64,000 nucleotides of DNA from Rhodospirillales bacterium (GTDB taxonomy: Bacteria; Pseudomonadota; Gammaproteobacteria; Burkholderiales; Burkholderiaceae_D): positions 1 to 64,000 of the forward strand of contig CAJCID010000207.1 in the NCBI GenBank assembly GCA_903970305.1, in the 5' to 3' direction. Made by a program: the position numbers and the translations under genes. Under the pieces are notes generated by a model. That model was given only the letters and a program-made list of their open reading frames with translations. It was not told the DNA's origin and ran no database searches. How positions within the stretch are numbered: the first letter of the stretch is position 1; each line of letters begins with the position of its first letter. Shown piece after piece: positions 1-64,000 of the stretch.

Positions 1-1638
1 GCCGAACTGGAGAGCAAGGTCGCCGTGCGCACCGCCGATCTCGAACGCGCAAGACTCGAGGCGGAGGCTGCGAGCCGGGCCAAGTCCGAATTCGTCGCAA
101 TCATGAGCCACGAAATCCGAACCCCGATGAACGGCGTGATCGGGATGATCGACCTCCTGGGCCAGACGCGGCTCGACCCTGAACAGACGCGAATGCTCAC
201 GCTGGCCCACGAATCGGCTGACGCGCTGATGTCGATCATCGACGACATCCTCGATTTCTCGAAGATCGAGGCAGGCACGGTCGAGCTTGAGCACGAGCCG
301 CTGTCCTTCGCCGACATCGTCGAGAGAAGCATCGCGGTGGTCACGGGCACTGCGCGCGAGAAGAACGTCCAATTGGCGACCGATATCGATCCGCGCCTTC
401 CTTCTGCCCTGCTGGGAGACAGCGTGCGCTTGCGCCAGATCCTGGTCAACCTGATGAGCAACGCGATCAAGTTCTCGAGCGGGCGCCCCGGGGCGCGCGT
501 GCTGCTCTCGGTGCGACTGATCGCGATGGATGCCGGACTGGCAACGCTCGACGTGTCCGTCGAAGACAACGGGATTGGCATGGATGAGGCGGGCCTCGCC
601 CGGCTCTACAGACCGTTCACGCAGGCCGACGTTTCGACCACCCGGCGCTACGGCGGGACCGGTCTCGGCCTTGCCATCACGAAGAATTTCGTCGAGCTCA
701 TGGGTGGCAAGATCGATGCCCGCAGCATCCCGAACATCGGCTCCGTCTTCACGATCAGACTGACGTTGGAGGTCTTGAGCGCGAGTGCGTTGCAAGATCG
801 GCCGGCACCAACCCTGCGGAATGATGAAAAGGCGGTGAGCAGGCCCGCCGCGAAACCCAGGCGCCCGGAACGAGTGCTGGTCGCCGAGGACAACGAGATG
901 AACCAGGAAGTGGTGATCCGGCAGCTGCGCATGCTCAGTTTTGACGCCGAAGTGGCAGCGAACGGGCTTGAGGCGCTTGAGCTGTGGCGAACCCGCCGGT
1001 TCGCCATCGTGCTCACCGACCTGCAGATGCCGGAGATGGACGGCTATGGATTGACAGCGGCTATCCGAAGCGAAGAGAGCGCGGGCGAGAGGATCCCGAT
1101 TGTGGCCCTTACGGCCAACGCGCTCAAGAACGAGGCGAGCAGGTGCAAGGCGGCGGGGATGGATGAATACCTGACCAAGCCGGTGCAGCTTTCCATGCTC
1201 GAGGCGACGTTCAATCGATTGCTATCGAAGGAAGCCCCATCGGACCGCCCGACCCCGTCGTTGACGTCCGGCGGCAGCGCGGCGCCGGTAAATCCGGACG
1301 TGCTGTTGAGCCAGATCGGTGACGATCGCAAGCTCTTGGGCGAGCTGTTTCTCGGGTTTGTAGAAGCCGCTTCCGACGCCGCCGCGCACCTGAACCTGGC
1401 CTTGAAGAAGGGTGACTGGAATGAAGTGGGCGCCCTCGCCCACCGGACCAAGGACGCGGCCCGGTCCGTAGGGGCTTTGCGGCTCGCCGATCTGTGCGCA
1501 GAACTGGAGGCCGGAGCCTACGACAGAGACGAAGTCTCGGTCTCCGGTGTCCAGCGGGTGTTCGAAGCGGAAGTCAGATCGGTTTGCGATTGGATTGAGA
1601 CGCGCTATGGTAAGCCCGACGTCGACTGGGAAAAATAG
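1..1638 (+). CDS. Hybrid sensor histidine kinase (HisKA-HATPase-REC-HPt), 5' truncated by window edge
   Basis: The reading frame is open to base 1, so the N-terminal sensor part lies outside the window. What remains (545 residues) reads as a coiled linker, then a HisKA domain with the phospho-acceptor in [10 protein letters not shown] (His near residue 37). The HATPase_c domain follows, with an N box (NLMSNAIKF), DNGIGM and [10 protein letters not shown] receiver domain has acidic VAEDNEMN and the phospho-Asp in [10 protein letters not shown] (near residue 340), and YLTKPV carries the conserved Lys. A C-terminal HPt-like domain has its His near residue 481 ([13 protein letters not shown]). 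The order fits an ArcB/BarA-type His-Asp-His phosphorelay. The cognate response regulator is not in the window, so the signal and output are unknown. Confidence 0.93.
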
Positions 1639-2431
1639 TCTAGAGAATTTGGCGGTGCGCTAGGGAAGCTACTGGAATCAACATTCTCTGCCGCAGCCTA
1701 CAGAGAAGGCCGCGCGCTATTCCAGAGGATGGGAGCGCCGTTTGGCCCATCTCGCCAAGGTCGGCGCGGTTTCTTGCAATGGGGGGGCCGCCCGAGGTGG
1801 TGGGAATATCCTCATCTCGTCGCACCCGGCGCACGCAGTGCGCCTGAGTGCGTTTTCGCACAGACCAGTTGCTCGGCGCGCACTACTTTCGAAGCATCGA
1901 GAGCGGTTCAATCAGCTCGCCGAGTCGATAGCCCTCGCCACCCATGTCCGCACAAACACATAGCCGCTCGAGAAGTCGGGCCGCAGTTCAGCTCATCCCG
2001 GAATGGGATGCATCCGATGTCGTGTGGACAGGATGGCTCAGGCATCTGCGCACCCTGCCTCAGATACGGCCATGGGTCCCCGACGCAATTCGCGTTGCCG
2101 AGCACGTAGTGGTGGCAAAACACGCGGCCGCGGTGGCCCGCGATGACAGAAAGTAGGCCAGATATGCTGACTGACTATAGCGGGGTTGGAGGTGAGGTTG
2201 CCACAGTCCACTACCCACAATCCCAGCTGTTTCGGGTGGGGCGCTCCAATCGGCGCTCGAGATGGGTCGCCCTGGGCTGCCTGACGACGGCCGCCGTTGT
2301 GCTGAACACCATGGAGAGGGCGCAACCAACCCACTCTTGGCCTACCTTGCAGGCACCAAACCCGGCATGGTTCCTCGGTTAAGAGGATGAAGCTGCGAGG
2401 GAATACGAAATTCTCCTAGAGGAGACCAACG
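1639..2431. other. Intergenic stretch without a convincing gene
   Basis: About 0.8 kb follows the kinase. Short open frames occur on both strands (for example 1742-1963 and 2143-2382, plus) but they overlap one another, lack good ribosome binding sites and have no recognisable domain. No tRNA, repeat or clear terminator was seen. The last bases hold the AGGAGA ribosome binding site of the next small gene. Confidence 0.5.
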
Positions 2432-2632
2432 ATGCGAGGAGTCACCGATTTGAAATTCGTTGCGGACGGCGCGACGACTCTGGAGGAGTTGGCCTGTCTA
2501 CTGGAAGAGCAGGCACAGCTGTTCCGGGAGATGGCAGCGGCGCACGTGAGCTTGCACGGTCCGGTCGAGGGCGGCGTCATCGAAGTCAGCGCCCCCAAGC
2601 GCATCGCAGCCCGGTTCGAAAATTTCTTCTGA
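2432..2632 (+). CDS. Small hypothetical protein, 66 aa
   Basis: I do not recognise this family. The ATG is preceded by a good ribosome binding site (AGGAGA, spacing about 6 bases). The product is soluble and mildly acidic. Its central segment (about residues 14-37, LEELACLLEEQAQLF) looks like an amphipathic helix and could form a coiled coil. There is no signal peptide, cysteine pair or membrane segment. It stands alone between the kinase and an oppositely oriented pair. The ribosome binding site and helix-like composition favour a real gene, but nothing supports a function. Confidence 0.5.
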   Translation: MRGVTDLKFVADGATTLEELACLLEEQAQLFREMAAAHVSLHGPVEGGVIEVSAPKRIAARFENFF

Positions 2633-2764
2633 GCCGCCGAGCAGCCCGGACTTGTCACCGGGCTCGCTCGGCCCGCTTGGATCGCGGTCGTCATGACCTA
2701 CGTCGGTGCGCATCGAGTGTGCACCGCAGCGGAATTTTCATGTGTTCCCGGTCCCGAGTGGCCG

Positions 2765-3298
2765 CTACGCGAACACGTATGAGGGGCCGGGCTGTGATGC
2801 GCGTTGCGCGCCGAGTTGCTCCCAATTGGTGGCCCCGTAGATGTCCGCCACGACTTGGTCCAGCAACCGGCGGGGATGGACCTCGAACCGGTTGGCCAAG
2901 CGCGTGTAGAAGACGGGCATGGCTTCAAGCTGGACAGGATTGAGAGTCTTATCCCGACCCAGCGACACGAACATCGGCAAGAGGCGGATGAGCGAGGCCT
3001 TCCATACCTGCTGTACCTCGCGAGGGGACCTCTCGGCGCAGGTCAGACCTCTTGCGAAGACATTGGCGAGGCGCTTCCACGTGGCGAATCCACCGGCATT
3101 GCCGAGCGTGTCCAGAGTTCCTGGATACTGTAGTCCCGGCACGAAGCGCGTGATCCGTTGCGCGACATACTTGACGTGCGTCTGGGCAGTTGCGGCGATT
3201 TCCGCCTCGGTCAGATTCGGGGCGTCAGTGAGCCAGACTATCGAGAGCTTCTCGGCCTCCCGCTGGAGGTGCTGCATGACTTCAGACGTATAGACCAC
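2765..3298 (-). CDS. Hypothetical protein, about 177 aa, downstream partner of the LTXXQ-like gene
   Basis: I cannot assign a family. The frame is open further upstream, but a GTG at 3298 has a GGAG about 9 bases before it, and an ATG at 3277 (MQHLQREAEKLS) is an alternative; the longer upstream part overlaps the preceding gene and looks non-coding. The protein is cytoplasmic by appearance and mostly helical, with a central Gly/Arg/Trp stretch (GNAGGFATWKRLANVFARG). There is no signal peptide or membrane segment. It starts about 46 bases after the stop of the LTXXQ-domain gene on the same strand, so the two are probably co-transcribed. Confidence 0.55.
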   Translation of the reverse strand: MVYTSEVMQHLQREAEKLSIVWLTDAPNLTEAEIAATAQTHVKYVAQRITRFVPGLQYPGTLDTLGNAGGFATWKRLANVFARGLTCAERSPREVQQVWKASLIRLLPMFVSLGRDKTLNPVQLEAMPVFYTRLANRFEVHPRRLLDQVVADIYGATNWEQLGAQRASQPGPSYVFA

Positions 3299-3344
3299 TC
3301 GCCCGCGCTCCAGAAAACGACCGGTGCCGCAGCGGCGACTGCGA

Positions 3345-3917
3345 TCAGCTCCCGATGTGTAGGGCGCGACGCCGAATTCCGCGGCGCCCCACCGGCATGA
3401 CTGCGTGAAAGTCGTCGAAGAGTCGTTTCTGAGCCGGCGTGAAGACGGCATAAAGGCCCTTCACAGCCGAGAGGCGCGCTTTCATGTGCGTGACGTCAGC
3501 CAGCAGATGAGCAAGATGTATTTCATCGCGCTCCAGCACCCCCTTCGTTATCTCGTCCACCGGACTAGCCAGGTGCAAGGCGGCCCAGGCATGCTCGGAG
3601 TCAAGGAGCCGCTGCCAGGCTGGCGCCTGGCTGGGCGTGAGCCCCAGGGCAGCCCGAAGGTCTCCGTACTCCCGGTCGGGATAAGTGGCAGGGTGGTCGT
3701 GGTCGAGCAACTTGTGCTGTTCAGTCGCCAAGACCGCATGGCTCTGGGCGAGAGCGGCGTGGTGCTCGGTACCCTCAAAATCTCCCACACCGATACTTTG
3801 GGCTGCGCCCTTGAAGTGCCGTGCCGCTTCGGCGTGATGCTGGGCCGCCTGATCGTGGCAGGCCGCCGCGTAGCGGTGGCGCACTTGAGCCGCTTCGGCA
3901 ACTTCAGTTGAGGTCAT
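3345..3917 (-). CDS. His/Ala-rich protein with C-terminal LTXXQ-type (Spy/CpxP-like) region
   Basis: The start is placed at 3917 because GGAG lies 6 bases upstream; an ATG six bases earlier would leave no spacing. The product is 190 aa. Residues 12-75 are rich in His, Ala and Gln with a repeating HH-AA pattern (HHAEAARHFKGAA, HHAALAQSHAVLA), predicted to be helical and possibly metal-binding. Residues 93-170 contain two LTXXQ-like motifs, LTPSQ (93-97) and FTPAQ (159-163), the hallmark of the Spy/CpxP family of periplasmic chaperones and sensors. Unlike Spy or CpxP it has no signal peptide, so it may act in the cytoplasm. Domain naming rests on the two motifs only. Confidence 0.65.
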   Translation of the reverse strand: MTSTEVAEAAQVRHRYAAACHDQAAQHHAEAARHFKGAAQSIGVGDFEGTEHHAALAQSHAVLATEQHKLLDHDHPATYPDREYGDLRAALGLTPSQAPAWQRLLDSEHAWAALHLASPVDEITKGVLERDEIHLAHLLADVTHMKARLSAVKGLYAVFTPAQKRLFDDFHAVMPVGRRGIRRRALHIGS

Positions 3918-4175
3918 GGCCATCTCCGAATAGCGCAGAAAATACCCTGCAGCTTCGAATTCCGAAGATATCGAATAGCGGGGCCGCCATTCTGTGCCAT
4001 AGCACACAGAGCGGCTGTCCCATCGCGCTATTTCACAGGCGGCGAGCGGTGTCTTGGGCCGGTTCGCCAAGCTCGGCAGGTCCTGTGGCGCGGTGGATGC
4101 GCCCGAGCTTGCCGACTTCACCTCTCCACTTGTGCAGTTCATTGCCTGGCAGGGAGCGAACCGTTCAGCTGGACA

Positions 4176-4742
4176 TCACATACCACCATCCTCGGTCACA
4201 ATCCCATTCCGCGGGCAACGAAGATCCGTGGTGTCGACCTTGACAAATGCATGATGTGCATCGTCCACTTCCCATGCGTCCTTGGCCGGCAAGCTGCCTT
4301 CGGCTTCCTCAGTCCCGAGGATAGCCACGATGACCTTCGGCCGATCCCTCTTCGCAACAGTACAGAGACCAATGAATTCTGGCGAAGTCCTGCTGTGATG
4401 TGGAATCGCGATGACATCTGTGATCCGAGACCCGTCAGCTACAATTTCCATATATTCCTCCCCACAGATCAACCAGGAACTAAGGAAGAGCCGCGGGGAA
4501 GCCTCGTATCCGCCGAGGTCCTTCAGTCCAAGGTCCTTGTGTCGTGCCTCGATCAACACGACCCGGCTCGTGGAGGCATGTTTCCCGATAAGAGCCTTCG
4601 CGATGTCGGCCCCGCATCGGACACTTGCGAATTCATCCGCCGCATACGCCACCTTATGCCAAGCGAGAATCGTGACGAGGAGAGAGAGGGCGATCAGATA
4701 CAGGCAACGCTCGCCACCCTGTCGTTCGGAATCGGTTGTCAT
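4176..4742 (-). CDS. Hypothetical exported protein, 188 aa
   Basis: The N-terminus has a charged start, a hydrophobic segment (about residues 14-33) and an AYAA-type cleavage site near residue 34, so the product should be exported to the periplasm. The mature part contains four Cys, which could form disulfides, and mixed alpha/beta composition. I do not recognise the family. AAGG lies about 10 bases before the ATG. It is a single gene: the next gene on this strand ends more than 250 bases away on either side. Confidence 0.6.
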   Translation of the reverse strand: MTTDSERQGGERCLYLIALSLLVTILAWHKVAYAADEFASVRCGADIAKALIGKHASTSRVVLIEARHKDLGLKDLGGYEASPRLFLSSWLICGEEYMEIVADGSRITDVIAIPHHSRTSPEFIGLCTVAKRDRPKVIVAILGTEEAEGSLPAKDAWEVDDAHHAFVKVDTTDLRCPRNGIVTEDGGM

Positions 4743-5046
4743 CGAGAGCTTGCCTTGTCCTTGGCTGTGATCGTCACATCAGGTACGACCATTTGGAATT
4801 GCATGAATTCCCGTAACGGGGCTTTCCAAAATTCGGGTCACGAAGGTTCGATTCGGTGCGAAAGCGGCCGACCGCCGCCACTTCGCCTTCTCGATTCAAT
4901 GGATCGGCCGTGGCCTCGGCCCCGCGATCACGAGGCTCTGGAACCGGGTACGCCGAGCGCCCTTTGAAAGCGCGCGCTCTCGCGCATTCACGAGACCCTG
5001 ATGGGATTTCCTAGACGCGGCGGGATGCGGCAGCGAAGAGCCGCGG
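4743..5046. other. Intergenic, no gene seen
   Basis: About 300 bases between two minus-strand genes. The part next to 4742 should hold the promoter of the exported-protein gene. Short GC-rich self-complementary segments occur near 4970-4995, downstream of the GGDEF gene, but there is no U-tract to support a terminator call. Confidence 0.4.
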
Positions 5047-5616
5047 TCATCCCGCGATGACGCGGTTGCATCCTTCCCGCTTTGCTTTGTAGAGCCTCAG
5101 TCCGGCCGTGCGCAGCAACTCTGCTGCGGAGGTGGATTGTGCGGGTGTGCTGACGGCCACGCCTACGCTGACTGTCAGAAAGTCCACCGGACCAGCATGG
5201 CCGGTCCGGGTGCCGCCAAGTGCGCGCTTTTCCCTGCTGGTGCGAAACAGATCGTCAACTGCGCGGCGCGCTGCCTCGGCTTGGAGGGTCGCAGCAGCGA
5301 GGTCGCCGTTAGGCAACAGGCCGAGGAATTCCCCACCACCATAGCGCCCAAGAACGACTTCAGGAGCGATCGCGGCATGCATCGCTCGAGCCATGTCGCG
5401 GAGCGCCCGGTCCCCAGCCTCGTGACCAAGAAACGCATTGGTCATCTGAAGGCAGTCGACGTCGGCATAGAACACGGCTACCGGCACACCTGTCTGCTCT
5501 GAATCGAGAAGCGCCTGTTCAAGGCGCCGCCTCATATACGCGCGATTGTGCAGACCGGTGAGGTAGTCCTGGCCGAGAGAATCGGCGATTTCTGATTGTG
5601 GTCGCGACCTAGTCAT
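5047..5616 (-). CDS. GGDEF-domain protein with degenerate GGGEF active site
   Basis: Start chosen at 5616 (MTRSRPQSE) because GGAG precedes it by a few bases. The 189-aa product is essentially one GGDEF domain. It begins with YLTGLHNR, has the metal/substrate segment YADVDCLQMTNAFLGHEAGD, and the signature reads GRYGGGEFLGLL: the third signature residue, an acidic metal ligand in active diguanylate cyclases, is Gly. The domain ends with the usual LYKAKREGCNRV. There is no sensory or membrane domain. By family knowledge the substitution should impair c-di-GMP synthesis, so a GTP- or c-di-GMP-binding role is possible; this is inference. Confidence 0.85.
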   Translation of the reverse strand: MTRSRPQSEIADSLGQDYLTGLHNRAYMRRRLEQALLDSEQTGVPVAVFYADVDCLQMTNAFLGHEAGDRALRDMARAMHAAIAPEVVLGRYGGGEFLGLLPNGDLAAATLQAEAARRAVDDLFRTSREKRALGGTRTGHAGPVDFLTVSVGVAVSTPAQSTSAAELLRTAGLRLYKAKREGCNRVIAG

Positions 5617-6011
5617 AGGGTCTCCAGTGCCCCGCGAGCGAGGAAGCAATCCTCACCTGACGAGAGCGCCGTGTCAATGTCCAAAACGAGTGACCAAGTC
5701 CCGTGTTGTCCAAGACAAGGGACTCACCAATCCGCTTGCTTTACACCCGCTCCTGGTCTCGCGGGGCGATAACCGGTCGGCTTGGGATCTGGTCGGCAAC
5801 CTGCCCCAAGGCGGACTCACTTGTCGCTCACTGGTCCTTGCCTCCGACACCGAATGCTGGTGTCGTATTTCCCAAAAAACCGGGAGGCCCGTTGGCTAGT
5901 CGCAGAGGGCCCACAAGCGTGCGTTAAAGGACTCTCAGGCAGCGATAGTTCGGCTCTGAGCGCCTCGGTGCCAGCGTGGACTGCTCTCGCGCCCCGACCA
6001 TTGCGCCATTC
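5617..6011. other. Intergenic with a strong inverted repeat upstream of the GGDEF gene
   Basis: No supportable gene. The stretch holds the upstream region of the GGDEF gene, including the hairpin at 5697-5724 described separately, and the region after the sirtuin stop. A small inverted repeat ATTCTC/GAGAAT near 6010-6026 overlaps the sirtuin stop codon and is too weak to call a terminator. Confidence 0.4.
5697..5724. promoter_or_regulatory. Inverted repeat (hairpin or operator) upstream of the GGDEF gene
   Basis: AGTCCC (5697-5702) pairs with GGGACT (5719-5724), and inside it TTGTC (5706-5710) pairs with GACAA (5714-5718) around a CAA loop, leaving a three-base bulge GTG. It lies about 80-110 bases upstream of the GGDEF start. 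It could be a leader-RNA hairpin or a protein site; no T-run follows, so it is not a classic terminator. Confidence 0.45.
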
Positions 6012-6737
6012 TCAAAGCGAGAATAATTTGGGGAGCAACTCCTCTGCACGACCGAGAATCTGTTCTTGGAAGGCAGGATTCGGAGGCGAGATTGGCTCGA
6101 GATTCACGTAAATTGTTCTCGCACCCGCGTACTGCGCATTGCGGACGTAGTCCGCCGCCGGCGTAACCAGGCCTGAAGTACCGATTGCGAGGAACAAGTC
6201 GCAGTCGCGCAGTGCCCGCTTCGCAGCCCAGGAAGCATCAAGCTTCGGCATCTCTCCGAACAGGACGACATCAGGCCGAAGCGGACTCGAACATTCCGGA
6301 CAAAGAGGTACTTTAGCCGCGTGCGTTTCATGGTCTCGATACGGGGACAAGTCACAAGTTTCATTGCTGCAGCGCGTCATCAACAAGTTTCCGTGAATCG
6401 CAGCCACATTCTTGCTTCCCGCGCGCTGGTGTAGTTCGTCAACATTTTGGGTCACGAGGAGGAAGCTCTGGTCTGGCCTCAAGCGCGCTTGTAGCTGTGC
6501 GAGGGCGATATGGCCCTGGTTTGGGTGGACTTTCAGTACATCACTGCGCATGCCCCCAAAAAGCATCCAAGTTTTATCCGGGGCGCGCTTAAAGCAATCG
6601 GTATGGCCGTACTCCTCGACCTGATGCTCCTCCCAGACTCCGCCTGGCCCTCGATAGGTTCTCAAGCCCGATGCTACGGACACCCCTGCTCCAGTCAGTA
6701 CGACTACATTCTTGTATTTCTGAAGCTCGATACGCAT
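6012..6737 (-). CDS. Sirtuin-family NAD-dependent protein deacylase (Sir2/CobB type)
   Basis: Sirtuins remove acyl groups from lysines using NAD+, giving O-acyl-ADP-ribose and nicotinamide. The 241-aa length suits the bacterial single-domain class. Visible motifs are TGAGVS (15-20), TQNVD (96-100), the catalytic His in IHGN (His115), and a zinc site of two Cys pairs (C123/C128, C146/C149). Position 64 keeps the Arg of the class III Tyr-x-x-Arg acyl pocket, but the Tyr position (about 61) is Gly. The ribosome binding site is weak. Both neighbours are unrelated, so it is probably monocistronic. The family call is secure; acyl preference is not. Confidence 0.92.
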   Translation of the reverse strand: MRIELQKYKNVVVLTGAGVSVASGLRTYRGPGGVWEEHQVEEYGHTDCFKRAPDKTWMLFGGMRSDVLKVHPNQGHIALAQLQARLRPDQSFLLVTQNVDELHQRAGSKNVAAIHGNLLMTRCSNETCDLSPYRDHETHAAKVPLCPECSSPLRPDVVLFGEMPKLDASWAAKRALRDCDLFLAIGTSGLVTPAADYVRNAQYAGARTIYVNLEPISPPNPAFQEQILGRAEELLPKLFSL

Positions 6738-7134
6738 ATCTTGAATAGTGGTAACGCTCGGAATCGCAATGTTAATACGGAAGTCCCGCCGCAGGGACGC
6801 GAGCCCGGTCCGGTTCCGGGACCAGCGTTTTGCCCTTCAAGGTTGCGGATTGTCTCTCGATGCCAGCGGAGGAACGAATTTCCGTTCGTGAATATCCGTG
6901 CGGTGGCCGACAGCTGCTCCCAAGATACGATTTCTCAGGGCGCGGGTTGGGTCCCGTCGACCCACTGCGGCGAGGCCGCTGTCCCGTTCTTGGGAACCTG
7001 TGTTGAAAGCGCGTTCGTGGCCGCCTGAAGCGAAGTAACCCGCGTATGCTGGGCCCGCCGCAAGGTGACGGAACAGGACGCTGTGGGCTGCGTATTTCGC
7101 GCGACCCGCGCAGCGTCTGGCTTGATTGCAATCC
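6738..7134. other. Divergent intergenic region, no gene seen
   Basis: About 400 bases between the minus-strand sirtuin and a plus-strand hypothetical gene. It should contain promoters for both. Open frames here overlap one another and show no domain or ribosome binding site. Confidence 0.4.
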
Positions 7135-7689
7135 ATGGAACTGACCGACGTAGCGCGCCAAGCGCAACCCCGTGCGCCAAGACCCTTGGTGTCGCAACTG
7201 GTTCAGCGCGCCCGTCGCGAGATGGAGGGCATCTGGCTTTGGGAGTTCGAAACCGCGGGCACCGTATGGGTTTCCGGCATTGCCGTGAATCGAGTGCTGG
7301 TACCGGCAATGTCGGCCGACGAGGCGATGGCCCTCGTGGGTATCGTAGCCTGGGCGGCCCCGCAGTCTGCTGAGTTTCTAGCTCTTCGAGGACCCCGGCT
7401 CGACGAGACGGTCACCGAGCCCTCTTTACTGCTGTCGAAGGAAGGTCTTTTCGCCCTGGCGAGCTACGAGTTGAACGATGGCTGGACGCCGCTATGCGAC
7501 AGACTGCAGGCCTGCCTGGACCGTGAACTCACTTGGCGAGGCGCGTCTGCGCTGCGCGGAATTCCTCACTATGTTCTCATCGACCGACCGGGCAAACGTC
7601 TCGCAGGTCAATTCAATGAGGAGGCCCACTCGATGGCGCTCCGGCGCGAGAGGCGCTCGAGTGTTGCTCCAGGTTTGGGAAAGAGCTGA
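7135..7689 (+). CDS. Hypothetical protein, 184 aa
   Basis: The start is set at the ATG at 7135 (MELTDVARQ); an in-frame TTG at 7126 is possible but neither has a strong ribosome binding site. The product looks soluble and alpha/beta. Residues about 20-75 (LVQRARREMEGIWLWEFETAG, then a strand-rich part) could form a compact domain. I do not recognise a family. The C-terminal 25 residues are Arg/Ser-rich and may be poorly structured. It precedes the alpha/beta hydrolase by about 230 bases, so co-transcription is uncertain. Confidence 0.5.
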   Translation: MELTDVARQAQPRAPRPLVSQLVQRARREMEGIWLWEFETAGTVWVSGIAVNRVLVPAMSADEAMALVGIVAWAAPQSAEFLALRGPRLDETVTEPSLLLSKEGLFALASYELNDGWTPLCDRLQACLDRELTWRGASALRGIPHYVLIDRPGKRLAGQFNEEAHSMALRRERRSSVAPGLGKS

Positions 7690-7922
7690 GCAAGATTGCC
7701 GCGGGCTGTTGTGGAGATCGCGGTTCTTTGCAATCGCCAACTGCGGGCCACGGCTACGATGACGACCAACCGGCCACTACCTTAGTCCTATATCGACCAA
7801 ATGCGAAGTGGCGTCATAATGAAAACAGCACAGTTGCAATGCGATCCTGCTTGACTCGATCCCGAGCGCCGGCCAAGCGCGGCAGGGTCCAAATCTAACA
7901 TCCCACCGGTAAGGAGTCGGTT

Positions 7923-8759
7923 ATGAGCCAAAGTTACGTCACCACCAAAGATGGAGTGCAGATCTTTTTCAAGGACTGGGGTCCCAAAGAGGCAACACCC
8001 ATCGTGTTCTCACACGGCTGGCCTCTGAGTTCAGACGACTGGGATAGCCAATTGATGTTCTTCCTGGCTCATGGTTATCGTGTCGTCGCGCACGACCGCC
8101 GCGGCCATGGACGATCCTCTCAGGTCTTTGACGGACACGACATGGATCATTACGCAGATGACCTTGCGGTAGTGGTCACTCACCTCAACCTGAAGGCTGC
8201 GATCCACGTCGGGCACTCCACCGGGGGAGGTGAGGTCGTGCACTACCTTGCCCGCCATGGCCAGAGCCGTGCCTCCAAGGCGGTTCTCATTGCCGCAGTG
8301 CCACCCATCATGGTGAAGACCCCTTCAAACCCCGGGGGTCTGCCGAAGGACGTCTTCGATGGAATTCAACATCAGGTCGCGACGAACCGCGCGCAATTCT
8401 TCCGTGACCTACCGGCCGGCCCATTCTATGGCTTTAACCGGCCGGGCGCGAAACCGCAGGAGGGTGTCATACAAAATTGGTGGCGCCAAGGAATGATGGG
8501 CGGTGCCAAGGCGCACTACGATGGCGTGGTCGCCTTCTCGCAAACCGACTTCACTGAAGACTTGAAGAAGACCACTGTCCCCACGCTGGTCATGCACGGC
8601 GATGACGACCAGATTGTGCCGTACGAGGATTCCGGTGTTCTCTCGTCCAAGCTTCTGCCCAACGGTACTCTGAAGACCTACAAAGGCTTCCCGCACGGGA
8701 TGCCGACGACCCATGCTGATGTTCTGAACTCAGACATGCTCTCGTTCTTCAGATCTTGA
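7923..8759 (+). CDS. Alpha/beta hydrolase, non-heme chloroperoxidase/esterase type
   Basis: The 278-aa protein has the full alpha/beta hydrolase layout. The oxyanion region is FSHGWPLSSDDW, the nucleophile elbow GHSTGGG (Ser99), the acid in GDDDQIVP (about Asp228) and the catalytic His in FPHGMPTTH (His258). DRRGHGRSS is typical of the cofactor-free haloperoxidase/perhydrolase branch, whose members usually act as esterases or perhydrolases. An excellent ribosome binding site (AAGGAG) precedes the ATG. No signal peptide. The gene is convergent with the dienoyl-CoA reductase gene and probably a single transcript. Physiological substrate unknown. Confidence 0.92.
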   Translation: MSQSYVTTKDGVQIFFKDWGPKEATPIVFSHGWPLSSDDWDSQLMFFLAHGYRVVAHDRRGHGRSSQVFDGHDMDHYADDLAVVVTHLNLKAAIHVGHSTGGGEVVHYLARHGQSRASKAVLIAAVPPIMVKTPSNPGGLPKDVFDGIQHQVATNRAQFFRDLPAGPFYGFNRPGAKPQEGVIQNWWRQGMMGGAKAHYDGVVAFSQTDFTEDLKKTTVPTLVMHGDDDQIVPYEDSGVLSSKLLPNGTLKTYKGFPHGMPTTHADVLNSDMLSFFRS

Positions 8760-8840
8760 ACTACTCCGTCCAAGCGTTGAGGCTGCGAGCAAAATTAGCG
8801 GGAAGCAGCCAGATGAGGTATCAGGCTGTCGCTTCCTTCA

Positions 8841-11603
<2,763 letters not shown>

Positions 11604-11607
<4 letters not shown>

Positions 11608-12854
11608 GCGGCGACCCTCTCTAGAATGCCCACATGCACTGCGGCCTCTTCTACCCCCCAAAGGCCACCACCGTTCTCCTGAATTGCGATGCGCGCTCCT
11701 TCGACCTGCCGCGTGAGCGCTTCGCCACGAAGCTGTGTGACCAATTCGAAAATCTGACCAAGGCCTGTGGCACCGACGGGGTGTCCTTTACTTTCGAGTC
11801 CGCCCGAAGGATTGATCGGGATCCGTCCACCAATCGAAGTCTCGCCTTTCTCTGCGATGGCGCCGCTTTGACCTTCCTCGCATAAGCCCAGGGTCTCCGT
11901 CTGAATCAATTCCCCGACTGCCGTGGCATCGTGTACTTCCGCCAGGTCAATGTCTGCAGGTGACAACGAAGCACGCTCATAGGCTGTCTGTGCAGCAAGC
12001 CGTGTCGCGTGACGAGCCAGGTCTTCCCCGGAACGGCTGGTTGCGGAGCGCATGACGCTCGCCCGCACCCGAATCGCCCGCTTCACGTCGACCCCGAGGC
12101 GCTGCATGCCGGCTTTCGTCGCCAAGATGGCTGCAGCTGCACCGTCCGAGATGGGCGCGCACATCGGGAGGGTCAACGGGTAGGTGATCGGTGGTGCGGA
12201 GAGGACTTCGTCGACCGTCATGGTGTTTCGATACTGCGCGCGTTCGTTTTGGCTCGAGTGCTGATGATTCTTGGCTGAGACCTTGGCAATCTGACGCTGG
12301 GTAATTCCATACTTCAGCATCAACTGGCGGCCGAAAGCCGCGTAGATATCCATGAAGACGCTGTAAGGCCTTTCCGATACGGAGCCAGGCGGAGGCTCAA
12401 CTCCAGCGCCGAGCGCGACCAGACGGTCTGTGTTTTCTGGGACTGTTGCGATATCCCAGCCTGAGTCAAAGACTGAAAACATCTTCTGTTTGTCCGTGGA
12501 ATACATCTTCTCGACGCCGACGGCCAAGGCCACATCAGCATCGCCGGCCCGTAACTGACTTACCGCCAGATGAAAAGCAGTCGAAGCCGTTGCACACGCG
12601 TTTTCGACGTTATGAATGGGGATGCCTTCGAACCCCTGAGGCAGTAGAGCAATCTGGCCGCGGATGAAGGTTTGTCCTTCCATAAAGCCTTGCACACTGT
12701 TGCCAAAGAAAGCGACCTGCACATCCGACGCTGAGCAGCCGGCATCCTTGAGAGCGTCGGCCACTGCCCAATGGGACAATTGCTTGACGGATTTGTCCAG
12801 GTGCCGCCCGAACGGCGTCATTCCGACGCCGATGACATAAATTTCTTCTTCCAT
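11604..12854 (-). CDS. Thiolase-family protein (acetyl-CoA acetyltransferase / SCP-x type)
   Basis: The 416-aa protein has the thiolase fold. The nucleophilic Cys lies in VENACATAST (near residue 88), the first His in LAEVHDATA, and the second in SKGHPVGATGLGQ. The sequence is closer in appearance to SCP-x-like lipid-transfer thiolases than to FadA/PhaA, because the C-terminal Cys motif (usually CxGGG) is replaced by QENGGGLWG. Many such proteins act on branched or cyclic acyl-CoAs. AAGGAG and AGGGA precede the ATG. It starts 17 bases after the ligase stop and overlaps the nitroreductase start, placing it mid-operon as the likely carbon-carbon cleavage step. Confidence 0.9.
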
Positions 12855-12871
12855 GATCCCTTTCTCACTCC

Positions 12872-14425
12872 TTAGATTGAGCGCCAGTGGCCTTCCCAGA
12901 ACTGCTTGCGGGCTTCACGGCGCATCAGTTTTCCGACCGCGCTCTTGGGCAGGTCTGGCCAAAATTCAACGGTCTTCGGGGTCTTCACGGGCCCGAGCCG
13001 TTCACGGCAGAGTGAAATGAGTTCTGCGTCCTCGACCGCTGCGCCCGGCTTGAGTCGCACCAATCCTTTGACGGCCTCACCCCATTTTTCGTCAGGAACG
13101 CCGATGACGATGCACTCGAGCACGGCCGGATGCGTGTTCAGTACGGCTTCAATTTCGTTGGGATAGACGTTAAATCCTCCCGAGATGATCATGTCTTTCT
13201 TGCGGTCAATCAGCGTGACGAATCCGCGCGCGTCCATCACCCCAACATCGCCCGTGTGATGCCAGCCATGCTTGGCTGCTTCAGCAGTGGCGTCTGGAAG
13301 CTTGTAATAGCCGCTCATCCCCATGGAGCCACGCACCACAATTTCTCCGGATACGCCAGCCGGGAGCAATGCGCCATCGTCGTCCATGATTCCAACTCGA
13401 ACGAAGGTGGGCGGCTTGCCCGACGATCTCAGGACGTCTTCGTCGATCTGACCATCCGCCTGCATGTAATCTGTGGGGCTCTTGATCAGGACCGGAATCA
13501 GAGTTTCGGTCTGGGCGTAGGCTTCGTAGATGACCGGCCCGAACAGGTGCACGGCCTGCCTGAACTTCTCGGGAGCCACCGGTGCGGCCCCGACCAAGAT
13601 GCAGCGCAAGCTGGTGAGGTCCAGTGTCCTTGCCAACGGACTAAGCATCAGCATGTACAAGATGGTGGGCGGCAAGAAGAGGTGAGTGATGCGCTCCTCA
13701 CTGCATTTGGTTAAGAAGGCGTCAGCATCGAATTCGGAAAGGATGACGTTGGCCCCCCCGACGGCGAGCAGGGCAAGTGCGATGTGACCCGCAGCGTGGG
13801 AGAGCGGGGCGACACTCAAGAGCCGATCCCCTTCTTGAAACCCCATGCTGACCGTCAGGTTGACGATCTCCATCTCAACCGACCGGTGGGTGTGCACCGC
13901 GCCTTTCGATGGCCCCGTCGTTCCTCCACTGGGCAGGATCAAAGCAATATCGTTGGGGTCCGCTGGAATGCAGTCAAACTCTTCGGAATGGCCGGCCAGC
14001 CACGTTTCCAGGGAGACTGCGTGATTCGACTGCCGGTCGATGCAGACCCAGAGCTTCACGTTGGGAAGGCCCGCTTTCAGCCGAGGAACCTCGGACTCGT
14101 AGGCACTGTTGAAGAAGACGACTTCGCAGTCAAGGTAGGAGAGAACCTCAATATTGGTTGCGGTTGAATTGCGGACGTGAACTCCGAGCGAGATGAGGTC
14201 GGCCCGATTTGCACCCCACTGGATGAGAGATACCCGGTGATCGTTACCGCTGTATACCGTGATTCGCGCGTGCTTTGAAAGAGAAGATTCCGACTTCAGT
14301 GCATTCGCGATCCTGTTCACTTGACGCTTGACCTCGGTGTAGGAGAGTCGAACTTCACGGTAGACGAGTGCCTCAGCGGCTGGATGCCGGTCGGCAGCCA
14401 CTTCCAGGTAATCGGCGATGCGCAT
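12872..14425 (-). CDS. Acyl-CoA synthetase (AMP-forming, class I adenylate-forming enzyme)
   Basis: The enzyme activates a carboxylic acid with ATP and CoA. Start is at 14425 (MRIADYLEV) with GGAGA about 8 bases upstream; the frame extends upstream but that part overlaps the crotonase gene. The 517-aa protein shows the P-loop-like LPSGGTTGPSKGAVHTH, the A5 region YEAYAQTE, the A7/A8 block HTGDVGVMDARG, the hinge DRKKDMIISGG and the catalytic Lys in KSAVGKLMRRE near the C-terminus. Substrate specificity cannot be read safely; a medium-chain, aryl or alicyclic acid is plausible. It follows the crotonase by 25 bases and should provide the entry step of the pathway. Confidence 0.92.
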   Translation of the reverse strand: MRIADYLEVAADRHPAAEALVYREVRLSYTEVKRQVNRIANALKSESSLSKHARITVYSGNDHRVSLIQWGANRADLISLGVHVRNSTATNIEVLSYLDCEVVFFNSAYESEVPRLKAGLPNVKLWVCIDRQSNHAVSLETWLAGHSEEFDCIPADPNDIALILPSGGTTGPSKGAVHTHRSVEMEIVNLTVSMGFQEGDRLLSVAPLSHAAGHIALALLAVGGANVILSEFDADAFLTKCSEERITHLFLPPTILYMLMLSPLARTLDLTSLRCILVGAAPVAPEKFRQAVHLFGPVIYEAYAQTETLIPVLIKSPTDYMQADGQIDEDVLRSSGKPPTFVRVGIMDDDGALLPAGVSGEIVVRGSMGMSGYYKLPDATAEAAKHGWHHTGDVGVMDARGFVTLIDRKKDMIISGGFNVYPNEIEAVLNTHPAVLECIVIGVPDEKWGEAVKGLVRLKPGAAVEDAELISLCRERLGPVKTPKTVEFWPDLPKSAVGKLMRREARKQFWEGHWRSI

Positions 14426-14450
14426 GGCTTGTGTCTCCTCTTGTGTCGGG

Positions 14451-15266
14451 TTATCGGCCGAGGTACTTCGGCACCCGTTTTTCGGTGAAGGCAGCGAGGC
14501 CTTCATTTCTGTCGTGCGACAGCATATGCTCTGCACTTAACCGCAGTTCCCCTTCTAGTTGCTCCTTGGCCGACAGGTCGCCACCTTCGACGAGGGCTTT
14601 CATGCGACTAAGCACTAAGGAACTCTTCTGAGCAATTTCATTGGTGATTTCTTCGACGCGCGACTCCAACGAATCTGGTTCGCAGACCTCGTCGACTAGA
14701 CCCCATGCTTCGGCCCTTGTTGCATCAATTGTTTGCCCGGTAAACATCAGATGCTTGGCACGTGACTTGCCGATACGTCGAGGCAGGCGCACCGTACCGC
14801 CTCCGCCGGGAATCTGGCCGAAATTGGCGTGACCGTCCCCAAGCCGGGCCTTGGCACTTGCGATGACGATGTCGCAGCAGAGCATCAGTTCAAGACCACC
14901 TGCGACCGTGATTCCGTTCACCGCGGCGATAGTCGGAATGGGTAGCGACTCGATTTGATTAAAGACATCGCCGACCTGGCGAAGAAATTGAGCCGTCACC
15001 TCATTTGCGGTGCCGGAATGGCCTCTTGCCAATACCGCCTTGAGATCGGCGCCAGCGCAAAATCCTGTGCCGCTGCCGGTGATGACTAGAGAGCGAATGG
15101 TGGCGTCCGAAGAAGCCGCCTTGACGGCTCGTCCAAGCAGCTCGACGCTCGATGACGTGAGAGCGTTGAAGGCTTCAGGACGAGTCAATGTGACCCAGAG
15201 GCTCGTGCCGCGAAGGTGGGCTGCGACTTCGGCAGGGGATTCGCCGGGGTTGAATGCGACAGTCAT
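14451..15266 (-). CDS. Enoyl-CoA hydratase/isomerase-family protein (crotonase fold)
   Basis: The 271-aa protein has the crotonase oxyanion motif GFCAGADLK and the second NH donor in ITVAGGLELMLCCD. The first catalytic Glu of rat crotonase (Glu144) is kept in GGLEL, but the second (Glu164 in QPEI) is replaced by His in GDGHANFGQ. With one general base missing, simple hydration is uncertain and isomerase, hydrolase or ring-acting chemistry is possible. It is the first gene of the minus-strand operon. Its translation start lies next to a TGAC-rich palindrome, only 63 bases from the divergent TetR gene. Confidence 0.88.
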   Translation of the reverse strand: MTVAFNPGESPAEVAAHLRGTSLWVTLTRPEAFNALTSSSVELLGRAVKAASSDATIRSLVITGSGTGFCAGADLKAVLARGHSGTANEVTAQFLRQVGDVFNQIESLPIPTIAAVNGITVAGGLELMLCCDIVIASAKARLGDGHANFGQIPGGGGTVRLPRRIGKSRAKHLMFTGQTIDATRAEAWGLVDEVCEPDSLESRVEEITNEIAQKSSLVLSRMKALVEGGDLSAKEQLEGELRLSAEHMLSHDRNEGLAAFTEKRVPKYLGR

Positions 15267-15271
15267 TTAAT

Positions 15272-15286
15272 TGACCTGGATAGTCA
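15272..15286. promoter_or_regulatory. Candidate TetR operator between the divergent genes
   Basis: TGACC-TGGAT-AGTCA is a near-palindrome in the 63-base gap between the crotonase gene (minus) and the TetR gene (plus), directly over the crotonase ribosome-binding region. It resembles the two TGACT-N4-AGTCA palindromes upstream of the SDR gene (17678, 17714) but its spacer is one base longer and one half-site is imperfect. Assignment to the adjacent TetR protein is inference. Confidence 0.4.
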
Positions 15287-15329
15287 TAACAGGTAGGCTC
15301 CCTTGCGAACACGACCTGGGGAAGAGTGC

Positions 15330-15995
15330 ATGCCTCGCTGGAAAAATGAGTCGAAGACTAGTGACGAAATTCAGAGCATTAAGCGCGCTGCGGTCATCAA
15401 GCAGGCGGGCCTTGCATTCAGCAAGCGCGGGTACCACAACACGTCTCTCGACGACGTCGCGAAGATGCTGCAGGTGTCCAAGGGCACGCTCTACAACTAC
15501 GTAAAGGACAAGCAGGAAATACTTTTTGAGTGCCACGAGATGGCGCTCGACATCGGTGATCGAGCTTTCCGGTTTGCCAAGGATCATCCGGGCACAGGAG
15601 CGGAAGTCCTGGAGGCCACGCTCTACAAGTACATCGAGATGCTGACTGGGGAGCTCGGGGCTTGCGGGGTCCTGATGGAGGTCGACGCCCTGCGACCTGA
15701 AGATCGAGAGAAGATTGCCAAGAGACGAAATGCCTTCGAGAAGAGCTTCGTCGCCATGTTGCAAGAGGGGATGAAGGACGGATCGATGCGTGCGGTTGAC
15801 CCAAAGCTTGCCGTGTTTACTTTCATGGGTGCAATTAACTGGATGCCCAGATGGTTCGACCCAGAAGGCCGACTCTCTGGCTCGGAAGTCGCGCGTCAGA
15901 TGACCGACATCCTCTTGACGGGACTGGTGACTGCAAAGCCTCCCGTCCATGCAAAGCCGGCCTCTCGCTTCGGTCTGAAGGCAGGCGCGGGGTAG
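15330..15995 (+). CDS. TetR/AcrR-family transcriptional regulator
   Basis: Start at 15330 (MPRWKNESK) follows GGGAAG at proper spacing; an upstream ATG-like extension has none. The 221-aa protein has an N-terminal TetR helix-turn-helix (AGLAFSKRGYHNTSLDDVA then LQVSKGTLYNYVKDKQEI), followed by a helical ligand-binding domain of the TetR_C type. It is divergent from the ligase-thiolase operon and convergent with the SDR-crotonase pair, so it most likely represses both and responds to a CoA ester or acid of the pathway, as FadR/PaaR/LiuR-type TetR proteins do. The ligand is unknown. Confidence 0.9.
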   Translation: MPRWKNESKTSDEIQSIKRAAVIKQAGLAFSKRGYHNTSLDDVAKMLQVSKGTLYNYVKDKQEILFECHEMALDIGDRAFRFAKDHPGTGAEVLEATLYKYIEMLTGELGACGVLMEVDALRPEDREKIAKRRNAFEKSFVAMLQEGMKDGSMRAVDPKLAVFTFMGAINWMPRWFDPEGRLSGSEVARQMTDILLTGLVTAKPPVHAKPASRFGLKAGAG

Positions 15996-16034
15996 AAGAG
16001 CGTGCACTGGCGCGTGTGAGTTCAACGGGAAGGT

Positions 16035-16823
16035 TTACTTCGGACCGAGCCGCTTGAGCGCAGCCTGGGCCTCTGGCTGCTGAATGCACGCTTCGAAGGA
16101 TTGCTTTTCCGCTGCTAACTGACTCGCCAAGTCGTTGCGTACCGCTTGGTCCAAAAGCGGTTTGGTTGCCTCGACAAACGCCGGCGGCAAGGACGCGAGG
16201 TCAAGTGCCAGTTTGTGTGTCGCGTCTGCAAGCTCCGCTGGTTCGACCACCTTGCTCACGATGCCTATTTCCTTGGCTTCGGCGGCGCTTAGCCGTTCCT
16301 CCATGAAGTACAGTCGCATGGCATTACGCAAACCTATTGCGCGAACCATATTGGCTGTTCCGCCGAAGTCGGGCGAAGCGGCGAGCTTGGCATATGCCGG
16401 GACGAACACTGCCTGACTGGACGCAATACAAAAGTCGCAGGCAACGACGAGGGAAAGCCCGCCTCCAGCTGCTGCACCTTGGACGCTTGCGACCACGAGC
16501 TTTCGGGACTTCCTCAGTTTGAGCAGGAAGTCGTTTGCCGCACCGAGCATGCGGTCCACCGTGCCCACCAAGTCGTCGCCCTGAGAGGCGAAGAATTGCA
16601 AATCGCCCCCTCCGCAGAATCCCTTACCGACAGCCCTGATGACGACCACTCTGACGTCTGCCGAAGCTTCGATTTGCCCGAGATAAGAGAGCAGCAGTTG
16701 CATGACCGCTTCGTCCAACGCGTTGTATCTGGCCGGACGATTAAGGGTGATATACGCAACCGGACCTTCAAAGGCGAGTAGCACGCCCGGCTGTTCGGAT
16801 CTCTGAAGGGGCACCGAGCTCAT
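16035..16823 (-). CDS. Enoyl-CoA hydratase/isomerase-family protein, isomerase-like active site
   Basis: Start is placed at 16823 (MSSVPLQRS), where ATG overlaps the SDR stop as ATGA; a longer frame would run into the SDR gene. The 262-aa crotonase-fold protein has GFCGGGDLQFF and GAAAGGGLSLVVACD. Both hydratase glutamates are absent: Ser sits at the Glu144 position, and the second region reads AYAKLAASPDFGGT. The PDFGG element resembles PaaG/enoyl-CoA isomerases, which use Asp there. A double-bond isomerase in ring-derived CoA-ester breakdown is a reasonable guess, not proven. Transcribed with the upstream SDR. Confidence 0.86.
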   Translation of the reverse strand: MSSVPLQRSEQPGVLLAFEGPVAYITLNRPARYNALDEAVMQLLLSYLGQIEASADVRVVVIRAVGKGFCGGGDLQFFASQGDDLVGTVDRMLGAANDFLLKLRKSRKLVVASVQGAAAGGGLSLVVACDFCIASSQAVFVPAYAKLAASPDFGGTANMVRAIGLRNAMRLYFMEERLSAAEAKEIGIVSKVVEPAELADATHKLALDLASLPPAFVEATKPLLDQAVRNDLASQLAAEKQSFEACIQQPEAQAALKRLGPK

Positions 16824-17611
16824 TGCGATGTTGAATAGCCACCGTTGACGGCATAGGTTTGGCCTGAAATCCAACTGGCGGCTTCTGAGGCCAAAAAAAG
16901 GATCATGTTGGCTGCATCGGTAGGCTCGCCGAGGCGACGAACGATGTAGCTCCTCAACATGCGCTTCACCAGCGCTTCATCTGAGAGGAGTTCTTGCAGT
17001 CCCGGGGTGTTGATGCTTGCAAGCGACACGGAGTTCACCCTGATGCCATGCGCGCCAACGCCCTTGGCCAGTGCCCTGGAGAATCCTGAGGCGCCGGCCT
17101 TGGCGGCCGAATAGACGGCGAGATTTGCTTCGCCAACTCGGCCCGCGTCGGAAATGACGTTGACGATACTGCCGCCGGTGCCGGAATTGATGATGAGCGG
17201 CACGGTAATTCGACACGTGTTCAGCACGCCGTAGAGATTGGTCCCAAGCCAGCGGCTCCAGTCGCTAGGTTCCGTTTCCCAAAAGGGCGGCAGATCGCCG
17301 ATGCCGTCAGTCGGGCCGGCATTACCTGCATTGTTGACAACGACGTGGAGACCGCCGGTTTTCTCCACGGCAGCTTCAACCAGCCTGGAGAAGGCTGGAT
17401 AGTCAGTGATGTCAGCCGCAACCACGATGGATCTGGCACCCAGTTCGGCGACCTCTTTGGCTACGGCTTCGGCGCGGTCGGCATGGAAGTCGTTGACGAG
17501 GACCGTATCGCAACCATTGGCAGCAAAGTGAAGCGCCGTCTGGCGCCCGACTCCTTGCCCTGCCCCTGTGACCAGGGCCGTCCTGCCTTGAAGACTGAGA
17601 ATGTTTTGCAC
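16820..17611 (-). CDS. Short-chain dehydrogenase/reductase (SDR), 3-hydroxyacyl-CoA dehydrogenase/ketoreductase-like
   Basis: Classical SDR of 263 aa. The NAD(P)-binding TGAGQGVG (15-22) is followed by an acidic residue at the end of the second strand (VNDFHAD), which favours NAD. NNAG (about 92-95) and a Ser-Tyr-Lys active site (VISDAGR, then VYSAAKAG) follow, and the end is YAVNGGYS. It starts with GTG at 17611 with GGAA upstream. It is coupled to a crotonase-family gene and preceded by two TGACT-N4-AGTCA palindromes. The likely role is oxidation of a 3-hydroxyacyl-CoA in the same catabolic route. Confidence 0.9.
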   Translation of the reverse strand: MQNILSLQGRTALVTGAGQGVGRQTALHFAANGCDTVLVNDFHADRAEAVAKEVAELGARSIVVAADITDYPAFSRLVEAAVEKTGGLHVVVNNAGNAGPTDGIGDLPPFWETEPSDWSRWLGTNLYGVLNTCRITVPLIINSGTGGSIVNVISDAGRVGEANLAVYSAAKAGASGFSRALAKGVGAHGIRVNSVSLASINTPGLQELLSDEALVKRMLRSYIVRRLGEPTDAANMILFLASEAASWISGQTYAVNGGYSTSQ

Positions 17612-17677
17612 CTGGCGAATTCCAAGAAAGCGTTGTCGGTGGGGCCGGAGGCATTGTGACGATGCAATGCAACAAAA

Positions 17678-17691
17678 TGACTATAAAGTCA
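17678..17691. promoter_or_regulatory. Palindrome TGACT-ATAA-AGTCA upstream of SDR gene, candidate TetR operator
   Basis: A perfect 5-bp inverted repeat with a 4-base spacer, 67 bases upstream of the SDR start. Its twin lies 36 bp away centre to centre. The shared form and position suggest a repressor site for the pathway regulator. Confidence 0.5.
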
Positions 17692-17713
17692 GAAATGGCA
17701 GTGTAGTCGGGTT

Positions 17714-17727
17714 TGACTCAAAAGTCA
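17714..17727. promoter_or_regulatory. Palindrome TGACT-CAAA-AGTCA upstream of SDR gene, candidate TetR operator
   Basis: The second perfect copy of TGACT-N4-AGTCA. It lies between the SDR promoter area and the isc promoter. It partly resembles the core of an IscR type 1 site but lacks the flanking ATA and GGGTAT, so a TetR site is preferred. Confidence 0.45.
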
Positions 17728-17802
17728 GTCGTTTTTTGTGACGAACGCGTTTATGCCACCCGCCTCCACGACCTGCGTCGAGTATGCCGTTGGAATAGGC
17801 TA

Positions 17803-17828
17803 ATAGTTGACTGTTTTAGTAGGTTAAT
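17803..17828 (+). promoter_or_regulatory. IscR type 1 binding site 1
   Basis: ATAGTTGACTGTTTTAGTAG followed by GTTAAT fits the known IscR type 1 pattern (ATA-TTGAC-N6-AGT-GGGTAT) with a degenerate right end. It covers the -35 hexamer, as expected for repression of iscR by holo-IscR. Confidence 0.75.
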
Positions 17829-17835
17829 CTATACT
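17807..17835 (+). promoter_or_regulatory. isc operon promoter (sigma70-like)
   Basis: TTGACT (17807-17812) and TATACT (17830-17835) are separated by exactly 17 bases, giving a near-consensus sigma70 promoter about 90 bases before the iscR start. Each hexamer is embedded in one IscR box, so binding of [2Fe-2S]-IscR should block polymerase. The start site would fall near 17842. Confidence 0.75.
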
Positions 17836-17855
17836 TGACCAAGACAGTCGGGTAT
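17831..17855 (+). promoter_or_regulatory. IscR type 1 binding site 2
   Basis: ATACTTGACCAAGACAGTCG followed by GGTAT matches the type 1 IscR consensus almost throughout. It lies 28 bases from site 1 and covers the -10 hexamer and start region. The two-site layout mirrors the enterobacterial iscR promoter. Confidence 0.8.
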
Positions 17856-17925
17856 AACGTAACCAAGTACAAGTGCTCACTCAGTTTTCCGTCTCGGATC
17901 TCTCGGCCAGCACATTAGGGCAGCG

Positions 17926-18462
17926 ATGCGATTGACCACCAAAGGGCGTTTTGCGGTGACCGCCATGATTGATCTGGCGCTGCGCGAGCATGCCGGTCCG
18001 GTCACGCTGGCGGGTATAAGCGGTCGCCAGAGCATCTCCTTGTCCTACCTCGAACAGCTCTTTGGCAAACTGCGGCGCCATGCTCTGGTAGAAAGCGTCC
18101 GCGGTCCCGGAGGCGGCTACTCGCTGGCGCGCCGCATGGCCGACATATCGGTGGCCGACATCATTTATGCGGTCGACGAGCCGATCGATGCGACCCAGTG
18201 CAAGGGTAAGGAAAACTGCCTGGATGACCACCGTTGCCTGACCCACGATCTGTGGGCCAACCTGAATCATCACATGGTCGAGTACCTCGACTCGGTGACT
18301 CTGCACGACCTGGTGGCCCAACAGCGCGACCGATTGCGTCGCCAGCAGGAACTGGGGCACGTGGGTGTATTGCGCGACCACCGCGGTGGCGCAAAGGATG
18401 GCATCGGTGAGCCCGTGCCCACTTCCTTGTCCGAGACCGCCGCCCAGGCTAGTCCGACCTGA
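17926..18462 (+). CDS. iscR: Fe-S cluster-sensing transcriptional regulator IscR
   Basis: Rrf2-family repressor of its own operon. The 178-aa protein begins with the standard [19 protein letters not shown] winged-helix domain, with [13 protein letters not shown] as the recognition part. The [2Fe-2S] ligands are at their usual places: Cys92, Cys98, Cys104 and His107 ([17 protein letters not shown]). The C-terminal tail is longer and low-complexity compared with E. coli. It heads the isc operon behind a promoter bearing two IscR boxes, so feedback by cluster status is expected. Confidence 0.97.
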
Positions 18463-18488
18463 TCAACTCTCCATCGAAGGAAATGTTC

Positions 18489-19709
18489 GTGAATATGCCT
18501 GCCCGCCTGCCCATCTACATGGACTACTCGGCGACCACTCCGGTCGACCCCCGGGTCGCCGAAAAGATGATCCCGTATCTGACCGGCCAATTCGGCAATC
18601 CCGCCTCCCGCAGCCATAGCTATGGATGGGATGCCGAGAAGGCCGTCGAGGACGCGCGCGCAGAAGTCGCACGCCTTGTGAACGCCGATCCTCGCGAACT
18701 GATCTGGACCTCGGGGGCGACCGAGGGGAACAACCTCGCGATCAAGGGTGCCGCCCACTTCTACAAGGACAAGGGCAAGCACATCATCACGGTCAAGACT
18801 GAGCACAAAGCGGTGCTCGACACGGTCCGGGAACTGGAGCGCGGAGGGTTCGAGGCGACGTACCTGCAGCCAGCCGAGAATGGGCTCGTCTCGCTCGAGC
18901 AACTGGCCGCTGCGATCCGTCCCGATACGATCCTGGTCTCCGTGATGCTCGTGAACAACGAGATCGGCGTCATCCAGGACATTCCCGGCATGGCCAAGCT
19001 CTGTCGCGAGAAGGGCATCATCTTTCACAGCGACGCCGCGCAGGCGACCGGCAAGGTGCTGATCGATCTGGAAAAATGGCCGGTCGATCTGATGACCTTC
19101 ACAGCGCACAAGACCTACGGTCCGAAGGGCATCGGCGCACTCTATGTCCGGCGCAAGCCGCGCGTGCGCCTGGAAGCCCAGATGCATGGCGGTGGCCACG
19201 AACGGGGCCTGCGTTCGGGTACCCTTGCCACGCACCAGATCGTGGGCATGGGGGAAGCATTTCGGATCGCGCGTCTGGAGATGGGCAGCGAGATCGAACG
19301 CGTGCGCATGCTGCGCGATCGCCTGTGGGCGGGCCTCAAGGGTATCGAGGAGGTCTACCTGAACGGCGACTTCGAAGCGCGCGTGCCGCACAACCTGAAC
19401 GTGAGCTTTAACTTCGTCGAAGGTGAATCGCTCATCATGGCGATCAAGGATATCGCGGTTTCCTCGGGCTCGGCCTGCACCTCGGCCAGTCTCGAGCCGA
19501 GCTATGTGCTGCGTGCACTCGGCCGCAGCGACGAACTCGCGCACTCGTCGATTCGCTTCACGATCGGGCGGTTCACGACTGAAGATGATGTCGACTTCGC
19601 GATTGCACTGTTGAAGTCCAAGATCGCCAAGCTGCGGGACCTCTCGCCGCTTTGGGAAATGTACAAGGATGGGGTTGATATCAACAGCATCCAGTGGGCA
19701 GCACACTAA
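18489..19709 (+). CDS. iscS: Cysteine desulfurase IscS
   Basis: PLP enzyme that takes sulfur from cysteine and passes it as persulfide to IscU and other acceptors. The 406-aa product shows [15 protein letters not shown] at the N-terminus, TEHKAV (substrate-side His), the PLP Lys in [12 protein letters not shown], and the mobile-loop Cys in [10 protein letters not shown]. Start selection: AAGGAA at 18477-18482 directly abuts the ATG at 18483 but sits 6 bases before a GTG at 18489, so the GTG ([10 protein letters not shown]) is preferred; ATG 18495 is a further option. Second gene of the isc operon. Confidence 0.97.
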
Positions 19710-19719
19710 GGAGCAGAAG

Positions 19720-20127
19720 ATGGCCTATTCGGAAAAAGTCCTCGATCACTACGAAAACCCGCGCAATGTCGGATCGTTCGACAAGAATGACGACGCGGTC
19801 GGCACCGGCATGGTCGGTGCCCCCGCCTGCGGCGACGTCATGAAACTGCAGATCCGCGTGGGCTCGGACGGGCGCATCGAGGATGCGAAGTTCAAGACCT
19901 ATGGCTGCGGCTCGGCGATCGCCTCCTCCTCGCTCATCACCGAGTGGGTCAAGGGCAAGACGCTCGACGAGGCGATGACGATCAAGAATACGCAGATCGC
20001 CGAGGAATTGGCGCTGCCCCCGGTCAAGATTCACTGCTCGATTCTGGCTGAAGACGCGATCAAGGCCGCGGTTCTGGACTACCAGACCAAGCACGCCGAA
20101 GTCCTGGAGCAAGCCAAGGCAGCCTAG
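19720..20127 (+). CDS. iscU: Fe-S cluster assembly scaffold IscU
   Basis: Scaffold on which [2Fe-2S] clusters are built. The 135-aa protein keeps Cys37 (PACGDV), Asp39, Cys63 (YGCGSA), His105 and Cys106 (KIHCSIL), plus LPPVK at 99-103, the peptide bound by HscA. ATG 19720 follows AAGGAG, 10 bases after the iscS stop. A GC-rich hairpin follows the stop codon. Confidence 0.97.
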   Translation: MAYSEKVLDHYENPRNVGSFDKNDDAVGTGMVGAPACGDVMKLQIRVGSDGRIEDAKFKTYGCGSAIASSSLITEWVKGKTLDEAMTIKNTQIAEELALPPVKIHCSILAEDAIKAAVLDYQTKHAEVLEQAKAA

Positions 20128-20131
20128 AGGT

Positions 20132-20157
20132 GGGCGGCCGGTCCGAGCCGGCCACCC
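20132..20157 (+). promoter_or_regulatory. mRNA hairpin between iscU and iscA
   Basis: GGCCGG (20136-20141) pairs with CCGGCC (20148-20153) around a 6-base loop, extended by GGG/CCC across a C-A mismatch. No U-tract follows, so it is more likely an mRNA-stabilising or processing element than a terminator. Confidence 0.5.
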
Positions 20158-20210
20158 TCCTTCGTCCTGACTCAATTTCTATTCGCAACCCGTAATCCTC
20201 CGATCGCATC

Positions 20211-20534
20211 ATGGCCATCACTCTCACTGAAAAAGCAGCCCAGCACGTCAATCGCTACCTCTCCCGGCGCGGCAAGGGGGAAGGATTGCGCTTTGGTGTC
20301 AGGACTACAGGCTGCTCGGGATTGGCTTACAAGCTCGAGTATGTCGATCTGCCCGATCCTGCTGATGAGGTATTTGAGAGCCACGGGGTAAAAGTCTTCG
20401 TGGATCCCAAAAGCCTGCCCTACATCGACGGGACCGAACTGGATTTCGCGCGCGAGGGCTTAAATGAGGGATTCCGCTTTCACAACCCCAACGTCAAGGA
20501 CGAGTGTGGTTGTGGCGAAAGTTTCCGGGTCTAG
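20211..20534 (+). CDS. iscA: A-type Fe-S carrier protein IscA
   Basis: Carrier that receives clusters from IscU and delivers them to apo-proteins. The 107-aa length is standard, and the three ligand cysteines are Cys35 (TTGCSGLAY), Cys99 and Cys101 (DECGCGESF). It follows IscU by 83 bases and lacks a clear ribosome binding site, which together with flanking hairpins suggests its expression is set separately from iscU. Confidence 0.97.
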
Positions 20535-20554
20535 CTCGAGGCCCGCTGTGAAGG

Positions 20555-20577
20555 AAGGCGGCTCGGCCGCCTTTTTT
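20555..20577 (+). terminator. Intrinsic terminator-like hairpin inside the isc operon, before hscB
   Basis: AAGGCGGC (20555-20562) pairs perfectly with GCCGCCTT (20566-20573) around a TCG loop and runs into a T-tract ending at 20577. It sits between iscA and hscB, ending 5 bases before the hscB ATG. It should attenuate transcription into hscBA-fdx-iscX or act as a processing site. The T-tract occupies the place where a ribosome binding site would be. Confidence 0.75.
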
Positions 20578-20582
20578 GCTTA

Positions 20583-21119
20583 ATGGACATCACTCAGAGC
20601 CACTTCGAACTGTTCGGCCTTCCGGAGCGCTTTGCGCTCGACCGCAAGGCACTCGACGAGGCCTATCGCGCCGTGCTCTCGCGCGTGCATCCGGACCGCT
20701 TCGCCGCGTCCGGTGACGCCGAAAAGCGGGTCGCGCTGCAGTGGGCCACGCAAGCCAACGAGGCCTACCGCACCCTAAAGGACGAGGTCGGTCGTGCCCG
20801 CTATCTGTGCGAGTTGCGCGGGATCGCGCTGGAAGTCGAGACCAACTCGGCGATGCCGGCTGCCTTTCTGATGCAGCAGATGGAGTGGCGCGAAGCGCTC
20901 GAGGAGGCCGAGACCGAACGCGATGCCGATCGGTTGGGCCAGATCGAGGGCGAACTCACCCGCGCGCGCGCGGCGGCGATCGCCGATGTCGGTGCGCTTC
21001 TCGATGGCGCCGCAGACCCGGTCGCAACCGTAGAGGCCGTGCGCGGGCTCCTGTTTCTCGATCGCTTTGCTGAGGATGTCGCAAACACCCTCGATCGGAT
21101 CGAGTCGAGCGTAGGCTAG
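20583..21119 (+). CDS. hscB: Fe-S assembly J-domain co-chaperone HscB
   Basis: J-type partner of HscA that recruits IscU. The 178-aa protein has an N-terminal J domain ([17 protein letters not shown] at 36-38) and a C-terminal three-helix domain with the IscU-binding face ([16 protein letters not shown]). There is no recognisable ribosome binding site because a terminator-type hairpin and T-run end just before the ATG, so translation initiation must be unusual or weak. Confidence 0.96.
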
Positions 21120-21187
21120 GCCTGCACATCCACGTCCGGATCCCGTATCCATTTTCCAATCCGCGCTCTCCTACGAAGTTTCTTTTC

Positions 21188-23056
21188 ATGGCCCTTCTGC
21201 AAATCTCCGAACCCGGCATGGCACCTGCGCCGCACCAGAAGCGCCTCGCCGTGGGTATCGATCTGGGCACGACCAATTCCCTGGTCGCGACCATCCGTAA
21301 CAGCCTGCCCGAGGTTCTTCCTGACTCTGAAGGGGAGGCCCTCTTGCCTTCGGCCGTGCACTACGAGACCGTGGGTGGCGCTGCGATCGGCAAGAAGGCG
21401 CTCGCCCTGCGTGCCGTTGATCCCGTCAACACCATCGTATCGGTGAAGCGCTTCATGGGTCGCGGCCTGGCCGACGTGAAGCGCCTCTACGGCACCGAGC
21501 TGCCCTACGATTTCGTGGACGCCCCGGGCATGGTGCAGTTGCGCACCTCGGCCGGCGTGAAGAGTCCGATCGAGGTGTCCGCCGAGATCCTGGCGACGCT
21601 GCGCCAGCGCGCCGAAGATTCCTTGGGGGACGAACTGGTCGGAGCGGTCATCACGGTGCCCGCCTACTTCGATGACGCACAGCGCCAAGCGACCAAGGAT
21701 GCCGCCCAACTGGCGGGCTTGAATGTGTTGCGGCTGCTGAACGAACCCACGGCCGCCGCGATCGCCTACGGACTCGACAAAGGTTCAGAAGGCATCTATG
21801 CCGTCTATGATCTGGGCGGAGGAACCTTTGACATCTCGATCCTGCGGCTCACCCGCGGCGTCTTCGAGGTGCTCGCAACCGGGGGCGATTCGGCCCTGGG
21901 CGGCGACGATTTCGACAGCTGCCTGGCCCAACTCGTACGGACCCGCGCGGCGCTCGGCCCGCTCGACCATGCGGAGGAGGCTGCGCTATCCATTGAGGCG
22001 CGGCGCGTCAAGGAAGCGCTCTCATCGGCTCCCGAAGTGGAGTTTCGGCTGACCACCAGCCAAGGTTCCCGAACGGTTGCGATCAGCCAGATGGACTTCG
22101 TTCAGGCAAGCGCCCAACTGACCAGCCGCACGCTCGCTGCCGTGCGCAAGTGCCTGCGCGACGCCAAGCTCAAGCCCGATGAGATCGATGGCGTCATCCT
22201 GGTCGGCGGGGCAACGCGCATGCCGCACATTCGCAAGGAGGTGGGTGCGCTTTTTGGCAGGCCCCCCTTGGTCGACCTCGACCCGGATCAGGTTGTCGCG
22301 CTCGGGGCCGCGATCCAGGCCAATCTTCTGGCCGGAAACCGCGCCACGGGCGACGATTGGCTGCTGCTTGACGTCATCCCGCTGTCCCTGGGTGTCGAGA
22401 CGATGGGCGGACTCGTCGAGAAGATCATCCCGCGCAATTCCACCATCCCGATTGCCCGTGCCCAGGAGTTCACGACCTTCAAAGACGGCCAGACGGCGCT
22501 TGCTGTCCATGTGGTGCAAGGCGAGCGTGAACTGGTCTCGGACTGCCGCTCTCTGGCGCGCTTCGAATTGCGCGGCATTCCAGCGATGGTGGCTGGTGCG
22601 GCCCGCATCCGCGTGACCTACCAGGTTGATGCGGACGGCCTCCTGTCGGTGTCGGCCCGCGAGATGACCTCGGGAGTCGAGGCATCCATCATGGTCAAGC
22701 CCTCCTATGGACTGGCCGATAGCGACATCACCCGCATGCTCGAGGAGAGTTTCCGATCGGCCCAGACCGACATGCACGCGCGCGCCTTGCGTGAACTGCA
22801 GGTCGATGTCGAACGCCTGGTCGCGGCCACCGAGTCGGCCTTGCAAAAGGACGGCGCGCTGTTGTCGAGCGAGGAGCGGGCGCGCCTGGAGTGCCTGGTG
22901 CGCGAGGCGGCAGGCGCGGCCCTTGGTTCGGACCACGCGAGCCTGAAAAACGCCATGGACAGCCTGGCGCGCGGCACCGAGACGTTCGCTGCGCGTCGCA
23001 TGGACGAGGGGATCCGTAAGGCACTCTCGGGTAAACGGCTCGACGAGATTCTCTGA
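21188..23056 (+). CDS. hscA: Fe-S assembly Hsp70 chaperone HscA
   Basis: Specialised Hsp70 that drives cluster release from IscU. The 622-aa protein has the ATPase motifs [11 protein letters not shown] near residue 21, [38 protein letters not shown] and [11 protein letters not shown], then the beta-sandwich substrate domain ([13 protein letters not shown]) and helical lid. It starts 68 bases after hscB and precedes fdx by 7 bases. The length is the usual one for HscA and shorter than DnaK. Confidence 0.97.
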
Positions 23057-23063
23057 GGAAACC

Positions 23064-23399
23064 ATGCCCACCATCACCGTACTGCCGCACGTGGACATCT
23101 GTCCCGAGGGCGCACGATTTCAAGCGGAGCCCGGCGAGAGCATCTGCCGCAATCTCTTGAACCATGACATCGCCATCGAGCATGCCTGTGAGCTCTCGTG
23201 CGCCTGTACTACCTGCCACGTGATCGTGCGCGAAGGCTTCGCAGGTCTTGATCCGTCTGAAGAGAACGAGGACGATCTCCTGGACAAGGCCTGGGGTCTG
23301 ACGCCGCTGTCGCGCCTGTCCTGCCAGGCCATTGTGAAAGAGGGCGATCTCGTGATCGAGATCCCTCGCTATACGATCAATCACGCCAAGGAAAACTGA
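23064..23399 (+). CDS. fdx: Adrenodoxin-type [2Fe-2S] ferredoxin of the ISC system
   Basis: Electron donor for cluster assembly. The 111-aa protein carries the vertebrate-type ligand set Cys42, Cys48, Cys51 and Cys87 (ACELSCACTTCHV, LSCQAIV), plus a nearby extra Cys46 as in other Isc ferredoxins. GAGGAAACC before the ATG is a good ribosome binding site. It lies between hscA and iscX with very short gaps. Confidence 0.97.
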   Translation: MPTITVLPHVDICPEGARFQAEPGESICRNLLNHDIAIEHACELSCACTTCHVIVREGFAGLDPSEENEDDLLDKAWGLTPLSRLSCQAIVKEGDLVIEIPRYTINHAKEN

Positions 23400-23407
23400 G
23401 GATTGCC

Positions 23408-23602
23408 ATGAAGTGGACCGATACGCTGGATATCGCCATAGCCCTCATCGAGGCGCACCCCGATGTCGATCCCCTGCAGGTGCGCTTCACCGACCTGCAC
23501 CGCTGGGTGCTTGAATTGCCCGAATTCGACGACGAGCCGGCGCGCTCGGGGGAAAAGATCCTGGAGGCGATCCAGATGGCCTGGATCGACGAGGCCGCCT
23601 AA
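23408..23602 (+). CDS. iscX: ISC accessory protein IscX
   Basis: Small acidic protein (64 aa) that binds IscS and iron and modulates assembly. Typical residues are MKWTDTLDIA at the N-terminus, HPDVDP, the FTDLHRWVLELPEFDDEP core and the end ILEAIQMAWIDEA. GAGGA precedes the ATG by 6 bases. It is the last gene of the isc operon, and no obvious terminator follows before the convergent fhs gene. Confidence 0.96.
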   Translation: MKWTDTLDIAIALIEAHPDVDPLQVRFTDLHRWVLELPEFDDEPARSGEKILEAIQMAWIDEAA

Positions 23603-23683
23603 GCTGCGCCTGGCCAGGAGCGCAGTGCTGGTCCGAGGCGAATGCCATCGGCGAGAGCGCCGGTACCGGGTGCCTGGCCGTCT

Positions 23684-25348
23684 TCAGGATAGGCCGATGA
23701 TCTCGCCATCAGCATCGATGTCGATCTGGAGCGAGGCCGGATTGACGGGCAGTCCCGGCATCGTGAGAACGTCTCCCGAGATGGCGACGACAAACCCCGC
23801 TCCGGCCGAGAGCCGGACCTCGCGGATGTTCAGAGTATGGCCAGTGGGTGCGCCGCGCCGTGACTCGTCGGTCGAAAACGAATAGGGGGTCTTGGCGATG
23901 CACACCGGCAGGTGCCCGAAGCCTGCCTCGGCATACCCGGCCAACTGCTTGGCCACGCCTGCACCGAAACTGGCGCCCTCGGCGTGGTAGATGCGCTTGG
24001 CAATGCTCTCGATCTTCTCTACAAGACTCGCGTCGCGAGGATAGGCAAAGCGCAGCTCTCCCTTCGACTCGGCCGCGACGCGCACGACTTCCCTCGCGAG
24101 ATCGAGCGCGCCCGCGCCGCCTTCGGCCCAGTGGCGCCCTTCGATGACGGGCACGCCCTGGTGGGCCATGCGGGTCTTGATCAGTTCGAATTCGCTCGGC
24201 CGGTCTCCCTGGAAGTGGTTCAATGCCACGATCACGGGCAGGCCAAAACATCCCGAGAGGTTCGCGGCATGGCGCTCGAGATTGACGAGCCCACGCCCGA
24301 GCGCCTCGAGATTGTCCTCGCCCAGGTGCGGGGCATTCAGGCCACCGTGGTACTTCAGGGCGCGCACGGTCGCGACGATCACGGCCACGGCAGGCTTCAA
24401 ACCGGCGCTGCGGCATTTGATGTCGATGAACTTCTCGGCGCCCAGATCAGCTCCGAATCCCGCCTCTGTGACGGTGTACTCCGAGAGCGCCAGTGCCGCG
24501 CGCGTGGCGATCACGGAACTGCAGCCGTGGGCGATGTTGGCAAACGGGCCGCCGTGAATGAAGGTAGGCGTGCCGCCCAGGGTCTGAACCAGATTGGGCT
24601 TGATCGCCTCCTTCAGGAGCGCCGCCATCGCCCCGTGGGCCTTCAGGTCCGAGGCGCGGACCAGATGTCCGGTGCGGCTCGTGGCCACGACGATTGCGCC
24701 GATGCGATGCTTCAGGTCCTGCAGGTCGGACGCGAGGCAGAGGATCGCCATCAGCTCGGAGGCGACGACAATGTCAAAGCGGTCCTGGCGCGGAAAGCCA
24801 TTGGCCGCGCCACCGAGGCCCACGACCGTCTCGCGCAGCGCCCGATCGTTCAGATCGAGCACCCGCCTCCAGCTGATGCGGCGCACGTCGATGTCCAGCA
24901 GATTGCCGTGATGGATGTGATTGTCGATCAGGGCGGCAAGCAGGTTATGCGCCTGCGCGACCGCTGCGAAATCGCCCGTGAAGTGCAGATTGATCTCGTC
25001 CATCGGGACGACCTGGGCGAGCCCGCCTCCGGTCGCGCCGCCCTTCTTGCCAAACACGGGCCCCATGCTCGGTTCGCGCAGGCAGACGATGGACTTATGG
25101 CCAAGCAGATTCAAGGCGTCGCCGAGTCCGATCGTGGTGGTGGTCTTGCCTTCGCCGGGCGGGGTCGGACTGATGCCAGTCACAAGAATCAGCTGACCAG
25201 CCCGGGCCGCGTCGCCCAGCGGGGGCTTGAACTTCGCCTTGAACCGTCCGTAGGGCTCGATCAGTCCGGGATCGAGTCCGGCGCGCTCGGCAATGACAGC
25301 TATCGGTTCAAGCTTTGCGGCACGGGCGATTTCGGAGTCGGAGGGCAT
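23684..25348 (-). CDS. fhs: Formate-tetrahydrofolate ligase
   Basis: ATP-dependent synthesis of 10-formyl-tetrahydrofolate from formate, feeding purine and one-carbon metabolism. The 554-aa length is normal. The ATP-binding loop [15 protein letters not shown] (about residues 60-75) and the family signatures [37 protein letters not shown] and [14 protein letters not shown] are all visible, and the C-terminal PGLPVNPAS is typical. It is convergent with the isc operon and stands alone. Confidence 0.96.
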
Positions 25349-25490
25349 GGATTCGGATTCTGAAGTGGAAGATGGATGGACCGGCCCGGGCGAGGCGCAT
25401 CTCGCTCAGGTCGGCGGGCCTGGCGCAAAGCCGAGATGATAGGGCAAGCGGCCAGCCTGCGCCAAGGTCCTCGTTCGAATCGATCCTTCT

Positions 25491-26081
25491 CTATTGGGCA
25501 GTCAAGCGGGGTAGGCGCTGGAACACAACGACCAGACAGTAAAGGAGGGTGAGGGCGGCACTCGTCCACAAGATGATGCCCACGCCCAAACCCGTCAGGA
25601 ACGGCACCTCTGCGGGGGGATTGGAGAATGCGATGAACGCTGCCCACGCCACGAGCGCGGTGCCGGTGACGTAGTGCGGGAGGTAGCGAAACGCGCGCGC
25701 CAAGGGGTAGAGATGGATGCCCACGATGATCGCGATCGCGGTGAGCACATAGTTCTCCCGATGCAACGCGATGAGCGTCGGCACGGCCACGGCGACCGCG
25801 CCCCACTGAACGAGGTTGACCGTGCGAAACAGGCGTCGCTCCCGCAGATCCTCTTCGGTCTCGGGACCCGGGGCGCTGCCAGCGCTCCCCAGGCGGCGCA
25901 GCATCCAGATGGTCGTGGCAATCAGCGCCAGCCAGGCAAGAGCGATCAGGGCACCGCTGGACCAATCCAGGCGAGCGCTAACGAGAAGCGACAGCGCCAT
26001 CCACAGACCGCCGAAACTGGCAAAGAAGATGATTCCGGTCGCGCGGCCTTGCAGGGTCTTGACGATCGAGGGGTCGGACAT
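25491..26081 (-). CDS. Hypothetical integral membrane protein (about five to six TM segments)
   Basis: The 196-aa protein has hydrophobic segments near residues 15-35, 43-60, 92-108, 112-127, 140-155 and 162-186. A charged cytoplasmic loop holds a Glu/Arg-rich stretch (ETEEDLRERRLF) between segments two and three. I do not recognise a function; similar DUF-type membrane proteins often sit beside a small winged-helix regulator. It is the third gene of a short operon, after a membrane protein and the regulator. Confidence 0.8.
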   Translation of the reverse strand: MSDPSIVKTLQGRATGIIFFASFGGLWMALSLLVSARLDWSSGALIALAWLALIATTIWMLRRLGSAGSAPGPETEEDLRERRLFRTVNLVQWGAVAVAVPTLIALHRENYVLTAIAIIVGIHLYPLARAFRYLPHYVTGTALVAWAAFIAFSNPPAEVPFLTGLGVGIILWTSAALTLLYCLVVVFQRLPRLTAQ

Positions 26082-26120
26082 GGCGGTCTCCTAGGAAGCT
26101 ATTCGGATCGGACAATGCAG

Positions 26121-26432
26121 TCAGGCGGTGGACTTCGTCTGCGCGGTGTCCACGATCTCGCGCAGATACACGATATGCTGGTCGAAGGCGAGCTTGCCCG
26201 CGCGTGAGATCTTCACGCGCGTGCGCGGTTTTTTCTTCACGAAATCCTTCTCGATGACGATGTAGCCCGCGCCTTCGAGGATGTTCAGATGCGCCCCCAG
26301 ATTGCCGTCGGTGGCCAGCACGATCGCGCGCAGGCGGGGAAACTCGATGTAACCGGGCGCAGGCAGTGCGTTCAGCGTCGCCATGATCTTCAGGCGCAGC
26401 TGCTGGTGGATGATGTCGTCCGGGGCGCCCAC
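26121..26432 (-). CDS. Winged-helix transcriptional regulator (MarR/HTH_34-like)
   Basis: The 103-aa protein is a single winged-helix domain: IHQQLRLKIMATLNALP, then the recognition helix region DGNLGAHLNILEGAGYIVIEKDF, and the basic wing KKKPRTRVKISRAGK. This is the ArsR/MarR-like HTH_34 type. It begins with GTG just one base after the stop of the upstream membrane protein gene, so translation is coupled. It probably autoregulates its operon; an ACTCT-N7-AGAGT repeat lies upstream of the first gene. Ligand unknown. Confidence 0.88.
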   Translation of the reverse strand: MGAPDDIIHQQLRLKIMATLNALPAPGYIEFPRLRAIVLATDGNLGAHLNILEGAGYIVIEKDFVKKKPRTRVKISRAGKLAFDQHIVYLREIVDTAQTKSTA

Positions 26433-26433
26433 T

Positions 26434-26973
26434 TCAGACCTTCTTCAGCCAAAGTCCTCCGAGGATGAGCGAGCCGCCCGCGGCAAGTCCCATCCAGAGG
26501 ATGAAGTAGGGTCCCAACAGGTAAAAGCCCAGGAGGGTCGCGACCGCGAGGATGGCGCCGATCGCCACGAGTCGTGCCCCGAGCCCAAGACCTGCAATCA
26601 TGTACGCCGCGGCGATGATGAGTCCGTTGGTCGCTGCGATCTGGGCGGGCGAAGGCGGTCCGAGCACACACAAAAGAGCGATGGCCAAAAAGACGAGGAT
26701 CCACACGCCCGCGCCGATACGCCAGTCCGACTCACCCCCGCCCTGCCGCGCAAGAACGAAACTGGCAATCGATCCGCCCACCCCAATCACGGGCCAGATC
26801 ACGTTGACCCAGGCAGGCTCCACGTATTCGAGGCCGAAGCCTGCCATCCAGAGTACGCCCCACAGGATCAGTTGCGCCCCGACCTGGGCATATCCTGCGA
26901 GTCGCCGACTCAAGGCGTCGCTCTGGGCGATGGCCTGTAGGGCGTCCTGTGCTTCAGTCTGGGTGAGCGGCAT
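26434..26973 (-). CDS. Hypothetical membrane protein, first gene of a regulator operon
   Basis: Start set at 26973 (MPLTQTEAQ); the open frame extends upstream but that part shows no coding character. The 179-aa product has an N-terminal soluble helix (residues 1-25) and about five hydrophobic segments (near 28-45, 50-70, 82-100, 108-130, 133-165), ending in LWLKKV. Family not recognised. The stop is one base from the GTG of the winged-helix regulator, an arrangement seen when a small repressor controls neighbouring membrane proteins. Confidence 0.8.
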   Translation of the reverse strand: MPLTQTEAQDALQAIAQSDALSRRLAGYAQVGAQLILWGVLWMAGFGLEYVEPAWVNVIWPVIGVGGSIASFVLARQGGGESDWRIGAGVWILVFLAIALLCVLGPPSPAQIAATNGLIIAAAYMIAGLGLGARLVAIGAILAVATLLGFYLLGPYFILWMGLAAGGSLILGGLWLKKV

Positions 26974-27344
26974 GGTGGTGGCTTTCTCGGTGTCTCGAAA
27001 CGGACCGGCACGGCAGCTGAGGACGGCCGCGCTCGGGTTGATGCAGAGTACTCTATATGGCAGAGTGAAACTTGGCAAGAAGTTTTTTTCGAGAAGCGCG
27101 AAACGAGGCTTCTGATGGAAGAAAACGGCGCGTAGAATGCGCTCTGACCTGGGCCAGGACGGGCTCTTGATGTCCCGGCTTCTGGCCCCATCGTGAGACA
27201 CGCAGGGAGGGATCGCGACCGGGAATGCGGTCTACCCTCGGGCAGAGCAGAGCCTGTGCTGCATCCGGTGGAAGGGTGCCCGGTTTCATCAGGACGGCCT
27301 TCCCCCATCCTCTTTTTTTGTCAGGCCAACCAGGCGACCTGCCC
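26974..27344. other. Divergent intergenic region between membrane-protein operon and oligopeptidase gene
   Basis: About 370 bases carrying both promoters. It includes two overlapping inverted repeats at 27045-27066, annotated separately. No gene is supported. Confidence 0.5.
27045..27066. promoter_or_regulatory. Overlapping palindromes, candidate operator of the winged-helix regulator
   Basis: AGAGTACTCT (27045-27054) is a perfect palindrome, and ACTCT-ATATGGC-AGAGT (27050-27066) forms a second inverted repeat sharing its right half. The block is 70-90 bases upstream of the first membrane-protein gene and overlaps AT-rich promoter-like bases. Confidence 0.45.
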
Positions 27345-29477
27345 ATGAATTCGATGATCCCCGCCGTAGCCGATCCGCCTGCGCCGACCGAGAATCCTCC
27401 CCTCGCAGCGCGACGCGAGCATCAGGTCGAGTCGCCCCACGGCAGCCGTTCCGACCCCTATTACTGGCTGCGCGACGATTCGCGCAGCGACGCCGACGTG
27501 CTCGCCTATCTCGAGGCGGAGAACCTCTGGTATGAGTCCTACGCCGCGCGCTATCGGCCGCTGCGCGAGGCGCTCTACAAGGAGATCAAAGGCCGCATCA
27601 AGGAGGATGATGCGAGCGTGCCGTACCGTTCGCACGGCTATCTGTATCGCACACGCTTTGCCGAGGGCTCCGAATATCCGATCTATGTGCGCGAGGCCGA
27701 TCGCCCGGATGCCAACGAGGAGATCGTGCTCGACGTCAACGCGATGGCCGCCGGGCACGACTACTACCACGCCCATCCCTCGGCTTACAGCCGCTCCCAG
27801 AAGCTGCTCGCCTATGCTGAAGACGACACGGGACGCCGCCAGTACCGCATCCGCGTGCGCGACCTGGAAAGCGGTGTCGATCATCCCGATGTCATCACAG
27901 GTACCAACGGCCAGTCGGTCTGGGCCGACGACGAGAAGACGCTCTTCTATGTCGAGAACGATCCCGAAAGCTTGCGCAGCTGCCGGGTGCGCCGCCACAT
28001 CCTTGGAACCGATCCCGCCACGGATGTGACGGTCTACGAGGAGACGGACACAAGCTTCTACACCTCGGTGGGCAAGACCGGTTCGGAGAAGTATCTCGTC
28101 ATCCATGTCTCCTCGACCGTCTCCGACGAGGAACGGATCCTGCCCCTGGCCGCGCCCCTCACGGATCTGCAGCTCTTCGCCCCCCGCCAGCGCGACTTCC
28201 TCTACGACGCCGATCATATCGACGGGCGCTGGGTCATCCGCACGGACTGGGACGCGCCGAACTTTCGTCTGATGCAGGTTGCAGAAAGGGCGATCGGCAA
28301 ACGCGACGAGTGGACCGACCTCGTTGCGCACCGTCCGGCCGTCTTCCTCAATGCGTATGCCTTGTTTGAGCGCTACTTCGTCGTGGACGAGCGCAGCGAA
28401 GGGTTGCGGCGCCTTCGGGTACAGGCCTGGGAGAATGGTGTGCCGACCGGCAACGCCACCTACGTGCGCTCGGATGAGCCGGCCTACACGATGTCCTTGG
28501 GCGTGAATCCGGAACAGGCGAGCGTCATCCTGCGCTACCACTATAGTTCGCTGACGACGCCCACTTCGACCTTCGATCTGAACATGGACACCGGTGAGCG
28601 TACCCTGAAAAAGCTCCAGCCTGTCCTCGGCGGATTCGATGCCTCACACTATCGCTGCGAGCGCGTATGGGTGACCGCGCGCGATGCAGTCAGGGTGCCG
28701 GTCTCGCTTGTCTATCACATCGGCACGCGTCGCGACGGCCGCGCGCCGCTCCTGCAATACGGCTACGGCTCGTACGGCCATGCGATCGATCCAACCTTCA
28801 CATCGAGCATCATCTCGCTCCTCGATCGGGGCTTTGTCTACGCGATCGCCCACATCCGGGGCGGCGAGGAGATGGGCCGCGCCTGGTACGAGGACGGCAA
28901 GAAGCTGAAAAAGCAGAACACCTTCAACGATTTCATCGACGTCTCCGAAGCCTTGATCAGTCTGGGCTATGCCGCACGCAACAAGGTCTTCGCTGAAGGC
29001 GGCAGCGCCGGCGGACTGTTGATGGGAGCGGTCATTAATGCGCGTCCGGACCTCTATCGCGGCATCCTGGCCGACGTCCCCTTCGTCGATGTGGTCACGA
29101 CGATGCTCGATGAAAGCATACCGTTGACGACCAATGAATTCGACGAATGGGGCAATCCCAAGGAGAAGGGATTCTACGAATACATGCTCTCCTATTCGCC
29201 TTACGACAACGTGCGCGCGCAGGCCTATCCGGCCATGATGGTCACGACCGGTCTGCATGATTCCCAGGTGCAGTATTTCGAGCCGGCGAAGTGGGTTGCG
29301 AAACTGCGCTCGACGAAAACCGATCGGGAACCCCTGGTCTTGAAGACCAACATGGAGGCGGGCCACGGTGGCAAGTCGGGCCGCTTTCGACAGCTCGAGG
29401 AGATCGCCGAACAGTTCGCCTTCATCATCGATCTCGCCGAGTCCACTCCGCCGGCGAAGCGCCCGCCGGCCGGCTAG
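27345..29477 (+). CDS. ptrB: Oligopeptidase B (S9A prolyl oligopeptidase family)
   Basis: Serine peptidase cleaving short peptides after basic residues. Start chosen at 27345 (MNSMIPAVAD); the upstream frame is Pro/Arg-rich non-coding sequence. The 710-aa protein has an N-terminal seven-blade propeller and a C-terminal hydrolase domain. The catalytic Ser is in EGGSAGGLL (about 554), Asp in GLHDSQVQY (about 639) and His in EAGHGGKSGR (about 674). HPHGSRSDPYYWLRDD-type residues near 35-50 are typical of PtrB. No signal peptide, so cytoplasmic. Convergent with the acyltransferase gene. Confidence 0.95.
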   Translation: MNSMIPAVADPPAPTENPPLAARREHQVESPHGSRSDPYYWLRDDSRSDADVLAYLEAENLWYESYAARYRPLREALYKEIKGRIKEDDASVPYRSHGYLYRTRFAEGSEYPIYVREADRPDANEEIVLDVNAMAAGHDYYHAHPSAYSRSQKLLAYAEDDTGRRQYRIRVRDLESGVDHPDVITGTNGQSVWADDEKTLFYVENDPESLRSCRVRRHILGTDPATDVTVYEETDTSFYTSVGKTGSEKYLVIHVSSTVSDEERILPLAAPLTDLQLFAPRQRDFLYDADHIDGRWVIRTDWDAPNFRLMQVAERAIGKRDEWTDLVAHRPAVFLNAYALFERYFVVDERSEGLRRLRVQAWENGVPTGNATYVRSDEPAYTMSLGVNPEQASVILRYHYSSLTTPTSTFDLNMDTGERTLKKLQPVLGGFDASHYRCERVWVTARDAVRVPVSLVYHIGTRRDGRAPLLQYGYGSYGHAIDPTFTSSIISLLDRGFVYAIAHIRGGEEMGRAWYEDGKKLKKQNTFNDFIDVSEALISLGYAARNKVFAEGGSAGGLLMGAVINARPDLYRGILADVPFVDVVTTMLDESIPLTTNEFDEWGNPKEKGFYEYMLSYSPYDNVRAQAYPAMMVTTGLHDSQVQYFEPAKWVAKLRSTKTDREPLVLKTNMEAGHGGKSGRFRQLEEIAEQFAFIIDLAESTPPAKRPPAG

Positions 29478-29481
29478 GCCC

Positions 29482-29509
29482 GAGAGGCCAGACCTGAGAG
29501 GCCAGACCC
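29482..29509. repeat. Two tandem copies of a 14-bp unit between convergent genes
   Basis: GAGAGGCCAGACCT is repeated immediately as GAGAGGCCAGACCC, right after the oligopeptidase stop. GC-rich sequence and a distal GGTCT that could pair with AGACC follow, so it may also form a hairpin. Confidence 0.7.
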
Positions 29510-29528
29510 CGCGGGCCCGGGCCTTGGT

Positions 29529-30758
29529 CTAGCGGGCGAGCAGTGACGCACTCTTCGCTGCCGTCGGTCGCGCGGCCACGAGCGGCTTTAAGCCAAAAAG
29601 AGGGCGCAGCCAGGCGATGCGCCTGACGAGCTCAAAGCTTGCCAGACAGGAGGCCGCCGTGCCCGCTATGACCAGTCCGACCTCGATGGGCAGCGGTAGT
29701 GCCAGAGGCTGGATGTTATGGGCGATCACGATGAGAGCCGTCTGGTGCACGATATAGAACGGGAAGATGCCTTCGGTCAGATAGCGGCGCAGTGGCGAGT
29801 CGGCTCGCCCTCTGAGGAGATAGCGTGCCCAGCCCAGCGCTGCCAGAATCGCCGTCCACTGGTTGGCCGCATAGACGGCTCTTTGTGCCATGCGTAGGAC
29901 GACATTTTCGGGGAGCCAGTCGAAGTAACTGGAAAAATACAGCCGGACCGCGAGGAAGGTCAGTAGCGCGAGCCCGAGCGTGTACCAGCGCCCTGAGACC
30001 ATCTTCTCCCAACTCGGAGCATGTCCTGCGAGCGCGTAGCCGAGGATGAACGCCAGGCCATAGATGGCGTGGTTGAACCAGTCGTCCACCAGCGCATGGG
30101 TCGAGGGAAAGCTCGATAAGAGGAGCATCCGTGCGAGCGCCAGGCCGAGCCAGGGCCAGACCAGAAGTCCCCATCCCTGAAGCCTGGCCTGGAGCCAGGC
30201 GACCGAGCGCAGCAATAGGGCAGGCCCGAAGAAGGCGAGCGCTGCGAGAGCCATCGTATAGACCCACAGATAAGCCACGAACCAGAGATGATTCCAGGTG
30301 GGCAGGATGAGGCAGGACTGCGCGTGGCAGAAGCTGTGGTCCGCCTCCAGATAGCGCAAGAGAAAGGGTCCAAAGCCGTCCTGGTAGCCCCATTGCTCGA
30401 CGACCTGGTAGTACGACTGGGGCGGCACGATCACGAACATGCCAAACAGGAGCGGCACGAGAAGCCGCTTCGAGCGTTGCCCAACGACCGCTCCCAGGCG
30501 TTTGCCCGGTACCAGGAAAAATGCGGTCGCGCACCCGGATATCAGAAAAAGCAGTTCAAGCCGCCAGGGATTGACCAGGAGCATCAGGGGCTCTGCCGCA
30601 CTCGAGGCGCGCGGGCTTTTGACATGGAAGTCCCAGGTCACGTAGACCATCCCGACGTGATAGAAAATCAGAATGCCGAAGGCGATGATGCGCAGCCAGT
30701 CGAGATCGAGCCGTCGCGCGTGCTCTGGAGCGGCGCTGGATTGCGATTGGGGATTCAC
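29529..30758 (-). CDS. Acyltransferase 3 family membrane protein
   Basis: Multi-pass inner-membrane O-acyltransferase family, whose members modify glucans, O-antigen or other exported sugars. The GTG at 30758 follows AAGGAGA at a good distance, and is preferred over an upstream ATG within the same frame. The 409-aa protein starts with RRLDLDWLRIIAFGILIFYHVGMV, where the Asp-Trp-Leu-Arg and His are family hallmarks, and has about ten hydrophobic segments. It is divergent from a membrane-bound LytTR regulator, which may control it. The acyl acceptor is unknown. Confidence 0.88.
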   Translation of the reverse strand: MNPQSQSSAAPEHARRLDLDWLRIIAFGILIFYHVGMVYVTWDFHVKSPRASSAAEPLMLLVNPWRLELLFLISGCATAFFLVPGKRLGAVVGQRSKRLLVPLLFGMFVIVPPQSYYQVVEQWGYQDGFGPFLLRYLEADHSFCHAQSCLILPTWNHLWFVAYLWVYTMALAALAFFGPALLLRSVAWLQARLQGWGLLVWPWLGLALARMLLLSSFPSTHALVDDWFNHAIYGLAFILGYALAGHAPSWEKMVSGRWYTLGLALLTFLAVRLYFSSYFDWLPENVVLRMAQRAVYAANQWTAILAALGWARYLLRGRADSPLRRYLTEGIFPFYIVHQTALIVIAHNIQPLALPLPIEVGLVIAGTAASCLASFELVRRIAWLRPLFGLKPLVAARPTAAKSASLLAR

Positions 30759-30927
30759 GGGGACTCTCCTTAGGTGGTGATGCATCGAACCCTAGCAGCG
30801 AGCCGCCCCCGACAGGACACAAAGGGGTGAACCGTGCGGGTTTTGGGACGAGACGTGAGCCTTCCGGGATGAACTGAGACGCGCAAAGCGGGCATCAGCA
30901 GGCGACGGCTGTTAGAGTAGGCCGGTG

Positions 30928-31935
30928 ATGAGCGCTCAGACCCGTGAAGGACGACCTGCCCAGCCCCGCCCGGCGGGCCCCGATGCATCCCCGAATGCAC
31001 CCCCGAATGCATCCCCGAATGCATCCCTTCTGGCGGCTCCAAGCCAGCCGGGTGCCGGGCGCCTTGAGGCACTTGTCATCAACCACCCGCGCTTAAGGCG
31101 CCTGGCCGAGATCCTCTTCTGGGTCGTCTTTTGCGTCTCCCAGGCCATCTTCAACTCGGCGACGACCGTGATGGACCTGCAGCGCGAAGGTGTCGATATC
31201 GCTGCGTGGGAGCCCCGTGTCTGGGAATGGACGAGCAACCTCGTGCTGCTCCTTCTCGTGCCGGGCGTCGTCGCCTTTCAGCGGAAGTTCCCGCTGTATT
31301 TCGGCGTGTGGCGCAAGAACCTGCCCTGGCACGTACTGGCGAGCGTCGTCTTCTGCCTCGTTCACGTGGGCCTGATGGTGGCCGCAAGAAAGGGCATTTA
31401 CCTGCTCTTCGGCTCCGCTTATGACTTCGGCGACTGGCCCCGCGAACTGGTCTATGAGTACCTGAAGGATTGGCGCTCCTATGCCGCGATCCTGACCGCT
31501 GTAATGGCCTACGGCTTCATGCTCAGACGTCTTCAGGGGGAGGCCGCTCTACTCTCGGAACCCGACGCGGGCCCGGCGTTCGAGCCCGTCGCCCACCCTG
31601 AGCGGTTTCTCGTGAAAAAGCTCGGCAAGGAGTTTCTCCTGCCCGCTTCCGAGATCGAGTGGGTCCAGTCCTGGGGCAACTATGTGAATCTGCACCTGCG
31701 CGGGCGCGACTATCCACTGCGCTCCACGCTGACCGATCTGGAGAAACGGCTCGACGAGGCCGCCTTCGTGCGCGTGCATCGCAGCTACCTGGTGCGCTTG
31801 GAGCAGATCGAAGCGCTCGAGTCCGAGGACGGGGGCGATGCAAAACTCTTGATGAAAGACGGCATGCGCATCCCGTGCAGCAGGACCTACCGCGAGCGGC
31901 TGCGTAGCCGGCTTGTTGAAGGGCGCAAGGGTTGA
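30928..31935 (+). CDS. Membrane-anchored LytTR-domain transcriptional regulator
   Basis: The 335-aa protein has a low-complexity N-terminus encoded by a 12-bp tandem repeat (Asn-Ala-Ser/Pro-Pro units, residues about 19-33). Four hydrophobic segments follow between about residues 60 and 200 (LFWVVFCVSQAIF, LVLLLLVPGVVAF, VLASVVFCLVHVGLMVA, and one near 190). A C-terminal LytTR DNA-binding domain spans about residues 228-330 (VKKLGKEFLLPASEIEWVQSWGNYV, RVHRSYLVRLEQIEAL). There is no receiver domain, so the membrane part may sense a signal directly. ATG 30928 is used; a GTG lies one codon earlier. Divergent from the acyltransferase. Confidence 0.88.
   Translation: MSAQTREGRPAQPRPAGPDASPNAPPNASPNASLLAAPSQPGAGRLEALVINHPRLRRLAEILFWVVFCVSQAIFNSATTVMDLQREGVDIAAWEPRVWEWTSNLVLLLLVPGVVAFQRKFPLYFGVWRKNLPWHVLASVVFCLVHVGLMVAARKGIYLLFGSAYDFGDWPRELVYEYLKDWRSYAAILTAVMAYGFMLRRLQGEAALLSEPDAGPAFEPVAHPERFLVKKLGKEFLLPASEIEWVQSWGNYVNLHLRGRDYPLRSTLTDLEKRLDEAAFVRVHRSYLVRLEQIEALESEDGGDAKLLMKDGMRIPCSRTYRERLRSRLVEGRKG
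30982..31026 (+). repeat. 12-bp in-frame tandem repeat in the LytTR gene
   Basis: Units of AAT-GCA-TCC-CCG (first copy begins GAT, second has CCC for TCC) repeat three and three-quarter times in frame, encoding a Pro/Asn/Ala/Ser linker. Because the unit is a multiple of three, copy-number change would alter the linker length without a frameshift. Confidence 0.85.
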
Positions 31936-32069
31936 GAACCTAAGAAGCTCGAAGGCCCCGTCGGCTCGCGTGGCGGCGACTCGTGTATGCTCTCGCTCTC
32001 TTGGGGCGTTAGTCCGATCCCGGTGCTGGGTGCACCGCGTGAAGACGTCTCGATGTTGACGAGGATAGT

Positions 32070-33992
32070 TTGATATTTCTACCGGATTCGGTGCCCAAGG
32101 GTCGGACTCTGGCACGCTTGGTTCTCGCGGTCTTCATGTGGGTTGAGCTTCAAAGTGCTGCCGCTCTCGAGATTGCGCCGCCCGCCGACCGGGCCTACCC
32201 GGGCACGATCGAGCTGCGGGTGGATGCCAGCGATGTGACGCGCGGGATCTTCCAGGTCCACGAATCGCTGCCGGTGCGACCCGGATCTCTCACGCTCCTG
32301 TATCCCGAGTGGATTCCCGGTGAACACGCGCCCACGGGGCCCCTCATCTCCCTGGCTGGGCTGGTACTGACTGGTAACGGCGAGCGCATCGAGTGGCAGC
32401 GCGATCCGGTCAATCCGTTTGCGTTTCATCTGAGTGTGCCCGCCGGTGTCAGGACACTCGAAATCGAGTTCCAGTTCCTCTCGCCGGTCAGGCTCCCCGA
32501 GGGACGCCGGGTGGCAACGCCCGAGATCCTCGGGTTACAGTGGAACACGGTCGTGCTCTATCCGGCGGGATACGCCGCCCGACGCATCACTGTGCGCCCT
32601 CAATTGCTGCTCCCCGAGGGCTGGCAGTTCGCGAGCGCGCTCGAGCCGGCTGCGCACGGTATCACTGGCGAGCTGCGCTTTAAGGAGACGGATCTTTCGA
32701 CCCTTGTGGATTCGCCGCTTTATGCCGGTCGGCATTTCAAACGCTACGACCTCGATCCAGGAGCCAAGGTGCCGGTCGACTTGGACGTCTTCGCCGACGA
32801 CGATGAGAGCCTCGAGGCCTCGCCCGCAGAGCTCGTTGCGCACCGCGCCCTGGTGCAGCAGGCCTACAAGCTCTATGGTTCACATCACTACGACCACTAT
32901 GACTTCCTGCTTGCGATCAGCGACACTTTTGGCAATATCGGTCTTGAACACCATCAGTCGAGCGAGGACGGCGTGCGCTTGGGCTACTTCAGTGAGAAGA
33001 CCAAAACCTCTACGCTGCGCGATCTCCTCTCCCACGAGTTCACCCACTCCTGGAATGGCAAGTTCAGACGGCCCCTGGATCTGACGACGGCCAACTTCAA
33101 CGTGCCTATGCAGGACAGTCTGCTCTGGGTCTACGAGGGACAGACCCAGTACTGGGGCTATGTGCTGGCGGCCCGTTCTGGAATCGCATCGGCGGCCTTG
33201 ACCCGCGATGACCTCGCCGCAGTTGCCGCCCGCTACGAGAACCAGGCCGGCCGGAGCTGGCGCTCGCTCGAGGACACGACCAACGCGGCTGTCGTCTCAC
33301 AGTGGCGCGAACTCGCCTGGCCTAGCTGGCAGCGTAACGGTGACTACTATTCAGAGGCGCAACTGATCTGGCTCGACGTGGACACCCGGATCCGGGAGAT
33401 GTCTGGCGAGAAGCGCTCGCTGGACGATTTCGCACGCAGCTTCTTTGGCATCGACGACGGCAGCCACGAGGTGCGGACCTATACTTTTGAGGATGTGGTT
33501 GCCGCCTTGAACGCGGTCGCGCCCTACGATTGGGCCAATTTCTTACGGGCCCGCCTGGATGGGCATGGGCCAGCGCCTTTGGAGGGTCTCACCCGTTCGG
33601 GATGGCGGCTCACCTACACGGACGAGCCGAGCGCATCCGATAAGGGGCTGGAGGAAGAACGGCATACCACCAATTTCGCCTACTCGCTCGGCTTCGATCT
33701 GGATCGCGAGAACCTACTCACCGATCTGCAATGGGACTCGCCCGCATTCAAGGCCGGCTTGACGACGGGCGCGAAACTACTCGCCGTGAATGGCCATGCG
33801 GTTAAGGCCGATCTCCTCAGACGCGCGATCACCGCGGCCAAGTCCACGACGGCGCCGATTGACCTCTTGCTGCAGAGGGACGATCTGTATTTCACCGTAC
33901 ACCTGGACTATCACGAGGGCCTGCGCTATCCACATCTGGTGCGGATCGAAGGCACACCGGACCGGCTCGGTGCGATCTTAAGCCCACTCTAG
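32070..33992 (+). CDS. M61-family glycyl aminopeptidase-like metallopeptidase with PDZ domain
   Basis: The start is a TTG at 32070 with GAGGA upstream. The first 30 residues resemble a signal peptide (RTLARLVLAVFMWVELQSAAA), so export is likely. The 640-aa protein has the M61 N-terminal domain (YPEWIPGEHAPTGP), the zinc site HEFTH near residues 322-326 followed by SWNGKFRRP, and the third-ligand region ending WVYEGQTQYWG. A C-terminal PDZ-like domain (LQWDSPAFKAGLTTGAKLLAVNG) follows. The family includes aminopeptidases active on Gly- and Ala-peptides. It follows the LytTR gene by about 130 bases and is probably independent. Confidence 0.92.
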   Translation: MIFLPDSVPKGRTLARLVLAVFMWVELQSAAALEIAPPADRAYPGTIELRVDASDVTRGIFQVHESLPVRPGSLTLLYPEWIPGEHAPTGPLISLAGLVLTGNGERIEWQRDPVNPFAFHLSVPAGVRTLEIEFQFLSPVRLPEGRRVATPEILGLQWNTVVLYPAGYAARRITVRPQLLLPEGWQFASALEPAAHGITGELRFKETDLSTLVDSPLYAGRHFKRYDLDPGAKVPVDLDVFADDDESLEASPAELVAHRALVQQAYKLYGSHHYDHYDFLLAISDTFGNIGLEHHQSSEDGVRLGYFSEKTKTSTLRDLLSHEFTHSWNGKFRRPLDLTTANFNVPMQDSLLWVYEGQTQYWGYVLAARSGIASAALTRDDLAAVAARYENQAGRSWRSLEDTTNAAVVSQWRELAWPSWQRNGDYYSEAQLIWLDVDTRIREMSGEKRSLDDFARSFFGIDDGSHEVRTYTFEDVVAALNAVAPYDWANFLRARLDGHGPAPLEGLTRSGWRLTYTDEPSASDKGLEEERHTTNFAYSLGFDLDRENLLTDLQWDSPAFKAGLTTGAKLLAVNGHAVKADLLRRAITAAKSTTAPIDLLLQRDDLYFTVHLDYHEGLRYPHLVRIEGTPDRLGAILSPL

Positions 33993-34003
33993 GAAGAGGT
34001 CCT

Positions 34004-34062
34004 ATAGGTCCCATAGGTCCCATAGGTCCCATAGGTCCTATACGTCCTGTAGGTCCTATAGG
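34004..34062. repeat. 9-bp tandem repeat after the M61 peptidase gene
   Basis: ATAGGTCCC occurs three times perfectly, then three degenerate copies (ATAGGTCCT, ATACGTCCT, GTAGGTCCT) and a partial one. Since ATAGGTCCTATA-type units are self-complementary, the array can also fold. It makes an open minus frame appear collagen-like (Gly-Pro-Met repeats), which is an artefact. Confidence 0.9.
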
Positions 34063-34165
34063 GATCCCGCTGCAGGCATCCCAAGAAGAGTCTGGCGAGG
34101 GTGGTCCTCCACCCCCTTTGAGTGACAGGATGCTCGTGCGCAAGTGGCACTTCTGCGGCCGGCGG

Positions 34166-34417
34166 CTATTCTCCGACTTCGGCGCGGCTGATGGTGATGG
34201 CCGCGAAATTCGTTGCCAGAGCGGTGAGCGTGCCGGCCAGGACAGACGGGTCCGAACGTCTCGGGTCCCCTGCGAGCACCTTCTCGAGAATGCCGATCGC
34301 CAGAGTGAGTTGCCGCTCGGTCACTTCGGCCGCGGCGTCAAAGGCCATGGGCTCGTGCTTCTCCAGCCGGGAGAATTTGGTCTGATGACTGCCATCCTTG
34401 GGTCGTTCGATCTCCAT
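34166..34417 (-). CDS. Small hypothetical protein, 83 aa
   Basis: GGGAG lies 9 bases before the ATG, supporting translation. The product is soluble; the central part (EVTERQLTLAIGILEKVLAGD) and the end (VLAGTLTALATNFAAITISR) look like two amphipathic helices. No recognised family. It stands alone between the M61 gene and a 1-kb non-coding stretch. Confidence 0.55.
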   Translation of the reverse strand: MEIERPKDGSHQTKFSRLEKHEPMAFDAAAEVTERQLTLAIGILEKVLAGDPRRSDPSVLAGTLTALATNFAAITISRAEVGE

Positions 34418-35460
34418 GTGTCTTGACTCCCTCAGTCACTCGCTAGTCGCTCTTTACAAGGTCACCGCGTCACTTTCCCGGTTCATGCGAATTCTACCGT
34501 GCGTGCGAAGTGACTGGATGGTCCGGGGTTAGCACCGGTGAACCAGTCGCCTTACGGCCTAGCCCAACGCCTGGGAAGCCAGCGCAACAGAAACGGGCGG
34601 CGTCCGACTGGGAGGAGATTCGGGAGCGGTTTGGGTGGCGCAAGTCTCGGGTAGCTTCGGCGAAACGCCTTCTCCTCGAAACCCGCTTCGGGAGGTGTGC
34701 GCGTGACCAGTCGCATGTCGACTCCTTGGAGGAAGTCCTATTTTGCAGTTCGACCCCACCAGCCGGAATCCGCGCAAAGTGGGGTTCGGGGCCTACACTT
34801 TCGGCCAGCACGGCCGCTACACCCATTCCAGCTTCGTTCCGGATCCCAAGACAAGATCCCTCCGATCTGCGCAAAGGGGGCGCGAAAGGCCCGCCTAGCG
34901 TGCAGCGGCCACCGGACGAGGCTACGAGAAGGCTCGGAGAAGGCCAGGAGAGGGTTTCGCGTCTGAGACCTTGGACGTGCTCACAAATTGGGAACGGTCC
35001 CATCCTCGGCCCAAGGCCTGGACGAGTTGCACGGCTGCGCTCATCGGACAGACTCCAAGGGTTGTCCGAGTCTTTTGATCGATGAGGACATCGAAGTAGG
35101 GATCTGGAATTGCCATGGTGCGGGAACGCAGTCATGACCCAACCATCCTTCCTCGGTCGAAGGCGCGCGGGCGACTTCGGGCAATCAACGATTCAAGTCA
35201 TCCGCCGCGGTCAAAGGCGGGACCCAGAGGGCGAGACCCAGAGGGCTAGACCCAGAGGGCGAGCGCGGCGCTCTCCGAGAAGATTGGATCACATGCGCTC
35301 TTTTGGAGATGTACGATAACGAACAGAGAAGCTCCTTTACGAAAAGGAGCACGAGTCTTCTGTCCGGCAGACCCGGGGATCTTCGTCGGCCGCGGCGGGC
35401 CCCCTAGGTCGGGCTTGCGCTTACAACCGGTCCGCCTCGGCGGCTCGCGCCAAGTCCGGG
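34418..35460. other. Long non-coding stretch with a 14-bp repeat
   Basis: About 1 kb. Open frames on both strands (34510-35085 plus; 34494-35135 minus) overlap completely, have no domain and no good ribosome binding site, and their composition looks random for a GC-rich genome. No tRNA-like cloverleaf was found. It contains the 14-bp tandem repeat at 35221-35262. It could be a decayed gene region. Confidence 0.5.
35221..35262. repeat. Three tandem copies of a 14-bp unit
   Basis: GACCCAGAGGGCGA, GACCCAGAGGGCTA and GACCCAGAGGGCGA follow one another directly in a non-coding region. Confidence 0.9.
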
Positions 35461-37635
35461 CTATGGAGCTTGCGTCGGCGAAGCACTCATCAAGGCCGTG
35501 AATTCATGGGCAGGCATGGGCCGCGCGAAATAGTACCCCTGCACCGCGTCGCAGTTGAACTCGGTCAAGCGTTTGAACTGTTCCAGGGTTTCGACTCCCT
35601 CGGCGATCACCCGCAAATTCAAGATGTGCCCGAGCGAGATGATGGCGCGCACGACAGCCAGATCCTCCTGGCTACTTCCCAGGTCGCCGACAAACGACTT
35701 GTCGATTTTCAGGCAATCCAGAGGCAGGCGCTTTAGGCAGCCCAGACTGGAGTAGCCCGTCCCGAAATCATCCATGGCGACCTGGACGCCCAGAAGGCGA
35801 ATCCTGTGCAGGAGATCGATGGCCTTGTCCATGTCCTGCATCACCATGCTCTCGGTCACCTCGACCTGGAGCAGGGCGGGAGACAGTCCCGTCTTCTTCA
35901 GAACCTGCTCGATCTCCTTGGCAATGTCGCCATGCATGAGTTGGCGGCGCGAGAGATTGACCGAGACGGCAATGGGAGCGGGGCCCTCGAGTTCCCAGAT
36001 CCGCGCCTGTTTGCAGGCGGTCTCGAGCACCCATTGCCCGATCGGGATGATGAGCCCCGTCTCTTCGGCCAGCGAGATGAACTGCTCGGGTTGGATCATC
36101 CCGCCAGACGTCTGCCAGCGAATCAAGGCCTCGGTGCCTGTGATCCTCAAAGTGCCCAGATCATACTTCGGCTCGTAATACAGCCGAAATTCATTGCGCT
36201 CGAGGGCCGAATGGAGCTGATTGAGGAGCTGTAAGCGGTCATGGATGGTTGCACTCACCGCGCGCGTGAAGAACTGGACGTTGTTGCGGCCCAATTCCTT
36301 GGCGCGGTACATCGCCCAGTCGGCGTTACGCATGAGAGTGTCCGCGTCGCTACCGTGCTCCGGATACATGGCGATGCCGATGCTGCAGGTGACGTTCACG
36401 TCGCGCCCGGAGAGCCGGCAGGTCTGACTGACGCAAGTGAGGATCTCCTCGGCCAAGAGGCGGACCGAGTCGCGGTCCGTGCAGTCCGCAAGCAAGAGGA
36501 CGAATTCGTCACCACCCTGGCGGGCGACCAGATCGCCCTCGCCGAGGAGCGAGTGAAGACGATCTGCAATCGATCTCAACAGCTCGTCGCCCTCGGCATG
36601 CCCCAGGCTGTCGTTGATGAGCTTGAACTGGTCGATATCCAGGAAGGCCACGGCCAGTGCACCGGAATCGGAGGTTTTCGCCTGGATGGCCGAACTCAGT
36701 CGTGTGCGAAACAAGAGCCGGTTGGGGAGATCCGTCAGGGTATCGTGGGTCGCCCGGTATTCGATCTCGGCTTCGTAGCGTTTGCGCGCCGTGATGTCCT
36801 CGACCATGCCTTCATAAAAGAGCGGCCGCCCCGTCTCGTCGCGCACCACGCGGGCATTCTCGGAGATCCAGATGATCGAGCCGTCGCGCCGGTAGACCTC
36901 CGATTCGAACTGCTCGACGACGCCTTTTTCCTCGATGGTGCGGATGAATTCCTCGCGACGCGAGGGAATCACGTAGAGCTTGCCCTCGATATCGCGCAAG
37001 GCACCGATCATCTGCTCGGCCGACGCATAGCCATACATGTGCGCCAGCGCCGAGTTGGCAGCGATGTAACCATCCCGGGGGGTGGTACGAAACATGCCCT
37101 CGATGGCGTTCTCGAACATGCTCCGAAAGTGCTGCTCTTCCTCGCGGCTACGGCGTTCGGCTTCCTTGCCAGCGGTCACATCGAGAATCATCCCCTCTAA
37201 GGCCTGCAGTTCCCCGTCGGGGCCGAAGCGGCCCGTGGAGCGCTCGCGGACCCAGCGCCACGTCCCATCTTTGTGGAGGATGCGATAGTCGATCTCACGG
37301 CCCGCATCCGCCAGCCGCACCGATTCGAGGTAGTGTCGCACCGCGGCGGCGTCGTCCGGGTGCGTCAAGGCGTCAAAGCCCCCGCGCGTCTGAAAGACCG
37401 GGCTCGAGGCGGCATGTCCGGTCAAGGCCAGTGCGCCCGCACTGACGTATTCGAAGCTCAAGTCTTCATCGACGCGCAGGCGATACAGGAAGGCACCGAG
37501 CGTGGCAAGGAGCGCCGTGGTCCAGTCCCGGGCGGGCCGACCGAGGGCGGGTTTTGGCCTATCGGCGAAGGGCTGCGAGTCTGACGCGGCCTTCGGTGGA
37601 CAAGGAGAATCGATCGAAAGCGGACTAGTCGTCAT
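35461..37635 (-). CDS. PAS-PAS-GGDEF-EAL c-di-GMP signalling protein
   Basis: The 724-aa protein has two PAS domains with PAC-type ends (about residues 45-155 and 165-290; YRILHKDGTWRWVRE and SEVYRRDGSIIWISE). A GGDEF domain follows with an intact RQGGDEF, then an EAL domain with TGTEALIRW, VNLSRRQL, EVTESMVM, DDFGTGYSSL and LKIDKSFV. Both catalytic sets look complete, so it may make or degrade c-di-GMP, with the balance set by the PAS input. No membrane segment, so cytoplasmic. No neighbouring gene on its strand; it is likely a single unit. Confidence 0.95.
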   Translation of the reverse strand: MTTSPLSIDSPCPPKAASDSQPFADRPKPALGRPARDWTTALLATLGAFLYRLRVDEDLSFEYVSAGALALTGHAASSPVFQTRGGFDALTHPDDAAAVRHYLESVRLADAGREIDYRILHKDGTWRWVRERSTGRFGPDGELQALEGMILDVTAGKEAERRSREEEQHFRSMFENAIEGMFRTTPRDGYIAANSALAHMYGYASAEQMIGALRDIEGKLYVIPSRREEFIRTIEEKGVVEQFESEVYRRDGSIIWISENARVVRDETGRPLFYEGMVEDITARKRYEAEIEYRATHDTLTDLPNRLLFRTRLSSAIQAKTSDSGALAVAFLDIDQFKLINDSLGHAEGDELLRSIADRLHSLLGEGDLVARQGGDEFVLLLADCTDRDSVRLLAEEILTCVSQTCRLSGRDVNVTCSIGIAMYPEHGSDADTLMRNADWAMYRAKELGRNNVQFFTRAVSATIHDRLQLLNQLHSALERNEFRLYYEPKYDLGTLRITGTEALIRWQTSGGMIQPEQFISLAEETGLIIPIGQWVLETACKQARIWELEGPAPIAVSVNLSRRQLMHGDIAKEIEQVLKKTGLSPALLQVEVTESMVMQDMDKAIDLLHRIRLLGVQVAMDDFGTGYSSLGCLKRLPLDCLKIDKSFVGDLGSSQEDLAVVRAIISLGHILNLRVIAEGVETLEQFKRLTEFNCDAVQGYYFARPMPAHEFTALMSASPTQAP

Positions 37636-38105
37636 GAATCAGAGAGGCTCGCGTGGTCGGCGGAAAAGGGCTGCAGTCGCTCCGACGTTCCACCATCGGA
37701 TAGACGGAGGACGAAACGATTGACGACCGGCGGGATTATCTCGACTCTGCGAGCCTTCGGTCCACTTCCTGTGCAAAAACGAGTCAGATTTGTCGTAGAC
37801 AGCCGACATCTCCCGCTACATGTGAAGCTGTTTTGACAATTTGGATCGGGGAGGCCTTCTTGCGATCCACAGTTTCCCTGTCCCTAGAGCCCGGGCATGG
37901 ACCAGGCTCGGGGAAGAATCGTCATGGACGAATCGTCATGGACGAATCGTCATGAACGTGGTTCTGGATACCTCGGCATTGGCAAGAAACGTTCAATTGG
38001 TCTGTCCAGGAGAACCGGGTAGGGAGAGGGATCTTTCCCAAACTCAGAGGATTTCGGTGATGCACCGGGCGGCCGGAGGCGTCTCCTCGGTTCGCTACTC
38101 TAGAA
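37636..38105. other. Intergenic with a 14-bp triple repeat, no gene
   Basis: About 470 bases between two minus-strand genes. It holds the upstream region of the GGDEF-EAL gene and the repeat at 37916-37957. Short open frames have no ribosome binding site or domain. Confidence 0.5.
37916..37957. repeat. Three tandem copies of a 14-bp unit
   Basis: GAATCGTCATGGAC occurs twice, followed by GAATCGTCATGAAC, with no gaps. Confidence 0.9.
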
Positions 38106-39914
38106 CTAGCGAGGATTGGCCAACCCTAGGACCGATACCTTGGCCGTCGTGATTTCAGTGGGCCAGAGGATCTCGGTCAGACCCGTCGCGACGGCGACCT
38201 TCTGTGTTCCCTCATTCTCAAAGGTGATCACACCTCCAGCCACGGCCCCTCCGATCTTTCGGCCCCAAAGTTTCTGTCCGTTGGTGGCATCCACTGCATA
38301 GAAATTGCCGCCCATGTCCCCAAAGAAGACCACGCCGCCGGCTGTGGGCGTCACGCCACTCTGGATTGGGTAGTTGGTCCTGATCCGCCACTTCCAGGCA
38401 CCCGTATCCGCATCGCTTGCGTAGACCCAACCGGCCCATTGGCCAAACGGATCCTGTTTGCCCCAGGTGTTGTACGGATTGACCGAGGCTTCGCCTGACC
38501 ACGGTGTCCCCAGGGCAGACTTCTTCAATTGCTCCGGTGCCTGGAGCGCTACGGTCGTGCACCAATCGACTTCACCAACCAGAACGAGATTGGTCTTGGG
38601 GTCATAAGCGGGCCCATTCCATTCTGCACCGCCGACCGAGCCCGGACAGAAATGCACCGGATGATCCGTCGAGAAGGTGGCGTCAGGGTTTTCGACGCGC
38701 GTCACGGGACTCCGATAGAGCAGCATGTCGTTCGAAAGATCAAAGCCGTACAGGTGACCATCTTTGGGCGCGACCGACAGGAGCTTTCGCCCACCCCCCG
38801 TCTGGATGATGGCTGGCGCACTGGAGACGTCCCAGTCGTGCCAATCTATCGGGACGATCTTCAGATGATCCTTGTAGGCACCGGTTTTTGCATCCAGAAT
38901 CACCACAGATCCAGAATACAGGTTCGATCCCCCACGGGGTCCCGTCGCGAAATCGGGGGCGGGATTGCCGCCTGGCACATAGAGTAGCCCGGTGGTTGGG
39001 TCAAGCGTGTAGGACGTCCAGGTCGCGCCACCCGTGATCGGCGTTCCGGGTTCATTTTTCCACGTGGATGAGTCGAGCTGCGAGGCGCCTTGCGGCCCGC
39101 GTACTACGTCGCCCTCGGTCTTGGGAACGAGATAGAATTCCCAGACCACTGCGCCCGTCTTGGCGTTCAGCGCGTACATGCGTCCCTTCACGCCCTTGAC
39201 GTCCCCCCCGGCGTTGCCTACGAATACCAACCCATTCCAGGCAATCGGGGCGGCCGGTACAGATTCGCCTTTCTTCGGGTTGGCGATAGAGGTCGCCCAG
39301 TTACGCCGGCCCGTCTTGAAGTCGTAGGCCAGGACGCGCCCGTCCTGGGTGCCGCGAAACAGTTGGCCATCCATGTATGCGGCGCCACGGTTCACTCCCT
39401 GCGGCGACGCTGGAGTGTAATCTTCATGCGTGCGCCAGTTCTCGTGACAGGTGTTCGGATCAATCGAGAAGATATCGTATTCGGTCACTGCGATCAGTGC
39501 ACCGTCGACCTCGAGCAGACCCGAATTAAATCCGGTGTATTGTCCCGTGTCATAGGTGCACAGAACCTGCATCGTGCCGACATTGACCTGGTTGATCTGA
39601 TCGAGAGGCGAGAACCGATTGGATGTCAGGGTCCGGTTGTAGCTCGGCCAATTCCCCGCGGCAGCGCCTGGTGTCTCATCCGCGACGCCCGCCTGATCGG
39701 CGGACCGTTGGGTCGCTGGCTTGCCTGAAGTTCGCGGCCCGGTGGGATCGATTGCGGGCGCCAACTCGGTGGTCAGTGTTCCAACGGGTGCCGACAGATA
39801 GCGCACATAGTTGATTGCCATCGCCACAATCGGTACCGCCTTGTCCCAGAAGATATAGACGGCCCCGGCGGCAAGTAGTCCAACGAGGATCAATACACCA
39901 GCAACTTTTTTCAA
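38106..39914 (-). CDS. PQQ-binding-type beta-propeller quinoprotein, membrane-anchored
   Basis: The 602-aa protein begins with a hydrophobic segment (KVAGVLILVGLLAAGAVYIFW) that is a signal anchor or signal peptide, so the propeller should be periplasmic. Repeats with W-docking motifs recur (WPSYNRTLTSNRFSPLDQIN, GRMYALNAKTGAVVWEF, GWVYASDADTGAWKWR, NFYAVDATNGQKLWG), as in quinoprotein alcohol dehydrogenases. DWHDWDVSSAP matches the region of the catalytic Asp. There is no CxxCH, so no heme domain is fused. Translation starts with TTG behind GAGGAG. No PQQ synthesis gene or partner cytochrome is nearby. Substrate unknown. Confidence 0.88.
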   Translation of the reverse strand: MKKVAGVLILVGLLAAGAVYIFWDKAVPIVAMAINYVRYLSAPVGTLTTELAPAIDPTGPRTSGKPATQRSADQAGVADETPGAAAGNWPSYNRTLTSNRFSPLDQINQVNVGTMQVLCTYDTGQYTGFNSGLLEVDGALIAVTEYDIFSIDPNTCHENWRTHEDYTPASPQGVNRGAAYMDGQLFRGTQDGRVLAYDFKTGRRNWATSIANPKKGESVPAAPIAWNGLVFVGNAGGDVKGVKGRMYALNAKTGAVVWEFYLVPKTEGDVVRGPQGASQLDSSTWKNEPGTPITGGATWTSYTLDPTTGLLYVPGGNPAPDFATGPRGGSNLYSGSVVILDAKTGAYKDHLKIVPIDWHDWDVSSAPAIIQTGGGRKLLSVAPKDGHLYGFDLSNDMLLYRSPVTRVENPDATFSTDHPVHFCPGSVGGAEWNGPAYDPKTNLVLVGEVDWCTTVALQAPEQLKKSALGTPWSGEASVNPYNTWGKQDPFGQWAGWVYASDADTGAWKWRIRTNYPIQSGVTPTAGGVVFFGDMGGNFYAVDATNGQKLWGRKIGGAVAGGVITFENEGTQKVAVATGLTEILWPTEITTAKVSVLGLANPR

Positions 39915-40305
39915 CGGGAACTCCTCAGGAAATGAACGAGCTCAGAGAGTTCGCGGGTGGACGTGGCTATTCGGCGCGTATCGAATGGCGTTCAAATCAT
40001 CGACGCCCAGTCTGGGCCGTCAAGACCGCATGCGGGAGATGATGGATTTGCAACATGTGTGTCGGCGCCGATGGCCTGAACAACGCTCGGCTGGTCAAGG
40101 CGCAAGCGCGAATCGAGTATCGTCTAAGCCCACGAGTTCCGCCCTACGCTCCCGAAGAAGTGAGATACGTTGACTGGAATATCTTACCGATCCGGTCAGT
40201 GAGGCTCGAACTCTAGGCCCGTCTCCTGGAAGGTTCCGTACGCTAACGCACATTCGGGAAGACCAACAACCCGCTCGATTCGGCCTCCGACACGGGAGGT
40301 CTCAG
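39915..40305. other. Intergenic, no gene seen
   Basis: About 390 bases between two minus-strand genes. The bases next to 39914 hold the promoter of the quinoprotein gene. No structured element stood out. Confidence 0.4.
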
Positions 40306-40578
40306 TCACTTGCGCTTATGCGCCTTCTCGTATCGGCTCCAGTATTGGAACTCGTCTTCATGCACTTCGAGATCAACTTCCATGACGCGCAACTGCAGCC
40401 GCTCCTGAACGTCGGCGACGGCCTTGTTGTAGACCACAGGGCCGATCTCCTCAAGAAAGAATCCAAGGAGCGCCCCAGCGGTGATGTTGCCGATCGGCTC
40501 GTCCATGTTCTCGCGGAAATACCGCTCGATCGAGGCGATGGCCTGGCTGCGTGCTTCCTTGGCTATTTCGATGGTCAT
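40306..40578 (-). CDS. DUF2164 family protein
   Basis: The 90-aa protein matches the DUF2164 pattern: ARSQAIASIERYFRENMDEPIGN, then AGALLGFFLEEIGPVVYNKAVADVQERL. The family is small, cytoplasmic and of unknown function. GGAACGCC precedes the ATG. The C-terminal residues are basic. It is separated from the nitrile hydratase genes by 330 bases, so it is probably a separate unit. Confidence 0.85.
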   Translation of the reverse strand: MTIEIAKEARSQAIASIERYFRENMDEPIGNITAGALLGFFLEEIGPVVYNKAVADVQERLQLRVMEVDLEVHEDEFQYWSRYEKAHKRK

Positions 40579-40908
40579 GGCGTTCCGTTTGGAAGATATG
40601 CAGTGCGTGGGAGAGAACCGACGTGTACGGCGCGTCAGATTGGACGTCCTCCAGGCAGCTGGAAGCGGAGCTGAAGATCTTTGAGGTGTAATTGAAGGCG
40701 GTGGTCGCGGATACAGGTCCGCTGAGATGCGGCTACCGGGAGTCCGAGCGGCTCATCGCGGAGGCAGAGCAGACGGCAGACCAAGATATTCGCGACGCAG
40801 GTTCTATGAAAAGGCCGATTCGTAATAATACTAGATCAAATACGGCATCAGGTTGTGCCATTGAAGCGCCCGAGCGAGCATAGCTCGGGAAACTGAGCAC
40901 GCTTCGGC
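40579..40908. other. Intergenic downstream of the nitrile hydratase operon, no gene seen
   Basis: About 330 bases, noticeably AT-richer around 40800-40860 than its surroundings. Open frames crossing it are continuations of spurious frames over the nitrile hydratase genes. No terminator hairpin was recognised. Confidence 0.4.
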
Positions 40909-41316
40909 TCATCCCAACGAGGGACTCGAGCGGGAATCCGCGTGCTCCCCAAAATCCCCCGGACCGAGCTCGATCGGCTGACCGTGCGGTGTGCGATTCG
41001 CCGCGTGGATCCAGGCACCCTGGGTGCGGCGCAGTTCGGCGGCGCTGGCCGCACCCTTGCGAGTCACCAGTTCTTCGAGCGCGGCAAGCCAGTGATGGTA
41101 GTAAGTCTCGCCCGTATCCGCATCGCCCCTCGCCTGGGCAGAGTCGATCGCCCGGGCGAGTGTCTCGGCCCATTCGCTCCAGGTGAATAAGCCGCCTGTG
41201 TGGAGAGCAAGCGTCATCGCAAAGGCTTGGGCTTGCCAGGGTTCGCCAAAGACAGGCCCGGCTGCATCCTTGGGCAACCCGATGAGATTTTCCGGGGCAG
41301 GATCGTCGGAACTCAT
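40909..41316 (-). CDS. Nitrile hydratase accessory (activator) protein
   Basis: Small protein related to the N-terminal part of the beta subunit that helps load cobalt into the alpha subunit. The 135-aa product shows VFGEPWQAQAFAMTLALHTGGLFTWSEWAETLA and ETYYHHWLAALEELV, the standard pattern of the NHase accessory family. Its ATG overlaps the stop of the beta C-terminal frame as ATGA, so it is translationally coupled to the structural genes and is the last gene of the operon. Confidence 0.92.
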   Translation of the reverse strand: MSSDDPAPENLIGLPKDAAGPVFGEPWQAQAFAMTLALHTGGLFTWSEWAETLARAIDSAQARGDADTGETYYHHWLAALEELVTRKGAASAAELRRTQGAWIHAANRTPHGQPIELGPGDFGEHADSRSSPSLG

Positions 41317-41657
41317 ACCGGCTCCAGGTAAGACTGCCAGGCGTCGATCGAGACCCGAAGCCCCGCCGCCGACTCATCGGGACCCCAGAGCTCAGTCCCA
41401 TCGAAGACCACCGTATAGAGCCACTCGGGGTCTTCGCCGGAGCCCCTTGCATTGGCATCGGCGAACACGTGCGTGCCGAGGACGCGCTCGATCTGGCCCG
41501 CCTTGCCCTGGGCATAGCCCGGCAGCCGCGTGTGGTGGTCGACCCGACCCGCTCGGGTGCGTACCTGCTGGCCCACGGCAAACCGGGGTGTGCCGTGCGA
41601 CGCGCGCAGCGTCGGGGCGCCGCGCGCGAGCGTCGCTGCGACGTCGTCAGCGCGCAA
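41313..41657 (-). CDS. nthB: Nitrile hydratase beta subunit, C-terminal part (split from N-terminal part)
   Basis: Residues such as FAVGQQVRTR, HHTRLPGYAQGKAGQIERV, GTHVFADANARG and WLYTVVFDGTELWG are the C-terminal half of NHase beta. Its only available start is a TTG at 41657, inside the end of the preceding frame and without a good ribosome binding site. Reading the same frame upstream gives [13 protein letters not shown], which continues the usual beta-subunit linker, so this is the displaced half of one gene rather than an independent start. A +1 frameshift (one extra base) near 41665-41690 would explain the split. Confidence 0.8.
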   Translation of the reverse strand: MRADDVAATLARGAPTLRASHGTPRFAVGQQVRTRAGRVDHHTRLPGYAQGKAGQIERVLGTHVFADANARGSGEDPEWLYTVVFDGTELWGPDESAAGLRVSIDAWQSYLEPV

Positions 41658-41976
41658 GACGCGGTCGAGTTTCCGTGGCGCGGCCGAACACCCGTCCTGT
41701 TGCGAGTTCCGCCGGAGTCACCAGGTCGCGCTCGATGAGGAGTTTCTCCAGGGCTAGAAGCCAGATCGCGTAATAGCTCAAATCGCGATAGTCAGAAAGC
41801 GTCTCACGTGCCGCGCGGCTCGCATCGATGGTCCACTGGCCTGTCGCGCCCATGGCGAGCGTCATCGCCAGGACGCGTGGCTCCCAGGCCGCGTGAAACA
41901 TCTCGCCTGGCGCATCGGGAAGGACTGGTCCCCAGCCCTTTTCTCCGCCAAGATCGGCATGGCTCCTGTAACTCAC
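41647..41976 (-). CDS. nthB: Nitrile hydratase beta subunit, N-terminal part (frame interrupted)
   Basis: The 109-aa frame carries the N-terminal half of NHase beta: [34 protein letters not shown] and [27 protein letters not shown]. After GRVF the reading diverges ([10 protein letters not shown] then stop), where homologues continue into the linker found in the next frame. The start is GTG overlapping the alpha stop as GTGA. Beta pairs with alpha to form the hydratase that converts nitriles to amides. If the interruption is real the enzyme would be inactive or work as two beta fragments, as thiocyanate hydrolase does with separate chains. Confidence 0.8.
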
Positions 41977-42626
41977 GCTTGGACCCCGGCTACGGGTCGG
42001 GCCAAGCCCGTGCCGATCATGGAGTCGCGCGTGACGAGCTCTGCGAGCCTGTCCTCGCTTAAGGATTCAGATCCGATGGGGCGCAGCGGAATGACCAGAT
42101 AGCGCACCTCGGCCGTCGAGTCCCAGACCCGGATTGCGGTCTCCTTCGGCAGTTCGACGCCGAAGTCGGCCAGTACACCGCGGGGATCGCGCACCACGCG
42201 GGCCCGGTAGGGCGCACTTTTGTACCACGTCGGCGGCAGACCGAGCACCGGCCAGGGGTAGCAGCTGCACAGCGTACAGACCACCATGTTGTGCTGCTTG
42301 GGTGTATTGGCAAGCGCGACCATTTGCTCACCCTGGCGGCCACCATAGCCCAGTGCGGCGATCGCAGAGGTCGCGTCTTGGCAGAGCCACTCGAAGTAGG
42401 CCGGATCGGACCAGGCGCGCGCCACCACCCGCGCGCCGTTCCGCGGTCCGATCCGGGTCTCGTAGGTCTCGACTAGCGCGTCCAGGGCGGCGCGTTCGAC
42501 GTAGCCTTTCTGGGTCAATACGGTCTCGAGCGCACGCACCCGCACGTCCATCGGACCGAGCGAATTGTCCGGCTGCTCGTCGGGGTCGTGGTCGTGCCTG
42601 TGCCCGTGATCATGATCGTGGCTCAT
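41973..42626 (-). CDS. nthA: Nitrile hydratase alpha subunit, cobalt type
   Basis: Metal-bearing subunit of nitrile hydratase. The 217-aa protein has the claw [18 protein letters not shown] (Cys117, Cys120, Ser121, Cys122). Thr between the first two cysteines is the mark of Co-type rather than Fe-type enzymes. [21 protein letters not shown] and the C-terminal [10 protein letters not shown] are family standard. The first 16 residues are His/Asp-rich ([13 protein letters not shown]), a likely metal-binding tail. It is first in the alpha-beta-accessory operon and divergent from the GST gene. Confidence 0.95.
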
Positions 42627-42786
42627 GAGGCCATCCTACCTGAACCGGATCGAGAGGAGCGCACCGGACCAGCGGAAATTGCCAGCCCGGGCCGGATCGC
42701 ATAAGGGGCCCGCCTCGCGGGTGGCTGACGTACGTGATCCGGGACGGTAACATTGGGTCCGGCGGCGTGCCAGGAAGGCTAAAGCG

Positions 42787-43449
42787 ATGGACACTCCAGT
42801 GGGACAGTGGACGATTTACGGGGCAGCGTGTTCGGGTTCGGTCCCGATCGAGGCGGCACTCTTGCTGCTTCAGATTCCCTACACGGTCATTGAGGCAGTG
42901 ACCTGGGCCGAGCCCGAGGCGCAGGCCCGGGTTGCGCCCTTCAATCCCTTGCGCCAGGTGCCGACCGCGATCCTGCCCGGCGGAGATGTCATGACAGAGA
43001 GTGCGGCGATCCTGATCGCGCTCGCCGATGCCCATCCCGGATCCGGATTGGGTCCTGCGCTATATGACCCCGCGCGCGCAGCGTTCCTGCGCTGGATGAG
43101 CTATGTCTCCTCGGCCATCTATTCTCTGCATTGGATCCTGGCTGATCCAGAGCGGATCGCAGTGCCAGCCGATGCGAAGGAGACGGTCACCGGGGCGCTC
43201 TACCAGCGCATCGAGACCTGCTGGCGCCTCATGGACCAGGCGCTTGAGCCACCGCAATACATCCTCGGGCCGGTCTTGACGGTGCTCGATCTCTACGTGG
43301 CAGTGGTCTCCCGCTTCGGGCCCTGGCGCAGGCGCTTTTATGCCGCCGCGCCCAAACTCGCACAGGTCGCGCGGCGCGTCGATGCCGACCCAAGGCTGGC
43401 AGCGTTCTGGGCGCGCCGCTATCCGTTCGAGGAGGGCTGGGAAGGGTGA
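42787..43449 (+). CDS. Glutathione S-transferase family protein
   Basis: The 220-aa protein has an N-terminal thioredoxin-like GST domain (WTIYGAACSGSVPIEAALLLL, then NPLRQVPTAILPGGDVMTESAAILIALAD, where the cis-Pro and Glu-Ser glutathione site are visible). A helical C-terminal domain (GPVLTVLDLYVAVVSRF) follows. A Cys/Ser at the catalytic position (about residues 15-16) suggests the beta/omega-like or a Ser-type class. It is divergent from the nitrile hydratase operon with about 160 bases between starts. No specific substrate can be inferred. Confidence 0.88.
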   Translation: MDTPVGQWTIYGAACSGSVPIEAALLLLQIPYTVIEAVTWAEPEAQARVAPFNPLRQVPTAILPGGDVMTESAAILIALADAHPGSGLGPALYDPARAAFLRWMSYVSSAIYSLHWILADPERIAVPADAKETVTGALYQRIETCWRLMDQALEPPQYILGPVLTVLDLYVAVVSRFGPWRRRFYAAAPKLAQVARRVDADPRLAAFWARRYPFEEGWEG

Positions 43450-43675
43450 GTCGCGAGTGCAATGGCTCCGGGCGCTTGGATGGTCTTTTTGGGTGGGAGC
43501 TCCCAATCGCGGCCCGAGATTCGCTCCACTTTCCGGACGTTTCGCCGCCTGGTCTTTACGATTCGTCGCAGGCGTCTGGCAGGGGGGACCACTCTGGCTT
43601 ACCCTCGGCGCCATACCTCGGTTGATGCAGAGGGCCTTCCGCCCACCCGTACAGTTCGGCTGATCGATCCAAGAA

Positions 43676-44638
43676 ATGAATCCCATCGAGAAGTTTCTCC
43701 TCTTTGTTGCGACGCCGGCGGTGCTCGCGCTGGCGCTGCTCGAGGCGCTTGTTCTGGCGCGCACGAAGCGTTACGACTGGCGCGCCTTTTGCGTCTCGAC
43801 GTTCGACTTGGTCACGCGCATCGGCGTCAACATCTATCTGCCCCTTTCCATCGCGCAACCCGCGATCGCCTGGGCCTTTCAGCATCGTCTGACCACGATC
43901 GCCCTCGACGGGTGGGTCGCCGCAGCGGTGCTCTTTCTGGGCCAGGAATTCTGCTACTACTGGTACCATCGCGCCGGACACCGGATGCGTTGGTTCTGGA
44001 GCAATCACGCAGTACACCATTCGACGAACGAGTTGAATCTGTCGGCCGCGATTCGGATCGGGATCTTCGGCAAACTGACGGGCACGGCTGTCTTCTTTGT
44101 GCCGCTCATCTGGATCGGTTTCGATCCGTCGACGGTCTTTGCCGTGCTCTCCCTGAACCTGCTCTACCAGTTCTGGATCCACGCCACCTGGATTCCGAAG
44201 CTCGGCTGGCTCGAAGGGGTATTGAACACTCCCGCGGCGCACCGCGTCCATCACGCGGCCAACCTTGAGTACCTGGATGCGAACTACGGGGGCGTGCTGA
44301 TGGTATTCGATCGCATTTTCGGGACCTACGTCGCAGAACGGGACGATGTCCCGTGCCGCTACGGATGGGTCCATCCCTTATCCAGTTATAACCCGGTCGA
44401 GGTCGAGTTCCATCAATGGATCGGACTTGCACGGGACCTCTTTTCCGCGCGCAGTCCGAAGGCGGTATTCGGCTACCTGTTCCGTGCGCCGGGCTGGGAT
44501 CCTAAAGGCGAGGGCAACACGACCGAAGACTTGCGCCGCCGTCATTGGGCTCAGAACGAGAGCCCGAGCCCACCTAGGGCTCCCGCCTCACCTGGAAGCA
44601 CAGTTGGGGAAGCTGGCGCTATCCATCCCGCCCTCTGA
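43676..44638 (+). CDS. Fatty acid hydroxylase / sterol desaturase family membrane protein
   Basis: Di-iron integral membrane oxygenase family. The 320-aa protein has four or more hydrophobic segments and the three His boxes YHRAGH (His98, His102), HAVHHS (His111, 114, 115) and HRVHH (His189, 192, 193). It starts 226 bases after the GST stop; co-transcription is possible. The C-terminal 40 residues are Pro/Ser-rich and likely disordered. Members hydroxylate or desaturate lipids and carotenoids; the substrate here is unknown. Confidence 0.9.
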   Translation: MNPIEKFLLFVATPAVLALALLEALVLARTKRYDWRAFCVSTFDLVTRIGVNIYLPLSIAQPAIAWAFQHRLTTIALDGWVAAAVLFLGQEFCYYWYHRAGHRMRWFWSNHAVHHSTNELNLSAAIRIGIFGKLTGTAVFFVPLIWIGFDPSTVFAVLSLNLLYQFWIHATWIPKLGWLEGVLNTPAAHRVHHAANLEYLDANYGGVLMVFDRIFGTYVAERDDVPCRYGWVHPLSSYNPVEVEFHQWIGLARDLFSARSPKAVFGYLFRAPGWDPKGEGNTTEDLRRRHWAQNESPSPPRAPASPGSTVGEAGAIHPAL

Positions 44639-44706
44639 AACCTGGTGCAGGGCTGCGCCCGGGGGCGATGGCAGGCCGACTGGAAGAAGTTACTCGAGGC
44701 GGCGTA

Positions 44707-47004
44707 TCAGGATAGAACCTCGCTCGCATCCCGGATCCTGACCGGAATGCCCTTGTAGGCCGGAGTGCCTGACCTCCGGTCATGGTCGGCCAGGGCAATG
44801 ACCTTGTTCATCTCCGGGTAGTAGCCGGCGACTGAGCCCTGTGGGATGTCATACGCGACTGCCGTGAAGCCCCTTACCGATTTACCGGTGGAGTCACCTA
44901 CACCCTCGATATCGATCGTGTCGCCATCGGCAAGGCCGCGTGCTGCAAGGTCCTCTTTGTTCATGAAGATCACATCGCGGCGGCCGAACACGCCACGATA
45001 GCGGTCGTCGAGACTGTAGATGGTGGTGTTGTACTGATCATGGCTCCTGAGTGTCGTCAGGACGAGGACATCGGCCTCCCGCAGACGCGGATCTTCGTCA
45101 AGGCCCGGCGCGATGAGAAACTGGGCCTTCCCAGACTCGGTGCGCCACTGCCGATTCGACGCCGGGACACTGAGACGAAAGCCGCCTGGCTGGCGGATAC
45201 GGGTGTTGAACTCGTGGAAATCGGGAAAGACGACTTCGATCTTCTCGCGGATCCGGTCGTAGTCGTCGATCATTGCGTCCCAATCGATGCCGTACTTCGA
45301 GCCGAGCGTGGCCTTGGCGATTCCGGCGATGATCGCCGGTTCCGACTTCAACTCAGCGCTCGGTGGCGCGAGGAATCCCTTTGACGCGTGGACCATCGAC
45401 ATGGAATCTTCGACGGTCACCGATTGCGGCCCTGAAGCCTGCAGGTCCAGATCGGTGCGACCGAGTACCGGAAGGATGAGCGATGTCTTCCCGATCAACA
45501 GATGAGACCGATTGAGCTTGGTTGCCAGATGGACGGTCAGATCGAGTTTGCGCATTCCCTCGAAGGTCGCTTCCGGATCCGACATCGCAACGGCCAGATT
45601 GCCGCCCAGACAGATGAGTGCCTTGGAGCGGCCGTCGATGATCGCTTCGATCGCCTCGACGGCATTGTGTCCCTTATCGGACGGCGGACGAAATCCGAAG
45701 GCCTTTTCCATCCCATCAAGCAGAGCTTCGTTGGGGATCTCGGTTATGCCCACCGTCCGATCGCCCTGCACATTGGAATGGCCGCGTAGTGGGCAAATTC
45801 CCGCGCCCGCGCGCCCGATATGGCCCCCAAGCAAGAGGAAGTTCGCCAGTTGCTGGACGTTGGCGGTGCCATTGACGTGCTGCGTGATACCCATGCCGTA
45901 GGCCAGGATCACCTTCTTGGCCTTCAGATAGACATCGGCCGCGCTGTCGATCGCCTCGAACGAGAGCCCGGACTTGGCCAGGATGTCGTCCCAGGCAGTC
46001 TGTTCAATGTCGGTCTTCAAGGCGTCCAGCCCAATCGTGTGCTCGGCGATGAACGCGCGGTCAAGCACTCCAGGTCCACCCCCGGCGAGATCGGCGTCGT
46101 CCCGCTCGAAGATCCGCTTCATCAATCCCTTCAGCGCGGCCAGGTCGCCACCCGAGCGCACCTGGTGATAGGCCGATGCGATCCGAGTCGAGGACCAGGT
46201 CGCCATTTCCACCGGGTCCTGTGGCGCGGCGAAGTCTTCCAGTGCGCGCTCCTTCAAGGGATTGAAGACGATGATGGGCACGCCGCGCCGGGCCGCCTCG
46301 CGCAGCGTCGTCATCATGCGCGGATGGTTGGTGCCCGGATTGTGGCCGAAACTGAAAATCGCATCGGCGTGATCGAAGTCCTCCAGCGTGACCGTGCCCT
46401 TGCCAACGCCAATGGAGTGCGGCAGACCAACGCTGGTCGCCTCATGGCACATGTTCGAACAGTCGGGAAAATTGTTTGTTCCGTATGCGCGTACCAAGAG
46501 CTGGAACAAAAAGGCCGCCTCATTGGATGCGCGGCCCGATGTGTAGAACTCGGCCATATGGGGCGAGGGCAGGGCGCGTAGCGTCGTTCCGATCAATGCG
46601 AACGCCTCGTGCCACTCGATCGGGCGATAGCGGTCAGTGTCCGGGTCGTAGATCATCGGGTGGGTCAGACGACCCTCGTCCTCCAGCTTGTGATCCGTCC
46701 AGCGCCAAAGCTCGGAGACCGTATTCGAGGCAAAAAAGTCCGGACCCGCGCGCTTTGCGGTCGACTCCCATGTGATCGCCTTGGCGCCGTTTTCACAGAA
46801 CTCGAACGAACTCGTGTGTTTCGGATCGGGCCACGCGCAGCCAGGACAGTCAAAGCCCTCCGGTTGGTTGGCCTTGAGGAGTGTCGCGGTGCCTTGGGCG
46901 ATGACCTGCTGGCGGGCGAGCGTCTCGGCGACCGCCTTCAGTGCGCCCCAGCCGCCTGCCGGTGCGCTATAGCGTTCGATGCCTTCGGGTCGCTTCTTGG
47001 TCAT
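44707..47004 (-). CDS. FdhF/YdeP-family molybdopterin oxidoreductase
   Basis: The start is placed at 47004 (MTKKRPEGI) behind GGAG, since two nearby in-frame ATGs give poorer spacing. The 765-aa protein belongs to the formate dehydrogenase-H-like YdeP/CbbBc group. It has YSAPAGGWGALKAV, a Cys-rich segment near residue 52 (FDCPGCAWPD, FEFCENG), NFPDCSNMCHEATSVGL, SFGHNPGTNHPRM, GICPLRGHSNVQGDRTVG and the C-terminal molybdopterin domain (VLVLTTLRSHDQYNTTIY). No signal peptide, so cytoplasmic. E. coli YdeP is linked with acid resistance; the redox substrate is unknown. It lies directly downstream of a LytR-type regulator gene. Confidence 0.92.
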   Translation of the reverse strand: MTKKRPEGIERYSAPAGGWGALKAVAETLARQQVIAQGTATLLKANQPEGFDCPGCAWPDPKHTSSFEFCENGAKAITWESTAKRAGPDFFASNTVSELWRWTDHKLEDEGRLTHPMIYDPDTDRYRPIEWHEAFALIGTTLRALPSPHMAEFYTSGRASNEAAFLFQLLVRAYGTNNFPDCSNMCHEATSVGLPHSIGVGKGTVTLEDFDHADAIFSFGHNPGTNHPRMMTTLREAARRGVPIIVFNPLKERALEDFAAPQDPVEMATWSSTRIASAYHQVRSGGDLAALKGLMKRIFERDDADLAGGGPGVLDRAFIAEHTIGLDALKTDIEQTAWDDILAKSGLSFEAIDSAADVYLKAKKVILAYGMGITQHVNGTANVQQLANFLLLGGHIGRAGAGICPLRGHSNVQGDRTVGITEIPNEALLDGMEKAFGFRPPSDKGHNAVEAIEAIIDGRSKALICLGGNLAVAMSDPEATFEGMRKLDLTVHLATKLNRSHLLIGKTSLILPVLGRTDLDLQASGPQSVTVEDSMSMVHASKGFLAPPSAELKSEPAIIAGIAKATLGSKYGIDWDAMIDDYDRIREKIEVVFPDFHEFNTRIRQPGGFRLSVPASNRQWRTESGKAQFLIAPGLDEDPRLREADVLVLTTLRSHDQYNTTIYSLDDRYRGVFGRRDVIFMNKEDLAARGLADGDTIDIEGVGDSTGKSVRGFTAVAYDIPQGSVAGYYPEMNKVIALADHDRRSGTPAYKGIPVRIRDASEVLS

Positions 47005-47059
47005 CATCCGCTCCATAGTTCCAAAAAAGAACAACGCCGGCCAGAGAGCGCTTTCGGCT

Positions 47060-47815
47060 CTACGACTGGCCCGCTGCGCTCGGGGCGAGTCGGTCGAGGA
47101 GCCCGCGCCGAAACCTCCGGCTCAAAGGCAATCTCGAACCATCGAAGAGAACGACCACCGCCTGGCCGTCCTCGTTCGTCCCGAGACCCCCGATGCGCTC
47201 CAGGTTCACGATCGCCTGCCGATGGATGCGACAGAAGTGGCGCTCTTCGAGCTCGGCACTGACCTCGGCCATCGACCGTCGCAGAAGGTGCGTCCTGGCC
47301 CCAACATGTAAGGAAACATAGTAGTCGGCCGATTCGATCCAATCAATATCCGCAATGGGTACGACCAGGACCTGACCCGCAGTTTTGATGATCCAGCGTT
47401 CTGCGAACGCAACAGCCGCGCCGCGCCGCTCGCTGATGCGCCCCTTGGCTCTTTGCAGCGCACGGCGAAAGCGTTCCGTATGGAAGGGCTTCTGAAGGTA
47501 ATCGATGGCACCGCTGTCGAAGGCCCGGAGTGCATAGTGATCGAAGGCCGTGACGAAGACGAGTCCTGCGGGTGCCGCCCCGCCCAACTGCTCGACGACA
47601 TCAAAGCCGTCGCACTCGGGCATCTCGACGTCCAGAAAGAGCAGATCGGGCTTATGCGCGCGGATCGCTGCGAGCGCCTCCTGGCCCGAGCGGCACTGAC
47701 TTAAGATCCTGATCTGCGCATCTTGTTCGAGCAGCACTCTCAAGTTCTCGAGTGCGAGCGGCTCATCATCGACGATGACTGCGCCGATCGACTGCATGTC
47801 GGGGCGGGTGGGCAT
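47060..47815 (-). CDS. LytTR-family response regulator
   Basis: The 251-aa protein has an N-terminal receiver domain (VIVDDEPLALENLR, phospho-Asp62 in FLDVEMPECDG, Thr/Lys in VTAFDHY and DYLQKPF) and a C-terminal LytTR DNA-binding domain (IADIDWIESADYYVSLHV, CRIHRQAIVNLERI). It starts 11 bases after the sensor kinase stop and ends 55 bases before the oxidoreductase start, so kinase, regulator and oxidoreductase are probably one operon. Confidence 0.94.
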   Translation of the reverse strand: MPTRPDMQSIGAVIVDDEPLALENLRVLLEQDAQIRILSQCRSGQEALAAIRAHKPDLLFLDVEMPECDGFDVVEQLGGAAPAGLVFVTAFDHYALRAFDSGAIDYLQKPFHTERFRRALQRAKGRISERRGAAVAFAERWIIKTAGQVLVVPIADIDWIESADYYVSLHVGARTHLLRRSMAEVSAELEERHFCRIHRQAIVNLERIGGLGTNEDGQAVVVLFDGSRLPLSRRFRRGLLDRLAPSAAGQS

Positions 47816-47826
47816 GGCGTCTTTGC

Positions 47827-48921
47827 CTAGCCCACTGGAAGAATGACGGTCACGATCACCCCCGTGTCGCCCTGGTTGGCGATCTCGAGGCGGCCAAGCG
47901 GGCCATACCGGCCGGAAAGGCGCTTACGCACGTTGGCCAGACCGATGCCACGGGGCTCGCCGGGCGTCTCTGGGTTCAAAGGCGGCCCATCGTTGTAGAC
48001 CGACAGCTTAAGCGAAGGTCCCAGGCGTTCGGCCCGGATTTCGATCAGTCCCCCTGCGGCGCGACGGGAGATGCCGTGGGCGATCGCGTTCTCGACGAGC
48101 GGCTGCAGAATCAGGTTTGGCACCGCAATCGGCCCGAGATCCTCGGCCAGATCGGTCTTGATCCGCAGGCGGTCGGCAAAACGGACCGCCTGGATGCCCA
48201 GATACATGCGCGCAAAGCCGATCTCTTCGGCAAGCGGCACCTCCTGTTGATGGGATCCCTCCAAGACATGGCGCAGAAAGTCACTCAATCGCGCGATCAT
48301 GTCGATCGCCCCTTCGCTCCTGCCGATCCGGATGAGCCCGGCGACGGCGTTCAGCGCATTGAACAAAAAGTGGGGCTCGATCTGGTGCCGTAACGCTGCG
48401 AGCTCGGCCTGGCTTAACTGTTCGGCCAGGTGCGCCCGGTCGACTTCCTGGCGCGAGAGGCGCTCCCGGGAATCCAAGAGCGACGTCGCCATCAGAATCC
48501 CGCTATAGAGAATCAGAGACGAGAGGATCTGATTGGAGAACTTCTCCTGCCACAGGTGCAACAGCGGTGCCGGCGTCATCAGAGGGTTCCAGGGGTTGAG
48601 TGACTCCTCGAGGATGGCCGACCAGCCCGCCGCGATACAGCCAACGAAGAGGCACGCGAGGATGTGCCGCACCCAAGACCCAATCGACCCCCTGGGCAGG
48701 AGAGGGAATTGCCGGGCCATACGCATCAACAGGGGCGTTGCGAACGCCCAGGGGATCCACGAGAGCAGCAGAAGGAAAAAGAGCGGGATCCAGGCGTGAT
48801 GCATACCCTCTGCGCGCATCACGACGACGTCTTGCGTCGCCTCAAAAAGCCCAAGGCCGCCCCATATCCCGGCGATCCAGGTCCACCGGATCGGCTGAGG
48901 GGTTCGCAGGAGCGGGTTCAT
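47827..48921 (-). CDS. LytS/YehU-type sensor histidine kinase
   Basis: Start at 48921 (MNPLLRTPQP); an ATG nine bases upstream is an alternative and neither has a strong ribosome binding site. The 364-aa protein has four hydrophobic segments (about residues 15-30, 45-65, 80-105, 130-150), then a His_kinase domain with LRHQIEPHFLFNALNAV, the phospho-acceptor motif of the family, and a HATPase with PLVENAIAHGI and GIGLANVRKRL. It partners with the adjacent LytTR response regulator. The signal is unknown. It is divergent from the cytochrome P460 gene. Confidence 0.92.
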   Translation of the reverse strand: MNPLLRTPQPIRWTWIAGIWGGLGLFEATQDVVVMRAEGMHHAWIPLFFLLLLSWIPWAFATPLLMRMARQFPLLPRGSIGSWVRHILACLFVGCIAAGWSAILEESLNPWNPLMTPAPLLHLWQEKFSNQILSSLILYSGILMATSLLDSRERLSRQEVDRAHLAEQLSQAELAALRHQIEPHFLFNALNAVAGLIRIGRSEGAIDMIARLSDFLRHVLEGSHQQEVPLAEEIGFARMYLGIQAVRFADRLRIKTDLAEDLGPIAVPNLILQPLVENAIAHGISRRAAGGLIEIRAERLGPSLKLSVYNDGPPLNPETPGEPRGIGLANVRKRLSGRYGPLGRLEIANQGDTGVIVTVILPVG

Positions 48922-49033
48922 GCGGCGCATGATACGCCGCGGGGAAGCGTCGCCGGGACGGTTTGCAGGGGCTGGCCGGTTTCGTGCAGGCAACGGTCTG
49001 GACCGAGATCGGCAAGCGCGCGAGACTCGGGTC

Positions 49034-49717
49034 ATGAAAACACTCCACCCGATGCAAGTCCTTCGAATCCCCGTCGTCATCGCAATGCTTCTGGGGGTCT
49101 CGGGGTTATCGGCCCAGACGCGCGAAGAAGATACCGGGCCTACTTACACCGACCAGGGCGAGCTGAACCTTCCCGAACATTACCGGGAGTGGGTCTATCT
49201 CTCGAGCGGCTTCGATATGAGCTACAACCCCATGATGCGCATGGGCCACCATATGTTCGACAATGTCTTCGTGGATCCAAGGGCCTATCGACGTTTCCAG
49301 GAGACCGGTACCTGGCCGGATAAGACGGTGCTCGTCATGGAGGTTCGCGGGGCCACGGGCAAGGGATCGATCAACCGGCTTGGTCAGTACCAGAGCACAG
49401 AGCAGATGGGGCTTGAAGTGCACGTCAAAGACGAGGGGCGGTTTCCGGGGAGATGGGCGTTTTTTGGATTCGATGGGGGCAAGAGCGCGCAAATGATCCC
49501 CGCGACTGCCGGCTGCTACACATGCCACCAGGCCCACGGGGCGGTGGACACAACCTTCGTCCAGTTTTATCCAACGCTGATTCCGCTTGCCGGGGCCCTT
49601 GGCACCCTGTCCAAGAACTACTTGAAAGATGAGGGCAGTTCCGTCTCCACCGAGAGGCGCGCGATCCTCGGGACCCCAGCGCCACATCCTCCTGCTGTGA
49701 CTCCTCCTCCCAACTGA
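49034..49717 (+). CDS. Cytochrome P460-family c-type heme protein
   Basis: The start at 49034 (MKTLHPMQVL) gives a clean signal peptide (RIPVVIAMLLGVSGLSAQ), so the protein is periplasmic; the frame extends upstream but overlaps the sensor gene. The 227-aa product carries one heme site, CYTCH at 161-165, followed by HGAVDTTFVQFYPTL, the distinctive P460 ending. P460 proteins oxidise hydroxylamine or bind NO and use a Lys-heme crosslink; several Lys precede the heme site but the crosslinking one cannot be named. The C-terminus is Pro-rich. It is divergent from the LytS-type kinase. Confidence 0.9.
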   Translation: MKTLHPMQVLRIPVVIAMLLGVSGLSAQTREEDTGPTYTDQGELNLPEHYREWVYLSSGFDMSYNPMMRMGHHMFDNVFVDPRAYRRFQETGTWPDKTVLVMEVRGATGKGSINRLGQYQSTEQMGLEVHVKDEGRFPGRWAFFGFDGGKSAQMIPATAGCYTCHQAHGAVDTTFVQFYPTLIPLAGALGTLSKNYLKDEGSSVSTERRAILGTPAPHPPAVTPPPN

Positions 49718-49989
49718 ATCACCCGAGCCGTTCGAGGGGATCGCGATCTCCTGCACAAGGATTCGCTTCTGTTCGCTAGCGCACGGAACAGGGGCGACGG
49801 CAATGCGACAGTCCACTGCGTAGGCACGGCCTTCCTCGACCCGGTACTTCTGCCCGACCGTCCTGGAATGCCTGCCGATGCCCTGCCCGGCGGCACGAGC
49901 CGTGCACCGTTGGCACTCGATTCGATCGCTTGCACGTACCGATATTGTGCGCCAGTGATCGGCATGAATCAATCCGGAGAACACAAGTC

Positions 49990-50754
49990 ATGACAGACCT
50001 TCTTAGTCCCCAAGCACCGTCTGCCGATCGATCGGTTGTCTCGGGATTGAATTATCCGGGCGCTACCGCACTTCGGCTGGATCGTGAGACGCGCCCCAAT
50101 AAGCCCCACGAGGACGGGCCTGCCGCGGCCATCGGAACCTATCGATTGGCGGAACTGGAGTGCGCCAAGCGGCATATCCGGATCGGTGCGACCTTATGCT
50201 TTTCCGGCGAGCCCTTTCTGAACCTGTTCAGCATCTCATCGGGGTCGTTCAAGAGCGTGATCCAGACCGAGTCGGGCAACGAACGGGTGAGCGGGCTGCA
50301 CCGCTCGGGAGATCTCATGGGAATGGATGCCATCGGGGCGGGAAGCTATCGGGCCCGAGTGGTGGCCCTTGAGGATAGCCAGGTCCAGGTGATTCCGTAT
50401 CAGAAGTTTCAGAGCCTGGTCCTGCAATCGCCGAAACTGCTCGAACAGCTGCTGTGCTTGATGAGTAACGAGATCAGCCGCAGGCAGGCGATGGCAAGCG
50501 AGCGCGATGCCTCGGCTGAAGCACGGGTCGCGAATCTTCTCGTCGGACTCGCGCAGCAGTCGGCCGAGCGTGGCGCATCGAGCCTGGAGTTTAATCTCCT
50601 CATGAGCCGCCGCGATCTCGGCAGCTACCTCGGCCTCTCCTTGGAGACGGTCAGCCGGACCTTGTCCCGACTCCAGGAAAAAGGGCTGGTCTTGGTCCGC
50701 AACCGGGAGCTGCGGATTCTGAAGCCCGATGAGCTCGCCGCTTTGGGCGAGTAG
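49990..50754 (+). CDS. CRP/FNR-family regulator, FNR-like fold without Fe-S cysteines
   Basis: Start at 49990 (MTDLLSPQA), with GGAGA upstream. The 254-aa protein has a cyclic-nucleotide-type sensor domain closely similar to FNR (ISSGSFKSVIQTESGNERVSGLHRSGDLMGMDAIGAG), a long dimer helix and a C-terminal HTH (MSRRDLGSYLGLSLETVSRTLSRLQEKG). Glu, Ser and Arg in LETVSR are those that read TTGAT in FNR. The N-terminal CxxC cluster is missing, and the position of E. coli Cys122 is Gln (EDSQVQVIPY), so O2 sensing by a 4Fe-4S cluster is not expected. It may respond to redox, NO or another regulator. It adjoins the sugar-phosphate gene block. Confidence 0.9.
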   Translation: MTDLLSPQAPSADRSVVSGLNYPGATALRLDRETRPNKPHEDGPAAAIGTYRLAELECAKRHIRIGATLCFSGEPFLNLFSISSGSFKSVIQTESGNERVSGLHRSGDLMGMDAIGAGSYRARVVALEDSQVQVIPYQKFQSLVLQSPKLLEQLLCLMSNEISRRQAMASERDASAEARVANLLVGLAQQSAERGASSLEFNLLMSRRDLGSYLGLSLETVSRTLSRLQEKGLVLVRNRELRILKPDELAALGE

Positions 50755-50788
50755 GGCTTCAGTCAGCCTTCCATGAGATCAGCATTGA

Positions 50789-51478
50789 TCACCGAGGCTG
50801 ATCGGAAGGCGAATGTGCCTCCGCGCTCGTCGAGCGCAGAGAGGGGGGTTGCGGGATTTCCGCACTGCCGAAGAGGTCATGGCTGTGCAGGATTTCATAG
50901 AGGATCGGAGCGCCTGTTGCCGCGTCGTAGACCTCCGCCCGAAGCCCCACTTTCCGCGCTGCAAGCACATTCTCCATGCGATCGTCGACAAAGAGGATCG
51001 ACGCTGCAGGCTGTCCGAGGCGGATCGTGATCTCCTCGAAGAATTCGGGTTTGGGTTTGGCGATGCCCAGGTGGCACGAGTAGAACTCCTGCTCGAAGAT
51101 CTCCCGATAGTTCAGAACGGCGGACATATGCTCGGCGCGGAGTGACTGCTGATTGCTTGCCAGATGACAGGAAACCCCGGACTGCCGTAAGGCGCGCACG
51201 AGTTCGATCACGTCCGGATAGACCACAATACCGTTCAGGACTTTCAGAACCTCCTCGAGAGAGCCCTCGAGGCGCCACTTCTTGAGCACGTCCGTAAGCC
51301 TCTCGGCAAAGTCCAGGGATTCGAGGCACTCGGATTCGGCCTCTTCGATGGCGGCCGTGAACTGATCCAGCGCGCGCTCGCCGGATCCGGCGAGCAGAGG
51401 CGCAAAGCCGTCGCGCCAGGACGTGCGCGCGCGTTGTACAACACCGTCGGCATCGAAAAGAAGGGTATCGATCGTCAA
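50789..51478 (-). CDS. HAD-superfamily hydrolase (subfamily IA)
   Basis: The 229-aa protein has the HAD motifs: nucleophile and acid in FDADGVV (Asp9, Asp11), the Thr/Ser motif II as LASNQ, motif III Lys in GIAKPKPEFF and the acidic motif IV VDDRMENVLAA. The helical cap between motifs I and II suggests a small phosphorylated metabolite as substrate, for example a sugar phosphate given its neighbours. It is convergent with the FNR-like gene; the two stops are 35 bases apart. Confidence 0.9.
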   Translation of the reverse strand: MTIDTLLFDADGVVQRARTSWRDGFAPLLAGSGERALDQFTAAIEEAESECLESLDFAERLTDVLKKWRLEGSLEEVLKVLNGIVVYPDVIELVRALRQSGVSCHLASNQQSLRAEHMSAVLNYREIFEQEFYSCHLGIAKPKPEFFEEITIRLGQPAASILFVDDRMENVLAARKVGLRAEVYDAATGAPILYEILHSHDLFGSAEIPQPPSLRSTSAEAHSPSDQPR

Positions 51479-51649
51479 TTCGAAGGGTCGTTGGCAGAAG
51501 TAGGGTCAGCGGATGGTCGCATTATTCTCGGGTCGTGGCCTCCTGTAAAGGATGCGCTCGTCATGCGGCGCCAGAGCCAATCGCCGCGGCAGGGACTTGC
51601 CTGGCCAATGCCTCGCGCCCCAAGTCGCTGAACGATCCCTACGCGCGGC

Positions 51650-52849
51650 TCACACGGTCTCGCTGGCGAGCGCCTTCAGCCGCTTCAGAAGCGGGGTGGC
51701 CATGGGGACCGTCAGCATCGTGCTGCCCACCGCCATCAGCAATAAGGCAGTGAAGGTGGTGCTCGTGATGACACCCTTATCCAGCAGGATGTTGACGAAG
51801 ATGATCATGATGAGTGCCTTGGTCTGGAGCAGCCAGCCGATCAATCGGCTCTCGAGTTTGGGCCAGCCCAGGAGCCTGCCCGCGAGGGAGGTTCCCGCGA
51901 GCTTGCCTGCGACCGAGGCGATGAGGAGCCCAGCAGTGGCCAGAGCGACAGCGGCACCACCCATGGTCCAGGTCGTGCGCAGTCCCGTGCTCAGAAAAAA
52001 GACCGGCATGAGGAGAAGGAGAACATTCTGCCGTAGTCCGTCCATCTGTTTCTGATCGAACCAGTGGCTGTCCATCACCGCTCCCGAGAGGAACGCCCCC
52101 ACCATGAAATGCAGACCTGACCAGTCCGCGCCCAGCCCACACAAGGGCAGCCAAATGAGGCCCACGTACCATCGATCGCGCTCTCCGAGCCGGACCATCA
52201 GCCGGCGAAAGCCCCAGGCCGCGAGCGCGAAGCACAGCAGGAAAGCCAGCTGCCGGCCGATGCGGTGCCAGTCCATCAGAATGAGCGCAAGCACGCCCCA
52301 GATCGCCACATCGTCCAAGCTCGCGTAGCGCAAGATGCGCTGGCCAACGGGCGCGCGCAAGATCTCCAGTTTCTCCATGAAGAGAATCAGAATCGGCAAC
52401 GCCGTGACGGCACTGGCCATACCGACCCCGAACACAAACTGCCAGGTTGCCGCGTTGGGTCCCATCCAGCCGCCGAACTGGGCCATGACGAGGGCGACCG
52501 CCGAGCCCAACAGGAGCGGGGTCCCGAGCGCGAGGCCGGCCGTGATACCGCTGTCGCGCCGGTGCCTCCAGACGCCGGCCAGATCCAGTTCGATCCCCGC
52601 GATCCACACGAAGCCCATCACCGCCCACCAGGCGATTCCATTCAGCGCCTGCGTGACGCCCGGATTGAAGACGAACGCATAGTAGCGCGGGAACGCTGCC
52701 CCCAATGCTCCGGGGCCAAGCAGAATTCCGGTTGTGATCTGGACGACGACCAACGGTGCGAAATGTTCGGTCCTTCCCAGGCGCCAGACGAGGTAGGGCG
52801 CTGTGAAGATGATGACCATGGCGACCAGGAAGATCTCGCTGTCGCTCAT
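51650..52849 (-). CDS. CPA2-family Na+/H+ or K+/H+ antiporter-like membrane protein
   Basis: Start at 52849 (MSDSEIF) behind AGGAA; an upstream TTG is less likely. The 399-aa protein has about 12 hydrophobic segments and typical CPA2 features: GILLGPGALG, GIELDLAGVW, ASLDDVAIWGVLAL with the Asp-Asp pair of the transport site, and FFLSTGLRTTW. It ends shortly after segment 12, so no cytoplasmic RCK/TrkA domain is present. Inner-membrane cation/proton exchange is expected; the ion cannot be told. Confidence 0.9.
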   Translation of the reverse strand: MSDSEIFLVAMVIIFTAPYLVWRLGRTEHFAPLVVVQITTGILLGPGALGAAFPRYYAFVFNPGVTQALNGIAWWAVMGFVWIAGIELDLAGVWRHRRDSGITAGLALGTPLLLGSAVALVMAQFGGWMGPNAATWQFVFGVGMASAVTALPILILFMEKLEILRAPVGQRILRYASLDDVAIWGVLALILMDWHRIGRQLAFLLCFALAAWGFRRLMVRLGERDRWYVGLIWLPLCGLGADWSGLHFMVGAFLSGAVMDSHWFDQKQMDGLRQNVLLLLMPVFFLSTGLRTTWTMGGAAVALATAGLLIASVAGKLAGTSLAGRLLGWPKLESRLIGWLLQTKALIMIIFVNILLDKGVITSTTFTALLLMAVGSTMLTVPMATPLLKRLKALASETV

Positions 52850-52944
52850 CGATTCCTGGATTCCGGACAACGAAAGACAAGGTGGAGGGGCATGAGAGGC
52901 TCGAAGCTCCGGGTTTGCGGATCAGGGATCCGGTGCACGCGTTG

Positions 52945-52977
52945 GTTCAACGCATGTTCAACGCATGTTCAACGTAT
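52945..52977. repeat. Three tandem copies of an 11-bp unit
   Basis: GTTCAACGCAT, GTTCAACGCAT and GTTCAACGTAT run head to tail just upstream of the antiporter gene and downstream of the aldolase gene. Confidence 0.9.
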
Positions 52978-53100
52978 GATGCGGGCCTCTAGCCTACTTG
53001 AAGCGCGCGATGTCCGCTCGCGAGAGCCCTGTCCTGGGTTCGCGGAGCTGCACCGAGTCTTAAGAGGTGCGGGCGCCTTCGTGCTGGGTCGGCCGTGGGC

Positions 53101-54132
53101 CTAACCCGACTCCATCCCGAGGTTGTAGCGACCCTCGACGGCCGCGCGATTGCAGCGGGCCCGATGCAAGAGTGCCTGTTGGGCGCTGCCGCGATTGGCC
53201 GCCTGGCCTCCCCAGATCTCGAGCGCCGGCTGTTGGAGTGCGCGGCCGAACGAAAACGAGACCGGCCAGGGCAGAGGGGTCGCAACGCCGGTCTCGGGAC
53301 GATGCATGGCGTCCAGGCACGCCGAAGCCCGCTCGCCGGACTGTCCCCCGGAGAGAAAGGCGATACCCCCGACCGCCGCGGGGACAGAGCGCAACAGACA
53401 ATGCAAGGTCGAGGACGCAACCTGATCGACGCGGTCCGGCTCAGCACTACTGGAGCCGGCCAGGACCATATTGGGTTTCAATATCATCCCCTCGAGCATG
53501 ACGCCTTGTACAACGAGTTGCCGGAATACCTCGTGGAGGACCTCCTCGGTCACCTCCTGACATCGACTCCTCGTGTGCCCGCCGTCCATCAGCACCTCCG
53601 GTTCAACGATCGGCACCAAGGATGACTCCTGGCAGAGCGCCGCGTAGCGGGCTAGCGCCAAGGCGTTGGCTTCGATCGCAGCCCGGCTCGGAATTCCCTG
53701 GGCGATCGAGAAGACCGCGCGCCACTTGGCGAAGCGCGCACCCATTGCGAAGTAGGTCTTCAGCCGCGTGCGTAAGCCATCGAGCCCCTCGGTCACTTTC
53801 TCAGTGGGATGCCCGGCCAGCGTCTGGGTTCCCTGATCGACCTTGATACCAATGAGGATCCCGGCCTCGGCCAAGATCTGCACAAAGTGTCGGCCCTCTG
53901 TGGTGCACTGGTACAGGGTCTCGTCATAGAGAATGGCGCCACTGATGGACTCGCCCAAGCCTGGGGTCGTGACGAGAACCTCCCGGTAGGCGCGCCGGTT
54001 TTCTTCGGTGCCGGGCAGTCCGATACTCGCCAGGCGCTTGTTGCAGGTGCCCTCGCTCTCGTCCATGGCCAAGAGGCCCTTGGCGCTTGCAAAGAGCTTC
54101 TGAACCGTGCCGAGCAAAAGGGAGGTCTCCAT
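53101..54132 (-). CDS. Class I fructose-bisphosphate aldolase
   Basis: Schiff-base aldolase interconverting fructose 1,6-bisphosphate with two triose phosphates. The 343-aa product is the eukaryotic-type class I form: GLLAMDESEGTCNKRLAS at the N-terminus, GIKVDQGTQ, FAKWRAV with active-site Lys, VPIVEPEVLMDGGH, and the Schiff-base Lys in MILKPNMVL, then GIAFLSGGQS. Start at 54132 (METSLLLG) is preferred for family length; an ATG 18 bases upstream is possible. It follows a 64-aa gene by 33 bases, and both follow phosphoketolase on the same strand. Confidence 0.95.
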   Translation of the reverse strand: METSLLLGTVQKLFASAKGLLAMDESEGTCNKRLASIGLPGTEENRRAYREVLVTTPGLGESISGAILYDETLYQCTTEGRHFVQILAEAGILIGIKVDQGTQTLAGHPTEKVTEGLDGLRTRLKTYFAMGARFAKWRAVFSIAQGIPSRAAIEANALALARYAALCQESSLVPIVEPEVLMDGGHTRSRCQEVTEEVLHEVFRQLVVQGVMLEGMILKPNMVLAGSSSAEPDRVDQVASSTLHCLLRSVPAAVGGIAFLSGGQSGERASACLDAMHRPETGVATPLPWPVSFSFGRALQQPALEIWGGQAANRGSAQQALLHRARCNRAAVEGRYNLGMESG

Positions 54133-54165
54133 GGGGCGTGGCCATCGCATCGGATGCAGGCGGCC

Positions 54166-54360
54166 CTAGCCGCCCGGATCCTGCTCGATGGTATCGAGCG
54201 CCTTGCGCACTGCAGCGAAGATGAGTCGGTCAGAGAGCGCCTCGTCGATGTCGGGGATGTCCCATTCGAAGATCGCGCGGTATTTCTCGACAAGATGTTT
54301 CACGTCGCGATTGAGCAGCTTCACCCGTGCAACGAGCTCGGGTTGTTCGATCTCTGGCAT
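54166..54360 (-). CDS. Small hypothetical protein, 64 aa, between phosphoketolase and aldolase genes
   Basis: Start at 54360 (MPEIEQPELV) follows AAGGAACAAGGCG, a good ribosome binding site; the longer frame upstream overlaps the phosphoketolase stop region and is unlikely. The protein is acidic and helical, with VARVKLLNRDVKHLVEKYRAIF followed by DIPDIDEALSDRLIFAAVRKAL. Not recognised. Its place between two sugar-phosphate enzymes on one transcript suggests a linked or regulatory role, which is inference. Confidence 0.65.
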   Translation of the reverse strand: MPEIEQPELVARVKLLNRDVKHLVEKYRAIFEWDIPDIDEALSDRLIFAAVRKALDTIEQDPGG

Positions 54361-54452
54361 CGCCTTGTTCCTTTGTCCTGTGTGGTTGCCCTGTCGGGTG
54401 TCCCTCCAGCCGGGCGCGCATTGCGCTCGCCCGCCGGAGTTGCTCGGTGCAG

Positions 54453-56828
54453 TCAACGGGCCTTGGGGCCCGGCCATTTCCAGTCGATGATCTCGGGCAG
54501 ATCCTTGCCATGCTGGTCGATGTAGTGCTTGTGCTCGATCAGTTTGTCTTGGGTCATCTGTTTCAGATAGGCGCCGGGACTGCCCAGACCCGGCAGATAA
54601 TCCACGACGTCTTGCACCAAATGAAACCGGTCCAGCTTGTTTTGGACCCGCATATCGAAGGCCGTCGTGATGGTGCCCTCCTCATGGTAGCCATGCACAT
54701 GCAGGTTGCGGTTCGTGCGCCGGTAGGTGAGCCTGTGGACGAGCGACGGATAGCCGTGAAAACCGAAGATGACGGGCTTATCGGTCGTAAAGAGAGAATC
54801 GAAACCCTCCTCGTCCAGGCCGTGAGGATGCTCGCTGGCCGACTGCAGTTTCATCAGATCGACGACATTGATGACGCGGATCTTGAGCGCCGGCAGATGT
54901 TCGCGCAGGATCGATACGGCCGCAAGAATCTCGAGCGTCGGAGTATCGCCGCATGAAGCCAGTACGACATCGGGTGCGCTGCCCTGGTCATTGCTGGCCC
55001 AGGGCCAGATGCCGATGCCCTCTGTGCAGTGGATCACGGCCGCCTCGATCGTGAGCCACTGGGGCAGCGCATGTTTACCGGCGACGACCACATTGACGTA
55101 GTGGCGGCTGCGCAGGCAGTGATCGACGACCGAAAGCAGACAATTGGCGTCCGGTGGCAGGTACACGCGCACGATGTCCGCCTTCTTGTTGATCACGTGG
55201 TCGAGAAACCCCGGATCCTGGTGGGTGAAGCCGTTGTGGTCCTGTTGCCAGACGTGCGAGGTGAGCAGGTAGTTCAGCGACGCGATCGGCCGCCGCCAGG
55301 CGAGCTCCGCGGTGACCTTGAGCCACTTCGCATGCTGGCTGAACATCGAGTCGACAATCCGGATGAAGGCTTCATAGCTGTTGAAAAGGCCATGCCGGCC
55401 GGTCAACAGATATCCCTCGAGCCAGCCCTGACATTGGTGCTCGCTCAACATGGAGTCGAGCACGCGCCCACCGGGCGCCAAGAATTCATCCCCGGCGAGA
55501 AGCGTTGCATCCCATTGCCGGGGGGAGACCTCGAAGACGGCGCCCAAGAGGTTCGAGAGCGTCTCGTCGGGCCCGAAAAGGCGAAAGTTACGCTGGTCCT
55601 GGTTGAGCCGGATGATTTCGCGCAAGAATGGGCCGAGCACAGCCGTGTCCTGGGCCTGCACCAGACCGGGGGCGGGCACGACCAACGCATGGTCGCGAAA
55701 GTCCGGGAAACGCAGGTCCCGCAGCAAGCGGCCGCCGTTCGCATGCAGGTTGGCCCCCATCCTGCGGTTTCCTTCAGGGGCGAGGCGGGCGAGTTCGGCG
55801 ACGAGTCGTCCACTGGCATCGAAAAGCTCCTCGGCGTGGTAACTTTTCATCCAGTTCTCGAGCAGCGCCACGTGTTCGGGATGCTCTGCATCCACGAGGA
55901 GCGGCACCTGGTGGGAGCGAAACGTCCCTTCGATCTGCAAGCCATCCACCATGCGTGGACCGGTCCAGCCCTTGGGGGAGCGCAGCACGATCATCGGCCA
56001 ACGCGGTCGGTGGGAATCTGCTGCATCCCGAGCGTTCTTCTGAATCTTCTGGATCTCGGCGATGGCCTCGTCGAGCGCAGCGGCCATCATCTGGTGCATG
56101 AGCGCCGGGTCATCGCCTTCCACGAACACCGGAGCCCAGCCACAACCCCGAAAGAATTGCTCCAGTTCATCATGCTCGATGCGCGCGAGGATGGTGGGAT
56201 TGCTGATCTTGTAGCCGTTCAAGTGCAGGATCGGCAGCACTGCACCGTCGGTTTGCGCATCGAGCAGCTTGTTCGAATGCCATGCCGTCGCCAAGGGGCC
56301 GGTCTCGGCCTCGCCGTCACCGACGACGCACGCGACGATCAGTGTCGGGTTGTCGAGAACGGCACCGAAGGCATGACTCAACGAGTAGCCCAGTTCACCA
56401 CCCTCGTGAATCGAGCCTGGCGTGGTGGGCGCAACGTGACTCGAGATCCCGCCGGGAAACGAAAACTGTTTGAACAACTTGTTCAGACCTGCCTCGTCCT
56501 GGGTGACGTTTGGATAGACCTCGCTCCAGGTCCCTTCGAGGTAGACGTTGCCCACGATCGCCGGACCGCCGTGTCCGGGACCTGCGACGTAGAGCATGTC
56601 GAGGCCGTACTTGTTGATGACGCGGTTCAGATGGACGTAGATGAAGTTCTGGCCGGGTGTCGTGCCCCAGTGTCCGACGACGAGCGGTTTGACGTGGGAC
56701 AGCTTCAACGGCTCTTTCAGGAGCGCGTTGTCGTACAGATAGATCTGACCTACCGAGAGATAGTTGGCGGCCCGCCAATAGGCGTGCATCTTGCTCTCTA
56801 GGTCCGCGCTCAGGATGTCGGTGGTCAT
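54453..56828 (-). CDS. xfp: Phosphoketolase (xylulose 5-phosphate/fructose 6-phosphate)
   Basis: TPP enzyme that cleaves xylulose 5-P or fructose 6-P with phosphate to acetyl phosphate plus an aldose phosphate. The 791-aa length is typical. Visible motifs are [77 protein letters not shown] (split here for reading), the TPP motif GDGEAETGP and LHLNGYKI. The ribosome binding site is weak. It heads a minus-strand unit with the 64-aa gene and aldolase. An 18-bp perfect inverted repeat lies about 180 bases upstream. Confidence 0.96.
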
Positions 56829-57004
56829 GGAAGGAAGTCCAGGTTCGATCTAGGGCACTGCGCCACAGTGACGATCCGGATCCCGCGTCCCCAAGCACCC
56901 TGCGGATCACAGGCACGAGGCATACGGTCGAATCGGATCGCTGGAATGACCCGCAAGATCTGAACGGGATGGTTAGGGTTGTACCAATCCGGCGGCTTTG
57001 CCGT

Positions 57005-57022
57005 CCGTACGTCAACGTACGG
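57005..57022. promoter_or_regulatory. Perfect inverted repeat CCGTACGT-CA-ACGTACGG, candidate operator
   Basis: Eight-base arms pair perfectly across a two-base centre, 177 bases upstream of the phosphoketolase start and 434 upstream of gnd. Its shape suits a dimeric regulator; none can be assigned from sequence. The arm CCGTACG recurs at 57292-57298 next to the CGCTGAA boxes. Confidence 0.5.
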
Positions 57023-57160
57023 AGAGGACACGAGGGAAGACGCCGCATGGGCTTCCTCTTAGCGGTTGCGCCCGCAGGCCAATCCCGCTTTAAAACGTGC
57101 GCTAACAAACAGACGATGCGCGGGCTCCTTGGTAGTTTGAGTCGGCGCCAAAATTGGCCC

Positions 57161-57190
57161 GGTTGCAGCGTGTTGGAGCGTGTTGGAGCG
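57161..57190. repeat. 10-bp tandem repeat in the xfp-gnd control region
   Basis: TGTTGGAGCG is repeated twice and preceded by a diverged copy GGTTGCAGCG. Confidence 0.8.
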
Positions 57191-57295
57191 GGGCCATGGC
57201 TTAGGAAAACAGGTGGTTCGAGCGGCGACGGGAGTCTGGCGGGCGGGCGCAGGTGGCCGGAGTTCGCGCCACCTGAGCCGGGAACACTCTCCGTA

Positions 57296-57335
57296 CGCTG
57301 AAACTGCGCTGAAACTACGCTGAAATTTCGCTGAA
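57296..57335 (+). repeat. Four CGCTGAA boxes spaced exactly 11 bp, upstream of gnd
   Basis: CGCTGAA begins at 57296, 57307, 57318 and 57329, the first three followed by A-C-T or A-T-T. The 11-bp spacing puts each box on the same helix face, 120-160 bases before the gnd start. It may be an iteron-like protein site or one of the tandem repeats common in this region. Confidence 0.65.
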
Positions 57336-57455
57336 CCGATCGCGCGGCTTGCCCAAGGCGGGTTTGCCACTGAATTGTCTAACCCGAATTGTCTTAGCAC
57401 TGGGCCGGGGGATGCCGGCCCGTTTCAATTTGAGAATCCATGAGGAGGCGCGGCA

Positions 57456-58496
57456 ATGCAGATGGGTATGATTGGCCTTGGGCGCATGGGTGCGGCGATG
57501 ACGGTCCGCTTGATCAAGGCCGGACACGCCTGCGTGGTCTACGACGCCGCGCAGAAAGCCGTCGCCCGCGTGGTGGCCGAGGGGGCGGCGGGCGCGTCCT
57601 CCCTCGCCGAACTCGTGGCCGCGCTCAAGGCGCCGCGCTCGATCTGGTTGATGGTGCCTGCGGCGCTGGTGGATCACGTGCTTGGCGAACTCACCCCGCT
57701 GCTCGCCCGAGGCGACGTCATCATCGATGGCGGCAACTCCTATTACCGCGACGATCTGCGGCGCGCGAGCGCACTGGCTCTGCTCGGCTTGCATCATGTC
57801 GACGCGGGAACGAGCGGCGGTGTGGCCGGACAGGAGCGCGGTTATTGCCTCATGATCGGTGGGGACGACGCCGTCGTCGAAGCGCTGCGGCCGATCTTCG
57901 CGACGCTCGCGCCGGGCCGGGGCGACATCCCTGCGACCCCCGGGCGCGACGACGCGCGCAGTACAGCGGCCCTGGGTTATCTGCATTGCGGACCCCACGG
58001 CGCAGGACACTTCGTGAAGATGGTTCATAACGGCATCGAGTATGGCCTGATGGCCGCCTTCGCCGAGGGATTGAACATTTTGCGGGGTGCCGATCTCGGT
58101 CAGCATCAGGGTTCGGTCGATGCCGAGACGACACCGCTGCGCGACCCGGAATTCTACCAATACCATTTCGACCTGCCTGAGATCGCCGAGCTCTGGAGAC
58201 GGGGCAGTGTGGTCAGTTCATGGCTGCTCGATCTGACGGCAGCCGCGCTCGCCGCCGATCCGGCTCTGGCCGGATTCCAAGGCCGGGTCTCCGATTCGGG
58301 TGAGGGCCGCTGGACGATCCAGGCAGCTCTCGATGAAGCCGTGCCCGCACCGGTCTTAAGCGCAGCGCTCTATGCCCGCTTCAGCTCGCGCGGCGAGGCG
58401 GACTTTGCGAACCGCGTCCTCTCGGCGTTACGTGCTGAGTTCGGGGGGCACGTCGAAAAGCCCGCTCCTGCGAACGAGGCCAAGGCCGCACAGTGA
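57456..58496 (+). CDS. gnd: 6-phosphogluconate dehydrogenase, short (YqeC/GndA-like) type
   Basis: Oxidative decarboxylation of 6-phosphogluconate to ribulose 5-phosphate. The 346-aa protein is the short form, often NAD-preferring, not the 470-aa E. coli type. It has GLGRMGAAM near residue 8, [33 protein letters not shown], and the substrate site [21 protein letters not shown] with the catalytic Lys and Asn. GAGGAGG gives a strong ribosome binding site. Its stop overlaps the zwf GTG as GTGA, so the two are coupled. First gene of gnd-zwf-tal-pgi-tkt. Confidence 0.95.
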
Positions 58497-59920
58497 GCCA
58501 GACCGACCAACCCCCGGCGCACTCGGATGCGCTGGTCATCTTCGGCGTCACGGGTGATCTGGCCTATAAGCAGATTTTTCCGGCACTCTATGCGATGGAG
58601 TTGCAGGGCAGTCTGACCGTTCCGGTGGTTGGCGTGGCCGCACGCGGCTGGGGCATCGAGCGCTTGCGTCAATACGCCAAGGAGAGCATCAAGGCGTCGG
58701 TCGGGACGATCGACGAGAAGGCTCTCGCACAACTGCTTGCGCGTCTGCAGTATGTGAGCGGCGACTACCACGATGCCGCGACATTCAAGTCGCTCGCGCA
58801 CGCGCTTGGCCCCTGCCACGCGCCCGCCCACTACCTGGCGATCCCGCCCGCCCTTTTCCCGACCGTGATCGAGGGTTTGGGTGCGGCCGGTCTTGCCGCC
58901 CACGCCCGGGTCATCGTGGAAAAGCCCTTTGGACGCGATCTGGCTTCAGCGCGCGAACTCAATCGCGTGGCGTTGGCGGTGTTTCCCGAAGAGGCGATTT
59001 TTCGGATCGACCATTACCTGGGGAAGGAGGCGATCATGAACATCCTCTACTTCCGCTTTGCCAACACCTTCTTAGAGCCGATCTGGAACCGTAACCACGT
59101 CTTGGGCGTGGAGATCACCCTGGCCGAGAAGTTCGGCGTCGAGGGACGGGGCGCCTTCTATGAGAGCGCCGGGTGTCTGCGCGATGTGATGCAGAACCAT
59201 CTGTTCCAGATCGTGGCGCTGTTGGCGATGGAACCACCGGTTGGCCAGAACTTCGCCGCAGTCAATGCCGAAAAACTCAAGGTCTTCCAGGCGATGAGAC
59301 CGCTCAAGACCGAAGACGTGGTGCGCGGCCAGTATCAAGGCTACCGCAGGGAGACTGGCGTCGCCTCGGACTCGGATGTCGAGACCTACTGCGCCATGCG
59401 GCTCTATATCGACTCCTGGCGTTGGGGGGGTGTCCCCTGGACACTGCGCTCAGGCAAGTGCCTGCCCGAGACGCTCTGCGAGGTGCTGGTGCGCCTCGAG
59501 GCGCCACCGCTCCAGCTCTTCGATGACGCGGTGCGCACCCCGGCCGAGACGAATTATGTACGCTTTCGCCTCACACCCCATTCGGCGATCGCGCTGGCAG
59601 CGCGGACCAAACATGCCGGCGAGGGGTTCGTTGGCCAGCAGCACGAGCTGCTCTTGGTGGACGACGAAACCGGGGAGGAGGCGCCTTATGAGCGGCTCTT
59701 GCGCGATGCGCTGGCCGGCGATGCGGCGCTCTTTGCCCGTGAGGATGCAGTCGAGGCGGCCTGGCTTGCGGTCGAGCCGGTCTTAAAGGCGCCCACGCGT
59801 GCCCTGGCCTATGTGCAAGGCACCTGGGGCCCTGCTTTGGCCGACCGCCTGACTGAAGGGACCGGCGGCTGGCATAACCCTCGGGCGGACATCCGCTCTC
59901 CACCGGATGAGTCGTCTTGA
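58493..59920 (+). CDS. zwf: Glucose-6-phosphate 1-dehydrogenase
   Basis: First step of the oxidative pentose phosphate pathway. The 475-aa protein, starting at a GTG overlapping gnd, has the NADP-binding [24 protein letters not shown] and the signature [13 protein letters not shown] with catalytic His and substrate-binding residues. The C-terminal part is the usual beta-sheet domain ([22 protein letters not shown]). The [10 protein letters not shown] form, in place of GASGDLAKR, is seen in a divergent subgroup. Confidence 0.95.
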
Positions 59921-60001
59921 CCAACATCGAAAGAGCGCGGCTGGCTGGTGTCGGATGCGCAGGTCGCGCTTTGTGAACCTCTGCGGCCGGCGGCCGGCCG
60001 T

Positions 60002-60034
60002 GCACCCCTCAAGCACCCCTTAAGCACCCTTACC
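60002..60034. repeat. 11-bp tandem repeat between zwf and tal
   Basis: GCACCCCTCAA, GCACCCCTTAA and GCACCCTTACC follow one another, ending 10 bases before the tal start. The segment just before it (GGCCGGCGGCCGGCC) is self-complementary and may form a hairpin. Confidence 0.85.
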
Positions 60035-60044
60035 TGGACAAGAC

Positions 60045-61136
60045 ATGCGAGCCACTAAAGAACTGCAGCAACTAGGCCAGAGCCTCTGGCTGGACAACAT
60101 CACGCGCGATCTTCTGTCCAGCGGGACGCTCGCGCGTTACATCGACGACTATGCGATCACGGGACTGACCTCGAATCCGACCATCTTCGAGCATGCCATC
60201 GGCGCGTCCGACTCCTACGACGCCGCGATTCGGGCCAAGGCGGCACAAGGCGAGTCGGGCGAGGGCTTGTTCTTTCATCTGGCTCTGGAGGACCTGACCC
60301 ATGCCGCTGATCTCTTTCGTCCGGTCTTTGAGAAGACCGAAGGCGTCGACGGCTGGGTCTCGCTGGAGGTCTCGCCGCTGCTTGCGCGCGATGCCCAGGG
60401 GACGGTGGCCGCGGCGCTCGACCTGCACGGGCGGGCCAATCGGCCGAACCTATTCATCAAGATTCCTGGCACGCCTGAGGGCATCGTCGCGATCGAGGAG
60501 GCGATCTTCCAAGGCGTGCCGGTCAATGTCACCCTGCTGTTCTCGCCGGCGCAGTACCTGGCCGCGCAAGAAGCCTATTGGCGCGGCCTGGATCGACGCG
60601 TCGCCGCAGGTCGGGATCCCCGCGTGGCCTCGGTCGCCTCGCTTTTTGTCAGTCGCTGGGATGTCGCCATCCGCCAGACACTGCCCGCCGAACTGCACAA
60701 CCGGGTGGGCATCGCGATTGCCACCCAGACCTACCGCGCCTATCGGCAATCGATCGGATCCGATCGTTGGCTCAAGTTCGCCATGGCGGGCGTGCTGCCC
60801 CAGCGGCTCCTTTTTGCCAGTACCGGAGCGAAAGACAAGGCGGTCTCGGACACGCTCTATGTGGAGCGCTTGGCCGCGACCGATACGATCAACACGATGC
60901 CCGAGGAGACCCTGCTTGCCTTCTACGAGCATGGCAAACTCAGCAAGGAGTCGCAGCTCGACTGGGCGGCAGCCGATGCCGTCATCTCCGAGTGTCGCGC
61001 CCATGGCCAGGAGCCGGATGTACTCGCCTTGCGCTTGCAAGAAGAAGGCGTGGCAGCCTTCGCCGCCTCCTGGCGCGGCCTCCTCAGTGGTGTGGCAGCC
61101 AAGGCGGATGCGCTCGTCAAGGAAGGTGCCGTATGA
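60045..61136 (+). CDS. tal: Transaldolase
   Basis: Transfers a dihydroxyacetone unit between sugar phosphates in the non-oxidative pentose phosphate pathway. The 363-aa protein is the longer bacterial type (as in tal-pgi pairs). It begins with [15 protein letters not shown], has [15 protein letters not shown] and the Schiff-base Lys139 in [11 protein letters not shown], then [14 protein letters not shown]. The ribosome binding site is weak. The stop overlaps the pgi ATG as ATGA. Confidence 0.95.
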
Positions 61137-62800
61137 CACTCACTCAAGTCGCGGGCCTGGGCGACATGCGCCGCTCGGTCGCCAGCGGGCGCGCCTGGCA
61201 GGCGCTCATCGGACACCATCGAAAGATCGCCGACCTGTCGCTTTCCGAACTCTTCGATGAGGATCCCAAGCGTGGGGAGCGCCTCTGTGCCGAGGCGGCC
61301 GGTTTCTATCTGGACTACTCGAAGAACCGGATCACGGATGAGACGCTCACGCTTCTGACCGATCTGGCCCGATCCCAGGGCTTGTCGGAGCGGATCGCCG
61401 CGATGTTTCGCGGGGATACGATCAATACCACAGAGAACCGGGCCGCCTTGCACGTCGCCCTGCGTGCTCCCGTGGGGACGCATATCGAGCTCGACGGACG
61501 CGATGTCGTGGCCGAGGTGCACGACATGCTTGCGCGCATGGCCGATTTTTCCGAGGGTGTGCGCACAGCCCGATTGCGCGGCCACGCCGGCGCACCCTTG
61601 CGCAACGTCATCAACATCGGTATCGGCGGCTCCGATCTCGGACCGGAGATGGCCTATGAGGCCTTGCGCCATTACAGTCAGCGCGATATGCGTTTTCGCT
61701 TCGTCTCCAACGTCGATGCGACGGCCTTTGTCGAAGCGACACGCGACCTCCAGGCCAGCGAGACCCTGTTCATCGTCTGCTCGAAGACCTTCAAGACCCA
61801 GGAGACGCTCGAGAATGCTCAAGCGGCGCGCGCCTGGTGCGTCGGCCAACTCGGTGACGAGGCTGCCGTCGCCAGTCACTTCGCCGCCGTCTCGAGCAAT
61901 GTCCCCGGTGCGATCGAGTTCGGTATTGCCCAAGACCGTGTCTTTGGCCTGTGGGACTGGGTGGGCGGCCGCTATTCGATGGACTCGGCCATCGGCCTGT
62001 CGCTCATGCTCGCCATCGGTCCCGCACAGTTCGAGGAGATGCTCTCGGGCTTTCGGGCCATGGACGAGCACTTTCAGAACGCGCCTTTGCCGGCCAATCT
62101 GCCTGTCCTCATGGGACTGCTGGCCGTATGGTATGCCGACTTCTTCGGTGCCCAGACCCACGCTGTCTTGCCGTACGACCAATACCTTGTGCACCTGCCG
62201 GCGTATCTGCAGCAGCTGACCATGGAGAGCAACGGCAAACGGGTCACCCAGGAGGGCCTTGAGGTGGACTATGCGACCGCACCGATCATCTGGGGCGAGG
62301 TGGGGACGAACGGTCAACACTCGTTTTATCAACTGCTCCATCAGGGCACCACCCTCATCCCGTGCGACTTCATCGGTTTTGGGCAGGGCCTAAATCCCCT
62401 GGGGCGGCACCATGACATCCTGATGGCGAATCTGATCGCGCAGACCGAGGCGCTTGCCTTTGGCAAGACCGAGGCCGAACTCCGCGCTGAGGGCAGCCCG
62501 GCCGCACTCGTGCCACACCGCTGCCTGCCGGGCAACCGGCCGAGCAGTACGCTGCTCGCTCAGCGCCTGACACCACACACTCTGGGCGCGCTCGTGGCGC
62601 TCTATGAACACAGTGTCTTCACCCAAGGCGTCATCTGGAACATCGACTCGTTCGACCAGTGGGGTGTCGAGACCGGCAAGGTCCTTGCACAACGCACCTT
62701 GCCCGAACTCGAATCCAAGCCTATGCCCGAGTTGCATCACGACAGCTCGACCAATACCCTCATCAGGCGCTATCGCGCACTGCGCGACGGTGCCGTATGA
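61133..62800 (+). CDS. pgi: Glucose-6-phosphate isomerase
   Basis: Interconverts glucose 6-P and fructose 6-P. Start at 61133 overlaps the tal stop (ATGA) and follows AAGGAAGG; the longer open frame upstream is antiparallel to sense in tal and is not coding. The 555-aa protein has [31 protein letters not shown], the signature [17 protein letters not shown] and [23 protein letters not shown], the catalytic Glu and His segment ([16 protein letters not shown]) and a C-terminal QWGVETGK. Confidence 0.97.
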
Positions 62801-62837
62801 AGCCTGAGTGGTTTTGCCCCATGGCCGGAGCGATGCA

Positions 62838-64000
62838 ATGAACGAGCGCAAGAACGAGTCGGTCCGGCTGGATCAATTGTGCATCACGACGCTGCGCACG
62901 CTGGCCATTGATGCCGTGGAGAAGGCCCAGTCAGGACACCCGGGCACGCCGATGGGCGCGGCGCCGACAGCCTATTGTCTGTGGCAGCGCTTTCTGCGCT
63001 TCGATCCGGAGGATCCGCAGTGGCCCAATCGCGATCGCTTCGTCCTCTCGGCGGGCCACGCCTCGGCACTCTTGTATGGACTGCTCTACCTCTCGGGAGT
63101 CCATCCGAGAGAAACCAGACCCGGCGAGAGGGCCGATGGAGCTCCGGTCACCCTTGCGGCGCTGCAGAGCTTTCGACAGGAGGGCAGTCCCTGCACGGGC
63201 CATCCTGAATACGGTGCCGCCGCGGGTGTCGAGATGACCACCGGTCCCCTCGGACAGGGCGTGGGATCGAGCGTGGGCATGGCGATCGGGGAGGCTTGGC
63301 TGCGCGCCACCTACAACCGGCCCGAGCACGTGCTCTTCGACCACAAGGTCTATGCCTTGTGCGGCGACGGCGACATGATGGAGGGCGTCAGCGCCGAGGC
63401 GGCTTCGCTCGCCGGGCATCTGAAGCTCGCCCATCTGTGCTGGATCTACGACGCCAACGAGATCAGTATCGAAGGATCAACTGCGGTGACTTTCACCGAG
63501 GATGTGGGGCGCCGCTTCGAAGGCTATGGCTGGGAGGTTGTGCATCTATCCGATGCGAACGATCTGGGTGCGACCACGCGCGCCCTGGAGGAGTTTGCCA
63601 AGCCTCGCGAGAAGCCCCTGCTTCTCATCGTGCGCAGCCACATCGGCTATGGTGCTCCCCACAAGCAAGATACCAAGGAGGCCCATGGGGAACCGCTCGG
63701 TGCAGCTGAAGCCCGGCTGGCCAAGCAATTCTACGACGCCGACCCGAACGCGCAGTTCGCGGTTCCAGAAGGCGTCGTGGGCCACTTCAGCGCGCAGTTC
63801 GGTCAGCGCGGACGCAACCAGCACGCCGCCTGGACGAGGCAGTTCGAGGCCTACTCTCTTCAGTACCCGGATCTCGCGACTGAGTTGCAAACGATGGAGC
63901 GTCGAGAATTGCCCACGGATTGGGATCATGGGCTGCCGGAGTTCCCGCCCGACAAGAAGGGCGTCGCAACGCGCGACGCATCGGGCAAGGTGCTCAACGC
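62838..64000 (+). CDS. tkt: Transketolase, 3' truncated by window edge
   Basis: TPP enzyme moving two-carbon units between sugar phosphates. ATG 62838 has GGAG seven bases upstream, 38 bases after pgi. The 387 visible residues cover the N-terminal PP domain: LAIDAVEKAQSGHPGTPMGAAP, FVLSAGHASALLYGLLYLSG, GHPEYGAAAGVEMTTGPLGQGVGSSVGMAI and the TPP/Mg motif CGDGDMMEGVSAEAASLAG with IYDANEISIEG. The Pyr and C-terminal domains lie beyond the window. Last visible gene of the pentose phosphate operon. Confidence 0.96.
   Translation, partial: MNERKNESVRLDQLCITTLRTLAIDAVEKAQSGHPGTPMGAAPTAYCLWQRFLRFDPEDPQWPNRDRFVLSAGHASALLYGLLYLSGVHPRETRPGERADGAPVTLAALQSFRQEGSPCTGHPEYGAAAGVEMTTGPLGQGVGSSVGMAIGEAWLRATYNRPEHVLFDHKVYALCGDGDMMEGVSAEAASLAGHLKLAHLCWIYDANEISIEGSTAVTFTEDVGRRFEGYGWEVVHLSDANDLGATTRALEEFAKPREKPLLLIVRSHIGYGAPHKQDTKEAHGEPLGAAEARLAKQFYDADPNAQFAVPEGVVGHFSAQFGQRGRNQHAAWTRQFEAYSLQYPDLATELQTMERRELPTDWDHGLPEFPPDKKGVATRDASGKVLN

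Follow-up and report, generated by a model that had tools for sequence, protein, structure and literature searches.

The tetR locus and its palindromes

To begin with, a tetR gene (positions 15,330–15,995, plus strand) was located in the window, that is, in the whole stretch of 64,000 nucleotides that was analysed. Two features of TetR-family membership were found in its predicted product, a putative repressor of 221 aa, namely an N-terminal HTH (Pfam TetR_N, PF00440; 7.3e−11, 42.1 bits against a cut-off of 24) and a C-terminal helical ligand/dimer domain (TetR_C_24, PF17932; 4.8e−29, 101.4 bits against a cut-off of 26.4). The recognition helix was read as KGTLYNYV, 13 members were aligned, and the AlphaFold model (mean pLDDT 82, pTM 0.76) was mostly helical and matched TetR structures. 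The protein scored 43.7 bits against the NCBIfam equivalog for FadR (NF053878), whose cut-off is 200, and all the 14 named NCBIfam TetR models that matched at E-values up to 0.001 were under their own cut-offs.

Two sets of genes on the minus strand flank tetR. On one side, an SDR oxidoreductase (16,820–17,611, with a GTG start; Pfam adh_short_C2, 4.3e−54) precedes crotonase 2, of the enoyl-CoA hydratase/isomerase family (16,035–16,823; ECH_1, 5e−48). On the other side lies the main operon, which starts with crotonase 1 (14,451–15,266; ECH_1, 3.2e−54), followed by an AMP-forming acyl-CoA ligase (12,872–14,425; AMP-binding, 5.6e−65) and a thiolase of the lipid-transfer-protein type (11,604–12,854; Thiolase_C_1, 1e−38), which also matched NCBIfam PRK08256 under its cut-off (1.9e−94, 316.9 bits, cut-off 436). 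Two further genes encode a nitroreductase-family flavoprotein (10,879–11,607, ATG at 11,607; Nitroreductase, 5.2e−30, in a scan that included two extra codons at the start) and a reductase of the Old Yellow Enzyme/FadH type (8,841–10,871, ATG at 10,871; Oxidored_FMN, 1.6e−71, and Pyr_redox_2, 1.5e−21, in a scan begun at the second codon).

The preliminary description had placed two perfect palindromes upstream of the SDR–crotonase pair, and both sequences are present there. These predicted operators, which carry no strand, are O1 (17,714–17,727), TGACT-CAAA-AGTCA (TGACTCAAAAGTCA), and O2 (17,678–17,691), TGACT-ATAA-AGTCA (TGACTATAAAGTCA). They are spaced 36 bp, stand before one gene of the tetR cluster, the SDR gene, and are the only exact TGACT-N4-AGTCA sequences in the assembly of 4.33 Mb. 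Moreover, 21 bp on from the second O2 arm there is a third half-site, GTCA (17,657–17,660, minus strand). O1 overlaps a possible −35 box (CTGACT, 17,728–17,723, minus strand) with TACACT (17,705–17,700) 17 bases on, while O2 sits just downstream of this possible −10 box of the SDR operon; the promoter was read by eye and scored 8/12, under the threshold of the promoter scan, in which no promoter reaching 9/12 or better was found at either SDR or tetR.

The gap of 63 bases between the start codon of crotonase 1 (at 15,266, minus strand) and the ATG of tetR (at 15,330, plus strand) covers positions 15,267–15,329. A near copy of the palindrome, TGACC-TGGAT-AGTCA (15,272–15,286, no strand), is found in it as had been described, with a 5-base spacer and one arm mismatch, and is insignificant if taken alone. 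The same region has an everted pair of half-sites without strand, AGTCA-TTTAAT-TGACC (15,261–15,276), whose AGTCA arm shares bases with the crotonase 1 start codon, and the AGTCA at 15,282–15,286 constitutes a further half-site beside this pair. Furthermore, TTGACC (15,271–15,276) can be read by eye as a −35 box of tetR, with TAGGCT (15,294–15,299) 17 bases on (8/12).

Regarding frequency, 16 matches with up to two mismatches were found in the window against 16.1 expected, while the whole assembly had two exact matches (four for the reversed control palindrome) and 49 with up to one mismatch (56 for the control), 47 of these being places with one mismatch. Taken literally, a genome count no higher than chance is the outcome that the preliminary description had named as speaking against a regulon. 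For a regulon confined to a single cluster, however, the motif count says little, and position and conservation were preferred to motif frequency because the window and genome counts were at chance level. Of the 47 one-mismatch places, 13 (L003–L015) were examined for open reading frames only, and no further regulon members are claimed in this genome since the whole one-mismatch count was under that of the control.

Linkage of the palindrome to tetR across genomes

Relatives of the TetR protein were gathered by protein similarity and not through the motif. Random sampling at an E-value of 1e−40 gave relatives in 3 of 399 genomes of the order, 3 of 398 of the phylum and 2 of 369 of the class, the own genome being counted each time, and sampling at 1e−50 gave 3 of 249 genomes in the family of G404, with G404 counted. 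The match in G977, which agrees with that in G401 in contig number and almost exactly in coordinates, apparently comes from the same genome, and it was counted once. In the ten genomes whose TetR has the KGTLYNYV helix (own included), 30 of the 35 exact sites were located within 35 kb of tetR, a limit picked after data inspection, compared to about 0.5 expected from genome sizes. Leaving the own genome out, the proportion was 28/33 (0.4 expected), while none of the 19 occurrences of the reversed control palindrome in the same ten genomes was near tetR. All sites were near tetR in the own genome (2/2), G399 (2/2), G400 (11/11), G401 (1/1), G403 (4/4), G1238 (2/2) and G1141 (3/3), and part of them in G402 (1/2), G404 (3/4) and G407 (1/4), which account for the five sites away from the gene (one, one and three, respectively). 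The rule had already been set when G1238 and G1141 were found and checked, and 5/5 of their sites were near tetR. On the other hand, eight genomes in which the TetR had another helix or was more distantly related had five exact sites, two of which were within 35 kb (G405 and G323).

The counts in the window and the own genome, being at the shuffled or reversed-control level, would suit palindromes that are mere chance sequences without a binding role. However, the concentration of sites beside tetR against its absence in the control, together with the spacer bias and the phased third half-site described below, makes such a coincidence extremely improbable.

The genes of these clusters preceded by sites comprised SDR, crotonase, ligase and transport genes. 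In particular, SDR or crotonase–SDR genes are preceded by palindromes in three other loci (L016, L018 and L019), the first of which has a 14-mer identical to O2 at position 5,620. In G400, the eleven sites span about 42 kb, including genes of branched-chain-type ABC transport, acyl-CoA dehydrogenase, CoA-transferase, ligase and thiolase, and one exact site (L017 at 1,433) stands before the genes most like the ligase and thiolase of the window. The gene content varies between clusters, and therefore no pathway name is given for the substrate, tetR being the sole gene family common to all the eight clusters compared.

Two other proteins were weighed as binders of the palindromes. IscR type-1 sites also contain GACT...AGT halves, and iscR, which starts at 17,926 and is read away from SDR, shares the intergenic region with the palindromes (TIGR02010, 217.9 bits against a cut-off of 207.55). 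Its promoter has an element of the GACT...AGT type, AATAGTTGACTGTTTTAGTAGGTTAAT (17,802–17,828), which we take to resemble the type-1 sites. Nevertheless, this element has a 5-base spacer and different flanks, and no IscR match was obtained by tblastn (E-values up to 1e−8) in 12 TetR loci, six of which carry exact palindromes. IscR was thus rejected as the binder, an assignment that we regard as very improbable. It is also improbable, though a little less so, that the palindromes belong to some other regulator and that the cluster TetR recognises a different operator. In favour of such a regulator, a LysR-like gene was noted by sequence reading in G403, a second TetR-like gene in G404 and two more beyond the last G400 operator, and the assignment to TetR is itself sequence-based. 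Against it, tetR alone recurs in every cluster compared and the sites follow it into further genomes. Moreover, ACT-N4-AGT is a known form of TetR-family operator, as shown by DarR, a mycobacterial TetR-family repressor that binds ATACT-N4-AGTAT (PMC10636190).

A narrower regulon was also considered, in which TetR controls only the SDR–crotonase 2 operon, the element at 15,272 is the −35 box of tetR and the main operon stays outside. The near copy is indeed imperfect, and a promoter reading of TTGACC-N17-TAGGCT is possible. However, AGTCA-N6-TGACY appeared with up to one mismatch in four of eight tetR upstream regions (the window, L016, L019 and L020), compared to 0.03 expected from shuffling, and the window copy overlaps with the crotonase 1 start; the G400 site before the ligase and thiolase genes likewise argues for a wider regulon. 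The 130 bases upstream of tetR in L018 had no recognisable site. Control restricted to the SDR–crotonase 2 operon is thus deemed unlikely, and the half-sites at 15,261–15,286, located over the likely tetR promoter and the crotonase 1 start, suggest that TetR probably regulates its own gene and the main operon as well. The earlier proposal that both transcription units belong to one regulon is supported, as the palindromes track TetR across genomes, with the correction that the recurring element of the gap is AGTCA-N6-TGACY and not the copy at 15,272.

Spacer composition and the third half-site

The N4 spacer, which was left free in the search, was biased to TT/AA, with T occupying 41 and 40 of the 60 symmetrised positions, while no G stood at the first position. 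Some KGTLYNYV-clade sites also had a third half-site, as 9 of 30 carried GTCA exactly 21 bp on from the second arm, while 2000 shuffles of the flanks gave a maximum of four at any offset. A rule by which TetRs with another helix would have no site was rejected, since composite sites, whose arms have the form T(G/T)ACT, accompany TetRs of the KPALYYYV or KAALYYYV type. For a loose composite pattern, and with contigs identified by their length, the matches on the tetR contig were 3/7 in G405, 2/4 in G409, 2/4 in G410, 1/8 in G406 and 0/7 in G408, with only five matches to the reversed pattern in these five genomes compared to 30 forward. In the clearest sites of the KPALYYYV (Ferrovibrio-like) clade, the extra half-site is 20 bp away (TGACT-N15-TKACT-N4-AGTCA).

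It is tentatively suggested, as a possibility to be entertained rather than favoured, that the subfamily uses a composite operator, formed by the 14-bp TGACT-N4-AGTCA and a helically phased third half-site, on which two neighbouring dimers would lie along the same face, across promoters of catabolic gene sets that vary with the genus. One operator code would then be spread over pathways while the recognition helix stays nearly constant. No description of such an operator was met in the literature searched.

Related regulators and the proposed mode of control

AibR, which originates from Myxococcus, and KstR2, a TetR repressor of a ring-degradation regulon that is released by a CoA thioester of the pathway and whose operator sequence differs from the window palindromes, are among the regulators compared here, and AtuR is a possible further lead. 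Solved relatives of the window TetR by sequence and fold include AibR, one of the closest (PDB 5k7f, 5k7h and 5k7z; 23–25% identity), whose structures are, by their PDB titles, complexes with isovaleryl-CoA and with operator DNA, KstR2 of Mycobacterium tuberculosis, of related fold (PDB 4w97 and 4w1u; 22–24% identity), and FadR of Bacillus subtilis, whose PDB structure holds stearoyl-CoA. The FadR proteins of Bacillus and Thermus thermophilus belong to the TetR family and regulate fatty acid degradation; the consensus TTRNACYNRGTNYAA of T. thermophilus has the ACY...RGT core seen in the window but a 1-base spacer (PMC5597230). The kinship of TetR with acyl-CoA-responsive regulators (KstR2, AibR and FadR) is one of fold and sequence only.

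DarR was also found as a sequence relative, and the Lys-Gly of its recognition helix aligns with Lys51-Gly52 of the window TetR. According to the DarR study (PMC10636190), its operator shares with those of the window two 5-bp arms, an N4 spacer and the ACT-N4-AGT core, and is bound by two dimers, the second with only one good half-site, which is likened to the arrangement proposed for the window. In contrast, the outer bases differ (ATACT vs. TGACT), and the window sites do not qualify as DarR operators; the DarR dimer sites overlap within 20 bp, whereas the extra half-site here is 20–21 bp away; DarR binds c-di-AMP/cAMP, unlike the acyl-CoA proposed for TetR; and the targets named in that study (darR, Ms5347 and cspA) are not genes of the window cluster. 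BadR, a MarR-type repressor from Aromatoleum sp. CIB that belongs to a cyclohexane carboxylate cluster, resembles the present case (PMC9795900), as it is encoded beside a CoA ligase and ring-degradation genes, has operators predicted over −35 boxes and is released by the first CoA thioester, the mode proposed for TetR. Nevertheless, it was rejected as a counterpart for being of MarR and not TetR type, with the operator CAAN4TTG, and it has another gene set.

Overall, TetR would very probably be an autoregulated repressor of the surrounding cluster for CoA-dependent acid degradation, acting through TGACT-N4-AGTCA and released by an acyl-CoA. What the data support are the palindromes, with their conservation and their linkage to this TetR, and the extra half-site; repression as the mode of action is inferred. 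A TetR dimer would occupy the 14-bp palindrome (with a spacer usually TT..AA-like) and block RNA polymerase. At the SDR–crotonase 2 operon, O1 and O2 would cover the places where the −35 region and the transcription start probably lie, and the looser set of half-sites would cover the likely tetR promoter and the crotonase 1 start, as expected under autoregulation. The third half-site suggests that some promoters hold a second dimer next to the first. The inducer would most likely be the acyl-CoA made by the cluster ligase (12,872–14,425) or an intermediate derived from it.

Among open-licence papers, the motif spellings matched only in one about a pair of E. coli sRNAs, unrelated to the present case, and no paper combined the regulator type and effector with the motif arms. 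The titles and opening abstract lines of the 3 to 10 best-ranked papers of each further result also revealed nothing on this regulator. As far as these papers show, the TetR–operator pair is apparently undescribed, although its general kind is already known. As the gene and its likely operators accompany each other even in bacteria that are only distantly related, it is reasonable to regard the cluster as a single co-regulated unit. A concrete operator is thereby available for an uncharacterised TetR subfamily, and since it is searchable, the regulon and the degradation pathway of an organic acid may be read from genomes. Moreover, the eleven operators of G400 narrow the hunt for substrate and inducer, and the TetR–operator pair is a candidate part for an acyl-CoA sensor.

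Sites in the genome of the window

On the minus strand of the window, genes for an Old Yellow Enzyme-type reductase, a nitroreductase, a thiolase, an acyl-CoA ligase and an enoyl-CoA hydratase/isomerase-family protein (crotonase 1) appeared in this order at 8841-15266, followed by tetR on the plus strand (15330-15995), a second gene of that family (crotonase 2) and then an SDR gene on the minus strand (16035-17611), and iscR on the plus strand from 17926. Two perfect TGACT-N4-AGTCA palindromes, O2 (17678-17691) and O1 (17714-17727), were located in the SDR-iscR intergenic region, 66 and 102 bases ahead of the SDR start codon. These and a near copy (15272-15286), all proposed in the preliminary description, were confirmed by a sequence check, the latter indeed lying within the 63 bases that separate crotonase 1 from tetR.

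A genome-wide motif frequency no higher than chance, named in the preliminary description as a refutation of the regulon, was literally what we observed. With up to two mismatches, 16 matches were found in the window vs. 16.1 expected, while in the own assembly (4.33 Mb in 329 contigs, incomplete, with a completeness of 91.57) 49 places matched with one mismatch at most vs. 56 for the reversed pattern, and there were 2 exact palindromes vs. 4 reversed ones. Since motif and control counts were at the same level, frequency does not support the motif. However, the sole exact copies found in this assembly were O1 and O2, 36 bp apart and ahead of one of the genes clustered with tetR, and their position, unlike their frequency, is informative.

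As for other features of this region, tetR is antisense within a row of minus-strand genes (15330-16035), with an identical order in L016, a locus of a TetR relative. The scan detected no terminator-like site on the minus strand between crotonase 2 and tetR, and SDR transcripts may run antisense across tetR. Moreover, the iscR promoter region (17802-17835) showed an IscR type-1-like element, AATAGTTGACTGTTTTAGTAGGTTAAT, overlapping TTGACT-N17-TATACT, which alone exceeded the threshold when 15200-17950 was scanned for promoters.

Conservation beside tetR and structure of the proposed operator

A total of 12 TetR relatives (47-80% identity) were collected via protein similarity, and exact palindromes were found in the loci of six of them (L016 to L021). 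Those at 5531 and 5620 of L016 and at 5824 of L019 preceded SDR genes similar to that of the window, that at 2619 of L018 preceded a similar crotonase-SDR pair, and that at 1433 of L017 a similar ligase gene. In whole-genome scans of a first set of eight genomes (the own genome among them), all with the TetR recognition helix KGTLYNYV by alignment, 25 of 30 exact sites lay within 35 kb of tetR, a limit picked after the data had been seen (own genome, 2/2; G399, 2/2; G400, 11/11; G401, 1/1; G402, 1/2; G403, 4/4; G404, 3/4; G407, 1/4). Two genomes with the same helix, G1238 and G1141, found only after this rule had been formed, contained five exact sites, all no further than 18 kb from tetR; in each genome, one of these sites preceded tetR by about 330-350 bases. 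Overall, 30 of the 35 exact sites in these ten genomes were near tetR vs. about 0.5 expected from genome sizes (28 of 33 vs. 0.4 with the own genome left out), and none of the 19 reversed palindromes lay within 35 kb. The proposal that the palindromes mark a TetR regulon is thus supported by position beside tetR in ten genomes, but not by own-genome frequency.

Of the other eight genomes, five had KPALYYYV or KAALYYYV helices and three had more distant TetRs (G270, G323 and G479). Together they harboured five exact palindromes, two of which fell inside the 35-kb limit around tetR, and therefore the split by helix was not clean. Ferrovibrio-like TetRs (KPALYYYV; L022, L026 and L027) were accompanied by composite sites, TGACT-N15-TKACT-N4-AGTCA, with the extra half-site 20 bp away; part of the matches to the loose composite pattern fell on the tetR contig. 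Near-identical composite sites recurred in Ferrovibrio-like genomes (L031, L032, and positions 1363 of L022, 1359 of L026 and 1361 of L027), with AT-rich, almost invariant spacers.

Among 30 cluster sites, the N4 spacer, left free in the search, was skewed to TT..AA, with T at 41/60 and 40/60 symmetrised positions and G never at the first. Furthermore, nine sites had GTCA 31 bases from the palindrome start, 21 bp beyond the second arm, whereas no offset exceeded four when the flanks were shuffled 2000 times, although the nine are not fully independent, as several precede SDR genes of related clusters; the window has it at 17678 and lacks it at 17714. Upstream of tetR, AGTCA-N6-TGACY (up to one mismatch) was found in four of eight cases (window, L016, L019 and L020) vs. 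0.03 expected, that of the window (15261-15276) directly abutting the near copy. At this place L017 presented TGAATCTTAAGTCA, with one mismatch, the copies of L021 and L024, located 263 and 294 bases upstream, were imperfect, and no recognisable element appeared within 130 bases upstream in L018.

The regulator and its proposed action

The TetR protein comprised the domains TetR_N and TetR_C_24. Its predicted structure, based on a shallow, 13-member alignment, was largely helical (mean pLDDT 82, pTM 0.76) and had 3dcf, PfmR, AibR, DarR and KstR2 as nearest solved folds, with FadR further down; one AibR entry contains isovaleryl-CoA. A repressor released from DNA by acyl-CoA would be the natural reading. 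On the minus strand, a possible SDR promoter would have its -35 box CTGACT at the O1 edge and TACACT 17 bases on, placing O2 near the putative transcription start; scoring 8/12, under the scan threshold, it is a suggestion only. DarR is a precedent for the operator form: its Lys44-Gly45 read the arms of ATACT-N4-AGTAT, and two dimers occupy a single site (PMC10636190). These residues align with Lys51-Gly52 of the window's TetR. The exact operator and dimer spacing of DarR differ from those proposed here. A literature search of open-licence papers found no description of this TetR-operator pair.

Gene content of clusters marked by putative operators

In G400, proteins at or near putative operators included periplasmic binding proteins, branched-chain-type ABC ATPase and permease, acyl-CoA dehydrogenase, CoA-transferase III, and nitronate monooxygenase-type, MFS and SDR proteins (ten scanned, one without a match). 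Its only exact operators, eleven, spread over about 42 kb (G400:C52:32168-74410; L057-L059), a stretch in which we read two or more sets of ABC transporter genes of branched-chain type, four of the encoded proteins being checked. The corresponding proteins included crotonase, OYE-type reductase, acyl-CoA ligase, DUF1302 and MMPL proteins in G403, SDR, ligase and TonB-receptor proteins in G404, and a TonB receptor in G407. By reciprocal best matches, tetR was the only family in all eight clusters, followed by SDR and ligase (5/8 each) and thiolase and crotonase 2 (4/8 each); the simple gene calls, our own, missed some genes, including the G401 SDR shown by tblastn (L018) and the L016 thiolase, cut by the contig end.

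Two sphingomonad clusters (G404:C12 and G407:C3; L049, L050 and L061) had the TetR and the operator in common with the window and none of its enzyme families in this comparison, with TonB receptors behind operators, which would fit a regulator taken over for a different substrate. The common theme of the clusters is CoA-dependent acid degradation plus uptake, and the substrate may differ from genus to genus.
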